A stretch of DNA of 64,000 nt from an uncultured Prevotellaceae bacterium (GTDB taxonomy: Bacteria > Bacteroidota > Bacteroidia > Bacteroidales > Bacteroidaceae): contig OMWH01000012.1 in the NCBI GenBank assembly GCA_900314755.1, positions 1 to 64,000 of the forward strand, in the 5' to 3' direction. This document shows, piece after piece, positions 1 through 64,000 of the stretch. The notes beneath the pieces are model-generated. The model searched no databases. It was not told the origin of the DNA and saw only the letters and a program-made list of their open reading frames with translations. Positions within the stretch are counted from its first letter, which is position 1. Each line of letters opens with the position of its first letter. A program made the translations under genes and the position numbers.

Positions 1-76
1 CGCGAAGCAGTTCAATGGCCTTGCGTACATGCAGCGTTGTCGCATCCTCGTTCAATGTAACTAATATCTGCGTCAT
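1..76 (-). CDS. Hypothetical protein, N-terminal fragment (runs off the left edge)
   Basis: A minus-strand reading frame opens with ATG at 76 and is still open at base 1. The visible start reads MTQILVTLNEDATTLHVRKA, then IELLR. A Bacteroidota-type -7 box (TATCTTTGC) lies about 100 bases upstream on the same strand (179-187), which supports transcription in this direction. Only 25 residues are visible, too few for a family. The beta-strand-then-helix look is compatible with a small antitoxin-like or hypothetical protein, but that is a guess. Confidence 0.5.
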   Translation of the reverse strand, partial: MTQILVTLNEDATTLHVRKAIELLR

Positions 77-178
77 AATCGTAATCTTTTTGTTCTCGGC
101 GGCAAGGACGGTGCAAGCCGAGTGCAATCAAGTTCACTTAAATTGCCGAGGCGTAGCCCGTACTCGCTACCTTCGGCT
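77..178 (-). other. About 100-nt leader of the left-edge gene
   Basis: This stretch lies between the -7 box at 179-187 and the ATG at 76. On the plus strand it contains two similar GCCGAG-type segments (near 117-123 and 142-148) flanking the small palindrome AAGTTCACTT. No other convincing gene is seen. It may be a structured 5' UTR or a copy of a dispersed repeat. Confidence 0.3.
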
Positions 179-187
179 GCAAAGATA
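179..187 (-). promoter_or_regulatory. -7 promoter box for the left-edge gene
   Basis: Read on the minus strand this is TATCTTTGC, matching the Bacteroidota -7 consensus TAnnTTTG. The start would fall near 172, giving a long leader before the ATG at 76. Confidence 0.45.
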
Positions 188-243
188 CAAAGAAAAATCG
201 AATAAACAAAGAATTCGCATAAAATAACATGAAGTACAACCCT

Positions 244-396
244 TTAAACGAGGATTGACAGGAGGGAAAGGGAGCCGACAATGTAGAATAGTTTTGCCGA
301 TAGCCAGACTCCTTCGTTATTCCACACAATTTCCGTCAGTCTGTGACTCTGCTTCCGCCATAGCGTTTCCTGCTGTTTGTATTGGTCAGCAAGCAT
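244..396 (-). CDS. Small membrane protein, 50 aa, hypothetical
   Basis: A 50-codon ORF runs from ATG at 396 to TAA at 244-246. It starts MLADQYKQQETLWRKQ, a charged, Gln-rich segment, and ends in a hydrophobic run (residues about 31-50, LFYIVGSLSLLSILV), so it would be a C-terminally anchored small membrane protein. A -7 box (TATCTTTGC, 434-442) sits about 38 bases upstream and the codons look ordinary for this genome. No family is recognised. It precedes the left-edge gene on the same strand but that gene has its own promoter. Confidence 0.5.
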   Translation of the reverse strand: MLADQYKQQETLWRKQSHRLTEIVWNNEGVWLSAKLFYIVGSLSLLSILV

Positions 397-433
397 CTGT
401 TTCTCTTGTATCTTTGTTTTTTGTGATAACGAT

Positions 434-442
434 GCAAAGATA
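434..442 (-). promoter_or_regulatory. -7 promoter box for the 50-aa membrane ORF
   Basis: The minus strand reads TATCTTTGC (consensus TAnnTTTG) with a TTTTG about 12 bases further upstream. The predicted start is near 428, a leader of about 30 nt. Confidence 0.45.
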
Positions 443-535
443 CTGCTTTATTTTCAAAATACAAAAAATTAAAAAGAAAACTTATTTCGAGTGAAGATTC
501 TGGTAGGGAGCGTTTCCTCTTTCAATAATTTTTTG

Positions 536-543
536 TACTTTCG
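536..543 (+). promoter_or_regulatory. -7 promoter box of the YqiA-like esterase
   Basis: TACTTTCG on the plus strand is a near-consensus -7 box only 8 bases before the ATG at 552. The predicted transcript would start at or a few bases before the start codon. Confidence 0.4.
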
Positions 544-551
544 CAGACGAT

Positions 552-1178
552 ATGCGGAAGATTGTTTTTCTACATGGGCTCTATGCCAGCGGGCAGTGTG
601 TGCCTGCTGTGGCGTTGAGGGAAGCCTTTGAGGGGTGTGCCGAGGTGCTGACACCAGACTTACCACTGCATCCTCAGGAGGCGGTGACGTTTATTCGGCA
701 GTTGTGCGACAAGGAACATCCTGACATGCTGGTGGGAAACAGTTGTGGCTCGTTCTATGCCCAGATGATCGCACCGACAATAGGAGTGCCGGCACTGCTG
801 GGAAATCCACATTTTAAGATGACGGAATTCTTAAAGCCACGAATAGGAGCACAACAGTATAAATCACCAAGGATGAACGGTTGTCAGGACTTTGTCATTG
901 ACGAGCAACTGATCAACGAGTTTGCCACTATGGAGGCTCACCAATTTGACCACTGCAATGACCATTCAAAAGAATGTGTATGGGGACTCTTTGGCGAACA
1001 AGACAACCTGGCACATTTCGAGTCCCTCTTCTTAGAACATTACACCCATAGTTTTCACTTCCCTGGTGGGCATACGCCTACCGCCGAGGAAGTCAAAACA
1101 TGGTATGTCCCATTAATCAAACAGTTAATGGGGGAAGACCTTAGCAAGACCTGTTTTCCAGATACCGCTTGTACTTGA
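552..1178 (+). CDS. YqiA/YcfP-family alpha/beta-hydrolase (esterase)
   Basis: A 208-residue cytosolic alpha/beta-hydrolase of the YqiA/YcfP type. It opens MRKIVFLHGLYASG, with the strand-then-HG oxyanion motif, and carries the nucleophile elbow GNSCGS near residues 62-67. A late acidic residue lies in LFGEQDN and the late histidine in PGGHT, completing a Ser-Asp-His triad layout. Family members hydrolyse small acyl esters; the physiological substrate is unknown. It stands alone on the plus strand, and its last 38 bases overlap the 3' end of the convergent membrane-protein gene, so its C-terminal residues are constrained by both frames. The promoter leaves almost no leader. Confidence 0.75.
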   Translation: MRKIVFLHGLYASGQCVPAVALREAFEGCAEVLTPDLPLHPQEAVTFIRQLCDKEHPDMLVGNSCGSFYAQMIAPTIGVPALLGNPHFKMTEFLKPRIGAQQYKSPRMNGCQDFVIDEQLINEFATMEAHQFDHCNDHSKECVWGLFGEQDNLAHFESLFLEHYTHSFHFPGGHTPTAEEVKTWYVPLIKQLMGEDLSKTCFPDTACT

Positions 1179-1629
1179 GCTTACGGTTACGACAATAGAT
1201 GATGATCGCAATGCCGGCAGCCAAGGGTACGAGGGCAAGAACAGCGAAGAAGAAGAAAAAGGCTCCACCGATGTTAAAACCGATAGCACCACGCGGCTGG
1301 TATTCCGGCTCGGCATAGAGGGCGAGACTGTCAGTCAGTTCCGCTACCAAGGCAGAATCCCCTTCCTCCTCGGCGCTCTCAATCTGTGACAGGACACGCT
1401 GATACTCGGCATGCAGATGGAGAGAGTCAGCATTGTATGCCTCCAACGCTGCCTCATACTCCTGTTGCGCCGCAGAATACTCCTCTCTCTTTTCATCCAG
1501 GCTGTCCTCAAGTCCAAATATCATGAAGACGCAAACCAGGATGAATAACACGCTACCAATCGTTAACAGCCATCCGAAACTATTCAGACAGCCACTTGGT
1601 TTCTTGACAGGCTGTGTAATCTCCTCCAT
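1141..1629 (-). CDS. Hypothetical two-TM protein with a coiled-coil-like middle
   Basis: A 162-residue protein of unrecognised family. A hydrophobic segment at about residues 19-40 is followed by a long charged, Glu/Ala-rich helical stretch (about 42-105) likely to form a coiled coil. A second hydrophobic segment lies at about 117-146, and the C-terminus is basic. It is probably an inner-membrane protein with a soluble helical hairpin between its spans. Its ATG overlaps the stop of the upstream acetylesterase gene by one base (TAATG), so it is the last gene of the fur-purA-hisS operon. No function can be assigned. Confidence 0.65.
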   Translation of the reverse strand: MEEITQPVKKPSGCLNSFGWLLTIGSVLFILVCVFMIFGLEDSLDEKREEYSAAQQEYEAALEAYNADSLHLHAEYQRVLSQIESAEEEGDSALVAELTDSLALYAEPEYQPRGAIGFNIGGAFFFFFAVLALVPLAAGIAIIIYCRNRKLKYKRYLENRSC

Positions 1630-2453
1630 TATTTATTGTCCTTAATATGATATCTCTCCAATACCGGAATCTCTTTGACAAGTGCGTCAGACAAGAGTCC
1701 TGCCACGACGTGGGCACCATATATATTATAATGTGTATTGTCCTGACGGCCTTGCGGCAAGGCAGGGTGCTCACCCGGCTTATACCACATGTGAAGTTTC
1801 TTGGAACCCTCCACTCCTAAGGACTGCTCCAGGTCATGAGTAATCTTATTGGCATTCACGAAATGCACATTCATACGCAATGCCACATCACGGGGAGCAA
1901 CAGCATAGAGTTTATGGGTATCTATCAGGGAATCACCCTCCGCAACTTTGGCACCATCGGCAAAGGTCGTGTTACGCAGAGCCTCGTCATCATCGTTCTT
2001 CACCGTCTTTGTGGCGAAGTTACGACGGACGACAGGGTTCATAATAACAGGGATGCCCCCTTTCTCACGTGTCTCTCGCACAAACTTGGCAAGATTATAG
2101 TCGAAGGTGGAGCCGGGATCAGTATGACGCTCTATTTGAGGTTTCTCGTCATTATGACCAAACTGGATGATGACGTAGTCACCAGGTTTGATGAGCGAGA
2201 GCACCTTGTCCCAACGCCCCTCATCAATGAAACTCTTGGAGGAGCGCCCGTTGACAGCATGATTGTCTACTCGTATATACGTGGAGTCAAAATAACTTTG
2301 TAATGCCATCGCCCACCCTCTTTCCGGTGAGCCCGTAGAGAGGTCTTTCTTGGCGGCGGTCGAATCGCCAATCACGAAAATGGTCGTCAGGTGGTTTGGC
2401 TTCAAAGAAGTCAGTGTCACCAAGACCAGCAATGCCATCAATATTCTTCTCAT
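1629..2453 (-). CDS. SGNH/GDSL esterase, rhamnogalacturonan acetylesterase-like
   Basis: A 274-residue secreted esterase of the SGNH superfamily, closest in look to carbohydrate esterase family 12 (rhamnogalacturonan acetylesterases), which remove acetyl groups from pectin. An N-terminal hydrophobic segment (residues 1-20) is a probable signal peptide. Block I is IGDSTAA with the catalytic Ser near residue 30, the Gly block is VNGRSSKSF, and block III is QFGHND. The late GAHV supplies a plausible histidine. It overlaps hisS by four bases (ATGA). A polysaccharide-degrading enzyme in a tRNA-synthetase operon is typical of loosely organised Bacteroidota operons. Confidence 0.8.
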
Positions 2454-3808
2454 AGTCTGCCTATCAGTTCTTCTGGGGTTACCATTTGTTGTTCACCAGT
2501 CTCCATATTCTTCAAGGTGATCTTCCCTTCCTTCATCTCATTTTCACCTGCGAGGGCGACGAAAGGAATCTGCTTGGCATTGGCATAGCTCATCTGCTTC
2601 TTCATCTTAGCAGCATCAGGGTAAATTTCCGCATGAATACCTTCCTTGCGTACCTTATTTATAATAGGGAGACAATAGGCTGTCTCTTTCTCTCCAAAAT
2701 TGATGAAAAGAATCTGGGTGGTACTCATGGAGTCTTTCGGATAAAGATCCAAAGTATTCAACACATCATAGATGCGGTCAGCACCAAAGGAGATACCTAC
2801 CCCACTCAACCCTGGCATGCCAAAGATGCCCGTCAGGTTGTCATAACGACCGCCACCTGTTATACTGCCCATCTCCACATCAAGAGCCTTCACCTCAAAG
2901 ATGGCACCCGTATAATAATTCAAGCCGCGAGCCAGTGTCAAGTCCAACTGGATCTCATTCTTTAGTCCGACAACATGGAGAACACTCAAAATATACTCTG
3001 TCTCTTCCACACCCTTCTTTCCCGTCTCACTGCCATCAAGTACCTGAGCGATTGTCTTGAGTTTTTCCTCGTTAGTACCAGACAGAGAAATGATAGGCTG
3101 CAACTTGGCAATCTGGTCCTCACTGAGACCGTCTTCCCGCAACTCCGCATTGACATTGTCTATGCCTATCTTGTCGAGCTTATCAATGGCAACAGTGATA
3201 TCCACAATCTTATCGGCAGCACCGATAACCTCAGCGATACCTGTCAGTATCTTACGGTTATTGATTTTAATTTGTACACGGATGCCAAAGCGGGTGAATA
3301 CAGTGTCGACAATCTGCATCAACTCTACTTCATTAAGCAAGGAGTCTGAGCCAACGACATCAGCATCACATTGGTAGAATTCACGATAACGTCCCTTTTG
3401 AGGACGGTCAGCACGCCAGACAGGCTGTATCTGATAACGCTTGAAAGGCAGTTGTAACTCGTCACGATGCATCACGACATAACGTGCAAAGGGAACGGTC
3501 AGGTCATAACGCAGACCTTTCTCACAGAGTTTTGCCGCAAGATGCAGAGAGTTGCGCTCTTGTAACTCCTGGTCTGTCAGTTTGCCCATGAAATCACCGC
3601 TGTTAAGTACTTTAAAGAGAAGTTTGTCACCCTCTTCGCCATACTTGCCCATCAGTGTTTGAAGGGTTTCCATCGCAGGAGTCTCTATCTGTTGAAAACC
3701 ATATAAGGCATATACTTCCCGAATGGTATCAAAGATATAGTTTCGCTTCGCCATTTCGATAGGTCCGAAATCGCGTGTTCCTTTGGGTATACTCGGTTTC
3801 TGTGCCAT
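2450..3808 (-). CDS. hisS: Histidyl-tRNA synthetase
   Basis: A 452-residue class II aminoacyl-tRNA synthetase that charges tRNA-His. It opens [16 protein letters not shown], the usual HisRS N-terminus. Motif 2 is visible as [20 protein letters not shown], followed by [10 protein letters not shown]. The histidine-binding segment is [10 protein letters not shown], and motif 3 lies in the [18 protein letters not shown] region. A C-terminal anticodon-binding domain covers about the last 90 residues. The length is normal. Its ATG overlaps the purA stop by one base and its stop overlaps the acetylesterase start, so translation is probably coupled along the operon. Confidence 0.95.
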
Positions 3809-5079
3809 TACTTCCTTACGATTGTTTGTGCCCTGTCCGGACCGATAGAGATAATCTTAATAGGAGTCTCCAGGAAATCCTCCAGGAACTTGATATAGTC
3901 CTTGAATGCCTGTGGGAACTGCTCCTCACTGGTGAACGATGTCATATCCGTTTTCCATCCTGGGAGTTCCTTATAGACAGGCTCGATGCCTTCCTCGATA
4001 TTATAGGGGAAATAATCAATCTCGGTACCATTCTGCTTATAGGCGACACACGCTTTGATAGTATCGAAGTCGTCCAGCACGTCACTCTTCATCATAATCA
4101 GCTGGGTAACACCATTCACCATGATGGAGTATTTCAGTGCTATCAGGTCAATCCACCCACAACGACGCTCACGACCGGTCACTGCACCATACTCATGACC
4201 CAAGTCACGAATACGCTTACCTGTCTCATCAAACAGCTCGGTGGGGAAAGGACCTGCACCGACACGTGTGCAATATGCCTTCATAATACCGTAGACATCA
4301 CCAATCTTGTTAGGACCGATTCCGAGTCCTGTGCAAGCACCAGCACAGATGGTATTGGAAGAGGTCACGAAGGGATAAGAGCCGAAGTCAATATCCAGCA
4401 TGGTACCTTGCGCACCCTCACAGAGAACACTCTTGCCACTCTTCAGGAGATTATTAATCTCATGCTCTGAGTCAACGATGGGGAACTGACGGAGATACGC
4501 AATACCTTCCAGCCATTTCTTCTCGACCTCCGTGATGTCGTACTCAAAGTTCAATGATTTCAGGATGGCTTCATGACGAGCCTTTGCCTTGGCATATTTC
4601 TCCTCGAAATTCTCAAGGATATCACCGACACGGAGACCGTTACGGCTCACCTTGTCTGTATAGGTAGGACCAATTCCCTTACCTGTCGTGCCTACTTTAT
4701 TCTTTCCCTTTTGTGCCTCATAGGCGGCATCCAGGACACGGTGTGTGGGCATAATGAGATGAGCCTTCTTGGAGATATGCAACCTGCTCTTCAGCTCATG
4801 ACCACTTGCCTCCAATGCCTTTGCCTCTTCCATAAACAGGTCGGGAGCCAAGACCACGCCATTACCTATTATATTAACCTTTCCCCCCTGGAAAATACCT
4901 GACGGGATACTACGAAGAACATACTTCTGTCCCTCGAACTCCAATGTATGACCTGCATTAGGACCTCCCTGAAAACGAGCAACCACATCGTATTGGGGTG
5001 TCAATACATCAACCACTTTTCCTTTTCCTTCATCGCCCCACTGTAAACCGAGCAGGACATCTACTTTTCCTTGATTCAT
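3808..5079 (-). CDS. purA: Adenylosuccinate synthase
   Basis: A 423-residue PurA that converts IMP and aspartate to adenylosuccinate with GTP, the first committed step to AMP. The N-terminus has the P-loop-like [12 protein letters not shown] with catalytic Asp and His in GGPNAGHT. The switch region [13 protein letters not shown] and the IMP-binding [20 protein letters not shown] are intact, as is the GTP-recognition end ISIGPDR. The length is standard. It lies 5 bases downstream of the fur-family gene and is followed without gap by hisS. Confidence 0.96.
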
Positions 5080-5084
5080 GTCTA

Positions 5085-5573
5085 TTATATTTTAATTTTT
5101 TGTTTCTTTTGCTGACTCTTTATCCTGGTAATCTTTGCCTGACACGTGCTGCATATTCCATAAATGTAAAGGGAATAGCCATCCTTGCGGAAACGTTTCA
5201 GATGCATATTGCCAATAGTTTCAGATATCTGAGGAGACTTTATTTCCGTTACCTTACCACAGACGGTACATATCTGATGGCTATGACTGTTATTATCGTA
5301 ACAAGCCTCATACTTCGTCTGTCCCTGGAAACGATGACGAATCACCAATCGCAACTCCATAAAGAGCTTCAATGTATTATAGAGGGTTGCCCTGCTAACA
5401 GGGAATTTGTTCTCCTCTGCTAACTTATCACTTAACTCCTCTAAAGTAAAATGACCATTAATATCATATACTGCATCTAATATGGCATACCTCTCAGGCG
5501 TTTTCCGATGATTATTCATCTCCAGATAATTAGTCAATATCTGCCTGACAGTAGTCCTTACGCTCTCTTTCAT
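5085..5573 (-). CDS. Fur-family metal-responsive transcriptional repressor
   Basis: A 162-residue Fur/PerR/Zur-family DNA-binding protein. The N-terminal winged helix (about residues 15-85) contains the recognition-helix region SRATLYNTLKLF. The C-terminal dimerisation half carries two Cys pairs, CTVCGK and CSTCQ, which form the structural zinc site, and His residues in NNSHSHQ as candidate sensory ligands. The tail is lysine-rich. Whether it senses iron, zinc or peroxide cannot be told. It leads the operon that includes purA and hisS, with a -7 box at 5599-5606. Confidence 0.88.
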   Translation of the reverse strand: MKESVRTTVRQILTNYLEMNNHRKTPERYAILDAVYDINGHFTLEELSDKLAEENKFPVSRATLYNTLKLFMELRLVIRHRFQGQTKYEACYDNNSHSHQICTVCGKVTEIKSPQISETIGNMHLKRFRKDGYSLYIYGICSTCQAKITRIKSQQKKQKIKI

Positions 5574-5598
5574 AAATCCATTAATACCTTAAACCGCA

Positions 5599-5606
5599 CA
5601 AAATTA
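5599..5606 (-). promoter_or_regulatory. -7 promoter box of the fur-purA-hisS operon
   Basis: The minus strand reads TAATTTTG, a full match to TAnnTTTG, about 25 bases before the ATG at 5573. Confidence 0.5.
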
Positions 5607-5638
5607 CAATAATTTATTCAGATTACGGCATTAATTAT

Positions 5639-6259
5639 TTAAAAAAGTTCTAAATTAAGACTTTTAAGCGCACTTTTTGCCATTCTCTCATAGACAATCC
5701 CTAATTCTGCAAAACGGATAATGCTTTGCATGGCTGCTTTTCGCACGATCAAGGAAGGACCTTGCAAGGCGGTCAACGCCTGATCAATGAACTCATTGAT
5801 ACCACGCTCGTTAGGTTCTTGTTTATTCATAAACAAACGTGTCAATATATGATAACCACATAATTGATACAACTCTTTGTCTGAAGCCAACCACTGGAAT
5901 GCCTTGTCTGCCGCATATGGAAGATGTTGATAGAGGTTAAAGGCGGCTTGTTCTGCTATTTCTTGAGAATCCGTCTGCTCCATCCAGATATCTACCACTT
6001 CCGGCAGCATCTGATCAGCAGGCATCAGCATCGTGGCAAGGATCTTGCATTCTCTCACGTTCTCTTTCCATAACTCTATGGCTAAATCATAGTTCTTACC
6101 TATTTCTTGAGCTTTTTCATATAGCATAGGTATGGATGCCCCCCAATTGAGCTTGTACACCACCCCTTTGTCACGCATTGACTGTGCCGTCTTGCCATCC
6201 ATCAGAAGGCGGAAAGACTTTTTGATGTCCTTGACTTGTTCTTGAATCTTTTCATTCAT
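5639..6259 (-). CDS. DNA alkylation repair (AlkD-like) HEAT-repeat protein
   Basis: A 206-residue all-helical protein resembling the short Bacteroidota branch of AlkC/AlkD DNA-glycosylase-like HEAT proteins. Features that suggest this are the N-terminal SFRLLMDGKTAQSMRDKG, the YKLNWGASIPMLYEKAQEIG block, and the later WLASDKELYQLCGYHILTRL repeat pattern. Classical AlkD removes alkylated bases using an aspartate near an aromatic cleft. I cannot confirm that this short form is catalytic. It overlaps the upstream peptidase gene by four bases (ATGA) and is the last gene of that operon. Confidence 0.6.
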   Translation of the reverse strand: MNEKIQEQVKDIKKSFRLLMDGKTAQSMRDKGVVYKLNWGASIPMLYEKAQEIGKNYDLAIELWKENVRECKILATMLMPADQMLPEVVDIWMEQTDSQEIAEQAAFNLYQHLPYAADKAFQWLASDKELYQLCGYHILTRLFMNKQEPNERGINEFIDQALTALQGPSLIVRKAAMQSIIRFAELGIVYERMAKSALKSLNLELF

Positions 6260-8199
6260 ATTAATGTTCCGTATTCTGTACTATAACGTAACATTTGTTC
6301 AACATATCCTTCCGTATAGTCAACTTTTACGTCTATCGTCTCACCCGTTTTGTCCTTTACCAATGTCATCTTGGGATTGATAAATCCTTTATAGGGAGCT
6401 AGATCCAACTTTTGATAACGTTCCAATATCTCTTGATGAATGATGGGGTCTACTTTAATGGCATAGCGCTCCACCAACTGCCGAGCAGCCTCGTAGTCGC
6501 CTTCACTCTTAATACGCTGGATTTCTGCCAACAAAGTGGCAAACAGCTTGCGCAGCTCTTGATAGTCATTAATCTGCACATAGGTTTTTCCCTCACGTTT
6601 GACCAAGGAGACGGCTTCGCCATTCTCATAACACCAATGGGCTATCAATGCACGGTTTCGCATGTGAGCTTCTTCTATCTGATTACCAGGTTGAATGCGG
6701 ATCAACTGCGTCAGCAAACCATTCATCATATAACTATAATATTGTGACTTATATGCCTCTTCATTGGGAGTTAATCCGAGTTCCACCAATTTGGCATCTG
6801 CAATATAATATAGTCCAAAAAGATCAGCGCGCGCTTCCTCTATTGTATTGCCGTAGGCTTTCAGGGCATCCGGATCTGTATGAGGTAACAGCTGTCCACT
6901 CCCATGTCCCAAACATTCATGAAGATCAGTATGCAGGTCATCACAGATATCTCCATATTGCTCTATCATTCTCAGCGTGTCCTCGTCAATGACAAACTCT
7001 TCTTTGAAGCCATTGCCATGAGCAGCCTTATTGTATGCATCCGTAATATTACTGATAGTGATACTCTTACTACCATATTCTGCCCTTATCCAATCAGCAT
7101 TAGGCAGATTGATGCCAATGGCTGTGGAAGGATACTCATCGCCTCCCAGCATGGCGGCGCAAATAGCATTAGCAGTAACTCCCTTCACTTGTTTTTTACG
7201 GAAGCGAGGGTCAACAGGTGAGTGGTCCTCAAACCATTGGGCATTGGTGCTGATGGTTTGTGTCCGTTTGGTTGCCTCAAGGTCTTTATATTCCACAATA
7301 CCTTCCCATGACCCTTTCAGTCCCAACGGATCACCATAAACCTCAATAAAACCATTCACAAAATCAATTCTACCGTTGTGTTCATTGACCCATTCTTTAC
7401 AATAGTCATTAAAAAACTTCAAATCACCAGTTTGATAATAATCAACTAACAAACTGATGATTCGCTTCTGATGCTCGTTCTCTGCATACTCTCTTGCTTT
7501 CTTCAACCAGAAGACAATCTTTTCGATTGCCGCGGAATATTTCCCTCCTACATGCCAGACATCCTCATAGAGAACTCCGTCTTTTTTCACCAATGTGGAG
7601 TTTAGTCCGAAAGAAGGCGGTTCCTTTCCTTGATATTCCTCTTTTTTCCTTTGGTAAAATGTTTCTGCCTCTTGCTGAGTTACTCCTTCATAGAAATGGC
7701 AAGCGGATGTTTGTACTAAATCTTCACCATCATTCTTATTGACCCGTTTGGGGGCTACCGATTCATCAAAGATCACAGGAAAAAGTTCTTGACATAAATC
7801 CTCAATGTCTTCTCCGTCTTTTAAAGGGAGAGTGGACTTGTCGACCATCAAAAGGGCTTCACGAAGATAGTCCTCAGAGAACTCGGCCTGGAATTTCTCA
7901 CATCCATAATGATGATAGATACCATTAGAGAACCAGAGTCTTTTCAGATATACCCCTAAAGCTTTGAAGTCCTTTGTTGTACGGTCAATGTCAGAAGACA
8001 TATAAACGGCCTCCAACATCTTACGGATACGTAAGTTATACTTTCCGAACTGATCAAAAGTAATATCTCGTCCATACAATGTCGCTTGGGACAGTGCATA
8101 GATGTACTGTTTCTGACACAAAGTTAACTGCTCAAAACCAGGGAGCTGGTATCTGAGCAGTTGCAGGTCGGCGAAACGTTCGTCTGAATAATTAAACAT
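6256..8199 (-). CDS. Dipeptidyl peptidase III (family M49 metallopeptidase)
   Basis: A 647-residue M49 zinc peptidase that removes dipeptides from the N-terminus of oligopeptides. The zinc motif is HECLGH at residues 427-432 (the bacterial form of HExxGH), and the third ligand lies in EEARADLFGLYY about 25 residues later. There is no signal peptide, so it is probably cytosolic. I place the start at 8199 (MFNYSDERFADLQ). An upstream ATG at 8256 would overlap the AraC-type gene by 65 bases, whereas 8199 overlaps by only 8 and gives the family-like N-terminus. Co-transcription with a regulator and an AlkD-like gene is suggested by the overlaps. Confidence 0.9.
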   Translation of the reverse strand: MFNYSDERFADLQLLRYQLPGFEQLTLCQKQYIYALSQATLYGRDITFDQFGKYNLRIRKMLEAVYMSSDIDRTTKDFKALGVYLKRLWFSNGIYHHYGCEKFQAEFSEDYLREALLMVDKSTLPLKDGEDIEDLCQELFPVIFDESVAPKRVNKNDGEDLVQTSACHFYEGVTQQEAETFYQRKKEEYQGKEPPSFGLNSTLVKKDGVLYEDVWHVGGKYSAAIEKIVFWLKKAREYAENEHQKRIISLLVDYYQTGDLKFFNDYCKEWVNEHNGRIDFVNGFIEVYGDPLGLKGSWEGIVEYKDLEATKRTQTISTNAQWFEDHSPVDPRFRKKQVKGVTANAICAAMLGGDEYPSTAIGINLPNADWIRAEYGSKSITISNITDAYNKAAHGNGFKEEFVIDEDTLRMIEQYGDICDDLHTDLHECLGHGSGQLLPHTDPDALKAYGNTIEEARADLFGLYYIADAKLVELGLTPNEEAYKSQYYSYMMNGLLTQLIRIQPGNQIEEAHMRNRALIAHWCYENGEAVSLVKREGKTYVQINDYQELRKLFATLLAEIQRIKSEGDYEAARQLVERYAIKVDPIIHQEILERYQKLDLAPYKGFINPKMTLVKDKTGETIDVKVDYTEGYVEQMLRYSTEYGTLI

Positions 8200-8662
8200 C
8201 TTGTTTCTTAATTCTTGTTTTTGCACGTCTAACCTTCTGAGAGGGATGATTTTCATAATGTCTCAAACGATACTCACGGGGAGTCATATTCATGAATTTA
8301 AAGAAAGAGGCATAAAAAGACTGACGATTAGCAAAGCCAACCATATCACTCACCTCTTCCATTGTCAGTTCCTGAAATCGTTTGTCAACCATAATGGTCA
8401 TCGCCTCCTCAATCCGGAACTTGTTCACAAATGACGTGTAGTTCATATGAAACTGAACACTCACCACGGCAGAGATGTATCGGGTGTTAGTACCCAGATC
8501 CTCTGCCAACTTCTTTGCAGAATAATCCTTGTCTTTGTATTTCTTCTGCATGACAATGACGTTAAGGATACGCCCCTTGAGATCGTCCATCAACTGAGGA
8601 TTAACCAACGTTCTATACGCTGCCTCCTTGACCTTTTTCTCAGTGATATTATACTTTGCCAT
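8192..8662 (-). CDS. AraC-type helix-turn-helix regulator, DNA-binding domain only
   Basis: A 156-residue regulator consisting almost entirely of the AraC/XylS DNA-binding region. The first HTH is around YSAKKLAEDLGTNTRYISAV and the second around MEEVSDMVGFANRQSFYASF, followed by the characteristic MTPREYR end. A short basic tail follows. There is no room for a large sensory domain, so it may be driven by expression level or by a partner. It leads the operon with dipeptidyl peptidase III and the AlkD-like gene and is divergent from recQ. Confidence 0.82.
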   Translation of the reverse strand: MAKYNITEKKVKEAAYRTLVNPQLMDDLKGRILNVIVMQKKYKDKDYSAKKLAEDLGTNTRYISAVVSVQFHMNYTSFVNKFRIEEAMTIMVDKRFQELTMEEVSDMVGFANRQSFYASFFKFMNMTPREYRLRHYENHPSQKVRRAKTRIKKQDV

Positions 8663-8695
8663 ACTAATAATTAAAGATTATTTTGTTATTACTTT

Positions 8696-8704
8696 GCAAA
8701 TATA
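8696..8704 (-). promoter_or_regulatory. -7 promoter box of the AraC-M49-AlkD operon
   Basis: The minus strand reads TATATTTGC (TAnnTTTG consensus), 34 bases before the ATG at 8662. It is divergent from the recQ promoter, in an AT-rich gap. Confidence 0.5.
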
Positions 8705-8757
8705 GTAAAAAATTCTAATAATACATCATATTTCTACAGTTTTTTACAAAAAATTTA

Positions 8758-8765
8758 TATCTTTG
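8758..8765 (+). promoter_or_regulatory. -7 promoter box of recQ
   Basis: TATCTTTG on the plus strand matches the -7 consensus and includes the first base of an alternative GTG codon at 8765. The transcript should therefore start near 8771, which excludes that GTG and favours the ATG at 8783. Confidence 0.55.
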
Positions 8766-8782
8766 TGCAAAATTTTGAGGAA

Positions 8783-10606
8783 ATGGACCCGAAAACAATT
8801 CTAAGAAGCTATTATGGATATGATTCTTTTCGAGCTAACCAAGAAGAGATTATCAACACCGTCCTTCATCATCAAGACTGTCTGGTACTGATGCCAACTG
8901 GTGGTGGCAAAAGTATTTGTTATCAAATACCTGCAATTGTCATGCAAGGAACGGCGGTCGTCATCTCGCCATTAATCAGTCTTATGAAAGACCAAGTAGA
9001 AAGTCTGAAAGCCAATGGTATCGGAGCAGCTGCCCTGCATAGCGGAAACGACTTTAATAAAGACACGATTGTTAGAAGAAAATGCATGGACGGCACATTG
9101 AAGTTGCTTTACATCTCACCCGAAAAACTATTAACAGAAATTCCATTTTTGTTAAAACAAATGACGATATCACTATTTGCCATTGACGAAGCTCACTGCA
9201 TCAGTCAGTGGGGGCATGATTTCCGTCCGGAATACACACAATTAGACATTCTTCACAAAGAGTTTCCTGACGTACCCATTATGGCTTTAACTGCAACAGC
9301 AGACAAGATTACAAGGCAAGATATTATCAAACAACTACAGCTTAAGAATCCGCAGGTATTTATTTCCAGCTTTGATCGTCCTAACCTCAGTTTAACAGTA
9401 AAACGTGGATTTGCATCCAAAGAGAAAGATCATTATATTTTTAACTTTATCACTGCTCGACCATTCGAGAGCGGTATTGTCTACTGCCTTAGCAGAAAAA
9501 CAACAGAGAAAGTTGCTAAGTTTTTGATTAGTAAAAATATACGTTGTGCTGTCTACCATGCTGGATTATCCCAACAAGAAAGGGACAAAGCCCAACTGGA
9601 TTTCCAACGAGACGATATCCAGGTCATGTGTGCGACCATTGCCTTCGGCATGGGTATTGACAAGAGTAATGTCCGTTGGGTCATTCATTATAACATGCCC
9701 AAAAGCATAGAGAGTTTCTATCAGGAGATTGGGCGTGCCGGACGTGACGGGGCACCAGCAGACACCGTCCTCTTCTATTCTCTTGCCGACGTTGTCCAAC
9801 TGTCACAATTTGCAAAAGAAAGTGGACAAAAGGACATCAACCTTGACAAATTGAGACAGATGCAGAACTATGCGGAATCCAACGTCTGCCGCCGTCGGAT
9901 TCTGTTAAATTATTTCGGAGAACGAAGAGACCATGACTGTAACAATTGTGATGTTTGTGAGAATCCACCACGCAGATTTGACGGTACAGAATATATCCAA
10001 ATGGCACTGAGTGCCGTCAAACGGGCAGATGAGACGATTCGCACGTCAACTATTGTTGAGATTCTCAAGGGGATAGCCTCCCCCACCGTAAAACGAAAAG
10101 GCTACGAGCAAATGAAAACGTTTGGTGTCGGTAAATCATTGTCTACCAACGACTGGCAGGACTATCTCTTGCAGATGCTGCAGATGGGATTCATCGAGAT
10201 TGCCTATGACCAAGACAACATCGTCAAGATTACAGAGAGCGGCTATGACATCCTATACGGAAGGAAACGTGCTGAGCTATGTGTTATAGACCATTCGGTA
10301 AAAGAAGCGGCAAAACCAAAACGTCGTCTGCACCTTGAGATTCCCACCATCACCATCCCTGGTCTGCCAAAAACGACAGGTGTTGAGGACAAGCAGCTTT
10401 TCCAGGCTTTGCGTGATCTTCGCCGCCAGTGTGCCGAAGAAGAAGGATTTCCACCTTATATTGTTTTCAGTGATAAAGTGTTACACTCCCTTGCCACTAT
10501 CAAACCTGTCACCTTGGAGGCTTTCGGTTTCATACAGGGCATAGGGGAACACAAGAAGCAAAAATACGGGCAACGTTTTGTTGCCGTTATTCAGAAATTT
10601 GTTTAA
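8783..10606 (+). CDS. recQ: ATP-dependent DNA helicase RecQ
   Basis: A 607-residue superfamily 2 3'-5' DNA helicase acting in recombination repair and replication restart. Helicase motifs are clear: Walker A MPTGGGKSICYQ, Walker B as DEAH in FAIDEAHCISQWGHDFRP (including the aromatic loop), motif III ALTATAD, and motif VI QEIGRAGRDG. A zinc-binding region follows with CRRR...CNNCDVC. Then come a winged helix and a C-terminal HRDC domain. The start at 8783 follows a GAGG and lies downstream of the promoter. Its 3' end overlaps the convergent yihY-like gene by 20 bases. Confidence 0.95.
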   Translation: MDPKTILRSYYGYDSFRANQEEIINTVLHHQDCLVLMPTGGGKSICYQIPAIVMQGTAVVISPLISLMKDQVESLKANGIGAAALHSGNDFNKDTIVRRKCMDGTLKLLYISPEKLLTEIPFLLKQMTISLFAIDEAHCISQWGHDFRPEYTQLDILHKEFPDVPIMALTATADKITRQDIIKQLQLKNPQVFISSFDRPNLSLTVKRGFASKEKDHYIFNFITARPFESGIVYCLSRKTTEKVAKFLISKNIRCAVYHAGLSQQERDKAQLDFQRDDIQVMCATIAFGMGIDKSNVRWVIHYNMPKSIESFYQEIGRAGRDGAPADTVLFYSLADVVQLSQFAKESGQKDINLDKLRQMQNYAESNVCRRRILLNYFGERRDHDCNNCDVCENPPRRFDGTEYIQMALSAVKRADETIRTSTIVEILKGIASPTVKRKGYEQMKTFGVGKSLSTNDWQDYLLQMLQMGFIEIAYDQDNIVKITESGYDILYGRKRAELCVIDHSVKEAAKPKRRLHLEIPTITIPGLPKTTGVEDKQLFQALRDLRRQCAEEEGFPPYIVFSDKVLHSLATIKPVTLEAFGFIQGIGEHKKQKYGQRFVAVIQKFV

Positions 10607-11930
10607 TGGAACGGAGGTCTTGCAGTTTGATGTCACGAAGGGAATTCAGATAATTGGCACGAATCTCCTTCGCCTTGCCCCATTGCTCCGAGAACTGCTC
10701 AGTGACATCCATGTCCACTTTCCATTGCCCGAACGACTCCATCCGGTCAATCATCACACCCAATGTAAGGTTATGTATGTCCTCCGCAGGAAGGAAACGG
10801 GAGGTTTCCCCTTTTTCGTCACTGGTCAACTCAACTATCAATCCCGCTTTCATCAGTTCCAACAACAAATCATTGACAACACGAATAGGAATACCTGTCT
10901 CATAACGCAGACTAGAAGCAGAATAAGGCTTACCACCCTCTGCGAAGCGGCGACAGATGCAACTCATCAACAAGGCGCAGAGCATGGAACGGTAGCTATA
11001 ACTGATCTCATTGGTATTCGCATCATAGTCGTAATAGTCCAAATACTGGTTAGCATAGCAGAGTTCTGCACCAAACAGACAAATAGTCCAAGAGATCTGC
11101 ACCCATAACATAAAAAGAGGCAGGGCGGCAAAAGAGCCATAGATGGCATTATAGCTGGAAAGGAACATCTGCGAGTGGATATAGAAGAACTGCAAACCCT
11201 GCATGGCGATACCAGCCAATATACCAGGTACTATCACATGCTTTGCCTTCACATGAGTATTGGGCATAAAGGTAAAGAGGGCGATAAACATCAACGACAT
11301 CAACACGTAGGGAATCAGGTCGATAAGCAGACGGATAGCCGGTCCCAGCATCAAGTAGTCAGGCATTGAAGCGGCAACGGTTGCCATGAAGATAGAGATA
11401 CCTGAGGACAGAACGATAAGGATGGGGAAACAGAAGAACATCGCCAAATAGTCTGTAAACGTACGGAAGATACTACGAGGTTTTGTCACTTGCCATATCT
11501 CATTAAAGGCATCCTCCACATTGCTGACCAGCATCAGTACCGTATAGAGCATGAACAACAATCCTACACCCAGGAAAATGCCACTCTTGGTATGCACCAA
11601 GTAGCTGTTCACAAAACCTATAATGACATCGGCAGCCTGCGGCTGTGACTTAAAAGCATCACGGAACCAAAGTTCAATATACTTGTTATAGCCGAAGCCA
11701 CGGGCAATGGCAAAGACGACCGCCACGATAGGGACAATAGCCAGCAGCGTGCTGTATGTCAAGGCGGCGGCACGTGTCAGTACCCGTTTGGAGATAAAGA
11801 AACGAATGGCAATGACCAACTTCTTCAATATCTCCACCAGCAGGAAAGTCACTGGTGAGACATCATTCTTGGAGATTCTCCACATATCTGTCTCCAAGAA
11901 TTGCGCAACTTTTTTTATCTTTTCTCCCAT
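10587..11930 (-). CDS. YihY/virulence factor BrkB-family membrane protein
   Basis: A 447-residue inner-membrane protein of the YihY/BrkB family, once mis-assigned as RNase BN. After a short cytosolic start (MGEKIKKVAQFLE) come about six hydrophobic segments, with the family signature AAALTYSTLLAIVPIVAVVFA near the first. The last ~150 residues form a soluble winged-helix-like tail (SSLRYETGIPIRVVNDLLLEL). Function in the family is unsettled. I place the start at 11930. The frame stays open further upstream to 12008, but that part lies inside the RNase P RNA gene. It is transcribed after rnpB on the same strand. Confidence 0.85.
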   Translation of the reverse strand: MGEKIKKVAQFLETDMWRISKNDVSPVTFLLVEILKKLVIAIRFFISKRVLTRAAALTYSTLLAIVPIVAVVFAIARGFGYNKYIELWFRDAFKSQPQAADVIIGFVNSYLVHTKSGIFLGVGLLFMLYTVLMLVSNVEDAFNEIWQVTKPRSIFRTFTDYLAMFFCFPILIVLSSGISIFMATVAASMPDYLMLGPAIRLLIDLIPYVLMSLMFIALFTFMPNTHVKAKHVIVPGILAGIAMQGLQFFYIHSQMFLSSYNAIYGSFAALPLFMLWVQISWTICLFGAELCYANQYLDYYDYDANTNEISYSYRSMLCALLMSCICRRFAEGGKPYSASSLRYETGIPIRVVNDLLLELMKAGLIVELTSDEKGETSRFLPAEDIHNLTLGVMIDRMESFGQWKVDMDVTEQFSEQWGKAKEIRANYLNSLRDIKLQDLRSIKQISE

Positions 11931-11944
11931 TGTCTGTCCGTATA

Positions 11945-12366
11945 AAAAGAAAGCACTGCCCCTATAAGCCGGGTTCTGTCTCCTTCCTAAAGGAAAGATG
12001 CCTGTCATTTATCTACTCCGCAAGTCACCCTGCGGCTCTAGCGTTCTACCCTCCATCGTATGACTCGGACGGGCAGCCCTCAGACGATGGTATACATGAA
12101 CTTGCAGCCCCCAGATGGAACAGCCCACTGATCGCCCAGTGGCTGGTGGTCTCTTACACCACCTTCTCACCCTTACCTCACTGGATACGAATATCTTTCA
12201 AACGCAAGGCGGTCATTCTCTTCTTCCGACACCAACTGTCACCAATTGCTTCCATTTTCAGAAGTGGGGTGCCCTTTGCCGCCCGGACTTTCCTCTCGTG
12301 CCCTACCCTCTTTCTTCCGACAGAGGTGGTTGACACCAGCGACAAGCCGGGACACTGCTTTCTGCA
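11945..12366 (-). ncRNA. rnpB: RNase P RNA
   Basis: The RNA subunit of ribonuclease P, which trims the 5' leader of tRNA precursors. Read on the minus strand it has the near-universal 5' signature GAGGAAAGTCCGGGC and the 3' signature ACAGAACCCGGCTTATAG. The ends pair: AGAAAGCA (from 12363) with TGCTTTCT (11948-11955) forms the terminal P1 helix. A run of T follows the 3' strand, so the same helix may help termination. A -7 box (TACCTTTGC, 12368-12376) sits just upstream and predicts a start at about 12362, agreeing with the P1 5' end. Exact ends are good to a few bases. Confidence 0.93.
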
Positions 12367-12367
12367 T

Positions 12368-12376
12368 GCAAAGGTA
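12368..12376 (-). promoter_or_regulatory. -7 promoter box of rnpB
   Basis: The minus strand reads TACCTTTGC, a strong -7 match whose predicted start coincides with the 5' strand of the RNase P P1 helix. Confidence 0.6.
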
Positions 12377-12418
12377 CAATTTTATTTTCAATTAATTGCA
12401 CGATTCACTAGCTTTTAG

Positions 12419-12427
12419 TAATTTTGC
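12419..12427 (+). promoter_or_regulatory. -7 promoter box of gph
   Basis: TAATTTTGC ends only 3 bases before the ATG at 12431. The start would lie on or within about two bases of the start codon, implying a leaderless message. Confidence 0.5.
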
Positions 12428-12430
12428 GGC

Positions 12431-13090
12431 ATGAAAAAATATCACATCTATATCTTTGACCTTGACGGGACACTCCTTGACACCCTTCAGGATTTGGCTG
12501 CCTCCGTCAATTATTCCCTACGCCAATATGGACTGCCGGAACATTCCATCGATGACATCCGGAGGTTTGTGGGCAATGGCGTTCGCCTGCTGATGGAGCG
12601 CGCTGTACCCAGTGGCGCGGCACATCCACAATTTGAAGATATCTTCATGACTTTCCGACAGCACTACATGAGACATTCCCTCGACACAACGCATCCTTAT
12701 GACGGCATCACAGAGTTGCTGCAGTCACTTAAGGAGCATGGCTGCCTGTTGGCTGTTGTAAGCAATAAGATGATGGCTGCCACCCAAGAGCTCATCGCCC
12801 ATTTCTTCCCCATGGTAGATGTCGCCATCGGCGAGCATGAGGATAGCGGCATCCGTAAAAAGCCGGCACCTGACACCGTCTACGAGGCGCTTCGTCAACT
12901 GGACATCCCCCTTCCTTTACCATCTAACCTTTCCGCTGTTTACGTAGGTGACAGCGATGTGGACATTGAAACGGCAAAGAACGCAGGATTGCCATGCATC
13001 AGTGTCCTATGGGGCTTTCGAGACCGCCAGTTCTTAGAGAGCCATGGTGGCACCACTTTTGTTTCATCGCCTATGGAGCTGTTACCATAA
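12431..13090 (+). CDS. gph: HAD-family phosphoglycolate phosphatase-like hydrolase
   Basis: A 219-residue HAD phosphatase of the Gph/PGP type. Motif I is FDLDGTLLDT (nucleophile Asp and acid/base Asp), motif II VVSNK, the motif III lysine lies in KKPAPDTVYEAL, and motif IV is YVGDSDVDIETAKNAG. A helical cap lies between motifs I and II. Gph hydrolyses 2-phosphoglycolate, which arises from DNA repair or oxygenase side reactions, but related HADs act on other small phosphates, so the substrate is inferred. It is a single gene between rnpB and purU with its own promoter. Confidence 0.82.
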   Translation: MKKYHIYIFDLDGTLLDTLQDLAASVNYSLRQYGLPEHSIDDIRRFVGNGVRLLMERAVPSGAAHPQFEDIFMTFRQHYMRHSLDTTHPYDGITELLQSLKEHGCLLAVVSNKMMAATQELIAHFFPMVDVAIGEHEDSGIRKKPAPDTVYEALRQLDIPLPLPSNLSAVYVGDSDVDIETAKNAGLPCISVLWGFRDRQFLESHGGTTFVSSPMELLP

Positions 13091-13135
13091 CGGCACTTTT
13101 TTCCCATTACCTTTGGTAATGTGAGAAATAATTAG

Positions 13136-13144
13136 TAATTTTGC
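13136..13144 (+). promoter_or_regulatory. -7 promoter box of the purU-his operon
   Basis: TAATTTTGC on the plus strand, 35 bases before the purU ATG. A CATTACC/GGTAATG hairpin sits just upstream, near 13105-13121, between gph and this promoter. Confidence 0.5.
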
Positions 13145-13178
13145 ACGTCAAAATGGATTAAGACTTAAATAAGGTAAA

Positions 13179-14045
13179 ATGAAGAAACCAACAGCAATCT
13201 TACTTCTGCACTGCCCCGACCAACAGGGCATTATTTCAGAAGTGACACGCTTTATCACTGATAATCAGGGTAATATCGTATACCTCGACCAGTATGTTGA
13301 CAAGCAGGACGGTATGTTTTTCATGCGTATCGAATGGGAACTGGAGAGTTTCCTGATTCCTCGTGAGAAGATCCAAGAGTATATCAACACGCTTTACGCA
13401 CAGCGTTACCAGATGTCGTGCAGGTTGTATTTTAGTGACAAACGCCCCCGTATGGCGATATTCGTCTCTAAGATGAGCCATTGTCTGTACGACCTGCTGG
13501 CTCGCTGGAAAGCAGGGGAATGGGAGATTGACATCCCCTGCATCGTCAGCAACCATGAGGACTTACGCTATGTCGCCGAGCAGTTTGATATTCCCTATTA
13601 CGTCTATAGTATCAAGAAAGACCATTCCAACAAAGCAGAAGTAGAAGCTGCCGAGATGGAACTGTTAAGGAAGAATGAGGTGACCTTCATCGTACTTGCA
13701 CGCTATATGCAGATTATCAGCGACGAGATGATTGCTGCCTATCCTAATCATATCATCAATATTCACCACTCATTCCTGCCTGCTTTCGTGGGAGCTAAGC
13801 CCTATCACCAGGCTTGGGAGCGTGGTGTGAAGATTATCGGTGCCACCAGCCATTATGTGACAGCGGAGTTAGATGCCGGTCCCATCATCGAACAGGATGT
13901 GACCCGTATCACCCATAAGGACACCCCAGAGAGCCTGGTACTGAAAGGTAAGGATTTGGAGAAGATTGTACTGTCGCATGCCGTCTCAAAGCATATCCAG
14001 CGCAAGATCCTCACGTATAAGAACAAAACGATTATCTTCAGCTGA
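13179..14045 (+). CDS. purU: Formyltetrahydrofolate deformylase
   Basis: A 288-residue PurU that hydrolyses 10-formyl-THF to THF and formate, balancing one-carbon pools and feeding formate-dependent purine synthesis. It has an N-terminal ACT domain (LLLHCPDQQGIISEVTRFI, about residues 5-80) and a C-terminal formyl-transferase fold. In the latter, NIHHSFLPAFVGAKPY and GATSHYVTAELDAGPII hold the catalytic Asn, His and Asp. It is the first gene of a long plus-strand operon, and its stop overlaps hisH by one base (TGATG). Confidence 0.93.
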   Translation: MKKPTAILLLHCPDQQGIISEVTRFITDNQGNIVYLDQYVDKQDGMFFMRIEWELESFLIPREKIQEYINTLYAQRYQMSCRLYFSDKRPRMAIFVSKMSHCLYDLLARWKAGEWEIDIPCIVSNHEDLRYVAEQFDIPYYVYSIKKDHSNKAEVEAAEMELLRKNEVTFIVLARYMQIISDEMIAAYPNHIINIHHSFLPAFVGAKPYHQAWERGVKIIGATSHYVTAELDAGPIIEQDVTRITHKDTPESLVLKGKDLEKIVLSHAVSKHIQRKILTYKNKTIIFS

Positions 14046-14653
14046 TGAATGTAGCCATCGTTAAATATAATGCAGGAAATATCTACTCGGTGGTAAACGC
14101 ACTGAGGCGATTGGGCATCGAGCCGCTATTGACGGATGATGCCGAGCAGCTTCAGAAAGCCGACCGTGTCCTCTTCCCTGGACAAGGTGAGGCTCGTGGT
14201 GCCATGGAGTACCTGAAGGCAAGAAGGTTGGACGAGGTTATCAGAAACCTGAGGCAACCCGTCTTCGGCATCTGCGTAGGACAGCAACTGCTATGCAGAC
14301 ACTCTGAGGAGGGAGATGTGGACTGTATCGGAATCTTCGATGCCGACGTGAAACGCTTCCAGCCTCAGCGCCATGAGGACAAGGTGCCCTGCATGGGATG
14401 GAATGAGCTGGACGTAAGAGGTAAGTCTGACGATGTAAGATGTAAACTTTTTGACGGACTCGGCGAGCATCCTTTTGTTTATTTCGTCCACTCCTATTAC
14501 GTACCATTATGTGATGACACCGCAGCTGTTGCCGACTATATCCAACCTTATTCTGCTGCGATGCATAAGGACAATTTCTATGCCTGTCAGTTCCATCCTG
14601 AGAAAAGCGGAGCTGTAGGCGAGAGAATCATCAAAAACTTCTTAGCGTTATGA
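14045..14653 (+). CDS. hisH: Imidazole glycerol phosphate synthase, glutaminase subunit
   Basis: A 202-residue class I glutamine amidotransferase. It supplies ammonia to HisF for conversion of PRFAR to imidazole glycerol phosphate and AICAR in histidine synthesis. The nucleophile is Cys77 in GICVGQQLL, and the His184/Glu186 pair lies in CQFHPEKSG. An oxyanion-type LFPGQGEA strand is present. The length is normal. Overlaps with purU and hisA suggest translational coupling. Confidence 0.93.
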   Translation: MNVAIVKYNAGNIYSVVNALRRLGIEPLLTDDAEQLQKADRVLFPGQGEARGAMEYLKARRLDEVIRNLRQPVFGICVGQQLLCRHSEEGDVDCIGIFDADVKRFQPQRHEDKVPCMGWNELDVRGKSDDVRCKLFDGLGEHPFVYFVHSYYVPLCDDTAAVADYIQPYSAAMHKDNFYACQFHPEKSGAVGERIIKNFLAL

Positions 14654-15375
14654 TAGAACTGATTCCCGCCATAGATATCATCAACGGACAATGTGTCCGA
14701 CTGACCAAGGGTGACTACGACCAGAAGACGGTCTACCGTGACTCCCCTGCCGAGGTTGCCTGTGAGTTTGAGAAGATTGGTTTCCAGCGTCTCCATGTAG
14801 TAGATCTCGACGGAGCCAAGTCCAAGCATATCGTCAATAGTGACGTACTCCGCCATATCACGACAGAAACCCACCTGAAGGTAGACTTTGGAGGAGGTAT
14901 CAAAACGGATGCTGATATCGAGACGGCTTTTGCCAATGGTGCCCAGATGGTGACTGTAGGCTCTATTGCCGTCACCAATCCCGACCTGTTTATCTCATGG
15001 ATGGAGAAATATGGCGCTGAACGGATGATTCTGGGTGCTGACGTACGAAACGGGAAGATCAGCATCAATGGATGGAAGGAGGACTCGCAAGAGGACCTGC
15101 TGCCTTTCCTCCGCAAATATATAGAGGCTGGTGTCAGGACGGTACTCTGTACTGAGATTTCCAAAGACGGAACCCTACAGGGTCCTGCCATCGACCTGTA
15201 CCGACAGGTGATGGATGCTTATCCTAAACTGCATCTGATAGCCAGTGGCGGTGTGTCAAGCTTGACTGATATCCAGGCACTCGACAAGGCAGGCATCCCT
15301 GCCGTCGTCTTTGGTAAAGCTATTTATGAAGGAAAAATAAACTTAAAGGAACTATGGGACTGGCAAAACGCATAA
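14650..15375 (+). CDS. hisA: Phosphoribosylformimino-AICAR ribotide isomerase
   Basis: A 241-residue TIM-barrel HisA that isomerises ProFAR to PRFAR. The first catalytic Asp is in [15 protein letters not shown] and the second in the [14 protein letters not shown] strand. Phosphate-binding glycines occur in DFGGGIKTD and IASGGVSS. It overlaps hisH by four bases, and its 3' end overlaps hisF by 22 bases. Confidence 0.94.
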
Positions 15376-16112
15376 TACCCTGTCTGGATGTGAAAGACGG
15401 TGAGACGGTGAAGGGAACGAACTTCATCAACCTCCGTTCTGCCGGTGATCCCGTGGAACTGGGCAAGGCTTATAGTGAGCAAGGTGCCGACGAATTAGTG
15501 TTCCTTGATATCACTGCTTCTTTCGAAGGACGTAAGACCTTCACGGAAATGGTGACGAAAGTGGCAGAGACATTGAATATTCCTTTCACCGTGGGTGGCG
15601 GCATCAATGAACTTACCGATGTGGAGCGGCTGCTGTATGCCGGTGCTGATAAAGTGAGTGTCAACAGTGCGGCAATCCGCCATCCCGAACTTATCGACCA
15701 GATAACGAAACGGTTTGGCAGTCAGGTATGTGTCTGTGCCATTGATGCCCGCCTTGACGAGGATGGATGGCACTGTTATCTGAAAGGCGGCAGGGAGCGT
15801 ACGGAGCGAGGACTCTTCGAATGGGCTCATGAGGTACAGGAACGGGGTGCCGGCGAGATACTCTTCACCTCCATGAACCATGACGGTACCAAGAACGGGT
15901 ATGCCAACGAGGCATTGCGCGAACTTGCCGATAACCTATCCATCCCTATCATTGCCAGTGGCGGTGCGGGAAAGAAAGAGCATTTCCGGGATGTCTTTGT
16001 CGAGGGACATGCCGATGCTGCCTTGGCGGCAAGTGTCTTCCATTTCGGGGAGATTCCTGTGCCGGAACTCAAACAATATTTAGCAAAAGAAGGAATTAAC
16101 GTAAGACTATGA
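15354..16112 (+). CDS. hisF: Imidazole glycerol phosphate synthase, cyclase subunit
   Basis: A 252-residue TIM barrel, paralogue of HisA, that closes the imidazole ring using ammonia from HisH. The N-terminal [19 protein letters not shown] contains the catalytic Asp, and [15 protein letters not shown], and [11 protein letters not shown] with the second catalytic Asp are all present, as is the late IIASGGAG. The start codon lies inside hisA (22-base overlap), and the N-terminus fits the family exactly from this ATG. Confidence 0.95.
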
Positions 16113-16756
16113 AGATAGATTTCGAGAAGATGGGCGGTTTGGTACCCGCCATCATCCAAGATGCGACGACCAAGAACGTGTTGATGTTAGGGTTCATGAA
16201 TGAGGAAGCCTACCAGAAGACGCTTGACACCAAGCATGTGACATTCTGGAGCCGTACCCGCCAGACATTATGGACCAAGGGGGAGACGAGTGGTCACTTC
16301 CTCCACCTGGTGAGTATGCAGATTGACTGCGACAATGACACGCTGTTGGTCAAGGTGAATCCTGTCGGTCCTACCTGCCATACAGGAACTGACACCTGCT
16401 GGGGTGAGGACAACGAGATGAATCCACTACTCTTCCTCACTGAGCTCCAGGATTTCATCAACAAGCGTAAGGAGGAGATGCCTGAGGGTTCCTATACCAC
16501 TAAGCTCTTCAAGGATGGTGTCAACAAGATTGCCCAGAAAGTGGGTGAAGAGGCACTTGAGACGGTCATTGAGGCTACCAATGGTACTAACGACCACCTG
16601 GTGTATGAGGCAAGTGACCTGCTCTATCATCTTCTCGTACTTCTCACAGAGAAAGGACTGCGTATCGAGGATGTGGCAGCAGAACTGCAGAAACGTCATG
16701 ACCCCGACTGGGACAAGAAACGCCGCGTGGCTAAGGCTAGCGGAGAAATGAAATAA
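16109..16756 (+). CDS. hisIE: Bifunctional phosphoribosyl-AMP cyclohydrolase / phosphoribosyl-ATP pyrophosphatase
   Basis: A 215-residue fusion performing steps two and three of histidine synthesis. The HisI half (about 1-110) has [28 protein letters not shown] and the zinc residues around DCDNDT and [12 protein letters not shown]. The HisE half (about 115-215) has the helical MazG-like core with [13 protein letters not shown] and [10 protein letters not shown]. It closes the his block. hisG, hisD, hisC and hisB are not nearby in this window. Confidence 0.95.
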
Positions 16757-16776
16757 GATATAATAGGTAAGAAATT

Positions 16777-17532
16777 ATGCTTATAGATTATCAGAAAGCC
16801 AATATCTGTCAGAAAGATGGCATCCTCGTATTGCAGGATGTGAACTTCCATGTCAACGAGGGAGAGTTTATCTATATTATCGGTCGTGTGGGTGCCGGTA
16901 AGAGCACATTGCTGAAGACCCTCTATTTCGAACTGGATATCGATGAGGCTGAGAATGCCTTTGTCCTTAACCACGACCTAAGGGGACTGAAGCGTAAGTA
17001 CATCCCTGCCCTGCGCCGACAGATGGGCATCATCTTTCAGGACTTCCAGTTGCTGAGCGACCGCACCGTTCATGACAACCTCGCTTTTGTACTGAAGGCA
17101 ACAGGATGGAAGGACAAGGACGAAATTGAGGGACGTATCAGTGATGTGTTGGAGGATGTGGAGATGCAGGACTTCGCTGACCGCTTCCCACATGAGTTGT
17201 CGGGCGGTGAGCAACAGCGCATCGCTATTGCCCGTGCCATCCTTAACAAGCCGAAGATCATCATCGCCGACGAGCCGACGGGTAACCTCGACCCAGAGAC
17301 AGCCGCTAACATCATCAGATTGTTACGTCAAGTTACCCAGATGGGAACTGCCGTCGTGATGACAACGCATAACATCCCCCTCTTGAAAGACTATCCTGGC
17401 ATCGTCTACCGGTGTATCGACGGACATGTGGAGGAGATCACCAACGACTATAATAAGATTGCTGCCTACGAGCAGGATAGCGAGCCGGAGGAGATACGTA
17501 AGGTTGACTACTCGTCAAGAGAAGACATTTGA
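16777..17532 (+). CDS. ftsE: FtsE-like ABC transporter ATPase
   Basis: A 251-residue ABC ATPase of the FtsE/LolD class. Walker A is GRVGAGKST, the Q-loop is in IIFQDFQLL, the signature is ELSGGEQQRIAIARA, and Walker B is IIIADEPTGNLD followed by the H-loop TTHN. FtsE pairs with FtsX at the division septum to control peptidoglycan hydrolases. No ftsX or other permease gene adjoins it here, so the FtsE identity rests on sequence style alone. It lies 20 bases after hisIE and 27 before lysC. An acidic tail of about 30 residues follows the ATPase core. Confidence 0.75.
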   Translation: MLIDYQKANICQKDGILVLQDVNFHVNEGEFIYIIGRVGAGKSTLLKTLYFELDIDEAENAFVLNHDLRGLKRKYIPALRRQMGIIFQDFQLLSDRTVHDNLAFVLKATGWKDKDEIEGRISDVLEDVEMQDFADRFPHELSGGEQQRIAIARAILNKPKIIIADEPTGNLDPETAANIIRLLRQVTQMGTAVVMTTHNIPLLKDYPGIVYRCIDGHVEEITNDYNKIAAYEQDSEPEEIRKVDYSSREDI

Positions 17533-17559
17533 ATATTAAAAGGTTAAAAAGGTAAAGAT

Positions 17560-18879
17560 ATGAAAGTAATGAAGTTTGGCGGAACATCGGTGGGATCACC
17601 GGACCGCATGAAGGAAGTAACAAAGCTTGTCACCAAGTCGGGCGAGCCTGTTTTCGTGGTATTGTCAGCGATGTCTGGCACTACCAATTCCCTGGTGGAG
17701 ATCTCTGACTATCTCTACAAGAAAAACCCAGATGGTGCCAATGAGGTTATCAACACGTTAGAACGTCAGTACATGAAGCATATCGAGGAACTGTACTCCA
17801 CTGAGGAGATGAAGACAGTGACCCGTGACTTCATCGTCACAGAGATGAACTATCTGCGCTCGTTTACCAAGGAGCTCTTCACCTCGTTCGAGGAGAAGAA
17901 CATCGTGGCACAGGGTGAGATGATGTCTACCAATATGGTGGTCAACTACATGAAGGAACAGGGCATCAAGGCAGTATTGCTCAACGCCCTCGATTTCATG
18001 CGTACCGACAAGAACTCTGAGCCAGACCCCGTCTATATCCGTGAGAAGCTCTCCGCCATCATGGAGAAGAACGAGGGACAGCAGGTATATATCACCCAGG
18101 GCTTCATCTGCCGTAACGCCTATGGTGAGGTGGACAACCTGCAGCGTGGTGGCAGCGACTATACCGCCTCTTTGATCGGTGCCGCACTGAATGCTGAGGA
18201 GATTCAGATATGGACAGACATCGACGGCATGCATAACAATGACCCTCGTGTGGTTGACAAGACCGCCCCTGTCCATCAGTTGCATTTCGAGGAGGCTGCT
18301 GAGCTTGCCTATTTCGGTGCCAAGATCCTTCACCCCACCTGTGTACAGCCTGCTAAATACGCAGGAATCCCCGTCCGTCTGCTGAACACCATGGATCCCG
18401 ATGCTGAGGGTACAACCATCAGCAACCATACCGAGTATGGTAAGATCAAGGCGGTAGCCGCCAAGGACAACATCATCGCCATCAAGATCAAGTCAAGCCG
18501 CATGCTGCTTGCCACTGGTTTCCTCCGTAAGGTCTTTGAGATTTTCGAGAGTTACCAGACACCAATCGATATGGTATGTACCTCAGAGGTGGGTGTCTCC
18601 ATGTCCATCGACAACTCCTCACACCTCGGCGAGATTGTTGACGAGTTGAAGAAATACGGTACGGTAACGGTAGACACCAATATGTGTATCATCTGTGTCG
18701 TCGGTGACCTCGACTGGTCGAACATCGGCTTCGAGACCCTCACCCTTGATGCCATGAAGAACATCCCTGTCCGTATGGTCAGCTATGGTGGTTCCAACTA
18801 CAATATCTCCTTCCTGATCCGTGAGGAAGACAAGAAGCGTGCCCTCCAGAGTCTGAGCGACACCTTATTTAATAAATAA
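17560..18879 (+). CDS. lysC: Aspartate kinase (monofunctional)
   Basis: A 439-residue aspartokinase that phosphorylates aspartate at the head of the lysine, threonine and methionine pathways. It begins MKVMKFGGTSVGSPDRM, with the kinase core holding GRGGSDYTA-type RGGSDYTASLIG and DPRVV. Two C-terminal ACT regions (about residues 305-439) make it a candidate for feedback control by end products. It has no homoserine dehydrogenase domain. Direct adjacency to lysA points to the lysine/DAP branch. Confidence 0.95.
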   Translation: MKVMKFGGTSVGSPDRMKEVTKLVTKSGEPVFVVLSAMSGTTNSLVEISDYLYKKNPDGANEVINTLERQYMKHIEELYSTEEMKTVTRDFIVTEMNYLRSFTKELFTSFEEKNIVAQGEMMSTNMVVNYMKEQGIKAVLLNALDFMRTDKNSEPDPVYIREKLSAIMEKNEGQQVYITQGFICRNAYGEVDNLQRGGSDYTASLIGAALNAEEIQIWTDIDGMHNNDPRVVDKTAPVHQLHFEEAAELAYFGAKILHPTCVQPAKYAGIPVRLLNTMDPDAEGTTISNHTEYGKIKAVAAKDNIIAIKIKSSRMLLATGFLRKVFEIFESYQTPIDMVCTSEVGVSMSIDNSSHLGEIVDELKKYGTVTVDTNMCIICVVGDLDWSNIGFETLTLDAMKNIPVRMVSYGGSNYNISFLIREEDKKRALQSLSDTLFNK

Positions 18880-18899
18880 CAAAGCAGCAACACAACACA

Positions 18900-20060
18900 A
18901 TGACAAAAGGACAATTCCCAACAGATCAGTTCCAACAGCTCCGCACACCGTTCTACTATTACGACACGGAGCTGTTGCGAAAGACTTTGCAGACCATCAA
19001 TGACGAGGCAGGCAAGCACGAGGGCTTCGTGGTACATTATGCTGTCAAGGCAAATGCCAACCCTCAGCTGCTGCGCATCATCCGGCAGGCAGGTCTTGGC
19101 GCCGACTGTGTGAGCGGCGGTGAGATAGAGGCTTCCATCAAGGCAGGGTTCCCTGCCTCTAAGATTGTCTTCGCCGGTGTCGGTAAGAGTGACTGGGAGA
19201 TTAACCTCGGTCTCGACAATGACATCTTCTGCTTTAACGTAGAGAGTATTCCCGAACTGGAGGTCATCAACGACCTTGCCACCCAGAAGGGAAAAGTGGC
19301 ACGTGTCGCTTTCCGTCTGAACCCCAATGTGGGAGCGCATACTCATGCCAATATCACAACAGGACTGGCAGAGAACAAGTTCGGCATCGCCATGCGTGAC
19401 ATGATGAGTGTCATTGAGGAGGCTTCCCAGATGGAGCATGTCAAGGTGGTGGGTCTTCATTTCCATATCGGGAGTCAGATTCTTGACATGGGTGATTTCG
19501 AGGCTCTCTGCAACCGTGTCAACGAACTGCAAAGTGAGTTGGAGCGTCATCGCATCATTGTGGAGCATATCAATGTGGGAGGCGGTCTTGGTGTTGACTA
19601 TCAGCATCCGAACCGTGTTCCCATCCCTGACTTCAAAGCTTATTTCGATACCTATGCCAAGAAACTGAGGTTACGCCCGGGACAGACCTTGCATTTCGAG
19701 CTCGGTCGTGCTGTGGTGGCACAGTGTGGCAGTCTGCTCACGCGTACCTTATATATAAAGAAAGGTGCCGTCAAGCAATTCTGCATAGTGGATGCCGGCT
19801 TTACCGACCTCATCCGTCCAGCCCTCTATCAGGCTTACCATAAGATAGAGAACATCACCAGCGAGGAACCCGCACAGACGTATGATGTGGTAGGTCCTAT
19901 CTGTGAGTCGACGGATGTCTTTGCCAAGCAAATCGACCTGAACGGTTGCCGTCGTGGCGACCTTCTGGCGATACGCTCAGCAGGTGCGTACGGTGAGATC
20001 ATGGCATCACAATACAACTGCCGCAGTCTGCCAAAGGGCTATACCAGTGATGAAATCTAA
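18900..20060 (+). CDS. lysA: Diaminopimelate decarboxylase
   Basis: A 386-residue fold III PLP enzyme that decarboxylates meso-DAP to lysine. The PLP lysine is Lys50 in VVHYAVKANAN. HFHIGSQI, VGGGLGVDY and ELGRAVVAQ belong to the phosphate- and PLP-binding barrel. Substrate-binding CESTDVF and the late GAYGEIMASQYN follow. The length is slightly short for LysA (usually about 400-420) but all blocks are present. It follows lysC by 20 bases. Confidence 0.94.
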   Translation: MTKGQFPTDQFQQLRTPFYYYDTELLRKTLQTINDEAGKHEGFVVHYAVKANANPQLLRIIRQAGLGADCVSGGEIEASIKAGFPASKIVFAGVGKSDWEINLGLDNDIFCFNVESIPELEVINDLATQKGKVARVAFRLNPNVGAHTHANITTGLAENKFGIAMRDMMSVIEEASQMEHVKVVGLHFHIGSQILDMGDFEALCNRVNELQSELERHRIIVEHINVGGGLGVDYQHPNRVPIPDFKAYFDTYAKKLRLRPGQTLHFELGRAVVAQCGSLLTRTLYIKKGAVKQFCIVDAGFTDLIRPALYQAYHKIENITSEEPAQTYDVVGPICESTDVFAKQIDLNGCRRGDLLAIRSAGAYGEIMASQYNCRSLPKGYTSDEI

Positions 20061-20069
20061 TAAACCAAG

Positions 20070-20723
20070 ATGTTAAACGATACTACGAAGAATACAAACA
20101 TACAACTGTCGGTCGTGATAGTCGTTCATGACGAGGAGACAGCACTGGCAGAGAATCTTCCTGCCTTCCTGACCTTGTCGTGCGATACGCCCTACGAAGT
20201 CATCGTCGTAAATGATGCCTCTACCGACAACACACCGGATATCCTCAAACAACTGAAAGAGGAATATCCGATACTCCATACCACCTTCCTTCCCAAGTCG
20301 GTGGTCAATCCCAGCCGACAGCAACTCGCCTTGTATATCGGGGCGAAAGCGGCAAAGAGCAACTGGATTGTCATCGCTGACATCCATCGCCCTCCTACGT
20401 CATCAGAATGGATTGACGGTCTGGCAAGAGAGACTGCCTCTGGTATCTCCGAGGTCGTCATGGTATATACCGACCGTAAGAACCCGGAGATTGTGGAGCA
20501 CCGTGCGTTCACCGAGCTGGAGGATGCCATCCCTTTATTACAGAAGACGGAGCGCCGTTCTGGAAAAGGACATCAGGGAAGACTCCTGAAGATAAAGAGG
20601 GGCATCTATGATGCCGTGGCAATACACCGTGACTGTATCTATGAGGCGATACGCCAGTATGACCATCGCATCAAGGGAAGCAAACTGATGGGTTTGCGCA
20701 TGCTGGTATTCTGGAAGAGCTGA
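20070..20723 (+). CDS. Glycosyltransferase family 2-like protein
   Basis: A 217-residue GT-A protein with the GT2 opening SVVIVVHDEETAL and nucleotide-binding VIVVNDASTDNT. The usual DxD metal motif is replaced by IADIHRPP. It is short for a full GT2 enzyme and has no membrane segment, so it is a soluble transferase or a degenerate relative. It sits between lysA and a second glycosyltransferase-like gene with small gaps, suggesting the two act together on an unknown glycan. Confidence 0.72.
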   Translation: MLNDTTKNTNIQLSVVIVVHDEETALAENLPAFLTLSCDTPYEVIVVNDASTDNTPDILKQLKEEYPILHTTFLPKSVVNPSRQQLALYIGAKAAKSNWIVIADIHRPPTSSEWIDGLARETASGISEVVMVYTDRKNPEIVEHRAFTELEDAIPLLQKTERRSGKGHQGRLLKIKRGIYDAVAIHRDCIYEAIRQYDHRIKGSKLMGLRMLVFWKS

Positions 20724-20728
20724 GCACC

Positions 20729-21823
20729 ATGAGGATACTTCATTACATACCCAAGAACGACAGCATGATCACCAGTTATGTGGACATGCTGGTGAACAGT
20801 ATGGGTCTGGGGGCAGAGAATATGATTGTTGATGCGGAGACTGCTGCCAAGGAGAAACTGCAGAGCGCCCACTTCGATATCCTGCATATTCACGGCTGCT
20901 GGCACTATTCCGCTTACCGTGTCCTTAAACTCGCCCTCAAGAAAGGAACCCGCATGGTATTGTCTCCTTACGGACAGTTGGAGCCTTGGATATTGGAGGA
21001 ACACTACTGGAAAGACAAGCTGCCTAAGAAGATGCTCTTCCAGAAAAATATCGTGGAGCGTGCCTATGCCGTCATCATACAAGGCAAGATGGAGGAAGAG
21101 TGCATCAGAAAACTGGGATGGAACGACCGCACGGAGATTATCCGCAACCCTGTCATCACCCACTCCACCACACCGGCGGAGATGGCGCAAAAGACTTACC
21201 TCGTCTATCGGAAGGTACTCGACAGTCACACGATAGAGCTGATGCGTGAGCAGACCCTCCATCTGCTGCGCTGCTTTATCAAGGCGGGTATCACGGGAGA
21301 CAGCCGCTGGGTGACCGACGACTTGTACGACATCAACGACCCCGAGCAATGGCGCTATATCCTGATATATGCCCATTACGAGAATATCAGCAGTATCGTG
21401 CTCCGCGGTGCCCATCTGCTGAACTACCAGATACCAGACACGGATATCCATAAGATTTCCTGCTATCTGCCCAACAACTATGAGATGCCTAAGTCGATAC
21501 AGGATGCCATCGGGATGCAGTACCCTTCGGAGAATGACCGGTTGATGGCTACTTTCCGGCAGGTACGCAAACTCATTCTGCACCATCAGTTCACCATCAG
21601 TCATCTGTGCGAGATAGACCAGGAACTGCGGGAGCATGATGCGGAGGAAGACCATCTTGCAGAGACGCTGAAAGACGCGAAACTATATAAGACGGCATGC
21701 AGGGTCATGCAACTGCTGGCAGACAATACCGGCTTTGACGAGGGCTTCATGCCCTTCCCTCCCCTGGACGACCGCATAACGACGAAAATAGACAAACAAA
21801 TATATAATCACCTGAAGATATGA
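20729..21823 (+). CDS. Glycosyltransferase-4-like N-terminal domain fused to an unrecognised helical domain
   Basis: A 364-residue protein of mixed character. The first ~145 residues look like the acceptor half of a GT-B (GT4) enzyme: HYIPKNDSMITSYVDMLVNS, DILHIHGCWHYSAY and VLSPYGQLEPW, ending at IIRNPVIT where the donor-binding half would normally begin. Instead, residues 150-364 are helix-rich and charged and show no GT4 donor site (no EGFG-like motif). It is 5 bases after the GT2-like gene and overlaps fbp by four bases. Its role is unknown; it may be an acceptor-binding partner of the GT2-like protein. Confidence 0.65.
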   Translation: MRILHYIPKNDSMITSYVDMLVNSMGLGAENMIVDAETAAKEKLQSAHFDILHIHGCWHYSAYRVLKLALKKGTRMVLSPYGQLEPWILEEHYWKDKLPKKMLFQKNIVERAYAVIIQGKMEEECIRKLGWNDRTEIIRNPVITHSTTPAEMAQKTYLVYRKVLDSHTIELMREQTLHLLRCFIKAGITGDSRWVTDDLYDINDPEQWRYILIYAHYENISSIVLRGAHLLNYQIPDTDIHKISCYLPNNYEMPKSIQDAIGMQYPSENDRLMATFRQVRKLILHHQFTISHLCEIDQELREHDAEEDHLAETLKDAKLYKTACRVMQLLADNTGFDEGFMPFPPLDDRITTKIDKQIYNHLKI

Positions 21824-23799
21824 GTCAGACTACTAACCTGAACCGTGACATGCACTATCTGCAGTTGCTCTCCAACTCGTTTCCGACGATAGCTGCCGCA
21901 TCGACAGAGATTATCAACCTGGAGGCAATTCTCAATCTGCCGAAGGGTACGGAGCATTTCCTTGCGGACCTGCACGGTGAGAGCGAGGCTTTCCTCCATG
22001 TACTGAAGAACGCCTCTGGTAATATCAAACGCAAGGTGACTGAGCTCTTTGCGGGAGACATCCGTGACAAGGAGCGGAAGGAATTATGTACCTTGATATA
22101 CTATCCCGAACAGAAAATAGAACTCATCAAGGCTGCCGAGCCGGATATAGAGGACTGGTATCACATCACCATCCACCGCCTCGTCGCCGTATGCCGTGAT
22201 GTCAGCAGCAAATACTCCCGTTCTAAGGTGCGTAAGTCGCTGCCTGAGGATTTCGGATATATCATCGAGGAACTGCTGCATGAGCGGACGGACGACAACA
22301 ACAAGGCGGCATATGTCAACGTGATCGTCGACACCATCATCTCTACAGGACGTGCCGACGACTTCATCATTGCCTTGTGTAATGTCATCCAGCGTCTCGC
22401 CATCGACCAGTTGCATATCCTGGGGGATATCTACGACCGTGGTCCCGGTGCCCATATCATCCTCGACACCATGCGGCAGTATCACTCCTGGGACATCCAG
22501 TGGGGCAACCATGACATCCTGTGGATGGGAGCCTGTGCGGGTAATGACGCCTGCATCTGTAACGTGCTTCGTCTCTCCCTGCGTTATGCTAATCTTGCCA
22601 CGCTGGAGGAGGGCTACGGCATCAACCTGGTACCCCTTGCCACCTTCGCCATGGAAACCTATGGCGATGACCCTTGTGAGGAGTTCATCCCTCGCCTGCT
22701 GAAAGACAACACCCTCGACGAGAAGATGATGCGGTTGACGGCTCAGATGCACAAGGCGATTACCGTCCTGCAATTCAAGACGGAGGCTCAGATCTTCAAG
22801 CGTCGTCCTGAGTGGATGATGGAGGACCGGTGCCTGTTGGATGCCATCGACTATGAGAAGGGTATCTGTCATCTGGACGGCAAGGACTATGAGATGCTGT
22901 CTTGTCAGTTCCCGACAGTTGACCCCAGCGACCCGTGCCGGATGACTCCCGAGGAGGAGCTGCTGATGCAGAAGCTGCATCATAGCTTCCGTGTCTGCGA
23001 GAAGCTCCGCAAACATATCAAGATGCTGCTCTCGCACGGTTGTATGTATAATGTCAGCAACCACAACCTGCTGTTCCACGCCTCCTGTCCGCTGAATGCG
23101 GACGGCAGTCTGAAGGAGGTGGAACTCTACCAAGGAAAAAAATACAGTGGTATGGACCTCATGCACAACATTGGCATGATTATCCGTGCCGCCTTCAATA
23201 CTGACTCCGATGCGGAGCTGCGCCAGTTTGCCAAGGACTATTTCCTGTACCTCTGGTGTGGCAAGGACTCTCCCCTGTTCGACAAGTCGAAGATGGCGAC
23301 CTTTGAGCGGTACTTCCTCAAAGACAAGGAGACCTATAAGGAGGAGAAAGGTTACTATTTCCAGTTGCGTGACTCGGAGGAAATCTGTGACCGCATCCTT
23401 GATGCCTTTGGCGTGAAAGGTCCTAACCGCCATATCATCAACGGACATGTTCCCGTACATGCCTCGAAGGGTGAGAATCCCATCAAGGCGAATGGAAAGT
23501 TGATGGTGATTGACGGTGGTTTCTCGGAGGCATACCACAAAGAAACGGGTATCGCCGGATACACGCTGGTTTACCATAGCCGTGGTTTCCAATTAGTTCA
23601 GCATGAGCCGTTTACAAGTGCGCAAGAAGCTATCGAAAAGGGTACAGACATCAAGTCTACCACCCAACTCGTGGAACTATCCACCCACCGCATGCTGGTG
23701 GCTGACACGGACAAGGGTGACCACCTCCGCTCACAAATTGACGACCTTCGCGAGTTACTCTATGCCTACCGCCATGGCATTCTGAAAGAGAGGAAATGA
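21820..23799 (+). CDS. fbp: Fructose-1,6-bisphosphatase, class III
   Basis: A 659-residue class III FBPase that dephosphorylates fructose-1,6-bisphosphate in gluconeogenesis, as in Bacteroidota and Firmicutes. Metallophosphatase motifs are intact: DLHGES at residues 50-55, GDIYDRGPGAH, WGNHDILWMG and the late NGHVPV plus VIDGGFSEAYH. The length is normal. It overlaps the upstream and downstream genes by four bases each. Confidence 0.95.
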   Translation: MSQTTNLNRDMHYLQLLSNSFPTIAAASTEIINLEAILNLPKGTEHFLADLHGESEAFLHVLKNASGNIKRKVTELFAGDIRDKERKELCTLIYYPEQKIELIKAAEPDIEDWYHITIHRLVAVCRDVSSKYSRSKVRKSLPEDFGYIIEELLHERTDDNNKAAYVNVIVDTIISTGRADDFIIALCNVIQRLAIDQLHILGDIYDRGPGAHIILDTMRQYHSWDIQWGNHDILWMGACAGNDACICNVLRLSLRYANLATLEEGYGINLVPLATFAMETYGDDPCEEFIPRLLKDNTLDEKMMRLTAQMHKAITVLQFKTEAQIFKRRPEWMMEDRCLLDAIDYEKGICHLDGKDYEMLSCQFPTVDPSDPCRMTPEEELLMQKLHHSFRVCEKLRKHIKMLLSHGCMYNVSNHNLLFHASCPLNADGSLKEVELYQGKKYSGMDLMHNIGMIIRAAFNTDSDAELRQFAKDYFLYLWCGKDSPLFDKSKMATFERYFLKDKETYKEEKGYYFQLRDSEEICDRILDAFGVKGPNRHIINGHVPVHASKGENPIKANGKLMVIDGGFSEAYHKETGIAGYTLVYHSRGFQLVQHEPFTSAQEAIEKGTDIKSTTQLVELSTHRMLVADTDKGDHLRSQIDDLRELLYAYRHGILKERK

Positions 23800-24152
23800 A
23801 GCATCATGTCATCATCGCCTTAGGCTCTGCATACCTGCAGGCTGTCCATATCCAATGGGCTGCCGAACGGCTGCGTATTCTCTTGGATGACTGTACGTTC
23901 TCCAAGCGGTTATGGACTCCTGACATCAAAGGGACGGGCAAGTGGTACATGAACCAGTTGGCGTATGCCACCACGACCTTATCAGTAGATGAGCTTCAGA
24001 CAGCATTGAAAGAGATTGAAGCCTCAACAGGCAGAACGAAAGCACGTATCACCATCGACCTCGACCTGATGCAGTATGACCAGCAGCGTTACCATGAGAA
24101 AGACTGGCAGCGCGACTATATTATCCGTTGCCAGTCATCACTTCCTTGCTAA
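23796..24152 (+). CDS. Short HPPK-like (FolK-like) protein
   Basis: A 118-residue protein resembling 6-hydroxymethyl-7,8-dihydropterin pyrophosphokinase. It keeps the first-strand IIALGSAYLQ (HPPK has GSN), the N-Q-L-A block with Asn53 (WYMNQLAYATTTL), LKEIEASTGR, and the metal-binding pair Asp88/Asp90 in ITIDLDLMQYD. It is shorter than usual HPPK (about 150-160) and lacks the C-terminal PHP-motif block. GSN is GSA, and the GPR before the aspartates is missing. It is either a minimal enzyme or a paralogue with another role. It is the last gene of the operon. Confidence 0.6.
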   Translation: MKHHVIIALGSAYLQAVHIQWAAERLRILLDDCTFSKRLWTPDIKGTGKWYMNQLAYATTTLSVDELQTALKEIEASTGRTKARITIDLDLMQYDQQRYHEKDWQRDYIIRCQSSLPC

Positions 24153-24350
24153 ATAAAATTAAACAAACATAAATCGAGAAATATCTGCAAATCTATCAGT
24201 GATAGGGTTTAACGCACTGATAGACAGTTGATTGGATCTCTGGCAGATAGGCTGACAGATTGATAGATTCCAATGGAAACATCCCTTCTCACCCTTGATA
24301 CCCTTGACACTAATAACGACAATCTTTGTAAAGGATGCCTCCCGTCACTG

Positions 24351-24438
24351 TAATTCAAATTGAATTGCAAAGTAAATCAAATTGAATTACTGAGTAAATC
24401 AAATTGAATTGCAAAGTAATTTAAATTGAATTACATTG
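24351..24438. repeat. Four tandem 22-bp AT-rich units with an AATTCAA/TTGAATT palindrome
   Basis: Four head-to-tail 22-base units, typified by TAAATCAAATTGAATTGCAA plus AG. The first unit has the perfect palindrome AATTCAA-a-TTGAATT. The other three keep the TTGAATT half with one or two changes in the left half. A 22-bp period is about two helical turns, so bound proteins would line up on one face. Confidence 0.85.
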
Positions 24439-24504
24439 TAAGCCATGCTGGATTGCAATTAAGCATCATATTGACTTCATCTATGGCGCCTATAGCTTCC
24501 CTTT

Positions 24505-24608
24505 GAAGCCCATACCTTCGACCTACGGAGGCGGCACCTCCGACCCGAGGAACCCGTACCTTCGACCCACGGAGGCGGCACCTCCGACCTAAGGAGCCTA
24601 GGGCTTCG
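24505..24608. repeat. GC-rich intergenic element A, 22-bp units bounded by GAAGCCC/GGGCTTC
   Basis: It starts GAAGCCC (24505) and ends GGGCTTCG (24608), an inverted pair. Inside are units of 22 bases. Units 1 and 3 are nearly identical (TTCGACCCACGGAGGCGGCA plus CC); unit 2 and the tail are degenerate. Each good unit can fold through GGAGG/CCTCC. A related copy occurs at 51931-52018. Confidence 0.8.
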
Positions 24609-24785
24609 CAAGGAGAAGGCGCAACGATGACAAGGGTAAAAACTTTATGTATACGCGAGGAATTCTGATTTTACGACTTGAAATTTTAGCCCTATCAGCA
24701 ACATTTTTGGGTGTGTTGGAGGCGATTGTTCCCTATTATCAGTCCCAGAACGTTTTCCCTATTTGTCGAAAAGCAAGAAATTCTC

Positions 24786-24794
24786 TATATTTGC
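24786..24794 (+). promoter_or_regulatory. -7 promoter box of the BIG2-FISUMP gene pair
   Basis: TATATTTGC preceded 20 bases upstream by TTG (in TTTGTCG), a good -33/-7 spacing. The start near 24800 leaves about a 40-nt leader before the ATG at 24840 and supports that start. Confidence 0.55.
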
Positions 24795-24839
24795 AAATCG
24801 GAACTTCTATTACTAACCATCTACAATATTGTAAGAATT

Positions 24840-26348
24840 ATGAAGAAACGAAGACTTATACTCATGTTAATTTGCTGTCTGGAGACAATGATGTTTCCTT
24901 TCAGCACTCATGCTGAAAGCGGATATGTGGGAGACGAGTTCGGCTTAGATAGACCGTCGGTGTTTGTTGCCTATCCCTACAAAGTTCTTGAAATTCAAAA
25001 TGTGTCATGGGATTATGACTTTAGTTGTTTCTCATGTTACCAGACCTCTGGAGGACTTCACGTAAGAATCACAAAATATTTCGAGACATCAAAAACTATC
25101 ACATGTGAGGTGAGGTATAAATGGGGAACCAGTGATGGCAAAAAATATTGGACGAGCACGGAAAGGAAACTCTATTCCATTTCCTGTAATCAAGTCGATA
25201 TCGACGTGTCAGACATGACGATGAAAGTGGGACAGACACAACGTCTCAACTACTACGCCTCGCCAAAGAGTCCTGACATAACGTTCATTTCCAACAATTC
25301 CAGCGTGGCATCCGTCAACAGCTATGGTGAGGTGACCGCTTATCAAGTAGGAGCGGCAACGATCACTCTAAAGCAGAACATGGGACCGGATGCCACCTGC
25401 ACCGTTAACGTCAAGGAACCTGTTGCACCCACATCGATTTCCCTGCCTTCAACACAGAGTGTGGATGTGTACTCCAGCATCACTCTCCATGCGACATTAC
25501 AACCTACAGACGCAAACCCGACACTCTCTTGGTCTTCCGACAACAACTCAATAGCCAGGGTAGACCAGAATGGATTGGTAACTGGTGTCTCACCGGGCAA
25601 GACCAATATAACAGCCACCACAGACAACGGACTAAGTGCTTCTTGTGAGCTGACTGTCACTGACGTGGACCGCACACCAAAGACTTTTGAAATTGCAGAA
25701 GAATTCTCTAAGAAAACGGTATATGTGGGAGAGTTCTGGAAACTGGACTATACCATAACACCGTCTTATGCAAACTACACATTGAACTGGGCTTCATCCG
25801 ATGAGAGTGTGGCAAAGGTAACTGCCGCCGGTTATGTGCAGGCACTGAAACAAGGAACGGCAAGAATCACAGGTACCATCGATGGTTTCAGTCTGACAGA
25901 CTATTGCGATGTCATCGTAAAAGGAACCCCCAACGTATTCACTATATGGCTCAAAGACGGACAGCAGATGGATATCAAACTGGACAAGAACATCAAGGTA
26001 TCTTACGAAGGCGACAAGTTTATCGTCAAGAGTGAGGAGATGAATGTCGAGTATGAGGCAAGCGATGTGAAGATGTATACGTTAGAGAACGACGGCACAG
26101 TAGAAACGGGGATAGAGACCATCCGTCCCAAAGACAGACAGGGCACCATGAGTTTTGACGGCAATACGATCCGTCTCATGGGTTTTACACCTCATTCTAT
26201 CTTGCGGATATATGCCCTCGGAGGACAGACGGAAGGTGTCTATCGAATTGATGCCGACGGCAATCTCACAATTTGTATCGACGACCTGAATAAAGGCATC
26301 CATATCATCAAAACAGAAAGTATCACTTATAAAATCATAACGAAATGA
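24840..26348 (+). CDS. Secreted BIG2-domain protein with a type IX-like C-terminal tail
   Basis: A 502-residue surface protein. A signal peptide (MKKRRLILMLICCLETMMFP, cleavage near STHA-ES) is followed by a unique ~85-residue region. Then come three bacterial Ig-like BIG2 domains at about 116-191, 198-273 and 283-360, each with the W-S-S-D/N-n-S-V/I-A pattern and a G-x-A/T-x-I-T strand. The end (LRIYALGGQ ... LNKGIHIIK ... YKIITK) resembles Por-type sorting tails. BIG2 domains mediate adhesion or structural display. The start at 24840 is chosen because the promoter lies between it and an upstream in-frame ATG at 24711. Confidence 0.82.
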   Translation: MKKRRLILMLICCLETMMFPFSTHAESGYVGDEFGLDRPSVFVAYPYKVLEIQNVSWDYDFSCFSCYQTSGGLHVRITKYFETSKTITCEVRYKWGTSDGKKYWTSTERKLYSISCNQVDIDVSDMTMKVGQTQRLNYYASPKSPDITFISNNSSVASVNSYGEVTAYQVGAATITLKQNMGPDATCTVNVKEPVAPTSISLPSTQSVDVYSSITLHATLQPTDANPTLSWSSDNNSIARVDQNGLVTGVSPGKTNITATTDNGLSASCELTVTDVDRTPKTFEIAEEFSKKTVYVGEFWKLDYTITPSYANYTLNWASSDESVAKVTAAGYVQALKQGTARITGTIDGFSLTDYCDVIVKGTPNVFTIWLKDGQQMDIKLDKNIKVSYEGDKFIVKSEEMNVEYEASDVKMYTLENDGTVETGIETIRPKDRQGTMSFDGNTIRLMGFTPHSILRIYALGGQTEGVYRIDADGNLTICIDDLNKGIHIIKTESITYKIITK

Positions 26349-27133
26349 AAAGAATAAAATCAATTCTGTCAGTTATTTTGGCAGCAGTGACCTGTAGCAG
26401 CATGGCACAAGGTATCATCATATATAAGAGTAATGGTACTACGGAGAAGCTCCCGTATGTCGCAGTGGACAGCATCGTTCCCTATGCAGGGGATAAAGCT
26501 CCTGATTTATTGCCGCCAAAGTACGTTGACCTCGGACTACCCAGCGGTACACTATGGGCTGACCGCAATGTCGGAGCAGCTGCACCAGAGGCTATCGGAG
26601 GGTATTATGCCTGGGGTGAGACAGAAGAGAAAGCCACCTATTCGTGGGACAGCTATTTATGCACACTACAACAATGTGGTACTTCATCAGACCCTATCCG
26701 TGCTAATTACCTGATACGAGAGCGGTCTGGATTGTGGGAAGGCAGTATCTCCAAATCTGAATTTGACGTTGCGACAAAGCAATGGGGTTCCGCATGGGCT
26801 ATGCCTACAAAAGAACAGGTAGAAGAATTATGGAATAATTGTACTAGCAAAAGTGTTACCATTAATGATGTGCCATGTACAGAATTTACAGGTCCTAATG
26901 GAAACACAATAATTTTCTCAGGAGCTACAGGTCAAGGTTATAAAAACAATACGAGCTTAGATACAACATTCCCCCATTATTGGACAGCTACCATTGACTA
27001 TTTAAACTCTGGCACAAAGGGCTGCTATTTCACCCCTATTATGTCTATGGTTATGTCTGACTATCGGAATTATGGCATGCAAGTACGAGCAATATGCGTT
27101 GATCGCGATGCCGTAGACTCCAATAGTAATTAA
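26345..27133 (+). CDS. Secreted FISUMP-type (Fibrobacter paralogous domain) protein
   Basis: A 262-residue exported protein with a signal peptide (MKRIKSILSVILAAVTCSSM, then AQG). A short strand-rich linker follows (IIIYKSNGTTEKLPYVAVDS). The main domain matches the FISUMP/DUF1566 style: YVDLGLPSGTLWADRNVGA, GGYYAWGETEEK, WAMPTKEQVEELW and the late VRAICV. The fold is related to C-type-lectin-like formylglycine families and is common on Bacteroidota surfaces; the ligand is unknown. Its ATG overlaps the BIG2 stop by four bases, so both proteins are made together. A terminator follows. Confidence 0.8.
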   Translation: MKRIKSILSVILAAVTCSSMAQGIIIYKSNGTTEKLPYVAVDSIVPYAGDKAPDLLPPKYVDLGLPSGTLWADRNVGAAAPEAIGGYYAWGETEEKATYSWDSYLCTLQQCGTSSDPIRANYLIRERSGLWEGSISKSEFDVATKQWGSAWAMPTKEQVEELWNNCTSKSVTINDVPCTEFTGPNGNTIIFSGATGQGYKNNTSLDTTFPHYWTATIDYLNSGTKGCYFTPIMSMVMSDYRNYGMQVRAICVDRDAVDSNSN

Positions 27134-27147
27134 CGATAAAAAAGAAT

Positions 27148-27180
27148 AAGAAACGGTTCATCCAGAACCGTTTCTTGTTT
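27148..27180. terminator. Bidirectional hairpin terminator
   Basis: A perfect 12-bp stem AAGAAACGGTTC / GAACCGTTTCTT (27148-27176) with a 5-base loop. It is followed by GTTTA and preceded by A-rich sequence, so it can serve both the FISUMP gene and the convergent VanX-like gene. Confidence 0.85.
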
Positions 27181-27205
27181 AATCAGAATGCCTTATCGGC
27201 AAGGA

Positions 27206-27958
27206 TTAATCTCGTGATAGTGGTGCCACCGGGAAAGTAAAGTAGGTATCCGGGAAGGGTTCGTTCTCCAGCGTAAAATGCCACCATTCGGTATGCAGGG
27301 GCTTGAAACCGTGACGCATCATCGCACGACGCAGAATCATACGGTTGTTAAACTGCTCTGCCGTCAGGCTGTCACTGGGCTGATACTCGAACGTATCAGG
27401 GTTGCCGCAGAAGTCGGGATGACTCTCCTTGCCAAACCAGTCGAACGTTCCACCCATGTCAGCCTCTTTCTCCTTATCCATGTCAAAGAGCGTCAGGTCA
27501 AGCGTGGAACCACGGGTATGTCCGCTACGCTCTATGATATACTCCTGAGGGAAGAGCATGCTCTTGTCGAGGTCGGGATAGAAATAACGTTTCATCACCG
27601 TGTCGTTCACATCCTTTGCCCAGCGCACGAAATGGTCAACAGCTTTCTGGGGGCGGTAGGCATCATAAATCTTCAGCCGGAAACCCATCCGCTTCAGGTC
27701 ATCACTGACAGCCTTCAGACTGTCGGCAGCCTGTCTGGTCAACAGTGCCGTAGGTGCCTCATAGCCGTCAATGCGTGTTCCCACGAAGTTATAGGTACCG
27801 AAGTAACGGATCTCCAGGATCACATCAGGTATCACGTCAGTGATGTTCACAAACTGACTATTGTCCGCAGGGGACACGCCCTTCGCCGACTCTTTCTTAC
27901 ATGAGCTGACGCAGCTAACCACAACAGCAATCATCAGCCATAACTTTAAATTCTGCAT
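27206..27958 (-). CDS. D-alanyl-D-alanine dipeptidase-like lipoprotein (VanX/DdpX, M15D)
   Basis: A 250-residue zinc peptidase of family M15D. An N-terminal lipoprotein signal ends at VSSC (Cys near residue 20), so it is probably a periplasm-facing lipoprotein. The zinc site is SGHTRGSTLD with catalytic Glu/His in HTEWWHF, and the conserved DAYRPQKAV is present. VanX-type enzymes cleave D-Ala-D-Ala. Most non-resistance relatives recycle cell-wall dipeptides, and no vanH or vanA partner is near, so a resistance role is not supported. It is downstream of a TrmH-type methyltransferase. Confidence 0.88.
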   Translation of the reverse strand: MQNLKLWLMIAVVVSCVSSCKKESAKGVSPADNSQFVNITDVIPDVILEIRYFGTYNFVGTRIDGYEAPTALLTRQAADSLKAVSDDLKRMGFRLKIYDAYRPQKAVDHFVRWAKDVNDTVMKRYFYPDLDKSMLFPQEYIIERSGHTRGSTLDLTLFDMDKEKEADMGGTFDWFGKESHPDFCGNPDTFEYQPSDSLTAEQFNNRMILRRAMMRHGFKPLHTEWWHFTLENEPFPDTYFTFPVAPLSRD

Positions 27959-27982
27959 AGTTCCTCTAAAATAATATTCTTT

Positions 27983-28765
27983 TTAATAGTGAATACCGGT
28001 TCGCTGGCGGACCGCCTCAAACAACAGGATGGCAGCGGAGACGCTGACATTCAGGGAGTCGAGTCTGCCCAGCATTGGGATACGGATATGAGCCGTGGCG
28101 GCATGGCGCCACTGGTCGGTCAGTCCGGTAGCCTCCGTCCCCATGACGATGGCAGTGCCCTTCCGCATGTCCTGGTCGTAATAGAGAGTGGAGTCCTGCA
28201 ACTGAGCGGTCAGTATCTGAATGTCACGCTCTTGCAGGAAACGGATACACTCCTCAGAGCTGCAGGCAACAGTAGGGACGGTGAAGATGGCACCGATGCT
28301 GCTGCGTATCAGATTGGGGTTATAAAGGTCGGTCAAAGGGTCACATACGATGACGGCATCAGCCTTGGCGGCATCAGCGGAGCGAAGGATGGCACCCAGG
28401 TTTCCAGGTTTCTCTACCCTCTCCAACACCATCAGCAACGGATTCGCCGGCAACTGCAGGTCACTTAGTGTCTTGGGGTGTGTGCGAATGACAGCCACTA
28501 TGCCCTCTGTCGTACCCCGATAGGCAATTTTCTCATAGACGGCAGGAGTCACCAGGACAGCATCACAAGGCACTTCGCCTTGATACAACGCCGGGCAGAT
28601 GAAACGGGTAACCACCTCGTAGCCACCCTCCATGCAATGCTGGAGCTCACGCTGTCCCTCCACCACAAACACACCTTGCTTGCGGCGTTCCGAGGATTTC
28701 TGCTGTAAGAGCAACAGCTGCTTGACCCTGGGATTCTGTGTACTCGATATTGTCAGTTCACCCAT
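27983..28765 (-). CDS. TrmH/SpoU-family RNA 2'-O-methyltransferase
   Basis: A 260-residue SPOUT methyltransferase. The N-terminal substrate-binding region starts ISSTQNPRVKQLLLLQQKSS. SPOUT motif 1 is LERVEKPGNLGAILRSADA, motif 2 IVMGTEATGL, and motif 3 IRIPMLGRLDSLNVSVSAAI, the knotted SAM site. Family members methylate ribose 2'-OH in 23S rRNA or tRNA; the target base is not predictable here. It follows the TetR gene by two bases. Confidence 0.9.
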   Translation of the reverse strand: MGELTISSTQNPRVKQLLLLQQKSSERRKQGVFVVEGQRELQHCMEGGYEVVTRFICPALYQGEVPCDAVLVTPAVYEKIAYRGTTEGIVAVIRTHPKTLSDLQLPANPLLMVLERVEKPGNLGAILRSADAAKADAVIVCDPLTDLYNPNLIRSSIGAIFTVPTVACSSEECIRFLQERDIQILTAQLQDSTLYYDQDMRKGTAIVMGTEATGLTDQWRHAATAHIRIPMLGRLDSLNVSVSAAILLFEAVRQRTGIHY

Positions 28766-28767
28766 AT

Positions 28768-29382
28768 TCAGAAATGACTTTTCAACGCTTTCAATCCCTT
28801 TTCCGTACAGAAACCGCGGAAAGGTACCAACATCAGGTTCGCCAAGAGTTCCTCATACGGGTATTGGGCATAAAGACTGTTTTTGACGACAAAGTTACCT
28901 ATCATGTCGAACAACTGATGAATCAGTTCGTAATTGACATCGTCACGGAAATAGCCCTCTTTCACACCTGTCTCCATAAAAGCCAGGAATTTCTCGTAAT
29001 TATTGGCATGCTCCGTCTCCATGTACTTCACGATGTTGGGATATTGCTGGATATCCTGATAGAACAGGTAATTCACGTTCTTCAGTTGCTCCACATTCCT
29101 GCGATAAGACTCAGCCACTATTTCTATCACATTATGGTTTTGGGCATAGGCAGTGATATACTCACGCTTCTCCTGATGTCCCTTTTTCACACAGGCAAAC
29201 AACAACGACTCCTTGTCCCCATAAATCTCATAGAGGGTGCGCTTGGAAATCGACAGACTCGTTGCGATATCATCCATCTTTACAGCACGGATACCATGTC
29301 GTGTGAAAGCAGCCATTGCCGCCTCAAGGATTTTATCCTTCAGGGAAGTACGATAAGCATTCAAATCTTTTATTTCTTGCAT
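28768..29382 (-). CDS. TetR/AcrR-family transcriptional regulator
   Basis: A 204-residue TetR-type repressor. The HTH covers about residues 12-58 (KILEAAMAAFTRHGIRAVKM, then DDIATSLSISKRTLYEIYGDK), and the remainder is the helical ligand/dimer domain. I choose ATG at 29382 (MQEIKDLNAYR), because the alternative 21 bases upstream falls within the promoter's -7 box region (29401-29408). It leads the operon with the TrmH-like and VanX-like genes and is divergent from maeB, which it may or may not control. Confidence 0.88.
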   Translation of the reverse strand: MQEIKDLNAYRTSLKDKILEAAMAAFTRHGIRAVKMDDIATSLSISKRTLYEIYGDKESLLFACVKKGHQEKREYITAYAQNHNVIEIVAESYRRNVEQLKNVNYLFYQDIQQYPNIVKYMETEHANNYEKFLAFMETGVKEGYFRDDVNYELIHQLFDMIGNFVVKNSLYAQYPYEELLANLMLVPFRGFCTEKGLKALKSHF

Positions 29383-29400
29383 AACTAACCAATTTGAGTA

Positions 29401-29408
29401 CAAAGTTA
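29401..29408 (-). promoter_or_regulatory. -7 promoter box of the TetR operon
   Basis: The minus strand reads TAACTTTG, 18 bases upstream of the chosen ATG at 29382 and overlapping the alternative start. Confidence 0.5.
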
Positions 29409-29450
29409 CTAAAAAGATTAAAAAAACATCTTTATTCGCAGAGTTTTTTG

Positions 29451-29459
29451 TAATTTTGC
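29451..29459 (+). promoter_or_regulatory. -7 promoter box of maeB
   Basis: TAATTTTGC, 43 bases before the maeB ATG. It is divergent from the TetR promoter, with about 40 bases between the two boxes. Confidence 0.5.
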
Positions 29460-29502
29460 GAGGAAAAATGGAAAAGTAAATTTAATAATACTGCATCTTG
29501 TT

Positions 29503-31806
29503 ATGGTAAAAATCTCAAAAGAAGCCGCTCTTGAATATCATGAAGCGGGCCGTCCAGGTAAAATTGAAGTCAAGCCAACCAAGGCTTATCGAACACAAAC
29601 CGACCTGTCGTTAGCTTATTCTCCCGGTGTCGCCTACCCTTGTCTGGAAATCCAGCAGAACCCAGACGACGCTTATAAATATACAGATAAAGGTAACCTC
29701 GTTGCCGTCATCTCAAACGGTACTGCCGTCCTTGGCTTGGGCGACATAGGTGCCATGAGCGGCAAACCCGTGATGGAGGGAAAGGGATTGCTTTTCAAGA
29801 TTTACGGAGGTATTGATGTCTTCGATATCGAGGTCAACGAGAAAGACCCTGAGAAATTCTGCGAGGCGGTGGAGCGTATCGCCCCCACCTTCGGAGGTAT
29901 CAACCTGGAGGATATCAAGGCTCCTGAGTGCTTCTATATCGAGGACCGTCTGAAGAAGACCCTCGACATTCCTGTGATGCACGATGACCAGCATGGTACG
30001 GCAATCATCTCTGCCGCTGGTCTGAAGAATGCACTGGAAGTCATCGGCAAGGATATCAAGAAGGTGAAGATTGTGGTGAATGGTGCCGGTGCCGCCGCCA
30101 TCTCATGTACTAAACTTTATATGGCGATCGGTGCCCAAAAGGAGAACATCGTCATGCTTGACTCTAAAGGTGTCATCAGTGTGGCACGTGAGGACCTGAA
30201 CGAGCAGAAGAAGTTCTTCGCCACCCAGCGTACCGACATCCACACACTGGCAGAGGCTGTCAACGGTGCTGATGTCTTCGTTGGTCTCTCCAAGGGTAAT
30301 GTACTCTCCAAGGAGATGGTGAAGACTATGGCAAAGGACCCTGTCATCTTCGCACTCGCCAATCCTGTCCCTGAGATTTCATATGAGGATGCGATGGAGG
30401 CACGTCCCGACACCTTGATGTCTACAGGACGTACCGACTATCCCAACCAGATTAATAATGTCATCGGTTTCCCTTACATCTTCCGTGGTGCCCTGGACGT
30501 TCATGCCACTGCCATCAACGAGGAGATGAAACTGGCTGCCGTACATGCCATTGCCGACTTGGCGAAGCAGCCCGTCCCTGATGTGGTGAATGACGTATAT
30601 AAGGTCAATAACCTCAGTTTCGGACGTAATTACTTCATACCAAAACCTGTCGACCCACGTCTGATCACCGAGGTCAGCGCTGCTGTGGCAAAGGCTGCCA
30701 TTGAGAGTGGCGTGGCACGTAAGAAAATAGAAGACTGGGATGAGTACAAGAACTCACTGAGTGTGTTGCTGGGACAGGAGACCAAACTCACACAGAAGCT
30801 CTATGCTACTGCCGCAGCTCATCCACAGCGCGTGGTATTCGCAGAGGCTGTTCACCCCACCATGCTGAAAGCTGCCGTACAGGCAAAGGCGGAAGGTATC
30901 TGCCATCCTATTCTCCTGGGTAATGACGAGGTCATCCTGAAACTCGCCAAGAAACTTGACCTGAACATCGACGGCATTGAGATTGTCAACCTCCGCCATC
31001 CTTCCGAGCAGGAGCGCCGTGAACGCTATGCCCGCATCCTGACAGAGAAACGTCAGCGTGACGGCTATACGTTCCAGGAGGCTAACGATAAGATGTTCGA
31101 GCGCAACTATTTCGGTATGATGATGGTAGAGACTGGAGAGGCAGACGCTTTCATCACAGGTCTCTATACCAAGTACTCCAATACTGTCAAGGTTGTCAAG
31201 GAAGTCATTGGCATCCGTCCTGAATATCAGCACTTCGGTGCCCTGCATATCATCAACTCACAGAAGGGTACACTCTACATTGCCGATACCCTTGTCAACG
31301 AGAATCCGGATACCGACACCTTGGTAGACATTGCCAAACTGGCTGCCACCAGCGTACGTTTCTTCAACGAGAAACCTGTTATCTCCATGATCTCACATTC
31401 CAACTTCGGTAGTTCTACCAGTGACGGAGCCAAGAAGGTACGTCATGCGGCAGAAATCATGCAGGCTCAGTATCCTGACCTTGCCATCGATGGTGAGATG
31501 CAGTTAGGTTTTGCACTTGACCGTGAGTTACGTGATGAGCAATATCCTTTCACCCGTCTGAAAGGCAAGGATGTCAACACACTGGTATTCCCCAACCTGA
31601 CCTCTGCCCGTTCTTCCTATAAGATGTTGCAGATGCTGGATGCTGATGTCGAGATTATCGGTCCGATACAAATGGGACTGAACAAAGCCATCCACTTCAT
31701 CGACTTTGGTGCTTCTGTCCGAGATGTGGTGAACATCGTCGCGGTAGCCACCATCGATGCCTATGTGGACAAAGTGAAAAGCAGAATTAATGCGGCTAAA
31801 CAATAG
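29503..31806 (+). CDS. maeB: NADP-dependent malic enzyme with a phosphotransacetylase-like domain
   Basis: A 767-residue MaeB-type enzyme that decarboxylates malate to pyruvate with NADP. The malic-enzyme half (about 1-425) has YSPGVAYPC, the metal/substrate segment [16 protein letters not shown], and the nucleotide-binding [10 protein letters not shown]. The C-terminal half (about 430-767) resembles phosphate acetyl/butyryltransferase ([35 protein letters not shown]). In MaeB this domain is not a working transacetylase but may sense acetyl-CoA. The length is as expected. Its stop codon lies within the terminator hairpin. Confidence 0.94.
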
Positions 31807-31824
31807 CCGCATTAATTTTTTTTG
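31785..31824 (+). terminator. maeB terminator overlapping the stop codon
   Basis: A 14-bp stem AATTAATGCGGCTA / TAGCCGCATTAATT (31785-31817), loop AACAA, followed by a T run. The maeB TAG stop (31804-31806) is the first part of the right arm. On the other strand the T-tract is weak. Confidence 0.88.
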
Positions 31825-31905
31825 CTAATTATTTTGCTTGTGCTTGAAAATAATCACGCCAAGGACGATGAGTACGATGACGGCAATAACATGTATTAAA
31901 TCCAT
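31825..31905 (-). CDS. 26-aa single-pass membrane peptide
   Basis: A 26-codon ORF from ATG at 31905 to TAG at 31825-31827. The sequence is one hydrophobic helix, IAVIVLIVLGVIIF, flanked by MDLIHV and a basic, polar tail KHKQNN, which gives an N-out/C-in or reverse single-pass layout typical of bacterial small membrane proteins. It follows the subtilase stop by 12 bases on the same strand and ends where the maeB terminator region begins. No family is known to me. Confidence 0.5.
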   Translation of the reverse strand: MDLIHVIAVIVLIVLGVIIFKHKQNN

Positions 31906-31917
31906 AATATATCTGTT

Positions 31918-34059
31918 TTAGAATCGAATCATTTCCGAACCTGTCAGTCCTTCTTCCGAGCTGTTGACCTGTACAATATAAATACCTTTCGAGGCATTGG
32001 TCACAGGCAGCAGGAAGGAAGTATTGCCATGGGGATGTAATGTCTGTTCCATCAACAGCTGTCCCGCCACTGAATAGACCTTCACACTGACAGGCTGGAC
32101 AGGGGCGGTATTGAATTGCAGACTCACCTGTCCGTCAGCAGGACGAATGCGAAGGGCTGTTGGCTGATGACTGCTGATGGTCTGTATCCCCGTCGACTGT
32201 TTCAGGATCTCCACCACACCGGCATAGGCATCAATCAGTCCATGCCCATATTTATTATTAGGCGACACCCCTTCATCATCTATATGCTTACAGGTCTTCT
32301 GGAGTATTTCCTTTACCCTGTCTGGTGTCAATGTAGGGTCAGCCTGCATCCATAGGGTGATGATACCTGCCGCACATGGTGTTGCCATAGAGGTTCCAGA
32401 CATTGCCAGCCAAGGATATTCCCGTCCCTTAAAGACAGTCTTCGTCACCATGCTTGTTCCATAGCTATCTTCACAGAAACTGTTTCCTGCGGATATGATA
32501 TTGACACCTGGCGCTACCGCATCTGGTTTGATTCTTCCATCAAATGTAGGACCTTTCGATGAGAAAAAGGCGAGCGTCCCCTCTGGTGACCTCATTCCAT
32601 AGCCTTCCTTCGTTTCACCTTGGCTATTGACATAACTGGCTCGTCCGTTCAATGCGCCTATGGTCACCATAGAAGGAAGCGTACCGGGCATACCAATATT
32701 GTAGTCCATCCTCGCTTGGCAGAAACGAGTGTCTTTTCCCTCATGAACTTCTGGCATGTTAATGAAACTATACTCACCCAACACTTGCACCTTCTCGTCA
32801 CCCTCGATAGCGAATGCCAAACCTTTATAATCTCCGAGGATTCCTATCTCATGGTCATTGATTCTGTCAGTGAGTGTATAAAAGGAACCTGTCTTCTCCA
32901 ATATGATATGGTGACCGCGCATGACAAGACTGTCTGCAGAGAGATGCTGGGTGTCGAATAACACAGAATCAACCATTTCCATGTCTGTCATGGAGACAGA
33001 CTTAGGGGAGAGACATTTCAACTTGAAGGGATGCTCACTCATCAAGAACATCTTACCTTTACTCGACTGATGCGTCATGACAGAGCCTGCTGTTGGTGTC
33101 CCTGCCGCTTTCTCCACATATAAATAATCATCTCCATCATTACCCGCGGCTGCCACCATCACCTTGCCCTTACCAACGAGCTGGCTCAACGCCTCCTCAT
33201 ACAAGACTGCATCGTCTGGAAGGTGTCTGAAACCAATACTATAGGTGATGACACAGGGTTTTCCTATCTCATCAGCATAGTCAAAGATACGCTTCACCCG
33301 TGCCGTCTGGTCTGCCGAGTTGGCAAAAAGGCTCTCTATGGCATTCTTTGAAGAAACAGCAAAGATGTCAGCACCATAGGCTATACCCTTATAGTTGGTT
33401 CCATAACCGCTACCTGCAGCGATACCCAGACAATGAGTGCCATGATTCGCAGCATCACCAGAATGTTGCTTTGCCATCAGCTCTTCCTGTGTGAGATACT
33501 CACGTCCTAACACCGTCTTCTTCCCTATCGTCTCCTCATCGGCAGCATAGTCGTCAACAAATCCCTTGATACGACAGGTCGTACCCTTCATGTCGTAGAA
33601 CGACGGATGAGTCAGGTCAAAACCTCCATCTATAATTCCCAGCAATACCCCTGTGCCGTCATAAGCCTGAGGTAACCCCAGTCCCGTCCGGACGGGCAGA
33701 TTGTTTACCCATTGAGGAGTGACATCCAGCATTTGCCTGCCATCCACATGAGTCTCAATTCGCTCAACGCTCTCGTCGGCTGCCATCGCTGACAATTGAG
33801 ATAATGGTATATTAACAATGAAAATATCACCGATTTGTGTCACCTTCTCACAACCATATTGCGACAACAAGACCTCCGCATCACCACTCTGGAACCTGAC
33901 AAAGGCACATATCTTGTCCGTCGTCACTCCCATGCCTCTCCTGCCAGCCTCATCCAGGGTCATCAACTGCCTGATGGCAAATGACATTCTCTCTGCACTG
34001 TCAGCAAACAAGTATGTACTGACTAACAATAGCAAACATACAATACTTATCTTTCTCAT
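31918..34059 (-). CDS. Secreted subtilisin-like serine protease (S8) with sorting tail
   Basis: A 713-residue exported S8 peptidase. It has a signal peptide (MRKISIVCLLLLVSTYLFA) and a propeptide-like N-terminus. The catalytic domain has Asp144 in GIIDGGFDLTHPSF, His206 in NHGTHCLGIAAG and Ser557 in MSGTSMATPCAAG, with the oxyanion-side AAAGNDG. A ~150-residue insert lies between the oxyanion segment and the serine, as in many Bacteroidota subtilases. The tail (VKVYSVAGQLL ... ASKGIYIVQV) resembles type IX sorting domains, so outer-surface delivery is likely. It lies downstream of yggS in a five-gene operon. Confidence 0.9.
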   Translation of the reverse strand: MRKISIVCLLLLVSTYLFADSAERMSFAIRQLMTLDEAGRRGMGVTTDKICAFVRFQSGDAEVLLSQYGCEKVTQIGDIFIVNIPLSQLSAMAADESVERIETHVDGRQMLDVTPQWVNNLPVRTGLGLPQAYDGTGVLLGIIDGGFDLTHPSFYDMKGTTCRIKGFVDDYAADEETIGKKTVLGREYLTQEELMAKQHSGDAANHGTHCLGIAAGSGYGTNYKGIAYGADIFAVSSKNAIESLFANSADQTARVKRIFDYADEIGKPCVITYSIGFRHLPDDAVLYEEALSQLVGKGKVMVAAAGNDGDDYLYVEKAAGTPTAGSVMTHQSSKGKMFLMSEHPFKLKCLSPKSVSMTDMEMVDSVLFDTQHLSADSLVMRGHHIILEKTGSFYTLTDRINDHEIGILGDYKGLAFAIEGDEKVQVLGEYSFINMPEVHEGKDTRFCQARMDYNIGMPGTLPSMVTIGALNGRASYVNSQGETKEGYGMRSPEGTLAFFSSKGPTFDGRIKPDAVAPGVNIISAGNSFCEDSYGTSMVTKTVFKGREYPWLAMSGTSMATPCAAGIITLWMQADPTLTPDRVKEILQKTCKHIDDEGVSPNNKYGHGLIDAYAGVVEILKQSTGIQTISSHQPTALRIRPADGQVSLQFNTAPVQPVSVKVYSVAGQLLMEQTLHPHGNTSFLLPVTNASKGIYIVQVNSSEEGLTGSEMIRF

Positions 34060-34073
34060 AACTCAACAAAAAC

Positions 34074-34748
34074 CTAATAGACACGAGGTCCAAAGATGGT
34101 CGTTCCGATACGTACCATGGTACTTCCCTCTTGCAGGGCAATTGGATAGTCATGACTCATCCCATATGACCGCTCACAGAAATAGGGACAGTCAGAAAAA
34201 TAACGACTCTTGAATTCAACAAATAGATTCTTGCAGATACCAAACTCTGAACGAATCTGGTTCTCATCATCGACATTTGAAGCCATCATCATCAAACCAC
34301 AGATACGGACATGTTTCAACTCACGCCATGTACCGTCTTCCAGTAACTGACGACAATCATCAGGAGTCAGACCGTATTTCGTTGCTTCCTCTGCGATATG
34401 AAGTTCAAGAAGAACATCAATAACTCTCTCATGCTTAGACGCTTGCTTATCAATCTCTCTTAAAAGCTTTAAAGAGTCAACAGCCTCTATCATGGAAATA
34501 TAGGGAGCAATATACTTGACCTTATTGGTCTGCAAATGACCAATAAAATGCCATTGGATATCATCAGGAAGAGTCTCCACTTTCTGACGTAATTCCTGTT
34601 CATGGCTCTCACCGAAGATACGCTGTCCTTCCTCATAAGCCGCCATGATATATTCGTTGGGATGATACTTACTAATTGCCACAAGGCGAACACCCTGTGG
34701 CAATACATCAAGTACTTTCTTTAAGTTTCCTTTGACATCGTAATCCAT
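34074..34748 (-). CDS. YggS/PLPBP-family PLP homeostasis protein
   Basis: A 224-residue TIM-barrel PLP-binding protein of the YggS (PROSC/PLPHP) family. It carries PLP but has no known catalytic reaction and is needed for vitamin B6 and amino-acid balance. The PLP lysine is Lys27 in LVAISKYHP. FGESHEQELRQK, WHFIGHLQTNK, LLELHIAEEATKYG and the late SYGMSHDYPIALQEGSTMVRIG are all present. It is 2 bases after the DUF4494 gene and 14 before the subtilase. Confidence 0.93.
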   Translation of the reverse strand: MDYDVKGNLKKVLDVLPQGVRLVAISKYHPNEYIMAAYEEGQRIFGESHEQELRQKVETLPDDIQWHFIGHLQTNKVKYIAPYISMIEAVDSLKLLREIDKQASKHERVIDVLLELHIAEEATKYGLTPDDCRQLLEDGTWRELKHVRICGLMMMASNVDDENQIRSEFGICKNLFVEFKSRYFSDCPYFCERSYGMSHDYPIALQEGSTMVRIGTTIFGPRVY

Positions 34749-34750
34749 GG

Positions 34751-35218
34751 TTACTCTACCTCTGGCTTGTCATTCTTTCCATATTCAAAAACATCCATCA
34801 GCGTAGTCTCAGCGACACTAGCTATCACATAGTCGATCATGGTACCGCCCATCACCTCTTCAATGTTGTTGACAGCCCCTTTCAACGTTGCGGCATGTAC
34901 GAGATAGTTGACATTGCTGCGTTTTTCTTTCTCCGTCTTCTCATCGATGGTGATGAACTGCAATTTTGCTTTATACCAACGGTCGGCAGAAGCGTCTTCA
35001 CTAAAGAATATCTCCTTATACGGGGCTATCTTGATATCTTTCACCGCAAATTCGCCGCTGATATAGTTAGACATCTCCTCTATGATACGTTTCTCTGCCT
35101 CTGTGAAACTTAGCGCATCAACGGTATAGTTCTCATTTACTTTTTTTTGCAGACCATCCTCCATGGTCTTCTCATAACTGATTTTACACTCAAACCAGGT
35201 AGCTGTTCTTGATCTCAT
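34751..35218 (-). CDS. DUF4494-family protein
   Basis: A 155-residue Bacteroidota-restricted protein of the DUF4494 type. It is recognised by the opening TWFECKISYEKTMEDGLQKK, followed by VDALSFTEAEKRI and the late YVIASVAETTLMDVF. It is soluble, alpha+beta, with no membrane segment and no obvious catalytic motif. In other Bacteroidota it is typically found upstream of a YggS gene, as here. The start at 35218 (MRSRTATWFE) is the first ATG; a TTG three codons upstream is less likely. Confidence 0.78.
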   Translation of the reverse strand: MRSRTATWFECKISYEKTMEDGLQKKVNENYTVDALSFTEAEKRIIEEMSNYISGEFAVKDIKIAPYKEIFFSEDASADRWYKAKLQFITIDEKTEKEKRSNVNYLVHAATLKGAVNNIEEVMGGTMIDYVIASVAETTLMDVFEYGKNDKPEVE

Positions 35219-35261
35219 ATTATTCAATAATGTTTTATGTCTATATAACTAATTGAAAAGT

Positions 35262-36503
35262 CTATTTCTGAATTCCATAACTATTGGAACCACCTATCGC
35301 CTTTTTCTTCTGATCTGTGAGCCGTTCAATAATCTCAGTAGCTATCAACTGGCTACGGGCTGGGGCTAACGAAGCCTCCGCACCGATCTCCTGCTGAGCT
35401 TTCATGAGTTCATCAACAGTAGACTCACTCTGCGAAAGGAAATTCTTCTCACTGGCATTCATACGCTCCTTATTATATATCTTTGAAAGGATCTTATCTG
35501 CAGCTTCCGTATAACGCTTACGGAAGATTTCCTCCGCCTTAGCCTGATATTCCTCCTGAGTCTTCTGCTCCAGGTAAACCAGAGAGTCGCCATCACTGGT
35601 CACACCCAGCTCCTCCGGACTAAACCCATCATCTATCAAGTCATCGGTAGCCTGACGTGGAGCTGGTTTGACAAACTCCACAGGAGTACTCTCCGGCATC
35701 ATGTCAAAATACAGAGCGATCACCAGTCCGGCAATAGCGACGGCAATGATAAAAGTAAGTAGCGAACGATAGGTGTTACGCTTACGGTTGATACTGTCGA
35801 GCATGTCTGTCGGTGTGTTGAAACGGTCTTCAGGTGATTCACTGACAGCTCTCTTCACCACATTCCGCAATTCGAGCGGCATGTCAGACTGATCGAAGAT
35901 TTTCTGAAGAAGTTTACCAATGGAATAGATGTCACAACGATTATCAACCGTTCCTTTATTCATCACCTCTGGTGCCACAAACTCTTCCATTCCATCATGA
36001 TACAGTTGTGAAGGCTCACTCATGGAAAGATAATGTGAGCCGACATGCAGGAGCAGCGGTGCATTATCACCCTTACGAAGGAACACTGTCTGAGGAGAGT
36101 AGCATACACCATACACTCCCTGCTCATGAAGATAAGCCGCTGTCTCCAGCAATTGTTTGGTGAAATCCTCTATAAAATGAGGTTCTGCAACTATCGCCGG
36201 GGAGTCATTCAACACATGCTGTAAAGGCTGATACTGTCCCTGCTCCAATTCCAATCTCACGATATCATGCCCTTCTTCCTGAGGACGGAAGTGCAGGATG
36301 TGCTGATTGACGAGGGAAGCATTCTGCTCACATTCTTTACGTAACGCCTCACTAAACTTGATGTTTGTGTTAAGCTCCGGGGCTATATCCACAACGCTAC
36401 GATATTTACCATCTATCTGCTGACGATAATAGTCACCTATAGGCTGACGGGTCTTATTGAGTTTGCCGTCTTTCCTTGATGCCAATAGTTCTTCGTAATT
36501 CAT
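35262..36503 (-). CDS. Membrane-anchored pseudokinase (Ser/Thr kinase-like)
   Basis: A 413-residue protein with a protein-kinase-like N-terminal domain (about 1-240), one membrane span (about 247-267) and a ~145-residue extracytoplasmic helical domain. The kinase C-lobe landmarks are FVAPEV (APE, 175-180) and RCDIYSIGKLL (189-199). The catalytic residues are lost: the HRDxKPxN loop reads YGVCYSPQTV (131-140), so Asp, Lys and Asn become Cys, Ser and Thr. DFG reads HVG (153-155), and no VAIK lysine is evident. It is probably a signalling scaffold rather than an enzyme. It is the first gene of the operon with DUF4494, yggS and the subtilase. Confidence 0.8.
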   Translation of the reverse strand: MNYEELLASRKDGKLNKTRQPIGDYYRQQIDGKYRSVVDIAPELNTNIKFSEALRKECEQNASLVNQHILHFRPQEEGHDIVRLELEQGQYQPLQHVLNDSPAIVAEPHFIEDFTKQLLETAAYLHEQGVYGVCYSPQTVFLRKGDNAPLLLHVGSHYLSMSEPSQLYHDGMEEFVAPEVMNKGTVDNRCDIYSIGKLLQKIFDQSDMPLELRNVVKRAVSESPEDRFNTPTDMLDSINRKRNTYRSLLTFIIAVAIAGLVIALYFDMMPESTPVEFVKPAPRQATDDLIDDGFSPEELGVTSDGDSLVYLEQKTQEEYQAKAEEIFRKRYTEAADKILSKIYNKERMNASEKNFLSQSESTVDELMKAQQEIGAEASLAPARSQLIATEIIERLTDQKKKAIGGSNSYGIQK

Positions 36504-36523
36504 AATTTACTATGTTTGGATGC

Positions 36524-36532
36524 GCAAAAGTA
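36524..36532 (-). promoter_or_regulatory. -7 promoter box of the pseudokinase operon
   Basis: The minus strand reads TACTTTTGC, 20 bases before the ATG at 36503. Confidence 0.5.
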
Positions 36533-36573
36533 AGCATAAATTCTGAATATCACAAAATAATTATCAAATAATT

Positions 36574-36601
36574 CTTAACTCTTAACTCTTAACTCTAAAC
36601 T
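36574..36601. repeat. Heptanucleotide array, four CTTAACT-type units
   Basis: CTTAACT three times, then CTAAACT, head to tail in the divergent gap. It ends 6 bases before the -7 box of the aminotransferase gene, so it occupies the place of the -33 region. It is one of four arrays of the same 7-mer family in the window. Confidence 0.85.
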
Positions 36602-36607
36602 TTTTAT

Positions 36608-36616
36608 TACCTTTGC
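36608..36616 (+). promoter_or_regulatory. -7 promoter box of the aminotransferase operon
   Basis: TACCTTTGC, 25 bases before the ATG at 36642. The heptamer array lies immediately upstream. Confidence 0.5.
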
Positions 36617-36641
36617 ACTCGATTTACGTAAATTAGACAAC

Positions 36642-37844
36642 ATGCCAGAAATATCTGTACGCGGACTGGAGATGCCAGAGTCACCGATTCGGAAACTCGC
36701 TCCACTAGCCGCAGCCGCAAAGAAACGTGGTACCCATGTGTATCATCTGAACATCGGACAGCCAGACCTGCCTACCCCACAGGTGGGACTTGACGCATTG
36801 AAACAAATCGATCGTCATATTCTGGAGTATTCTCCCTCGCAGGGCTATCTGAGTTATCGGGAGAAATTGGTCAGCTATTATGCCAAATACAATATCAACG
36901 TCACTGCAGACGATATTATCATCACCTCCGGAGGTAGTGAGGCTGTGCTCTTTGCTTTCCTCTCTTGTCTGAATCCCGGTGATGAGATTATCGTCCCTGA
37001 GCCTGCTTATGCCAACTACATGGCGTTCGCCATCTCTGCCGGTGCAAAGATCCGTACGATTGCCACGACGATTGAAGAAGGATTCTCACTTCCGAAGGTG
37101 GAGAAATTTGAGGAACTCATCAATGACCGCACGCGTGCCATCATGATCTGCAATCCTAATAATCCGACAGGATACCTTTACACACGCAGGGAGATGCAGC
37201 AGATCCGTGACCTGGTAAAGAAATATGACCTCTACCTTTTCTCTGATGAGGTGTACCGTGAGTATATCTACACAGGGTCTCCCTATATCTCCGCTTGTCA
37301 TCTGGAAGGTATCGAGCAGAATGTCATACTCATTGATTCCGTATCGAAACGATATTCGGAGTGTGGCATCCGCATCGGAGCACTGATCACCAAGAACGCA
37401 GAGGTCCGCAAGGCTGTGATGAAGTTCTGTCAGGCGAGACTATCCCCTCCTCTGATAGGACAGATTGTCGCTGAGGCTTCACTCGATGCACCAGAGGATT
37501 ATTACAGGGACGTATATGACGAGTATGTGGAACGTCGTAAATGTCTGATTGACGGACTCAACCGCATACCGGGAGTATACTCACCGATCCCCATGGGAGC
37601 CTTCTATACTGTCGCTAAGCTGCCAGTGGATGACGCAGAGAAGTTCTGCCGCTGGTGTCTTGCAGACTTTGAATACGAGGGCGAGACCGTCATGATGGCA
37701 CCTGCTGCAGGTTTCTATACTACTCCCGGAGCGGGCTTCAATCAGGTACGTATCGCCTATGTGCTGAAGAAGGAAGACCTTGAGCGTGCCCTTATTGTAC
37801 TGCAAAAGGCACTGGAGGCATATCCTGGGAGAGTCCTAGAATAA
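36642..37844 (+). CDS. Class I/II PLP-dependent aminotransferase
   Basis: A 400-residue fold I aminotransferase of the aspartate-aminotransferase type. Key segments are HLNIGQPDLPTP, the cofactor-binding ITSGGSEAVLFAF, CNPNNPTGY, SDEVYREYIY, the PLP lysine Lys236 in DSVSKRYSECGIRIG, and a C-terminal RIAYVL arginine. Family members use aspartate, aromatic or branched amino acids; the exact substrate is not predictable. Its stop overlaps the next gene's ATG by one base (TAATG). Confidence 0.88.
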   Translation: MPEISVRGLEMPESPIRKLAPLAAAAKKRGTHVYHLNIGQPDLPTPQVGLDALKQIDRHILEYSPSQGYLSYREKLVSYYAKYNINVTADDIIITSGGSEAVLFAFLSCLNPGDEIIVPEPAYANYMAFAISAGAKIRTIATTIEEGFSLPKVEKFEELINDRTRAIMICNPNNPTGYLYTRREMQQIRDLVKKYDLYLFSDEVYREYIYTGSPYISACHLEGIEQNVILIDSVSKRYSECGIRIGALITKNAEVRKAVMKFCQARLSPPLIGQIVAEASLDAPEDYYRDVYDEYVERRKCLIDGLNRIPGVYSPIPMGAFYTVAKLPVDDAEKFCRWCLADFEYEGETVMMAPAAGFYTTPGAGFNQVRIAYVLKKEDLERALIVLQKALEAYPGRVLE

Positions 37845-39091
37845 TGAATTTTCCTTTTTTCCTTGCCCATCGGATCTACTCCGATAATGGCGACAACCGC
37901 AAGGTGAGCCGTCCTGCTATTCGTATAGCTACCATTGGGGTCGCCATCGGACTTGCCGTCATGATCATCACGGTAAGCGTTGTGATGGGGTTCAAGCATA
38001 CCATCCGCGACAAAGTAGTGGGATTCGGCAGCCATATACAGGTTGAAAGTTTCATATCCTCACAGTCCGCGACACCCTGCCCTATCTGTATCGACGACTC
38101 ACTGATGAATGTGCTGAAGCATATCGACGGTGTCCGTCATGTAGGGCGTTATGCACTGACTCATGGAATTCTTAAAACAGACAATGACTTCCTGGGGGTC
38201 GTCTTCAAGGGTATCGGTGAGGATTATAACGTGCAATTCCTGGAACAGAACCTTGTAGAAGGCAAGATGCAGAAGTTCTCATCTACGAAGAGTTCCTATC
38301 AGTTGCTGATATCCAAGAGGATCGCTGACAAACTGGGACTGAAAGTGGGCGAGAAGCTGTTTGCCTATTTCATTGATTATCAAAATGTAAGGGCACGTAA
38401 GTTTACCATCGCAGGCATCTATGAGACCAATATGACGCAGTTTGACGAGACGCTCTGCTTCACAGACCTTCCCATCCCCGTGAAACTCAATAACTGGGAG
38501 AAGGATCAGTGCAGCGGTGCAGAACTGCTTGTCAACGATTTCGACCAGTTGCAGCATACCTCTGAATTGGTCATAGAGACAGTGAACCGCCATACAGACC
38601 ATAACGGAGAGATTCTTACCTCCCATACCATTCAGGAGACATACCCACAGGTCTTCTCTTGGTTGTCACTGTTAGACATCAACGTATGGATTATCCTTGC
38701 TTTGATGATTTGTGTGGCAGGATTCACGATGATCAGCGGACTGCTTATCATCATCCTGGAACGCACACAGATGATTGGTCTCATGAAAGCCCTGGGTGCC
38801 CGCAACAAGAGTGTGCGCCACACTTTCCTGTGGTTTGCCGCCTTCATTATCGGACAAGGTATGCTGTGGGGAAATGTGATTGGTATCGGTCTTATTCTGA
38901 TACAGCAACACACCGGATTCATCCAGCTGGACCCTGCCAACTATTATGTCACGACAGCACCTATGGAACTGGACATTCCCCTTATCCTGTTGCTGAACGT
39001 GGCAACATTATTAGTAACCCTCTTCGTCCTGATTGCCCCCTCTTTCCTTGTCTCCCGCATCCATCCCGCAAAATCCATGCGATATGAGTAA
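37844..39091 (+). CDS. LolC/LolE-like ABC transporter permease (FtsX/MacB domain)
   Basis: A 415-residue inner-membrane permease of the lipoprotein-releasing type. One N-terminal TM helix (about 30-50, IGLAVMIITVSVVMGF) is followed by a large periplasmic domain. Three C-terminal TM helices follow (about 275-300, 325-350, 375-405) around the FtsX signature in GLMKALGARNKSVRHTFLW. In this family it works with a LolD-type ATPase to pull lipoproteins from the inner membrane, but no ATPase adjoins it here. It overlaps the helicase gene by 8 bases. Confidence 0.85.
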   Translation: MNFPFFLAHRIYSDNGDNRKVSRPAIRIATIGVAIGLAVMIITVSVVMGFKHTIRDKVVGFGSHIQVESFISSQSATPCPICIDDSLMNVLKHIDGVRHVGRYALTHGILKTDNDFLGVVFKGIGEDYNVQFLEQNLVEGKMQKFSSTKSSYQLLISKRIADKLGLKVGEKLFAYFIDYQNVRARKFTIAGIYETNMTQFDETLCFTDLPIPVKLNNWEKDQCSGAELLVNDFDQLQHTSELVIETVNRHTDHNGEILTSHTIQETYPQVFSWLSLLDINVWIILALMICVAGFTMISGLLIIILERTQMIGLMKALGARNKSVRHTFLWFAAFIIGQGMLWGNVIGIGLILIQQHTGFIQLDPANYYVTTAPMELDIPLILLLNVATLLVTLFVLIAPSFLVSRIHPAKSMRYE

Positions 39092-40823
39092 GCTAACGCT
39101 AGATACAGACAACAAGGAATGGCAACAGGCATTGCAGATTGTCCAATATACCCGTCGCTCCCTGTTCCTCACCGGAAAGGCAGGAACAGGAAAATCGACA
39201 TTCTTGCGTTATGTGGCGGAGTCGACCAAGAAAAAGTATGTGATACTGGCGCCTACAGGTATCGCGGCTATCAATGCCGGGGGACAGACGTTACACTCGT
39301 TTTTCAAGTTGCCGTTCCATCCCTTGCTGCCTAATGACTCACGCTATAACATCCGGAACATCCGTAAGACCCTGAAATACAGTGGCGACACCATCAAGCT
39401 GTTGCGGGAACTGGAGCTTATCATCATCGATGAGATTTCCATGGTGCGGTCCGACATCATCGATTTTATCGACAAGGTGTTGCGTATCTACTGCCGTAAC
39501 ATGCGGGAACCCTTCGGAGGGAAACAACTACTGCTGGTGGGTGATATCTTCCAGTTAGAACCCGTCATCAAGGAAGATGAATGGCGGTTGATGCAACCCT
39601 TCTACAGCTCTGCCTATTTCTTCGCCGCAAAAGTGTGGCAGGAGATCAGACTCGTGAGCATAGAACTGCGGAAGGTCTACCGCCAAAGCGACAAGCACTT
39701 CATCGGAATGCTCGACAGGATCAGGCAGAATCAAGCGACAGAGGAAGACCTGAAAGCTATTAATGCACGGAGTCATGTCTCCGCTCCGCAGGTGAGAGGG
39801 GACGGTTCCTTTGAGATAACCCTCGCCACCCGCAGAGACACTGTCGATTATATCAACGAGCAACAACTCTCTAAGCTGGAGGGCGAAGCGACGACCTTCA
39901 AAGGAAGGATCACGGGAGAATTTCCGGAGACATCCCTGCCGGCTCCCATGGAACTGGAGGTCAAACCCGGAGCACAGGTCATATTCATCAAGAATGACAA
40001 AGAGAAACGGTGGGTCAACGGAACCCTCGGGGTCGTCATCTACATAGACCGGGAAGAAGGTGTTATCACCGTTGTTGATGAAGACGGTCACGAATATGAC
40101 GTAGAGCGTGAGATATGGGAGAACATGCGCTACACCTTTAACGAGAAAGAACAGAAGATAGAAGAGGAGCAACTGGGCACCTTCATACAATTTCCTCTCA
40201 GACTCGCCTGGGCGATCACTGTCCATAAGAGTCAGGGACTGACATTCCGTAAGGTACGCATAGACTTCTCTGGCGGAGCATTTGCCGGTGGACAGACCTA
40301 TGTGGCTCTTAGCCGTTGCACGTCACTGGAAGGAATCACGCTGGAAGAGCCCATCAGGAAGAGTGACATCTTCGTACGTGCTGAGGTGGTCGCCTTCGCC
40401 AACCGCTATAATGACGGACAACTCATCCGGCAGGCTATCTACGAGAGCAAGGCTGACAAGGAATACCACAATGCCATGGAGGCTTTCGACCGACAGGACT
40501 ACGATGCCTTCCTGCATTATTTCTTCCTCGCCATCCACAGCCGCTATGACATTGAGAAACCTGCCGCCAAACGACTCATACGCAGGAAACTGGGAGTGAT
40601 CACCCGCCTGCAAAAGGAATGTGAGCATCTGCAGGCAGAGATTGACCACAAAGAGGAAATGCTGAAGCGCTTAGCGGCGGAATATGTACTGATGGGCAAA
40701 GAGTGTGAGCATGAGCACATGCCTGAAGCTGCCATCCGCAACTATGAAAAGGCACTGGAACTCTATCCTGATGCCGCAGAGGCACAACGAAGAATCAAGA
40801 AACTTAAAAAGAATAAGACATGA
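39084..40823 (+). CDS. Pif1/RecD-like superfamily 1 helicase with a C-terminal TPR
   Basis: A 579-residue helicase of the Pif1-like group. Walker A is LTGKAGTGKSTFLRY, motif Ia APTGIAAINAGGQTLHSFF, Walker B LIIIDEISMVRSD, motif III GDIFQLEPV, and the C-terminal RecD-type motif AITVHKSQGLTF followed by YVALSRC. The last ~80 residues form a coiled coil and a TPR-like repeat (AAIRNYEKALELYPDAAEAQ), which suggests a protein partner. The start at 39084 (MSKLTLDTDNKEW) overlaps the permease stop by 8 bases. A TTG further upstream would force a 59-base overlap. Confidence 0.88.
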   Translation: MSKLTLDTDNKEWQQALQIVQYTRRSLFLTGKAGTGKSTFLRYVAESTKKKYVILAPTGIAAINAGGQTLHSFFKLPFHPLLPNDSRYNIRNIRKTLKYSGDTIKLLRELELIIIDEISMVRSDIIDFIDKVLRIYCRNMREPFGGKQLLLVGDIFQLEPVIKEDEWRLMQPFYSSAYFFAAKVWQEIRLVSIELRKVYRQSDKHFIGMLDRIRQNQATEEDLKAINARSHVSAPQVRGDGSFEITLATRRDTVDYINEQQLSKLEGEATTFKGRITGEFPETSLPAPMELEVKPGAQVIFIKNDKEKRWVNGTLGVVIYIDREEGVITVVDEDGHEYDVEREIWENMRYTFNEKEQKIEEEQLGTFIQFPLRLAWAITVHKSQGLTFRKVRIDFSGGAFAGGQTYVALSRCTSLEGITLEEPIRKSDIFVRAEVVAFANRYNDGQLIRQAIYESKADKEYHNAMEAFDRQDYDAFLHYFFLAIHSRYDIEKPAAKRLIRRKLGVITRLQKECEHLQAEIDHKEEMLKRLAAEYVLMGKECEHEHMPEAAIRNYEKALELYPDAAEAQRRIKKLKKNKT

Positions 40824-41650
40824 TTATCTTCCCTATCGCAAAGGTAAATCTGGGATTGAATGTGGTGGAGCGTCGTCCCGATGGGTATCATAACCTGCAG
40901 ACTGTGTTTTATCCTGTCGGCATCCAAGATGCCTTGGAGATATTCCCCATGGCAGAGGACTTTCCCTCTGAGGTAGACTGTGACATCAAGGTATCGAATA
41001 TACCCATTGAGGGAGACGATCAGCGTAACCTCGTGGTGAGAGCCTACCAACTGCTGAAGCAGGACTTCCCCAACCTCCCCCGCCTGCACGTCCACCTTTA
41101 TAAGGGCATTCCCACACAAGCAGGAATGGGTGGCGGCTCCAGTGATGCCTCTGCCATGCTACGCTTGCTCAACACATCATTCCAGCTGAACCTCAGTGAT
41201 GAGAAACTGATCAGCTACGCATCCAAACTGGGGGCAGACTGTGCCATCTTCATCCTCAACCGACCCGCCTATGCAGAGGGCATCGGTGAGAAACTCTATC
41301 CCATGGACGTTGACTTGAGCGGCTGGTATATGGCTGTCGTACGACCCGACATCCCCGTACCTACCAAAGAAGCATTTGCACGCATCAAGCCACATTTTCC
41401 TCAGAAGTGTTGCCGTGACATTGTCATGCAACCCGTAGAAACATGGAAAGAGGAACTGGTTAATGATTTCGAGGAGAGTGTCTTCGCCCTCCACCCCGAA
41501 CTCGCAGCCATCAAAGAGCGACTCTATCAACTGGGAGCCACCTATGCGGCAATGAGTGGCAGCGGGAGTGCGCTGTTCGGACTGTTCCGCCAACCCATAG
41601 ACCTCCAGTCATCCTTCGAGGGTATGTTTTCCACCTGCTTAAAGCTCTGA
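40820..41650 (+). CDS. ispE: 4-diphosphocytidyl-2-C-methyl-D-erythritol kinase
   Basis: A 276-residue GHMP kinase of the non-mevalonate isoprenoid pathway. It begins MIIFPIAKVNLGLNVVERRP with the conserved Lys/Asn. The ATP-binding GHMP glycine loop is IPTQAGMGGGSSDASAML, the catalytic Asp lies in LGADCAIFI, and the C-terminal motif is AAMSGSGSALFGLF. The length is normal. Its ATG overlaps the helicase stop by four bases. A terminator hairpin follows. Confidence 0.94.
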   Translation: MIIFPIAKVNLGLNVVERRPDGYHNLQTVFYPVGIQDALEIFPMAEDFPSEVDCDIKVSNIPIEGDDQRNLVVRAYQLLKQDFPNLPRLHVHLYKGIPTQAGMGGGSSDASAMLRLLNTSFQLNLSDEKLISYASKLGADCAIFILNRPAYAEGIGEKLYPMDVDLSGWYMAVVRPDIPVPTKEAFARIKPHFPQKCCRDIVMQPVETWKEELVNDFEESVFALHPELAAIKERLYQLGATYAAMSGSGSALFGLFRQPIDLQSSFEGMFSTCLKL

Positions 41651-41661
41651 CAGACAGGCAT

Positions 41662-41700
41662 AAAAAAAAGAATGATTGTCTCACGACAATCAATCTTTCA
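41662..41700. terminator. Bidirectional hairpin between ispE and the DUF3256 gene
   Basis: Stem GATTGTC/GACAATC (41674-41680 and 41685-41691), loop TCAC, flanked by AAAGA on the left and TCTTT on the right, with an A run of 8 before it. It can end ispE on the plus strand and the ten-gene operon on the minus strand, where the A run becomes a T run. Confidence 0.75.
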
Positions 41701-41813
41701 TTAACCTTAATAATCTAATACCATGAAAAACACACCACAAAAATACGAATAATTCTCGCTCCATGCAAGAAATGTAGCAAAGAATGCTACGGAATTTAAC
41801 GTATTTTAAACAC

Positions 41814-42371
41814 TTACTGCTTCCATTCTACGTTTTTTAACCAAGAAACCCCCTTTTCTTGTTCTTCGGTGGCTGGATAATCCAGTGCAATAGATTGCTG
41901 AAGTTTCAGACCCTTTGAAGGAATCTCCACAAAATCAGCCACATAGGGTTCATGAGGAAGCGTAAGGTGTGCGGATACGTTCACTGGAGTCCAATGAACA
42001 GAGAAAATATCTATTCTGCTCTCGGGTGCCGCCACCCCACAAGTCGTTATCATACAGATAACCTGACTGCAACTGTCGACGGGGTGAGACACAGGCATCA
42101 TCTGCATCTTCACCTTCATGGCAGGACTCACTTGCAAGACAAGAGACTCGTCAGTCATTGACAGCATCTCACTCTTACCGCCTAATTCATTATTGACCAC
42201 CGCCTTCATACCAGAATCAATGAAGTCGATGAAGTCAAGGCGGTTATTCTCCGTCAGATAAGGCAGCAGACTGTCCGGCATCTGCAGGAAGACATCCCTC
42301 ATCTTCGGCTGTGCCTCACAAAGGGAGCACAGCGAAGACAGGAGGACACATATCATCCAAAATGTTCTCAT
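41814..42371 (-). CDS. DUF3256-family secreted protein
   Basis: A 185-residue exported protein of the Bacteroidota DUF3256 type. It has a signal peptide (MRTFWMICVLLSSLCSLCEA) and the recognisable VFLQMPDSLLPYLTENNRLD followed by FIDSGMKAVVNN. There are no enzyme motifs, and the later part is beta-rich. It is the last gene of the long minus-strand operon that starts at ileS. Only a (TA)n-rich 23-base gap separates it from paaK. Confidence 0.75.
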   Translation of the reverse strand: MRTFWMICVLLSSLCSLCEAQPKMRDVFLQMPDSLLPYLTENNRLDFIDFIDSGMKAVVNNELGGKSEMLSMTDESLVLQVSPAMKVKMQMMPVSHPVDSCSQVICMITTCGVAAPESRIDIFSVHWTPVNVSAHLTLPHEPYVADFVEIPSKGLKLQQSIALDYPATEEQEKGVSWLKNVEWKQ

Positions 42372-42394
42372 ATACCTTATTATATATATATATA

Positions 42395-43702
42395 TTAACC
42401 ACGACCAGGACGGAGATCTTTCACCCTGACAGCCTTACCCTCACTGACAGGCAGAGACCCCTTCTTCACCAGTTTGACACGAGGAGTCAGCAGTATCTCA
42501 TCCTTCAGCGCACGCTGGATATCCTTTGTCATCTTCTGAAGCTCAGGATATACGTCCGTTGTCAGACCGTCCAACTCCACCTCTACCGTCATGATGTCAT
42601 TATCATCCTCCGTGTCGAGGGTGATCAGATAGTTGCTACCCAGACCTGGATACTGCACGAGGATCTTCTCCACCTGCATCGGGAACACATTGACACCCTT
42701 GATGATAAACATATCATCAGTACGACCTTTGATACGGTCGATACGGCGGTGTGTACGTCCGCAAGGACACTCTCCGGGAATGATACGGGTAAGGTCACGG
42801 GTACGGTAACGCAGGATAGGCATCATGGTACGGTCCAATGTCGTGAGGATCATCTCACCGATCTCCCCGTCAGGCACAGGCTCCAGCGTGTCCGGGTCGA
42901 CAATCTCCAGGATATAGTTATCTTCCCAGAGATGCATACCATTCTGTTCCAGACACTCAAAGGCGACACCAGGACCATTCATCTCCGTCATGCCGAACGA
43001 GTTATATGCCTTGACACCCAACAGTCGCTCGATACGACGGCGCTGTTCCTCCGTATGAGGCTCTGCACCAATAAACAAGGTACGGAGACTGGTGGAACGG
43101 GGGTCCACACCTTCCTCCTGGAAGACCTCAGCGAGACGGATGGCATAGGACGGGATGGCATGCAGGCACGTCGTTCCGAAGTCCTTGATAAACATAATCT
43201 GGCGCTTGGAGTTGCCGGCAGCTGCCGGTACCGTGGTGGCACCCAGCTTCTCCGCACCATACTGGAAGCCCAAGCCACCAGTGAACATGCCATAGCCGGA
43301 AGAGTTCTGGAAGACATCCGTGTCACGGCATCCCACCATATACATGTCACGGGCAATCATGTTCGCCCATGAATCGATGTCATGACGGGAATAGGTCACG
43401 ACAGTAGGATGACCGGTGGTACCACTGGTAGAGTGGATACGGATGGCATCTTTCATGTCACCGCCCACCAGACCGAAGGGATAGTTGTCACGCAGGTCCT
43501 GCTTCGTGGTAAAAGGAATCTTACGGATATCCTCTATGGTCTGAATACTGTCGGGAGTAATCCCCAGGTCACCTAAGCGCTTCTTATAGAATGGTGACCT
43601 CAGACTGATCTCAATAGACTGACGTAGTTTCTTCACTTGCAATGCCTCCAGCTCTTTGCGGGGCATCGTCTCTAATTCCGGTTGCCAATACTGATTGTTC
43701 AT
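42395..43702 (-). CDS. paaK: Phenylacetate-CoA ligase-like adenylating enzyme
   Basis: A 435-residue ANL-superfamily ligase of the PaaK type that makes an acyl-adenylate and then the CoA thioester. The P-loop-like IHSTSGTTGHPTVVTYS is present, as are the adenylate site NSFGMTEMNGPG, TTLDRTMMPILRYRTRD, and the C-terminal hinge RIKGRTDDMFIIKGVNVFP. Gut Bacteroidota carry this gene for aryl-acid (phenylacetate, indoleacetate) activation without the aerobic paa pathway. The physiological substrate is inferred. It is 15 bases after the ABC ATPase gene. Confidence 0.9.
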   Translation of the reverse strand: MNNQYWQPELETMPRKELEALQVKKLRQSIEISLRSPFYKKRLGDLGITPDSIQTIEDIRKIPFTTKQDLRDNYPFGLVGGDMKDAIRIHSTSGTTGHPTVVTYSRHDIDSWANMIARDMYMVGCRDTDVFQNSSGYGMFTGGLGFQYGAEKLGATTVPAAAGNSKRQIMFIKDFGTTCLHAIPSYAIRLAEVFQEEGVDPRSTSLRTLFIGAEPHTEEQRRRIERLLGVKAYNSFGMTEMNGPGVAFECLEQNGMHLWEDNYILEIVDPDTLEPVPDGEIGEMILTTLDRTMMPILRYRTRDLTRIIPGECPCGRTHRRIDRIKGRTDDMFIIKGVNVFPMQVEKILVQYPGLGSNYLITLDTEDDNDIMTVEVELDGLTTDVYPELQKMTKDIQRALKDEILLTPRVKLVKKGSLPVSEGKAVRVKDLRPGRG

Positions 43703-43717
43703 ATCGTTTAGTTTTTA

Positions 43718-44362
43718 TTATAAGTTCAAAGTATAGTCATAATGCAAGGGCAGTTGCTTACCGATACTCGTCGCAATGATGCCGCACTGAGTACGGTCCT
43801 TTACCTCTTCCACAAGGTCCGCCATCAACTGCGCGTTCCTGTCGTCAAGATGGGAGATAGGCTCGTCGACAATCAGGAAGTCACAGGGCTGCACGAGTGC
43901 CCGGATAAAGGCGACACGCTGCTGCTGCCCCTGAGAGAGGATGCCAGCCTTGACCTGCAGCTTATCCCCGATGTCCAGCCGCTCAAACCATTCCTCGATG
44001 GTCGGGCGGTCAAACAGCCCTGTCAGGCGGTTCTTGATCTCCACATTCTCCCATGCCGTCAACTCCGGGAAGAGACGCATCTCCTGGAACAGCATACTCA
44101 GGTGCTGCTGACGGATATCCACCCATTGGGCGACCGTCATCTCCCGGACATCCTGATCATCGAAGCACAGCTGTCCGCTATAGTCGTGACGGTACCCCAG
44201 CAGGTAACTGCAGAACGTGCTCTTCCCCATCCCACTGCCTGCCTCGATGAGATAGGAACTGCCCCGCTCAAAGCACACCTCGCTGAGCCAGACATCAGAG
44301 ATCAGGTCGTCACGCTGGGCAAAGACCTGAGGTAATACCTGATGGAGAATGATCTGTTTCAT
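43718..44362 (-). CDS. Stand-alone ABC-type ATPase
   Basis: A 214-residue ABC ATPase. Walker A is EAGSGMGKSTF, the Q-loop is MLFQEMRLFP, the signature is ILSQGQQQRVAFIRAL (LSQGQ rather than LSGGQ), and Walker B is FLIVDEPISHLDD. The H-loop histidine seems replaced in IIATSIGKQLP. No permease gene is adjacent, so the partner is unknown, or it may be a non-transport ABC protein. The start at 44362 (MKQIILHQV) is the first ATG; two non-ATG codons upstream remain in frame. Confidence 0.8.
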   Translation of the reverse strand: MKQIILHQVLPQVFAQRDDLISDVWLSEVCFERGSSYLIEAGSGMGKSTFCSYLLGYRHDYSGQLCFDDQDVREMTVAQWVDIRQQHLSMLFQEMRLFPELTAWENVEIKNRLTGLFDRPTIEEWFERLDIGDKLQVKAGILSQGQQQRVAFIRALVQPCDFLIVDEPISHLDDRNAQLMADLVEEVKDRTQCGIIATSIGKQLPLHYDYTLNL

Positions 44363-44378
44363 ACACACACATATTATA

Positions 44379-45095
44379 TTATTTACTCAGTTGCGCCATC
44401 ATAATGGCAGAGAGCCCCGCCGTCTCCGTGCGCAGCCTGCTGCTGCCCAGATGGACAGAGCGGTAACCATGAGCCATCGCCTCACGCACCTCATCCACCG
44501 AGAAGTCACCTTCCGGACCAATCAGGATGGTCACCTCCTCCGAGACAGGCATCGCCTTGAGCTCATCGAAAAGGTAACGGCGCTCCACCTCGTCATAGCA
44601 ATGAGCGATATACAGCCCTCCCACACGGCAGTCCGTGATAAAATCCCTGAAAGGAACGATGTCGTGAAGGTCCGTCTTCCACGCCTTACGGCTCTGCTTC
44701 ATCGCCGAGACCACGATCTTATCCAGTCGTGCCGTCTTGACGACGCTGCGCTCCGAGAACTTACAATCGAGGAAAGTTATCTCATCAACCCCTATCTCCA
44801 CAGCTTTCTCCACCATCCATTCCATACGGTCCATCAGTTTCGTGGGGGCGATGGCAAGGTGAACACGCCCCTGCCAGGGACGCTGCTGCGGAAGGACCTC
44901 CAGGACATCATACATACAATGGTGATTCGACGCCACCGTGACGACGGCACGGTAAAAACACCCCTGTCCGTCCATGAGCATCATCTCGTCACCAGCAGAG
45001 AGACGGAGCACCCGTACCGCATGTGACGCCTCGTCAGCAGGCAGCTCATGAGCGACTGCCGCGTCAGGCACATAGAAATATCTCACCTCCTTCAT
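44379..45095 (-). CDS. rsmE: 16S rRNA m3U1498 methyltransferase
   Basis: A 238-residue SPOUT methyltransferase that modifies U1498 of 16S rRNA. It has an N-terminal PUA-like domain (VRVLRLSAGDEMMLMDGQGC). The knotted domain shows LAIAPTKLMDRMEWMVEKAV, the usual SERS block as KFSERSVV, and the C-terminal ILIGPEGDFSVDEV plus LGSSRLRTETAGL. The length is normal. It overlaps the nucleoside transporter gene by four bases. Confidence 0.93.
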   Translation of the reverse strand: MKEVRYFYVPDAAVAHELPADEASHAVRVLRLSAGDEMMLMDGQGCFYRAVVTVASNHHCMYDVLEVLPQQRPWQGRVHLAIAPTKLMDRMEWMVEKAVEIGVDEITFLDCKFSERSVVKTARLDKIVVSAMKQSRKAWKTDLHDIVPFRDFITDCRVGGLYIAHCYDEVERRYLFDELKAMPVSEEVTILIGPEGDFSVDEVREAMAHGYRSVHLGSSRLRTETAGLSAIMMAQLSK

Positions 45096-46342
45096 AATAA
45101 CGCCTCCTTCTTCTCAGGATGGAACAAAAAATGGAAAGCGACACCGACTATCAAGGCATAGACGGCGAAGACATACCAGCACTCAGCCCATTGCACACTG
45201 CCATCCGCTGCGGTATGCGCATTGACGACAGCCTGAGCCGCCAGGGAGCCTATCGTGGCACCGAAACCGTTGGTCATCAGCAGGAACATCCCCTGGGCAC
45301 TCGACCGCATCTTTGTGTCAGTAGTCTGGTTGATGAACAGTGAGCCGCTGATATTGAAGAAGTCAAAGGCGACCCCATAGATGACCATGGAGAGTACAAA
45401 CATCCAGACACCACTGCCTGGGTTACCCATTCCCAACAGTCCGAAACGGAGGAACCAGGCAACGGCGGCTATCACCACCACCTTCTTGATGCCGAACCGC
45501 TTCATGAAGAAAGGGATGAGCAGGATACTGAAGGTCTCACTGAACTGCGAGATAGAATAGAGTATCACAGGGTATTTCACACCGAAAGAGTCCGCATACG
45601 CAGGAACGGACTGGAAATGGTTGATGTAAGGAGTCGCAAAGCCATTGGTGATCTGCAGACAGATACCTATGAACACGGAGAAAACAAGAAAGACAGCCAT
45701 GTCCCTCCTCTTAAACAGCACGAATGCCTGCAGACCGAACCGCTCCGCATAGGACCTGTTCCCCTGTCTCCTGTTCACGGGACAGGAAGGTAAGGTAAAA
45801 GAATAGAGGAATAACAGGATGCCCAGCACACCGCTGACAATAAACTGGTTGTGGTTCTGCTCATAGTCCATGACATCCACGAACCACATCATAGCGATGA
45901 AGCCGACCGTGCCAAACACACGTATCGGCGGGAAACTCTTCACGATATCCTGTCCTTCCATCGTCAGGGCATTATAGGCGACAGAATAAGACAGGGAGAG
46001 GGAAGGCATGTAAAAGGCGATACTCAGGCTGTACAGGGAGAACAAGACAGGGAAAGAAACATGCATACCTGCCTGCTGCCCATACAACCCAGCCAGCACC
46101 ATGGACACGCCAGCCACCAGATGGCAACAGCCGTATAACCGCTGGGCGGGAATCCAGCGGTCAGCGATGATACCGATGACCGTCGGCATGAAGAAAGACA
46201 CAAAGCCCTGCATCGCAAGGAAAGAACCGATATGATGCCCCATCCCTATCCTGCTGAGATAGATTCCCATACAGGTCAGATAGGCACCCCACACAGCGAA
46301 CTGCATGAAGCTCATGATGGATAATCGTACTTTCAGGTTCAT
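45092..46342 (-). CDS. Nucleoside:H+ symporter-family MFS transporter
   Basis: A 416-residue major-facilitator protein of the NupG/XapB type, with 12 predicted membrane helices. It is recognised by the opening LSIMSFMQFAVWGAYLTCMG, the A-like IIADRWIPAQRLYG between TM2 and TM3, and the RSSAQGMFLLMTNGFGATIG segment in the second half. It likely takes up nucleosides. It is 5 bases after the small 77-residue gene and precedes rsmE. Confidence 0.88.
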   Translation of the reverse strand: MNLKVRLSIMSFMQFAVWGAYLTCMGIYLSRIGMGHHIGSFLAMQGFVSFFMPTVIGIIADRWIPAQRLYGCCHLVAGVSMVLAGLYGQQAGMHVSFPVLFSLYSLSIAFYMPSLSLSYSVAYNALTMEGQDIVKSFPPIRVFGTVGFIAMMWFVDVMDYEQNHNQFIVSGVLGILLFLYSFTLPSCPVNRRQGNRSYAERFGLQAFVLFKRRDMAVFLVFSVFIGICLQITNGFATPYINHFQSVPAYADSFGVKYPVILYSISQFSETFSILLIPFFMKRFGIKKVVVIAAVAWFLRFGLLGMGNPGSGVWMFVLSMVIYGVAFDFFNISGSLFINQTTDTKMRSSAQGMFLLMTNGFGATIGSLAAQAVVNAHTAADGSVQWAECWYVFAVYALIVGVAFHFLFHPEKKEALL

Positions 46343-46347
46343 CTTCT

Positions 46348-46581
46348 TTAAATAACAGGTTCCTTATCATCCCAGAGCGTCATCTCCCCCTGTTCATTTC
46401 TGCACAGCCTTAAGCGGTTGCGCATCCATTCGGTGTATGGGAGCTCTCTTGTCAGGGGATAGTATCTTACCACTTTCCCGTCGGACAGCTCCACGACGTG
46501 TGGTGTCTGGATGATGCCCTGTGGCGTCTCCAGCTCCGGACAGGCTATCCGCCTGATGCCCCTCAGGGTTCTTGGATTCAT
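46348..46581 (-). CDS. Small conserved-looking protein, 77 aa
   Basis: A 77-residue soluble protein with no recognised domain. It has a compact beta pattern, ETPQGIIQTPHVVELSDG, then VVRYYPLTRELPYTEWM, which looks like genuine protein rather than a shadow frame. Its start ATG (46581) is immediately preceded by an out-of-frame TAA forming TAATG, the overlap style used by neighbouring genes. Its first 188 bases are also read in another frame as the tail of the DUF4296 gene. It lies 5 bases before the transporter gene. Confidence 0.65.
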   Translation of the reverse strand: MNPRTLRGIRRIACPELETPQGIIQTPHVVELSDGKVVRYYPLTRELPYTEWMRNRLRLCRNEQGEMTLWDDKEPVI

Positions 46582-47362
46582 TACTTATTGTTTTTGAGTG
46601 GAAACGAATCAACTGTATCTGACTGATGAACAACATCTTCCTGACCTCGGCATTCCGGTCGTTGTTACCCAGATAGATAAATCCACGGAGTTCCTTCAGT
46701 GTTCCCTCCCTGTTCTGAGGTATACGCACCTGTGACTGACCTGCCACAGAGATATGACTGATGGTCTGCGTCGTACTGTCATTCTCGTATTTTGCCACAA
46801 GGCAGACGATAGCGTCCCTCGACCCGCTCTGGTAGATAAAGTCAGACATGAACTGGAACATGAAAGTGTCACCCTTATAGTAAGAGGTGTCCGCTTTCAC
46901 ATAGATATCATAACGGTTGGAAGTCGGATGAGGTGTCAGCAGCACATCCGTCTCGTTCTGCCAGACGTTCGCCGTATCACCCGTTGCGCTGTAGGTGGAG
47001 TATTTGTTGATATCACCCACGGAGGCACCCAATGCCTTCGCCTCGTCGTTCAGGCGTTCCTTGACACGCTGATAGATACTCTTCAGACGGTCCGCATGAG
47101 AATAGTAATAGACCAGCGAGGAGTCAAACTCAGCCTCCGATATCCCATATTTCTTCAAGACGCTCTGGAAATAGACATTCCTGTTGTAGCCATGCTCCTC
47201 ACTATTCCTCGACCGTTTCTCATCAGCCATCGCCTGCGCCACATGATAGTCGTACAGGATATCCTCCAGGTCACCCGGCTGGATATACTCGGACGGCACG
47301 GTGGGCTTGCAGCCCATCATGGACAGGACGGCTATGAAGACTATGACGAGACTATACCTCAT
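46394..47362 (-). CDS. DUF4296-domain lipoprotein, C-terminus apparently extended by a frameshift
   Basis: A 322-residue lipoprotein with the lipobox LSMMGC (Cys near residue 18). The DUF4296 domain follows (about 25-110: YIQPGDLEDILYDYHVAQAM ... YGISEAEFDSSLVYYYSHAD). After about residue 260 the sequence turns into a low-quality tail (HQADSLSGAGDATGHHPDTT) that overlaps the next gene by 188 bases. One more A in the A5 run at 46591-46595 would give a stop exactly at the next gene's start (TAATG) and a protein of about 260 residues. It overlaps lspA by 11 bases, fitting a role as an LspA substrate. Confidence 0.75.
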   Translation of the reverse strand: MRYSLVIVFIAVLSMMGCKPTVPSEYIQPGDLEDILYDYHVAQAMADEKRSRNSEEHGYNRNVYFQSVLKKYGISEAEFDSSLVYYYSHADRLKSIYQRVKERLNDEAKALGASVGDINKYSTYSATGDTANVWQNETDVLLTPHPTSNRYDIYVKADTSYYKGDTFMFQFMSDFIYQSGSRDAIVCLVAKYENDSTTQTISHISVAGQSQVRIPQNREGTLKELRGFIYLGNNDRNAEVRKMLFISQIQLIRFHSKTISNESKNPEGHQADSLSGAGDATGHHPDTTRRGAVRRESGKILSPDKRAPIHRMDAQPLKAVQK

Positions 47363-48005
47363 CGGTTTTCTTTCCTTTTTTAAAAGACATTTCTATCTCA
47401 CTGACCTCCTGACGGTAGAACAGCAGTATCAATACGACACCTACGGAAATCGAGGAGTCCGCAAAATTGAAGATGGGACTGAAGAACACAAACGGGTTGC
47501 CCCCCACCATCGGTACCCAGTCAGGCCAGGTGGTGACAATCAGCGGGAAGTAGAACATATCCACCACCTTTCCCATCAGGAACGGCGCATACCCCGTACC
47601 GAAAGGGACAAAGTAGGACGTGTAGAACTCGGAGGAGGCGTTGAATATCAGTCCGTAGAACATCGAGTCGAAGATGTTCCCGGCAGCCCCTGCCATCACC
47701 ATCGACAGACAGACGAGATAGCCCAGACGACCCTTTTTCCTCACGACGCTGGCGATATACCAGCCAAGGATGCCTACCGCCACGATGCGGAACAGGGAGA
47801 GCACCAGCTTGGAACCCAGTTCCATGCCATATGCCATCCCGTTATTCTCGATAAACAATATCTTGAACCATGAGAATATCTCGATCTGCTCGTGAAGAGT
47901 CATATTCGTCTTCACCCAAATCTTGATCACCTGGTCGACAAGCAGGATGGCTGTTACTATTGCAACCGCCATCCACCCGCGTTTAGCGATATCCTTATCT
48001 TTCAT
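47352..48005 (-). CDS. lspA: Lipoprotein signal peptidase (signal peptidase II)
   Basis: A 217-residue inner-membrane aspartyl peptidase that cleaves prolipoprotein signals after lipidation. Four TM helices are visible, with the first catalytic Asp in AGAAGNIFDSMFYG and the second in FNFADSSISVGV. It is longer than the Escherichia coli enzyme (about 165) because of an extra periplasmic loop between the two catalytic segments (YTSYFVPFGTGYAPFLMGK), as usual in Bacteroidota. It follows the DksA-like gene directly and overlaps the DUF4296 lipoprotein gene. Confidence 0.93.
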   Translation of the reverse strand: MKDKDIAKRGWMAVAIVTAILLVDQVIKIWVKTNMTLHEQIEIFSWFKILFIENNGMAYGMELGSKLVLSLFRIVAVGILGWYIASVVRKKGRLGYLVCLSMVMAGAAGNIFDSMFYGLIFNASSEFYTSYFVPFGTGYAPFLMGKVVDMFYFPLIVTTWPDWVPMVGGNPFVFFSPIFNFADSSISVGVVLILLFYRQEVSEIEMSFKKGKKTDEV

Positions 48006-48386
48006 TTATTTCTTACCTGCCATCTTCGACTCCACGCTCAGTGTAGCGTGGGGAACGGCACGCAAACGCTCTTTCGGAATCAGTTTTCCTGTGATGCGGT
48101 CGATACCATAGGTCTTGTTCTCTATACGTACCAAGGCAGCTTTCAGTCCCTGAATGAATTTCTGCTGGCGGGAAGCCATCTGAATCAGTTCCTCTTTCGA
48201 CTGGGTGGCACTGCCCTCCTCCAAAGCCTTATAGGTAGGAGATGTGTCATCCACATCATTAGAGTCCTTGTTCATCAGCACATTCATCATCTGGTCATAG
48301 TCACGCTTGGCAAGTGCCAGTTTGTCATTGATAATCTGACGGAACTCTTCCAGCTCCTCATCAGAATAACGTGTTTTTTCTGCCAT
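48006..48386 (-). CDS. DksA/TraR-like regulator lacking zinc-finger cysteines
   Basis: A 126-residue DksA-type protein. The N-terminal coiled coil (about 5-85: DEELEEFRQIINDKLALAKR ...) precedes the finger-like segment YGIDRITGKLIPKERLRAVP. The four zinc cysteines of DksA are absent: the position that is Cys in C-type relatives (YGIC) is Asp, and no CxxC occurs. DksA-like proteins enter the RNA polymerase secondary channel to tune initiation with ppGpp. It sits between ileS and lspA. The start at 48386 (MAEKTRYSDEE) avoids overlap with ileS. Confidence 0.85.
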   Translation of the reverse strand: MAEKTRYSDEELEEFRQIINDKLALAKRDYDQMMNVLMNKDSNDVDDTSPTYKALEEGSATQSKEELIQMASRQQKFIQGLKAALVRIENKTYGIDRITGKLIPKERLRAVPHATLSVESKMAGKK

Positions 48387-48391
48387 AATCA

Positions 48392-51300
48392 TTAAGCTTT
48401 AGTTATTTGTATTTTCAGTTTAAAGTCATCAAACTCGACTTCCACACCCTCATTGGGCGCGATGGTGATGTCATCGGCAAGAACCTGAGTCTTGATATAC
48501 TCGCCATAGCCAGCCACCGCCTTCTGCACCTCGTCGTTCGGTGCCAGGGCGATATGGATGCGGTCGGTGATCTCCAAGCCACTGTCCTTACGGATATTCT
48601 GGACACGGTTGATGATCTCACGTGCCATACCCTCCTGTCTCAGCTCCTCGGTGAGTTCCACCTCCAGGGCAACGGTGAGACTACCCTCGTTAGAGACGAG
48701 CCATCCGGGGATGTCCTCGCTGATGATCTCCACGTCCTCGGCGAGGATCTCTACAGAATCTGTAGTATCTATAGTACCTATCGTGAGCTTGCCGTTAGCC
48801 TCCAGCTCAGCGATCTGCTCCTGGCTCAGTGCGTCGACGGCGGCGGCAACGCTCTTCATCAGCTTGCCGAACTTCTTACCCATCGTGCGGAAGTTACACT
48901 TCACCTTCTTCACCAGGACACCAGCGCCCTCCACGAATCTCAGTTCCTTGACGTTCACCTCATTCATGATCAGGTCTTTCACCGCCTCTATATGGCGTTT
49001 CTGCTCGTCGGTGGCAGGTATCATGATAGCCTGCAGCGGCTGGCGCACCTTGATATTCACCTTACGGCGCAGGGCAAGTACCATGGAGGTGATCTTCTGT
49101 GCCATCTCCATGCGCGCCTCCAGGTCCTTGTCTATCAACGACTCGTCAGCGACGGGGAAGCTGTCCAGATGGACACTGTCCTTCTCACCGCCTAAGTCAC
49201 GGTAGAGCTGGTCAGCATAGAAAGGAGCGAAGGGTGCCAGCAGTTTCGAGATGGTCAGCAGGCAGGTGTAGAGGGTGTCGTAAGCAGAGCGCTTGTCGTC
49301 ACTCATCTCCTTACCCCAGAAACGCTTACGGTTCAGGCGCACATACCAGTTGCTCAGGTCGTCATTGACAAAGGTGTCAATCAGTCTGCCCGCACGGGTC
49401 GGGTCATAATTCTCCAACTCTTCGGTGACCTTCTTGACCAGCGTGTTCAGTGAGGACAGGATCCAGCGGTCAATCTCCGGGCGTGCCTGCTGGGACAGGG
49501 TCGCAGCAGACGGAACGAAGCCGTCCACATTGGCATAGAGTGCGAAGAAGGAATAAGTGTTATACAGTGTTCCGAAGAACTTACGGCGTATCTCGTCCAC
49601 GCCCTCCGGGTCAAACTTCAGGTTGTCCCAGGGCTCTGAGTTCGTCATCATATAGAGACGTACTGCGTCGGAACCGAATTTCTCTATCATCTCAAACGGA
49701 TTCACCACATTACCGACATGCTTGGACATCTTGTTACCCTTGGCATCCAGCACCAGTCCGCTGGAGATCACGTTCTTGAAGGCGACAGAGTCGAAGATCA
49801 TCGTGGCGATGGCATGCAAGGTAAAGAACCATCCACGGGTCTGGTCGACACCCTCGTTGATGAAGTCGGCGGGGAACGCCTTGTTCTGGTCTATCGCCTC
49901 ACGGTTCTCGAAAGGATAGTGAATCTGGGCGTATGGCATCGAACCGGAGTCGAACCACACGTCAATGAGGTCGCTCTCACGCTTCATCCTCTTTCCTGTC
50001 GGAGAGACGAGGAAGATATAGTCCACATACGGGCGGTGGAGGTCTATCTTATCATAGTTCTCCTGTGACATGTCACCAGGCACAAAACCTTTGTCCTTCA
50101 AGGGGTTGGACGGCATCACGCCAGCCTTCACCGCCTTCTCTATCTCGTCATAGAGCTCCTCGATGCTGCCGATGCAGATCTCCTCACCCTCCTCAGAGCG
50201 CCAGATAGGCAGTGGTGTTCCCCAGAAACGGCTGCGGCTGAGGTTCCAGTCATTCAGGTTATCCAGCCAGTTGCCGAAGCGTCCCGTACCTGTTGACTCC
50301 GGCTGCCAGTTGATGGTCTTGTTCAGCTCGCTCATGCGCTCCTTCTTTGCCGTGGACTTGATAAACCAGGAGTCCAGCGGATAGTAGAGCACCGGTTTGT
50401 CGGTACGCCAGCAGTGCGGATAGTTATGCACGTGTTTCTCTATCTTAAAGACCTTGTTCTGAGCTTTCAGGTCCATACAGATGGAGATATCGAGTGTCTC
50501 GTCCTTGTCGGTCAGTGTCTCGTCATAGGCGTTCTTCACGTAACGTCCTGCGAACTTGTTCCACTCATCGACGTTGACATAGTTCTTCACGAAGTCAGGG
50601 TCGAGGTCGTCGGTCACGAAATATTTACCCTGCAGGTCCACCACGGGACGCTCGGCACCCTTCTTGTCAATCAGTACGATCGGACAGATGCCCGCCTTCT
50701 TTGCCACGAAGGCATCGTCAGCACCGAAGTTAGGAGCGATATGCACGATACCGGCACCGTCCTCCGTCGTCACGTAGTCACCGGGGATGACACGGAAGGC
50801 GTCACCCATCGGCTTGATGGCAGGCATCAGCTGCTCATACTCCATCCCGACGAGGTCCGTACCCTTATAGCGTGCCACGATACGGTAGGGAATCAGTTTC
50901 TCACCCTTCTTATACTCAGGCATCTCACCGCCGTCGGTGATATGTCCCTCTGCCGGCAGGTAGGCGTTCAGGCGAGCCTCGGCGAGTACCAGTGTCACCT
51001 TGTCGGCGGTATAGGGGTTATAGGTCTCCACGGCAACATAGTCGATCTTCGGTCCCACGCAGAGTGCGGAGTTTGCCGCCAGTGTCCATGGCGTGGTCGT
51101 CCATGCGAGGAAATAGGGAGTGCCCCATCCTGTCATCTCCGGCTTGGGGTTCTTCATCTTGAACATCGCCGTACAGGTGGTGTCCTTCACGTCACGGTAG
51201 CAGCCGGGCTGGTTCAGCTCATGGGACGACAGTCCGGTACCTGCGGCAGGGGAATAGGGCTGAATGGTATAGCCCTTATAGAGCAGTCCTTTCTGGTAGA

Positions 51301-51817
51301 ACTGCTTCAGCAGCCACCAGAGGGTCTCGATATACTTGTTGTCATAGGTGATATAGGGATGGTCGAGGTCTACGAAATAGCCCATCTTCTCGGTCAGCTC
51401 CCGCCATTCCGCCGTGTACATCATCACGTTCTCGCGGCACTTGAGGTTATAATCCTCTGTCGAGATATAACGCTCCGACTCCTTGTTGTCGATATCTGCC
51501 TTGGTGATACCGAGTTCCTTCTCCACACCCAGCTCTACGGGCAGTCCGTGGGTGTCCCATCCCGCCTTGCGGTGTACCTGATAGCCACGCATGGTCTTAT
51601 AACGGTTGAAGGTATCCTTGATGGAACGTGCCAGCACGTGGTGAATACCGGGGTGTCCGTTTGCCGAGGGAGGTCCCTCGAAGAACACAAACTGAGGACA
51701 ACCCTCACGCTCCTCGATGGAGCGGAGGAACACATTCTTCTCCTTCCACATCTGCAGGATGTCATTGTTCACCTGCGTCAAGTTCAAACCGCCATGCTCG
51801 GCGAATCTCTTTCCCAT
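48392..51817 (-). CDS. ileS: Isoleucyl-tRNA synthetase
   Basis: A 1141-residue class I synthetase charging tRNA-Ile. The HIGH-type motif is GHPGIHHVLARS and the KMSKS-type loop is KGNKMSKHVGN. The CP1 editing domain (TTTPWTLAANSALCVGP) is present, and a long C-terminal anticodon-binding region lacks the zinc-finger cysteines of E. coli-type IleS. The length and architecture match the eukaryote-like (type 2) IleS, a class known for mupirocin insensitivity; this is an inference from architecture only. It is the first gene of the ten-gene minus-strand operon, with its own -7 box. Confidence 0.95.
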   Translation of the reverse strand: MGKRFAEHGGLNLTQVNNDILQMWKEKNVFLRSIEEREGCPQFVFFEGPPSANGHPGIHHVLARSIKDTFNRYKTMRGYQVHRKAGWDTHGLPVELGVEKELGITKADIDNKESERYISTEDYNLKCRENVMMYTAEWRELTEKMGYFVDLDHPYITYDNKYIETLWWLLKQFYQKGLLYKGYTIQPYSPAAGTGLSSHELNQPGCYRDVKDTTCTAMFKMKNPKPEMTGWGTPYFLAWTTTPWTLAANSALCVGPKIDYVAVETYNPYTADKVTLVLAEARLNAYLPAEGHITDGGEMPEYKKGEKLIPYRIVARYKGTDLVGMEYEQLMPAIKPMGDAFRVIPGDYVTTEDGAGIVHIAPNFGADDAFVAKKAGICPIVLIDKKGAERPVVDLQGKYFVTDDLDPDFVKNYVNVDEWNKFAGRYVKNAYDETLTDKDETLDISICMDLKAQNKVFKIEKHVHNYPHCWRTDKPVLYYPLDSWFIKSTAKKERMSELNKTINWQPESTGTGRFGNWLDNLNDWNLSRSRFWGTPLPIWRSEEGEEICIGSIEELYDEIEKAVKAGVMPSNPLKDKGFVPGDMSQENYDKIDLHRPYVDYIFLVSPTGKRMKRESDLIDVWFDSGSMPYAQIHYPFENREAIDQNKAFPADFINEGVDQTRGWFFTLHAIATMIFDSVAFKNVISSGLVLDAKGNKMSKHVGNVVNPFEMIEKFGSDAVRLYMMTNSEPWDNLKFDPEGVDEIRRKFFGTLYNTYSFFALYANVDGFVPSAATLSQQARPEIDRWILSSLNTLVKKVTEELENYDPTRAGRLIDTFVNDDLSNWYVRLNRKRFWGKEMSDDKRSAYDTLYTCLLTISKLLAPFAPFYADQLYRDLGGEKDSVHLDSFPVADESLIDKDLEARMEMAQKITSMVLALRRKVNIKVRQPLQAIMIPATDEQKRHIEAVKDLIMNEVNVKELRFVEGAGVLVKKVKCNFRTMGKKFGKLMKSVAAAVDALSQEQIAELEANGKLTIGTIDTTDSVEILAEDVEIISEDIPGWLVSNEGSLTVALEVELTEELRQEGMAREIINRVQNIRKDSGLEITDRIHIALAPNDEVQKAVAGYGEYIKTQVLADDITIAPNEGVEVEFDDFKLKIQITKA

Positions 51818-51869
51818 AAATTTTATCTGTTTTTTCTTTACTATTTTCTTTACTTTTTATTTTTAATGC

Positions 51870-51878
51870 GCAAAGTTA
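51870..51878 (-). promoter_or_regulatory. -7 promoter box of the ileS operon
   Basis: The minus strand reads TAACTTTGC, with TTG 20 bases upstream (in TTTGGG), a good -33/-7 spacing. The leader is about 45 nt before the ATG at 51817. Confidence 0.6.
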
Positions 51879-51930
51879 CGAAAAAAAATTGAATTACCCA
51901 AATCTTTTGTTATATTAAATGTGAAAAATA

Positions 51931-52018
51931 CGAAGCCCGGGGCTTCGACCCACGGAGGCGGCACCTTCGACCCACGGAGGCGGCACCTTCGGGGGCAGGA
52001 GCCCAGGGCTTCGTGGAA
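51931..52018. repeat. GC-rich intergenic element B, related to 24505-24608
   Basis: It begins CGAAGCCC and ends AGGGCTTCGTGG. Two identical adjacent 22-base units (TTCGACCCACGGAGGCGGCA plus CC) start at 51944 and 51966, then a degenerate third. The same boundary motif and unit occur at 24505-24608 in the same orientation, including a similar AAGGAG...GGCG flank. Confidence 0.82.
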
Positions 52019-52046
52019 AGGAGGGGGCGGCTGCGTCATTGTCAAG

Positions 52047-52175
52047 GTGACGGGTGACAGATGAAAAACTAAACCTCTCACGTACGGGCGCGCAGGAACT
52101 CGGAAAATTTGCGATTTGGGAAGTTCCTGCGCGCGTACACGTGAAAGGTTTAAAAAACCATCTGTCACCCGACAC
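52047..52175. repeat. 129-bp long imperfect inverted repeat
   Basis: Two 54-base arms (52047-52100 and 52122-52175) are reverse complements at 42 of 54 positions by my count, around a 21-base loop. Strong blocks are GGGTGACAGATG, TAAACCT, TCACGT and CGCGCAGGAACT. GTCAAG occurs on both flanks (52041-52046 and 52180-52185), like a short target duplication. Confidence 0.85.
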
Positions 52176-52198
52176 TACCGTCAAGAATACAGCATTTA

Positions 52199-53491
52199 CT
52201 AATTATTTATAATTAGTACTAACCGTAACACTTCCGTCGTATCAGACGACACTCGACAACGGTTGTCGGTACGGATGCCCACCAACCAGACCACGTTACC
52301 TTCTCCGTCGACGACCACCAACTGACGGCGTTTCTCGAAAACGGTCATCTTACGGTCGGTCATCAGGTCGCTCAGCAGTTTACGACCCTCCATCCCGAAG
52401 GGGATCATCCAGTCACCTTCCTCTACCCGTCTGACGGTCAGGGGAAAATGCACCCTGGAGGCATCAACGGTTGCCACAGCGGCATCTCTCGATATCCATA
52501 CGGGTTCTCTTTTCACCGAAATTCTCGTCTGGTCGTCGAGTACATAGGTGCCCTCTTCGGGTATCCGCAGATTTTTCATCGGTTTCAACGAGGGTTCCAC
52601 CAACAAATGTCCTCTGTCCACCAGCACGTCATAGCCTTGAGGCGAGGAGAACACCCTACCCGTCTCAGCCGTTAATACCTGTCGCACCTGCGTCCCGTTG
52701 AAACCGTAGTTTTTAAGCCATTCAAAGGTGATATATTCTCTTGAAGCAGTATCTGTTAACTGATTCAAATCCAATTCCTTAACATGCTGATACGGAAGTA
52801 TCACAGCATCCAGGACAGCCTGCGCATCCGAAAGGTTCTCCGCCGTACGCTGTATGTTCTCCGAGACCGCAGGATTCAGTTGCCGCAGGAGCGGAATGAC
52901 CTGCAAACGGACTTTATTACGGAGTACGTCAGTCTCCAGATTGGTATGGTCGGTGACGTATTCCTGTCCCTTTATCCGCAGGTACTCTTCTATCTCTGCC
53001 CTGGAGACTCCCAGCAGCGGGCGCAGGATATTCCCGTTCTTTGGCTGGATACCAGTCAGTCCACGGAGTCCCGTCCCACGGACGAGGTTCAGGATTACCG
53101 TCTCCACCGTATCATCCCGGTGATGCGCCACACAGACACCCGCTGCCCCGATATCCTTCCGGAGCTGCTCGAAATAACGGTACCTGAGTTCACGCGCTGC
53201 CATTTCAACGCTGACCTGATGGGTCTCCGCATAGGTCATCGTATCGAAATGAATGCGATGGAACGGGATGTTTTTCTGCTGACAGAGTTGTTCACAGAAA
53301 CGCTCATCCCTGTCCGACTCCTCCCCGCGAAGATGGAAGTTACAATGGACGGCATGCAGTTGACAGCCCATTTCATCGAGAAGTAAGAGCAAGGCGACAC
53401 TGTCTGCTCCACCACTCAATGCTACAAGATATAAATCGTTGCTATTGAGAAGATTATGCTTTTTAATATAATCTTTTACTTTACTCAACAT
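52199..53491 (-). CDS. tilS: tRNA(Ile)-lysidine synthetase
   Basis: A 430-residue N-type ATP pyrophosphatase that converts C34 of the AUA-reading tRNA-Ile to lysidine. The PP-loop is VALSGGADSVALLLLL, and HCNFHLRGEESDRDE, AHHRDDTVETVILNLVRGTG and RPLLGVSRAEIEEYL follow. The C-terminal domain (about 350-430) has LTVRRVEEGDWMIPFGMEGR and KKRRQLVVV-type residues that bind the tRNA arm. Its start overlaps rlmI by 11 bases. It is the last gene of the RNase D-rlmI-tilS operon. Confidence 0.94.
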   Translation of the reverse strand: MLSKVKDYIKKHNLLNSNDLYLVALSGGADSVALLLLLDEMGCQLHAVHCNFHLRGEESDRDERFCEQLCQQKNIPFHRIHFDTMTYAETHQVSVEMAARELRYRYFEQLRKDIGAAGVCVAHHRDDTVETVILNLVRGTGLRGLTGIQPKNGNILRPLLGVSRAEIEEYLRIKGQEYVTDHTNLETDVLRNKVRLQVIPLLRQLNPAVSENIQRTAENLSDAQAVLDAVILPYQHVKELDLNQLTDTASREYITFEWLKNYGFNGTQVRQVLTAETGRVFSSPQGYDVLVDRGHLLVEPSLKPMKNLRIPEEGTYVLDDQTRISVKREPVWISRDAAVATVDASRVHFPLTVRRVEEGDWMIPFGMEGRKLLSDLMTDRKMTVFEKRRQLVVVDGEGNVVWLVGIRTDNRCRVSSDTTEVLRLVLIINN

Positions 53492-54662
53492 AAAGCACCA
53501 GTCCCTTCAGGTATTCTCCTTCCGGATGATAGATATTAATAGGATGATCGGCAGGCTGGTGCAACTGGTGCAGGATACGCACCTTCCGCTTGGCAAGGGC
53601 TGCCGCCGTGAATACCGCATTGCGGAAATGGTCTTTCGTCACCACCTGCGAACAGGAGAAGGTAAAGAGGATGCCCCCTTTCTCTATCTTCTCGAAAGCC
53701 TTCTGGTTCAACCGGGTATATCCCTTCAGGGCGTTATGCAGGGCACCACGGTGCTTGGCGAACGCCGGCGGGTCGAGGATGATGAGGTTGTAATTGGAAC
53801 CTGCCTTCTCCAAATACTTGAAGGCATCCTCACAATATGCCTCATGACGGGCATCGCCCGGAAAGTTCAGCTCCACATTCTCCCGGGTCAGCGCGATCGC
53901 TTTCGCCGAGCTGTCAACGGAGTGTACCAGTTCCGCACCGCCACGCATGGCGTAGAACGAGAAGCCGCCGGTATAGCAGAACATGTTCAGCACCCGTTTG
54001 TCCTTGGCATACCGCTCCAGCAGAGAACGGTTCTCCCGCTGGTCGACGAAGAACCCTGTCTTCTGTCCTTTGAGCCAGTCTACCCGGAATTTCAGTCCGT
54101 TCTCCAAGGCGATATTATCGTTGCTGCCCCCATACAGGAAACCGTTCATGTCGTCCTCCGTCATAAAGGGCAGTGTGGTCTCACTCTTATAATAGATGTG
54201 GGAGACACGCGATTCCATCACCTCTACGAGTACCTGGGCTATCTCCTTGCGCATCAGGTGCATACCGATGGAATGGGCCTGCATCACCGCTGTCTGACCA
54301 TAGACGTCGATGATCAGACCGGGAAGATGGTCGCCCTCCCCATGCACCAGACGGTAGGTGTTGTTCTGCGGATTGTCGGCAATACCGATGGCAAGGCGCA
54401 TCTGCAGTGCCGATTGCAGACGGGAATACCAGAACGCACGGTCGACCTCCACATCGGAGAAGGTCAGGACACGGACGGCAATAGAGCCTTGCTGGTAATG
54501 ACCCACAGCGATGAAATCGCCCTCATTCGTGACGACACGCACTAACTCTCCCTCCTGGATACCGTCATCCATACGCTGGATGGCACCGGAGAACACCCAG
54601 GGGTGGAAACGCTTCAGACTCTCTTCCTTACCCCTCCGTAACTGTATCTTTTTGTATATCAT
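53481..54662 (-). CDS. rlmI: 23S rRNA m5C1962-type methyltransferase (RlmI)
   Basis: A 393-residue class I methyltransferase with an N-terminal PUA domain (about 1-75, RFHPWVFSGAIQRMDD) and an EEHEE-like linker. The Rossmann domain has the SAM motif LNMFCYTGGFSFYAM and the catalytic region LIILDPPAFAKH plus FTFSCSQVV. Family members methylate C5 of 23S rRNA cytosine 1962; the exact site here is inferred. Its ATG lies 35 bases inside the RNase D-like gene. Confidence 0.88.
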   Translation of the reverse strand: MIYKKIQLRRGKEESLKRFHPWVFSGAIQRMDDGIQEGELVRVVTNEGDFIAVGHYQQGSIAVRVLTFSDVEVDRAFWYSRLQSALQMRLAIGIADNPQNNTYRLVHGEGDHLPGLIIDVYGQTAVMQAHSIGMHLMRKEIAQVLVEVMESRVSHIYYKSETTLPFMTEDDMNGFLYGGSNDNIALENGLKFRVDWLKGQKTGFFVDQRENRSLLERYAKDKRVLNMFCYTGGFSFYAMRGGAELVHSVDSSAKAIALTRENVELNFPGDARHEAYCEDAFKYLEKAGSNYNLIILDPPAFAKHRGALHNALKGYTRLNQKAFEKIEKGGILFTFSCSQVVTKDHFRNAVFTAAALAKRKVRILHQLHQPADHPINIYHPEGEYLKGLVLYVE

Positions 54663-55278
54663 GCTCCACTTTTATCAGTTCGTAATCGCCTGTCTGCTCT
54701 AACCGGAGCAGCTCCTCATAGATCAGGATGCAGGTCCATGCGTCGGTTGACGCATAGAGCTTCTGCTTGTCACTCAACACGTCCGACTCCCAGTTGGAGA
54801 GCTGGTCGCGCTTACTGATCCGCTGACCGAAGAAATTGGCAAAGAGCTTCTGAAGACTCATGTCCTCCACGCCTATCTCCTTCACCTTATCCTGCAGGTC
54901 TATGAAATAACCCCGGTTGAAATCGCCCCGTTTTCCTAACATCATCAGGTCGTCATGCAGGGAGAGCCCTATCTTGGGGACGGTCTTGTCCTCCAGCAGA
55001 CGGATGACGGCAGGTGACATGCCTATCAGGTTCAGACGGAACAGGAAACACACCTCATGGGTGGATACCTGCAGGAGCGCCACCTGGTTTATCCTGCCCT
55101 TCTTAAAGGAGGGACGCGTCTCAGTATCGATGCCGAGGACTGGCTGTGTAAGGAGGAAATCCACCGCTTTCTCAGCCTCTTTCTCGGTGATGACGACGAT
55201 GACACGACCTCCGAAAACGACCCTTGGCAAGGCACTGATTTTCGTCTTGTCGTACCGGCTATATAGAATCTTTTTCAT
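54628..55278 (-). CDS. RNase D-like 3'-5' exonuclease
   Basis: A 216-residue DEDDy exonuclease domain without HRDC domains. The motifs are Exo I LGIDTETRP, Exo II IGLSLHDDLMML and Exo III YASTDAWTCILIY with the Tyr. It probably trims structured RNAs or acts on single-stranded ends. The start at 55278 (MKKILYSRYDK) is chosen because an upstream in-frame codon at 55302 lies within the -7 box (55299-55307). It leads the operon with rlmI and tilS. Confidence 0.88.
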   Translation of the reverse strand: MKKILYSRYDKTKISALPRVVFGGRVIVVITEKEAEKAVDFLLTQPVLGIDTETRPSFKKGRINQVALLQVSTHEVCFLFRLNLIGMSPAVIRLLEDKTVPKIGLSLHDDLMMLGKRGDFNRGYFIDLQDKVKEIGVEDMSLQKLFANFFGQRISKRDQLSNWESDVLSDKQKLYASTDAWTCILIYEELLRLEQTGDYELIKVEHDIQKDTVTEG

Positions 55279-55298
55279 CACGCTTTTGTTTTCAAGGT

Positions 55299-55307
55299 GC
55301 AAAGATA
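55299..55307 (-). promoter_or_regulatory. -7 promoter box of the RNase D-rlmI-tilS operon
   Basis: The minus strand reads TATCTTTGC, 20 bases upstream of the chosen start at 55278. Confidence 0.55.
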
Positions 55308-55362
55308 CAATTAAAAATACAAAAAAAAGACGATTTTATGGCGATTTCTGAGATTTTTCAAT

Positions 55363-55371
55363 TACTTTTGC
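55363..55371 (+). promoter_or_regulatory. -7 promoter box of ftsK
   Basis: TACTTTTGC on the plus strand, 21 bases before the ftsK ATG. It is divergent from the RNase D promoter. Confidence 0.5.
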
Positions 55372-55392
55372 ACATTATTTATAAGATTCTAT

Positions 55393-57822
55393 ATGGCAAA
55401 GAAAAAGAAAGCAACAAATACGACCTCTTTTAAGGAGGCTATCGGCATTGACAAGATATTCCATAACGAACGACTGAATTTCTTCCTGGGATTCATGCTG
55501 TTGTTCGTCGCAGGCTATCTCATCTGGGCATTTATCTCGTACCTGACGACAGGTGCCGCTGACCAGAGCATGATAGATGCCCCGAAAGAGGGAGAGGTCC
55601 TCAACCAGAACGGCGAGTTCCAGAACTCCTGCGGCTCACTGGGGGCTTACAGCGCATGGTTCTTCATCAAGCACTGCTTCGGACTGCCGGCGTTCCTGAT
55701 ACCGGTCTTCCTGCTGCTCATCGCCGTCAACCTGATGAGGGCGTATAAGGTAAACCTGCTGAAATGGTTCCTGGGAATAGGTGTGGTCATGGTATGGTCA
55801 TCGGTGACCTTCGCCAAATTCCTGACTCCTTTCTTCACGGATGCCCATTTCAACCCGGGAGGTGACCATGGACTGGCAATCTGCGAACTCATCGAGGGAC
55901 TGGTCGGCGTACCGGGTCTCACCTTCCTGCTAGGGGTCACCGCCATCGCTTTCCTGATCTACCTCAGCGCAGAGACGATCTTCATCATCCGCAAGCTGTT
56001 CAACCCGCTCCGCTACCTGAAGAAGATTCCGATGGAGATAAATATCGGAAAAGGGGAACCGGACGATGACAAGCAGAAGATAGAGACACTGGAGGATCCT
56101 ACTGTCTTCGACGACCCGCAGGAACAGACCGTGGAGTTCGTCGACGAGACACCTGTGGTCACCACGAAGCCTTTCACTCCGCAAGAGCCTGTCATCAAGG
56201 CTCCTGCCGATGAGACGGGGGTGGAGATGACGGTGGAGACCGGAGAGAAAGAGGAGACGGCGAGTGGCAAGAACCTGGTGGGTGAGTATGGGGACATCAC
56301 GACACCGTATGACCCCAAGCGTGACTTGGAGAACTACCACTACCCGACCCTCGACCTGCTGAAGAAATATGATGATGACGGCAAACCGTATATCGACATG
56401 GCGGAACAGACGGCAAACAAGAACCGCATCGTCGACGTGCTGCGTAACTTCGGTGTGGAGATCAGCAGCATCAAGGCGACCGTCGGTCCTACCATCACCC
56501 TCTATGAGATAACACCTGCCCCTGGTGTGCGTATCTCCCGCATCCGTAACCTGGAGGACGATATCGCCCTGAGCCTCTCTGCCCTGGGCATCCGTATCAT
56601 CGCTCCTATCCCCGGCAAGGGTACCATCGGTATTGAGGTGCCGAATGCGAAACCCAGCATCGTGTCGATGGAATCGATTCTCAACTCGAAGAAATTCCAG
56701 GAGACGACGATGGAACTGCCGTGTGCGTTAGGTAAGACGATTACCAACGAGGTGTTTATGTTCGACCTTGCCAAAGCACCTCACCTGCTCGTTGCCGGTG
56801 CCACGGGTCAGGGTAAGTCTGTGGGACTGAACGCCATCATCACCTCCTTATTATATAAGAAGCACCCTGCAGAACTGAAAATCGTCCTCGTCGACCCGAA
56901 GAAGGTGGAGTTCAGCGTGTACTCCAGCATTGAGAACCATTTCCTTGCCAAGATTCCTGATGATGACGCAGAACCTATCATCACCGATGTCAAGAAAGTG
57001 GTGAACACCCTCAACTCCCTGTGTAAGGAGATGGATACCCGTTACGACCTGCTGAAGATCGCACAGGCGCGTAACATCAAGGAATACAACAAGAAATTCA
57101 TCGAACGGCAACTAAACCCGGAGAAAGGGCATAAGTACATGCCGTATATCGTGGTCATCATCGATGAGTTCGGCGACCTGATCATGACGGCAGGCAAGGA
57201 GGTGGAGCTTCCTATCGCCCGTATTGCCCAGCTGGCACGTGCCGTGGGCATCCACATGATCATCGCCACACAGCGTCCTACCACGAATATCATCACAGGT
57301 ACCATCAAGGCGAACTTCCCAAGCCGTATCGCCTTCCGTGTGGGTGCCATGATTGACTCACGCACCATCCTCGACCGACCGGGTGCCCAGCAGCTGATAG
57401 GACGAGGCGACATGCTGTATCTCAACGGCGGCGAGCCTGTCCGTGTACAGTGTGCCTTCGTGGATACTCCTGAGGTGGAGCGCATCAACCAGTTTATCGC
57501 ACAGCAGCAGGGCTACCTCTCTGCCTTTGAGTTGCCTGAGCCGGATATGCCGGACGACGAGATGGGTGAGGCTGCCGATGTGGATATGCAGCACCTCGAC
57601 CCGATGTTTGAGGATGCCGCCCGCCTGATCGTCATCAACCAGAGTGGGTCGACGAGTCTGATACAGCGTAAGTTCGCTATCGGCTACAACCGTGCCGGAC
57701 GACTGATGGACCAGCTGGAGAAGGCGGGTGTCGTCGGTGCCGCCCATGGTTCCAAGCCTCGTGAGGTATTGATACAGGATGAGTCTAGTCTGGAAAATCT
57801 TTTAAGTCAATGGAGAAGATAG
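55393..57822 (+). CDS. ftsK: FtsK/SpoIIIE-family DNA translocase
   Basis: An 809-residue septal DNA pump that clears chromosomes from the division site. Four N-terminal TM helices (about 30-195) are followed by an acidic, low-complexity linker (about 210-300, rich in Glu, Thr and Pro). The RecA-like motor has Walker A VAGATGQGKSVGLNA, Walker B YIVVIIDEFGDLIM and IIATQRPTTNIITG. A C-terminal winged helix of gamma type (LIQRKFAIGYNRAGRLMDQL) binds orienting sequences. It overlaps the next gene by 13 bases. Confidence 0.95.
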   Translation: MAKKKKATNTTSFKEAIGIDKIFHNERLNFFLGFMLLFVAGYLIWAFISYLTTGAADQSMIDAPKEGEVLNQNGEFQNSCGSLGAYSAWFFIKHCFGLPAFLIPVFLLLIAVNLMRAYKVNLLKWFLGIGVVMVWSSVTFAKFLTPFFTDAHFNPGGDHGLAICELIEGLVGVPGLTFLLGVTAIAFLIYLSAETIFIIRKLFNPLRYLKKIPMEINIGKGEPDDDKQKIETLEDPTVFDDPQEQTVEFVDETPVVTTKPFTPQEPVIKAPADETGVEMTVETGEKEETASGKNLVGEYGDITTPYDPKRDLENYHYPTLDLLKKYDDDGKPYIDMAEQTANKNRIVDVLRNFGVEISSIKATVGPTITLYEITPAPGVRISRIRNLEDDIALSLSALGIRIIAPIPGKGTIGIEVPNAKPSIVSMESILNSKKFQETTMELPCALGKTITNEVFMFDLAKAPHLLVAGATGQGKSVGLNAIITSLLYKKHPAELKIVLVDPKKVEFSVYSSIENHFLAKIPDDDAEPIITDVKKVVNTLNSLCKEMDTRYDLLKIAQARNIKEYNKKFIERQLNPEKGHKYMPYIVVIIDEFGDLIMTAGKEVELPIARIAQLARAVGIHMIIATQRPTTNIITGTIKANFPSRIAFRVGAMIDSRTILDRPGAQQLIGRGDMLYLNGGEPVRVQCAFVDTPEVERINQFIAQQQGYLSAFELPEPDMPDDEMGEAADVDMQHLDPMFEDAARLIVINQSGSTSLIQRKFAIGYNRAGRLMDQLEKAGVVGAAHGSKPREVLIQDESSLENLLSQWRR

Positions 57823-58439
57823 TATATTTCAACAGGGTAACGAAAGTGATGGTGCTCATGGCATTTCTCACTTCTCATTTCTCATTTCTCACTGCGTACG
57901 GACAAACGGCACAACAGGTGCTGGACAAGACTGCCGGTGTGGTCTCCTACAAAAAGGGGGTACAGGCATCTTTCACCATCAGCAGTAAGCAGTATGGCAG
58001 TACGAGTGGGACGATAGACATCAAAGGACGGAAGTTCCATGCGACGACCCATGAGGCTGTCGTGTGGTTTGACGGTAAGACGCAATGGACGTATGTCAGG
58101 CAGAATGACGAGGTGAACGTCAACACTCCGTCTGCCGCCGACCTGCAGGCGATCAATCCCTATAACTTCATCTATATGTACAAACAGGGATATGCCGCTA
58201 CGATGACAAAGAGCGGGAACAGCTTCATCGTGACATTGAAAGGCAAGGGGAAGAGTATCTCTGAGATGGTCATCACCATCAACAAAAAGACTTACGTGCC
58301 TTCCCAGATCCGTATGTTACAGAACAAGCAGTGGACGACCATCAATGTGTCGAACTTCAAGACGGCAAACCTGTCTGAGGGGGTATTCCGTTTCAACCCC
58401 AAGTCCTACCCTAACGCTGAGATCATAGACTTGAGGTAG
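57810..58439 (+). CDS. LolA-like outer-membrane lipoprotein carrier
   Basis: A 209-residue periplasmic protein of the LolA/LolB-like fold, expected to carry lipoproteins from the inner to the outer membrane. The signal region (residues 13-32) is followed by AQQVLDKTAGVVSYKKGVQA, then the beta-rich core with DGKTQWTYVRQNDEVNVNTP and FRFNPKSYPNAEIIDL. Its signal peptide is partly encoded by a heptamer array (57866-57893), giving TSHFSFLTAY. It starts inside ftsK, and a second heptamer array begins at its stop codon. Confidence 0.85.
   Translation: MEKIVYFNRVTKVMVLMAFLTSHFSFLTAYGQTAQQVLDKTAGVVSYKKGVQASFTISSKQYGSTSGTIDIKGRKFHATTHEAVVWFDGKTQWTYVRQNDEVNVNTPSAADLQAINPYNFIYMYKQGYAATMTKSGNSFIVTLKGKGKSISEMVITINKKTYVPSQIRMLQNKQWTTINVSNFKTANLSEGVFRFNPKSYPNAEIIDLR
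57866..57893. repeat. Heptanucleotide array inside the lolA-like signal peptide
   Basis: Four 7-mers, TCTCACT, TCTCATT, TCTCATT, TCTCACT, head to tail within coding sequence. Loss or gain of a unit number not divisible by three would shift the reading frame. Confidence 0.8.
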
Positions 58440-58461
58440 TGGAAAGTGGAGAGTGGAGAGT
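58438..58461. repeat. Heptanucleotide array between the lolA-like and DUF5687 genes
   Basis: AGTGGAA, AGTGGAG, AGTGGAG and a partial fourth unit. It begins on the last two bases of the lolA-like stop codon and ends 6 bases before the ATG at 58468. Confidence 0.8.
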
Positions 58462-58467
58462 TTTGAG

Positions 58468-59967
58468 ATGAGTTTATCAAGAATACAACTGTACCGCTTG
58501 CTTCGTAAGAACAAGAAGTTAAGCGATGAACGTAATGTGATGTTTGAGGCGAACCAGTATGGTAAGTTCTTTGCCTATCTGGCACTCGCCTTCTTCGTGG
58601 TATATTTTATTGCCATCGGTACTTTCTTAGGATGGGTAGCCGCTACCGAGGATGAGTACCAGATGTTGTTTTTCGTCCTCCCCTTCATCCTGATCTTTGA
58701 TTTCTTCGGACGCTTCATGGCGCAACAGACACCGGTCATGCTCGTCAAACCTTATCTGCTGATGCCTATCAGCAAATATACGGCGGTAGACTGCTTCCTG
58801 GTGTCTCAGCTATTTGATAGCAGCAACCTCATCTGGATGTCGCTATTCCTGCCCTACACCTTCATCTGTGTCTGTGGCAGCATGACCTTCTTAGAGGGAC
58901 TGGCTATGCTGATCCTGCTCCACCTGATGATACTGACCAACAGCCAGTGGTATCTGCTGGTGCGTACACTGGTGAACAAGAGCCTATTCTGGTGGGCTCT
59001 GCCTGCCGTCGTCTATGGCGCTTTCATCGTGCCTCTCTTCCTGTTGTCCGACAAGTCGGCGGAAAAACTGTTCGACCAGATATTCGATTTCATCGGGGAA
59101 CATGGCTTCACATGGTATGCTTTCGCTCTCTTCATCGTCCTGTTCGCAGTCCTTTTCATCATCAACCGCACCCTGCAGATGCGCCTGATCCATGATGAGA
59201 TATCGAAACAGGAGAAGACCAAGCTGAGACACGTCTCGGAGTTTGCGGCTCTCAACCGCTTCGGACAGATCGGTGAGTACCTCAAACTGGAGATCAAGAG
59301 TACGATGCGTAACAAGGCGATACGCACCCGCTTCATCCAGGGTGTCGCCATCATCACCATGCTGTCCCTGATGATAGCCTATACGGATGCCTATACCGGC
59401 AACTTCGCCCGTAACATCTGGTGTCTCTACTGCTTCGTGTTCTTCGGTGCTGTCAACCTGGTGAAGGTGATGGGACCGGAAGGTAACTATATCGACCTGC
59501 TGATGGTGCATGAGGAGAATATCCTCACCCTGCTGCGTGCGAAGTATTATTTCTACTGCACCATCGTCCTGCTGCCCTTCCTGTTGCTGCTGCCTCCTAT
59601 CATCTCTGGCAAGTTCTCCCTGCTGATGGTACTCGCCTACCTGCTGATCACCACAGGACCGGAATACTGCCTGCTCTTCCAGTTGGCGGTATGGAACAAG
59701 ACGACACTGCCCTTGAATGACAAGATAACGGGTAAGAACCAGTTTGAGAACAAGCTCCAGCTGATCATCGAACTCATCGTGTTCTTCATTCCCGTCACAT
59801 TGGTCCTGATACTTCAGGCACTTTTCGATGAGAATGTCGCCTTCATCATCATGATCGTCATCGGTCTTGCCTTCACACTTGCCAATCCGTACTGGATGCG
59901 TAACATCTACAAGCGGATGATGCTGCACAGATACGAGAACCTGGAAGGGTTCCACTCTACGAGGTAA
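58468..59967 (+). CDS. DUF5687-family multi-span membrane protein (ABC-2-like)
   Basis: A 499-residue integral membrane protein with about 10-12 hydrophobic segments, matching the Bacteroidota DUF5687 style. There is a cytosolic N-terminus (MSLSRIQLYRLLRKNKKL) and segments FFAYLALAFFVVYFIAIGTF, FFVLPFILIFDFFGRFMAQQ and LKLEIKSTMRNKAIRTRFIQ mid-protein. The layout resembles ABC-2 permeases that pair with a separate ATPase, but no ATPase gene is adjacent. The start at 58468 (ATG) is chosen over a GTG at 58453 that lies within the heptamer array. Confidence 0.75.
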   Translation: MSLSRIQLYRLLRKNKKLSDERNVMFEANQYGKFFAYLALAFFVVYFIAIGTFLGWVAATEDEYQMLFFVLPFILIFDFFGRFMAQQTPVMLVKPYLLMPISKYTAVDCFLVSQLFDSSNLIWMSLFLPYTFICVCGSMTFLEGLAMLILLHLMILTNSQWYLLVRTLVNKSLFWWALPAVVYGAFIVPLFLLSDKSAEKLFDQIFDFIGEHGFTWYAFALFIVLFAVLFIINRTLQMRLIHDEISKQEKTKLRHVSEFAALNRFGQIGEYLKLEIKSTMRNKAIRTRFIQGVAIITMLSLMIAYTDAYTGNFARNIWCLYCFVFFGAVNLVKVMGPEGNYIDLLMVHEENILTLLRAKYYFYCTIVLLPFLLLLPPIISGKFSLLMVLAYLLITTGPEYCLLFQLAVWNKTTLPLNDKITGKNQFENKLQLIIELIVFFIPVTLVLILQALFDENVAFIIMIVIGLAFTLANPYWMRNIYKRMMLHRYENLEGFHSTR

Positions 59968-59995
59968 AAGAATAAAAAAGTAAAAAAAGAAAGAT

Positions 59996-60388
59996 ATGTA
60001 TTTCACAGGTATCATTATTGCTGTTTGTACTTTCCTGACCATCGGAATATGGCACCCTATCGTCATTAAGACGGAGTATCGCTGGGGCACCCGACCCTGG
60101 GTTGTCTATCTGTTGATAGGCATCGCATGTATCATCGCTGCCCTCTTCATCGAGAACACCATCCTCTCCGCAGTCATCGGAGTCTTTGGCGCCTCCGCAC
60201 TCTGGGGCATCGGTGAGCTGTTCTCCCAGAAGAAACGGGTACAGAAGGGATGGTTCCCGATGAATCCGAAGCGTCGTGACGAATATCCGCCCATCGACAA
60301 GAACGAGACGCTCTGCCCGGTACACCACGGCAAGAGCATCTATGCGATAGAAAGTGACGATGAAGACGCTACTGCTACAGGTCGGTAA
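59996..60388 (+). CDS. DUF4491-family small membrane protein
   Basis: A 130-residue protein of the DUF4491 type, with three hydrophobic segments (about 3-20, 34-52 and 54-74). The first holds the recognisable FTGIIIAVCTFLTIGIWHPI, followed by VIKTEYRWGTRPW. The soluble tail (GWFPMNPKRRDEYPP) is basic and proline-rich. The function is unknown. Its 3' end overlaps rlmH by 29 bases. Confidence 0.78.
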   Translation: MYFTGIIIAVCTFLTIGIWHPIVIKTEYRWGTRPWVVYLLIGIACIIAALFIENTILSAVIGVFGASALWGIGELFSQKKRVQKGWFPMNPKRRDEYPPIDKNETLCPVHHGKSIYAIESDDEDATATGR

Positions 60389-60830
60389 GACTGTCAACAA
60401 GCATTTTATAGCGGGCATCAATGATTATGTGGAGCGCATCAATCATTACATGCCCTTTGAGGTGGTGACCATCCCCGAACTCAAGAACACGAAGAGTCTG
60501 ACGGAGGAACAGCAGAAACAGGCGGAGGGGGAACTGATTCTCAAACAACTGCAACCTTCCGACACGGTAGTGCTGCTCGATGAGCATGGCAAGGAGTTCC
60601 GCAGTGTGGAGTTCGCCCGCTGGCTGGAGCAGAAGCGCAACACGGCACGCCGCCTCGTCTTCGTCATCGGAGGTCCCTACGGCTTCTCTCCTGCCGTATA
60701 TGCACGTGCCAACGAACAACTCAGCTTATCGAAGATGACCTTCAGTCATCAGATGATACGCCTCACCTTTACGGAGCAGATCTATCGTGCCTGCACCATC
60801 ATCAAAGGTGAACCGTATCACCACGAATAA
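60360..60830 (+). CDS. rlmH: 23S rRNA m3-pseudouridine1915 methyltransferase
   Basis: A 156-residue SPOUT methyltransferase that methylates pseudouridine 1915 in helix 69 of 23S rRNA. The opening is KTLLLQVGKTVN, and VVLLDEHGKEFRSVEFA and FVIGGPYGFSP with the SAM knot are present. The C-terminus SLSKMTFSHQMIRLTFTEQI ends in the typical EPYHHE. The length is normal. The start at 60360 (ATG) is preferred over a GTG two codons upstream. It ends 2 bases from the stop of the convergent feoB gene. Confidence 0.95.
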   Translation: MKTLLLQVGKTVNKHFIAGINDYVERINHYMPFEVVTIPELKNTKSLTEEQQKQAEGELILKQLQPSDTVVLLDEHGKEFRSVEFARWLEQKRNTARRLVFVIGGPYGFSPAVYARANEQLSLSKMTFSHQMIRLTFTEQIYRACTIIKGEPYHHE

Positions 60831-60832
60831 AA

Positions 60833-63154
60833 TCACACGAACAGACTGCCTATCTGGTATACGACGGCACTGACGAACCATGCCAGGACAGTGGTATAGC
60901 ATGCTGCGAAGAGTGCCCATTTCCATGAACCCGTCTCGTGCTTGATGGCAGTGATGGTGGCAATACAGGGGAAATAGAGCAGTACAAAGAGCAGATAGCA
61001 GTAGGCTACCAGAGGTGTCAAGCCGTCCAGTCCGCCCAACACTCCTATCGTCGAGGCAACAATCTCCTTGGCACCCACTCCTGCTATCAGCGACACGTCC
61101 AACTGCCAGTTGAAACCCTGCGGAGTGAATAGCGGAGCGATAAGTTGTCCCATCCGTCCGATATACGACTCCTCCATGGAGGGTGCCACACCCATCGGTC
61201 CGAAATAGCCCAATGCCCATACGATAATACTTGCCACAAGGATGATACCACCCATCTTCTTGAGGTACTCCTTCCCTTTCTCCCACGTATGGCGACCTAT
61301 CGCCTTTGCCGTCGGCCAGCGATAAGGAGGCAGTTCCATCACGAAGGGGGTGTCCTCGCCCTTGATGACGATGGTGGAGAATATCTTACTGACGATGACC
61401 GCTGTCACGATACCGACGGCATAGAGTGACAGCATCACCCATGAGCGATACTCCACGGTGAAGAAGGTTCCCGTAATCATGATATAGATGGGCAGACGTG
61501 CCGAGCATGACATAAAGGGCAGGATCAGCATGGTGATAAGCCGTGAGCGGCGGCTCTCGATAGTGCGTGTCGCCATCACCGCCGGCACATTACAGCCGAA
61601 GCCCATCACCAATGGGATGAACGACTTGCCATGCAGTCCCATGCCATGCATCATCTTATCCATGATGAAGGCGGCACGAGCCATATAGCCGGAGTCCTCC
61701 ATCAGCGAGATGAAGAAATAGAGTATCAGGATCTGCGGCAGGAAGACGATGACGGCACCGACACCGCCGATGATACCGTCTACCAGCATGGAGCGTAACG
61801 GCCCGTCCGGCATCCTGTTGCTGATGAAATCGCCCAGTCTTTCCACACCCATCTCTATCCAGTCCATCGGATATTGTCCGAGAACGAAGGTCGTCTCAAA
61901 CATCAGGAAGAGGATGGCGAAGAATATGGGGAAGCCCAAATAGCGGTTCGACAGAATATTATCGATTAAATGGGTGGTACGGTAGGTGTCCCGCTTATCA
62001 CCCGTCATAAACCCTGCCTCTTTCAACGCACCATTGATAAAACCGTATTTCGCATCCATGATGGCAGTCTCCGAGTCTGTCAGCGTCTCCTCATAGACAC
62101 GCGCTGCCGACTTGTCACGCTCCACCAGAATGGACTTGCTCCGCTCTCCCGCTTTCTCATGGATGAACTGCACGATATCGGTGTCGTGCTCCAGGAGCTT
62201 CAAGGCAACATAACGGGTGGAATAGCGGGGATGGATGGATGCGTCTGGCTTCAGGAACTTCTGGATATGCCGTATGCCGTCTTCTATCTCGTGACCATAG
62301 TTGATATGGATATGGCGGGCTGTCGTATTCACACCCTCATAGACTTCTATGACGGTGCGGAACAACTGCTGCACCCCTTCCCCATTCTTAAAAGAGGTCG
62401 GTACCATCGGCGTACCGAAGAGCGTCGACAGCACCTGCAGGTCAATGGTGTCACCGCGACGCTCAAACTCATCATACATATTCAGGGCACATACGATGGG
62501 GAGGTCCATGTCAAGCAACTGTGTCGTCAGATAGAGGTTGCGCTCGATATTCGACGCGTCAATCACGTTGATAATCACATCGGGAGTCTGCTCTGTGAGG
62601 TGCTTGCGCACATAAAGCTCTTCTGGTGAGTAACACGACAGGGAGTAGGTTCCAGGCAGGTCCGTGAGGTTGAACTCATAACCGAAATAATTGGCATGTG
62701 CCACAGAGGCATCCACCGTCACACCGGAGTAGTTGCCCACATGACCGTGGGCACCCGACGCGAAATTGAAAAGGGAGGTCTTGCCACAGTTGGGATTTCC
62801 TACCAATGCCACATTCAGTGTACGGTGCTCCCGCAATGCCATGTGGTGCAGGTAGTCGTCGGGATGCTTCTCGGGGGTTATCTCCTCACGGGATACACGG
62901 TATGCAGAAGAGGGCTCCACATACTCTTCTTCCTTGGAGATAACCTCTATCATCTCTGCTTCCTGGCGACGCAGGCTGACCTCATAGCCCATCACCTTAT
63001 ACTTCACTGGGTCTTGCAGCGGAGCGTTCAGCAACACCTCCACCTCCTTACCCCTGATAAAGCCCATCTCAATGATGCGCTTACGGAATCCACCGTGTCC
63101 TTGCACCTTCACAATGACACCGTGATCACCAGTCTTCAGCTCAGATAATTTCAT
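60833..63154 (-). CDS. feoB: FeoA-FeoB fusion, ferrous iron transporter
   Basis: A 773-residue inner-membrane iron(II) transporter with a FeoA-like SH3 domain fused at the front (about 1-73, MKLSELKTGDHGVIVKVQGH). The G-protein domain has G1 GNPNCGKTSLFN (about 119-130), a G2/switch region in GNYSGVTVD, G3 DLPGTYSL and G4 NMYDE (N-x-x-D). The gate/core membrane domain (about 400-770) contains IPLVMGFGCNVPAVMATRTI with the conserved Cys. The start at 63154 matches FeoA; an upstream ATG at 63196 precedes the -7 box. Confidence 0.94.
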   Translation of the reverse strand: MKLSELKTGDHGVIVKVQGHGGFRKRIIEMGFIRGKEVEVLLNAPLQDPVKYKVMGYEVSLRRQEAEMIEVISKEEEYVEPSSAYRVSREEITPEKHPDDYLHHMALREHRTLNVALVGNPNCGKTSLFNFASGAHGHVGNYSGVTVDASVAHANYFGYEFNLTDLPGTYSLSCYSPEELYVRKHLTEQTPDVIINVIDASNIERNLYLTTQLLDMDLPIVCALNMYDEFERRGDTIDLQVLSTLFGTPMVPTSFKNGEGVQQLFRTVIEVYEGVNTTARHIHINYGHEIEDGIRHIQKFLKPDASIHPRYSTRYVALKLLEHDTDIVQFIHEKAGERSKSILVERDKSAARVYEETLTDSETAIMDAKYGFINGALKEAGFMTGDKRDTYRTTHLIDNILSNRYLGFPIFFAILFLMFETTFVLGQYPMDWIEMGVERLGDFISNRMPDGPLRSMLVDGIIGGVGAVIVFLPQILILYFFISLMEDSGYMARAAFIMDKMMHGMGLHGKSFIPLVMGFGCNVPAVMATRTIESRRSRLITMLILPFMSCSARLPIYIMITGTFFTVEYRSWVMLSLYAVGIVTAVIVSKIFSTIVIKGEDTPFVMELPPYRWPTAKAIGRHTWEKGKEYLKKMGGIILVASIIVWALGYFGPMGVAPSMEESYIGRMGQLIAPLFTPQGFNWQLDVSLIAGVGAKEIVASTIGVLGGLDGLTPLVAYCYLLFVLLYFPCIATITAIKHETGSWKWALFAACYTTVLAWFVSAVVYQIGSLFV

Positions 63155-63172
63155 TCTATTTACAAATTCTGT

Positions 63173-63181
63173 GCAAAGGTA
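63173..63181 (-). promoter_or_regulatory. -7 promoter box of feoAB
   Basis: The minus strand reads TACCTTTGC, 18 bases before the ATG at 63154. A TTTGTCGAA lies upstream, resembling the -33 side of the BIG2 promoter. No Fur box was verified. Confidence 0.5.
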
Positions 63182-63240
63182 TGAAATAATCTTCAATTCT
63201 TCGACAAAAAAACTGGTAAATACCTAAAAATGATGATATC

Positions 63241-64000
63241 TCAGGTGAGTAATATCTGTACGATACGCTCTGCCGACCGACCGTCCCAGCGGTCAGGCAG
63301 ACTACCGCTCTTCCACTCTCCTGCAATTAGACGGTGTAATGCGTCACTCAATTTCTCCGCATCCTCACCCACCAGTTCGTTGGTACCCTGCTTCACGGTC
63401 TCTATATGTTCCGTATAGCTGTTCAGGGTGATACAGGGAATGTGATGGAAGGTCGCCTCCTCTGCTACGTTTCCTGAGTCGGTGATGATACCCATGGCAT
63501 GGGAGGTCAGATAACCGAACTCAAGATATGGGAGGGAGGGGACTATTGAGAGGTGAGAGGTGAGAGGTGAGAGGTGAGAGGTGAGAGTGGAGAGTTGAGA
63601 GGTGACTGAAGGGCGCAAGGGGGCAATAACGGGGATATCCCCTGCTTCCTCTCTGATGGAATCGAGCATTTTCTGCAGATTATCTTTGTCGGCAAGCAAT
63701 GCCTTGCGGTTGATGGTGAACACCAGGTATTTGCCATCCTCGATGCCGTCCAGACAGGCAGGACGCTGCCAACGGTCGTGGTTGTAACGCAGCGAGTCCA
63801 TGAGGATATTACCCACCATATAGATTTTATGCATCTCGGCTCCCTCACGGGTCGCAATACTGTTGGAACTGACTCCTGCCGTAAACAGTAAATCACTCAA
63901 ACCGTCTATCACTAACCGATTGATTTCCTTTGGCATACGGATATCAAAGGAACGGGTACCAGCAACCAGATGTGCCAGGCGCAACCCTCTTTTCTTTGTC
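63241..64000 (-). CDS. UDP-GlcNAc 2-epimerase-like protein, C-terminal part (runs off the right edge)
   Basis: About 253 residues of a WecB/MnaA-like GT-B epimerase are visible, with the N-terminal part beyond the window. The segments are AGTRSFDIRMPKEINRLVID, YMVGNILMDSL and the C-terminal UDP-binding GIITDSGNVAEEATFHHIPC, then EHIETVKQGTNELVG. The canonical HVEAGLR reads HLVAGTR, so the catalytic Glu position is Val. A heptamer array (63548-63603) encodes SQLSTLTSHLSPLTSHLS in the middle, where the family has a normal helix-loop. It may be a divergent enzyme or decaying. Confidence 0.78.
   Translation of the reverse strand, partial: TKKRGLRLAHLVAGTRSFDIRMPKEINRLVIDGLSDLLFTAGVSSNSIATREGAEMHKIYMVGNILMDSLRYNHDRWQRPACLDGIEDGKYLVFTINRKALLADKDNLQKMLDSIREEAGDIPVIAPLRPSVTSQLSTLTSHLSPLTSHLSIVPSLPYLEFGYLTSHAMGIITDSGNVAEEATFHHIPCITLNSYTEHIETVKQGTNELVGEDAEKLSDALHRLIAGEWKSGSLPDRWDGRSAERIVQILLT
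63548..63603. repeat. Heptanucleotide array of eight GAGAGGT-type units inside the epimerase gene
   Basis: Five GAGAGGT units, then GAGAGTG, GAGAGTT, GAGAGGT: 56 bases, not a multiple of three. The reading frame stays open through the array. Change by one or two units would shift the frame, so slippage could switch or truncate the protein. Confidence 0.9.

Follow-up and report, generated by a model that had tools for sequence, protein, structure and literature searches.

A long palindrome between a tilS-like and an ileS-like gene of an uncultured Prevotellaceae bacterium is one copy of a dispersed, intergenic family of palindromes that has so far been found only in this Prevotella genus. The copies are dispersed across genomes, keep the pairing between their two arms, are more alike in their cores within a genome than between genomes, and are frequently placed behind stop codons. 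We consider it probable that they form a non-autonomous family resembling miniature inverted-repeat transposable elements (MITEs) and REPINs, whose arms are kept symmetrical at the DNA level. Here, we describe the copy in the analysed stretch of 64,000 nt (the window), the family to which it belongs, and the alternative ways in which such a family might be explained.

The palindrome consists of a left arm (52047..52100), with outer units GTGACGG GTGACAGATG followed by a core (..TAAACCTCTCACGTACGGGCGCGCAGGAACT), a centre of 21 nt (52101..52121), and a right arm (52122..52175) that reads AGTTCCTGCGCGCGTACACGTGAAAGGTTTAAAAAACCATCTGTCACCCGACAC. A preliminary description, made from the letters of the window alone, had reported these arms of 54 nt with 42/54 matching positions, and they are indeed 78% complementary. 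Three inverted pairs of at least 30 nt with at most 150 nt between the arms occur in the window, the palindrome being the longest. RNA folding, proposed earlier as a check, resulted in a minimum free energy of -74.8 kcal/mol, whereas shuffled sequences averaged -35.6 (z -10.8; 0/200 shuffles as good), and the other strand folded as DNA behaved likewise (z -11.0; 0/200). These results confirm that the palindrome at the tilS-ileS locus is real and beyond chance.

Whether it is also more than a local structure depends on copies elsewhere. Within its own genome, blastn found one further copy (C42:4999-5105), 79% identical over positions 17-125 of 145, which marks the 3′ end of a VapE-like gene, the frame terminating within the palindrome, and precedes a DUF4248 gene. 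Against 200 genomes of the genus, blastn matched only three, namely the own genome, G161 and G109. Exact patterns were similarly restrictive: TTCACGN{2,8}GCGCGCAGGAA was found only in the own genome and G161 among 398 genus genomes, and because such patterns proved too strict, covariance models were used. The first model (R1) was made from four sites (the own two and those of G161 and G109), each in both strands, and the second (R2) from 117 aligned matches. With E-values that are rough and filters that are strict, R1 (E<=0.01) matched 55/398 genus genomes and R2 (E<=0.001) 106/398, or 39/175 when only good-quality genomes are counted, the own genome being included each time; some genomes carry several copies. 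The copies sought by BLASTN in the preliminary description thus exist, in the own genome and widely in the genus. R1 (E<=0.001) matched 0/197 other genomes of the order, which represent 150 other genera and include only two genomes from the same family, and a blastn search of plasmid and phage collections with the palindrome found nothing. Two pattern searches yielded candidates that we rejected. In viral contigs, TTCACGN{2,8}GCGCGCAGGAA occurred in 45 stretches (one place per stretch, about 65 nt, read by eye), where the second arm was absent, and these were taken as chance; GGGTGACAGATG with one mismatch occurred at 20 places in the own genome, of which, with 300 nt around each inspected by eye, only the two belonging to the window's palindrome lay in such a structure.

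To the extent that copies could be compared, they share a recognisable anatomy. Stretches were fetched around listed matches (60 plus others), and 86 sites were located at these loci among the R1 matches listed, one locus (L142) being omitted as a duplicate of L208. A copy is about 110-150 bp long and, read by eye from many of these sites, runs inward from iterated units through a T/A-rich step (..TTTTCTTAAACTTT) to CTCGCGTACG.. and a variable tip that often has the form AGGAAC..GTTCCT. The core consensus reads inward as TTTTtAAAanTTTCtCGCGTACG.., with AGGAAC/GTTCCT frequent near the tip, and the consensus of the 117 aligned matches is GATGAnACAgtnnTTTTtAAAanTTTCtCGCGTACGCGCGCAGGAACTntaGTTCcTGCGCGCGTACGCGaGAAAntTTTAAAAAntacTGTnTCATC. 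The outer arms contain two to three iterated units of 7-10 bp (for example GTAACAGATG, TGACGCAA, TTTGCCACA and GGACAGTA) that are specific to the locus yet are inverted copies of each other. Internal repeats (at least 75% self-match) occur in 71/170 arms, compared with 2/170 shuffled arms, and 61 of the 71 have a period of 7, 8 or 9. In genome G055, the three copies that were read have a common core and different outer arms, while a few copies elsewhere (e.g. L137, L144 and L156) lack matching outer arms.

Arm pairing is kept while the sequence changes. Over 28 pairs in the 117 aligned matches, 85.6% of cells are paired compared with 65.5% in shuffles, and two-sided changes number 658 against 265, figures that lean towards structure because the alignment was fitted to it and contains both strands of many sites. 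When the partner is slid by 1-3 columns, 24-50% of cells are still paired. The arms can also be compared directly, without the model, by local scores of the left against the reversed right arm at 85 sites (L205, which lies inside a 309-aa frame and folds weakly, was omitted from the sets of 85 sites). The median score is 17 for a site's own arms, 8 for arms of other sites and 6 for shuffled arms, with the 95th percentile between sites equal to the own-site median (17). The own partner is the single best match at only 17/85 sites, because related sites have similar arms.

The closest genome found, G233, contains an orthologous locus (L158) that matches the window end to end over 5.2 kb, collinear and at 82% identity (tilS 74%, ileS start 89%). 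The palindrome is present there; its arms are 85% and 70% identical to those of the window, and the changed arms still pair. An ACAG unit of the window, for instance, corresponds to GCGG and ACGG in the two G233 arms. We therefore regard the tilS-ileS palindrome as an insertion 3′ of tilS that is common to both genomes. Elsewhere the locus looks different. Among 22 named loci with TilS, the 12 nearest (L106-L117) were examined, ten of which have ileS next to tilS; R2 matched only one of the twelve (L109), leaving 9/10 named relatives with adjacent genes without an R2 match at the locus. Together with the copies elsewhere, this argues against a purely local structure and for the dispersed element that had been suggested. 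The exception, RUG14585 (L109 5475-5795), has two unlike palindromes just upstream of ileS with a 22-bp-type array between them. Another relative (L114 4340-4460) has a different tilS-ileS hairpin with ATGACAGATGACAG-type arms, an A+T-rich centre and a z of -4.8, which R2 does not match; arms may therefore occur without the usual core. Taken together, the relatives imply that the locus either repeatedly receives such elements or often loses them.

A target duplication had been proposed from the hexamer GTCAAG on both sides of the palindrome. The hexamer is present at 52041..52046 and 52180..52185 (both on the forward strand), but its interpretation as a duplication is unsupported, since the G233 ortholog has nothing that corresponds to the left GTCAAG. 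We interpret the right one as belonging to an additional outer-arm unit (CCGTCAA / TTGACGG), and the hexamer occurs 50 times on both strands of the window, with 36.5 expected. No target duplication was seen by eye at a pair of similar copies in genome G034, and an exact empty site in a closely similar sequence was not found. The element shares with MITEs its short, non-coding, multi-copy character and its inverted repeats; the MITE identity suggested earlier falls short of proof, with no transposase ends and no duplication shown.

Beside the palindrome lies repeat B (51930..52014), an array with a period of about 22 bp and dyad units (GAAGCCCGGGGCTTCG / GGAGGCGGCACCTTCG), which is a separate dispersed repeat. 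The two had been described as directly abutting; 26 nt (52015-52040) actually lie between the inverted pair at 51930-52014 and position 52041. Tandem arrays with a period of 21 or 22 bp occur beside 22/85 palindrome sites, corresponding to 22/167 flank segments compared with 6/1221 controls, and a 12-bp array occurs at two further sites. None of the 22 array-bearing sites has an array on both sides, and the unit sequences vary between Prevotella genomes. Repeat B is one such array. It also exists without the palindrome, since the stretch 51925-52040 has 52 matches in the own genome (itself included, some overlapping), whereas R1 and R2 each find two palindromes there. Elsewhere in the window, at 24346-24438 and 24505-24608, a second, A+T-rich inverted repeat (46-nt arms, 76%) lies 66 bp from another repeat-B match, so that a palindrome again stands beside a repeat-B-type array at 24346-24608.

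The family has a preference for the 3′ ends of genes. Counting naive longest frames of at least 140 aa (60-aa frames were too noisy and were replaced), 25/78 gene ends that face a site with their 3′ end lie within 30 nt of it, compared with 1/62 that face it with their 5′ end. Much of this preference reflects a single recurrent position, since at 27/86 sites the fetched stretch contains a VapE match, never more than about 105 nt away, and 12 of these 27 also have a DUF4248 match. At the remaining 59/86 sites, the fetched stretch, which is short in some cases, contains no VapE match. Palindromes recur in the interval that follows VapE, often ahead of DUF4248, as seen at L209 4994-5110 and at other VapE loci.

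Several observations indicate that the palindrome likely moves as a unit. Cores compared within a genome have a median identity of 0.79 (55 pairs, some of which sit in larger shared duplications), against 0.56 for 3515 pairs from different genomes. Genome G034 contains two copies that are 95% similar over 111 bp and whose immediate flanks are unlike, although a 22-bp-type array lies at a greater distance on one and the same side of both; this is the only recent-looking copy with unlike immediate flanks. Other alike pairs within one genome (in G388, G109, G314 and G041) share their flanks and may therefore have been carried in larger duplications. Homogenisation within a genome is not supported for the tilS and VapE copies of the own genome, because the tilS copy is equally close (0.80) to the own VapE copy and to that of G233, its own ortholog scoring 0.75. 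A RAYT-driven origin, as in REPINs, was considered and lowered. No Y1/RAYT gene (PF01797) was matched in the own genome (94% complete), and although PF01797 was found in 8/16 element-bearing genomes searched, it was matched neither in the own genome nor in 7/15 others (G233, G161, G217 and four more).

The position of the palindrome between two genes had also led to the suggestion that it attenuates transcription. The tilS-like gene (52199..53491; reverse strand; Pfam PP-loop family) ends 23 nt from the palindrome arm, and the ileS-like gene (48392..51817; reverse strand; Pfam class I tRNA synthetase, I/L/M/V) follows. Between the palindrome and ileS, positions 51902-51871 of the reverse strand read TTTG-N20-TAACTTTG, which we take to be a Bacteroidetes-type promoter motif and likely the ileS promoter; it is kept in G233. 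With the putative promoter on the ileS side of it, the palindrome is unlikely to attenuate ileS. A T-box or leader attenuator also finds no support in an Rfam search, which gave no match at the palindrome at the gathering score (elsewhere in the window, 41662-41733 on the reverse strand matches the Bacteroidetes FopS small RNA). A terminator scan of 51800-52260, covering loops of 3-8 nt only, found no site at the palindrome, which within that scan lacks the G+C stem and U-tract of an intrinsic terminator. The single site found lies in repeat B (51947-51931, reverse strand), where the unit CGAAGCCCCGGGCTTCG is followed by TATTTTT; it looks like an intrinsic terminator behind tilS, with 0.9 such sites expected by chance.

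A hairpin RNA at the tilS 3′ end is possible, and a more general alternative is that the palindromes act as transcribed hairpins at mRNA ends, either protecting the message or serving as RNase III substrates (which has been proposed for NEMIS, while ERIC has been reported to affect mRNA stability), with pairing kept by selection on RNA. Such a role would suit the short distance to the tilS stop codon and the excess of 3′-facing gene ends at sites across the family. It would also suit the strand lean at the tilS locus, where G.U mismatches in the sense strand exceed A.C mismatches 5:1 in the window and 10:1 in G233 (together 15 vs 2), and where the sense strand folds better than the antisense strand (-89.3 vs -82.7 in the window; -85.4 vs -61.8 in G233). 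The VapE copies of G000, G233 and G166 likewise fold better in the sense strand, by 1.6 to 4.7 kcal/mol, although the lean in these five related sequences was noticed after the fact. Larger sets show no such bias. Sense-strand mismatches number 114 G.U vs 114 A.C at 46 sites, and 67 vs 57 at 27 sites (25 VapE-linked and the two tilS copies; the VapE-linked L161 and L199 lie outside this set), and the sense strand is the more stable in 35/60 (p 0.23) and 15/27 (p 0.90). These counts give no family-wide sign of a selected transcript, and the mismatch symmetry (114 vs 114) fits upkeep at the DNA level. The lack of a terminator-like site at the palindrome and of an R2 match at the locus in most of the named relatives weighs further against selection on RNA, which we lowered to an unlikely explanation despite the lean at tilS.

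Two other explanations were considered. The palindromes could be protein-binding sites or replication/partition sites, in which the arm units and the 21-22-bp dyad arrays represent arrays of binding sites that travel or are copied together with mobile islands, for example the VapE-DUF4248-HU cassette. The short-period repeats inside the arms, the enrichment of neighbouring arrays over controls and the recurrent position behind VapE speak for such sites. Nevertheless, the unit sequence varies by locus within one genome, making a single binding protein hardly plausible, and VapE was not matched near most sites, as far as the fetched stretches extend; we regard this explanation as improbable. Still less probable, in our view, are vertical relics, that is, old, immobile palindromes that persist while quasipalindrome correction restores their symmetry. 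The tilS-ileS ortholog in G233 and VapE copies at the same place in several species agree with inheritance of this kind, but it sits poorly with the patchy presence across the genus, with copies in unrelated places that have genome-typical cores, with the recent-looking G034 copy and with the neighbouring pair of unlike palindromes that RUG14585 carries ahead of ileS.

Among known systems, the family is most like REPINs and MITEs in kind and inside-out in build. REPINs are short intergenic palindromes with RAYT transposases that spread within genomes and in which compensatory changes are common (PMC3116915, in the part available). The Prevotella copies share with them the intergenic position, the spread within genomes, the lack of coding capacity and two inverted halves that form one hairpin with compensatory changes. 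However, REPINs have highly conserved ends and a varying middle, whereas here the core is the more conserved and the outer arms vary (PMC3116915). The GTAG and CGTC REPs are likewise palindromic repeats, but of 20-40 bp instead of about 110-150 bp; CGTC REPs are reported from five phyla including Bacteroidetes and, according to the accessible text, seem to lack a dedicated transposase (PMC3733652). BrickBuilt, a MITE of Porphyromonas gingivalis, has a leader and tail with IS5-type terminal repeats (GAGACCTTTGCA) around a 23-nt minisatellite (PMC4596501, in part). It is, like the Prevotella combination of palindrome and 21-22-bp array, an intergenic, mobile-like element of the Bacteroidales with a minisatellite, and it is species-restricted; in Prevotella, the hairpin forms a module of its own, and the array was seen to flank it on a single side. 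ERIC, NEMIS/Correia and RPE are also repeats that measure about 100-200 bp, lack coding capacity and form long stem loops; most of them, as far as the source could be consulted, have fixed terminal repeats with TA ends and target duplications, neither of which is seen here (PMC2229807). Quasipalindrome correction by template switching during replication, as described in the available parts of PMC8794818 and PMC8604942, accounts for inverted-repeat arms that become or stay identical; it is a mutation process, not an element (PMC8794818), and was tested here through mismatch strand symmetry only. In a literature search mostly outside subscription journals, we recognised no description of this palindrome family, nor do the accessible portions of PMC5771137 and PMC2267715 offer one.

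Returning to the preferred reading of a mobile-like family with arms maintained at the DNA level, the palindrome would have spread as a unit, through a putative trans-acting enzyme whose substrate is the hairpin or the iterated ends. Arm complementarity would be kept by DNA-level repair, through template switching between the arms during replication; the two arms of a copy, although specific to their locus, would thereby remain closely matching inverted copies. The tilS-ileS copy would then have no necessary role in ileS expression. A bolder version, which we put forward only tentatively and think doubtful, is a new class of mobile palindrome without fixed ends: its core would spread while the outer arms are built or rebuilt at each locus as inverted, short iterated units, the element thereby regenerating its own hairpin at the DNA level, together with the 21-22-bp dyad arrays.

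If the preferred reading is true, Prevotella harbors a repeat family built in the opposite way to REPINs and MITEs, with a more constant middle and locus-specific, self-complementary ends. Orthologous copies with changed arms would provide material for studying how inverted repeats keep their symmetry, by template switching or by selection, and the strong covariation in such a family would call for caution before covariation is taken as proof of a functional RNA. The family also raises the question of what moves palindromes in genomes without a detected RAYT gene.
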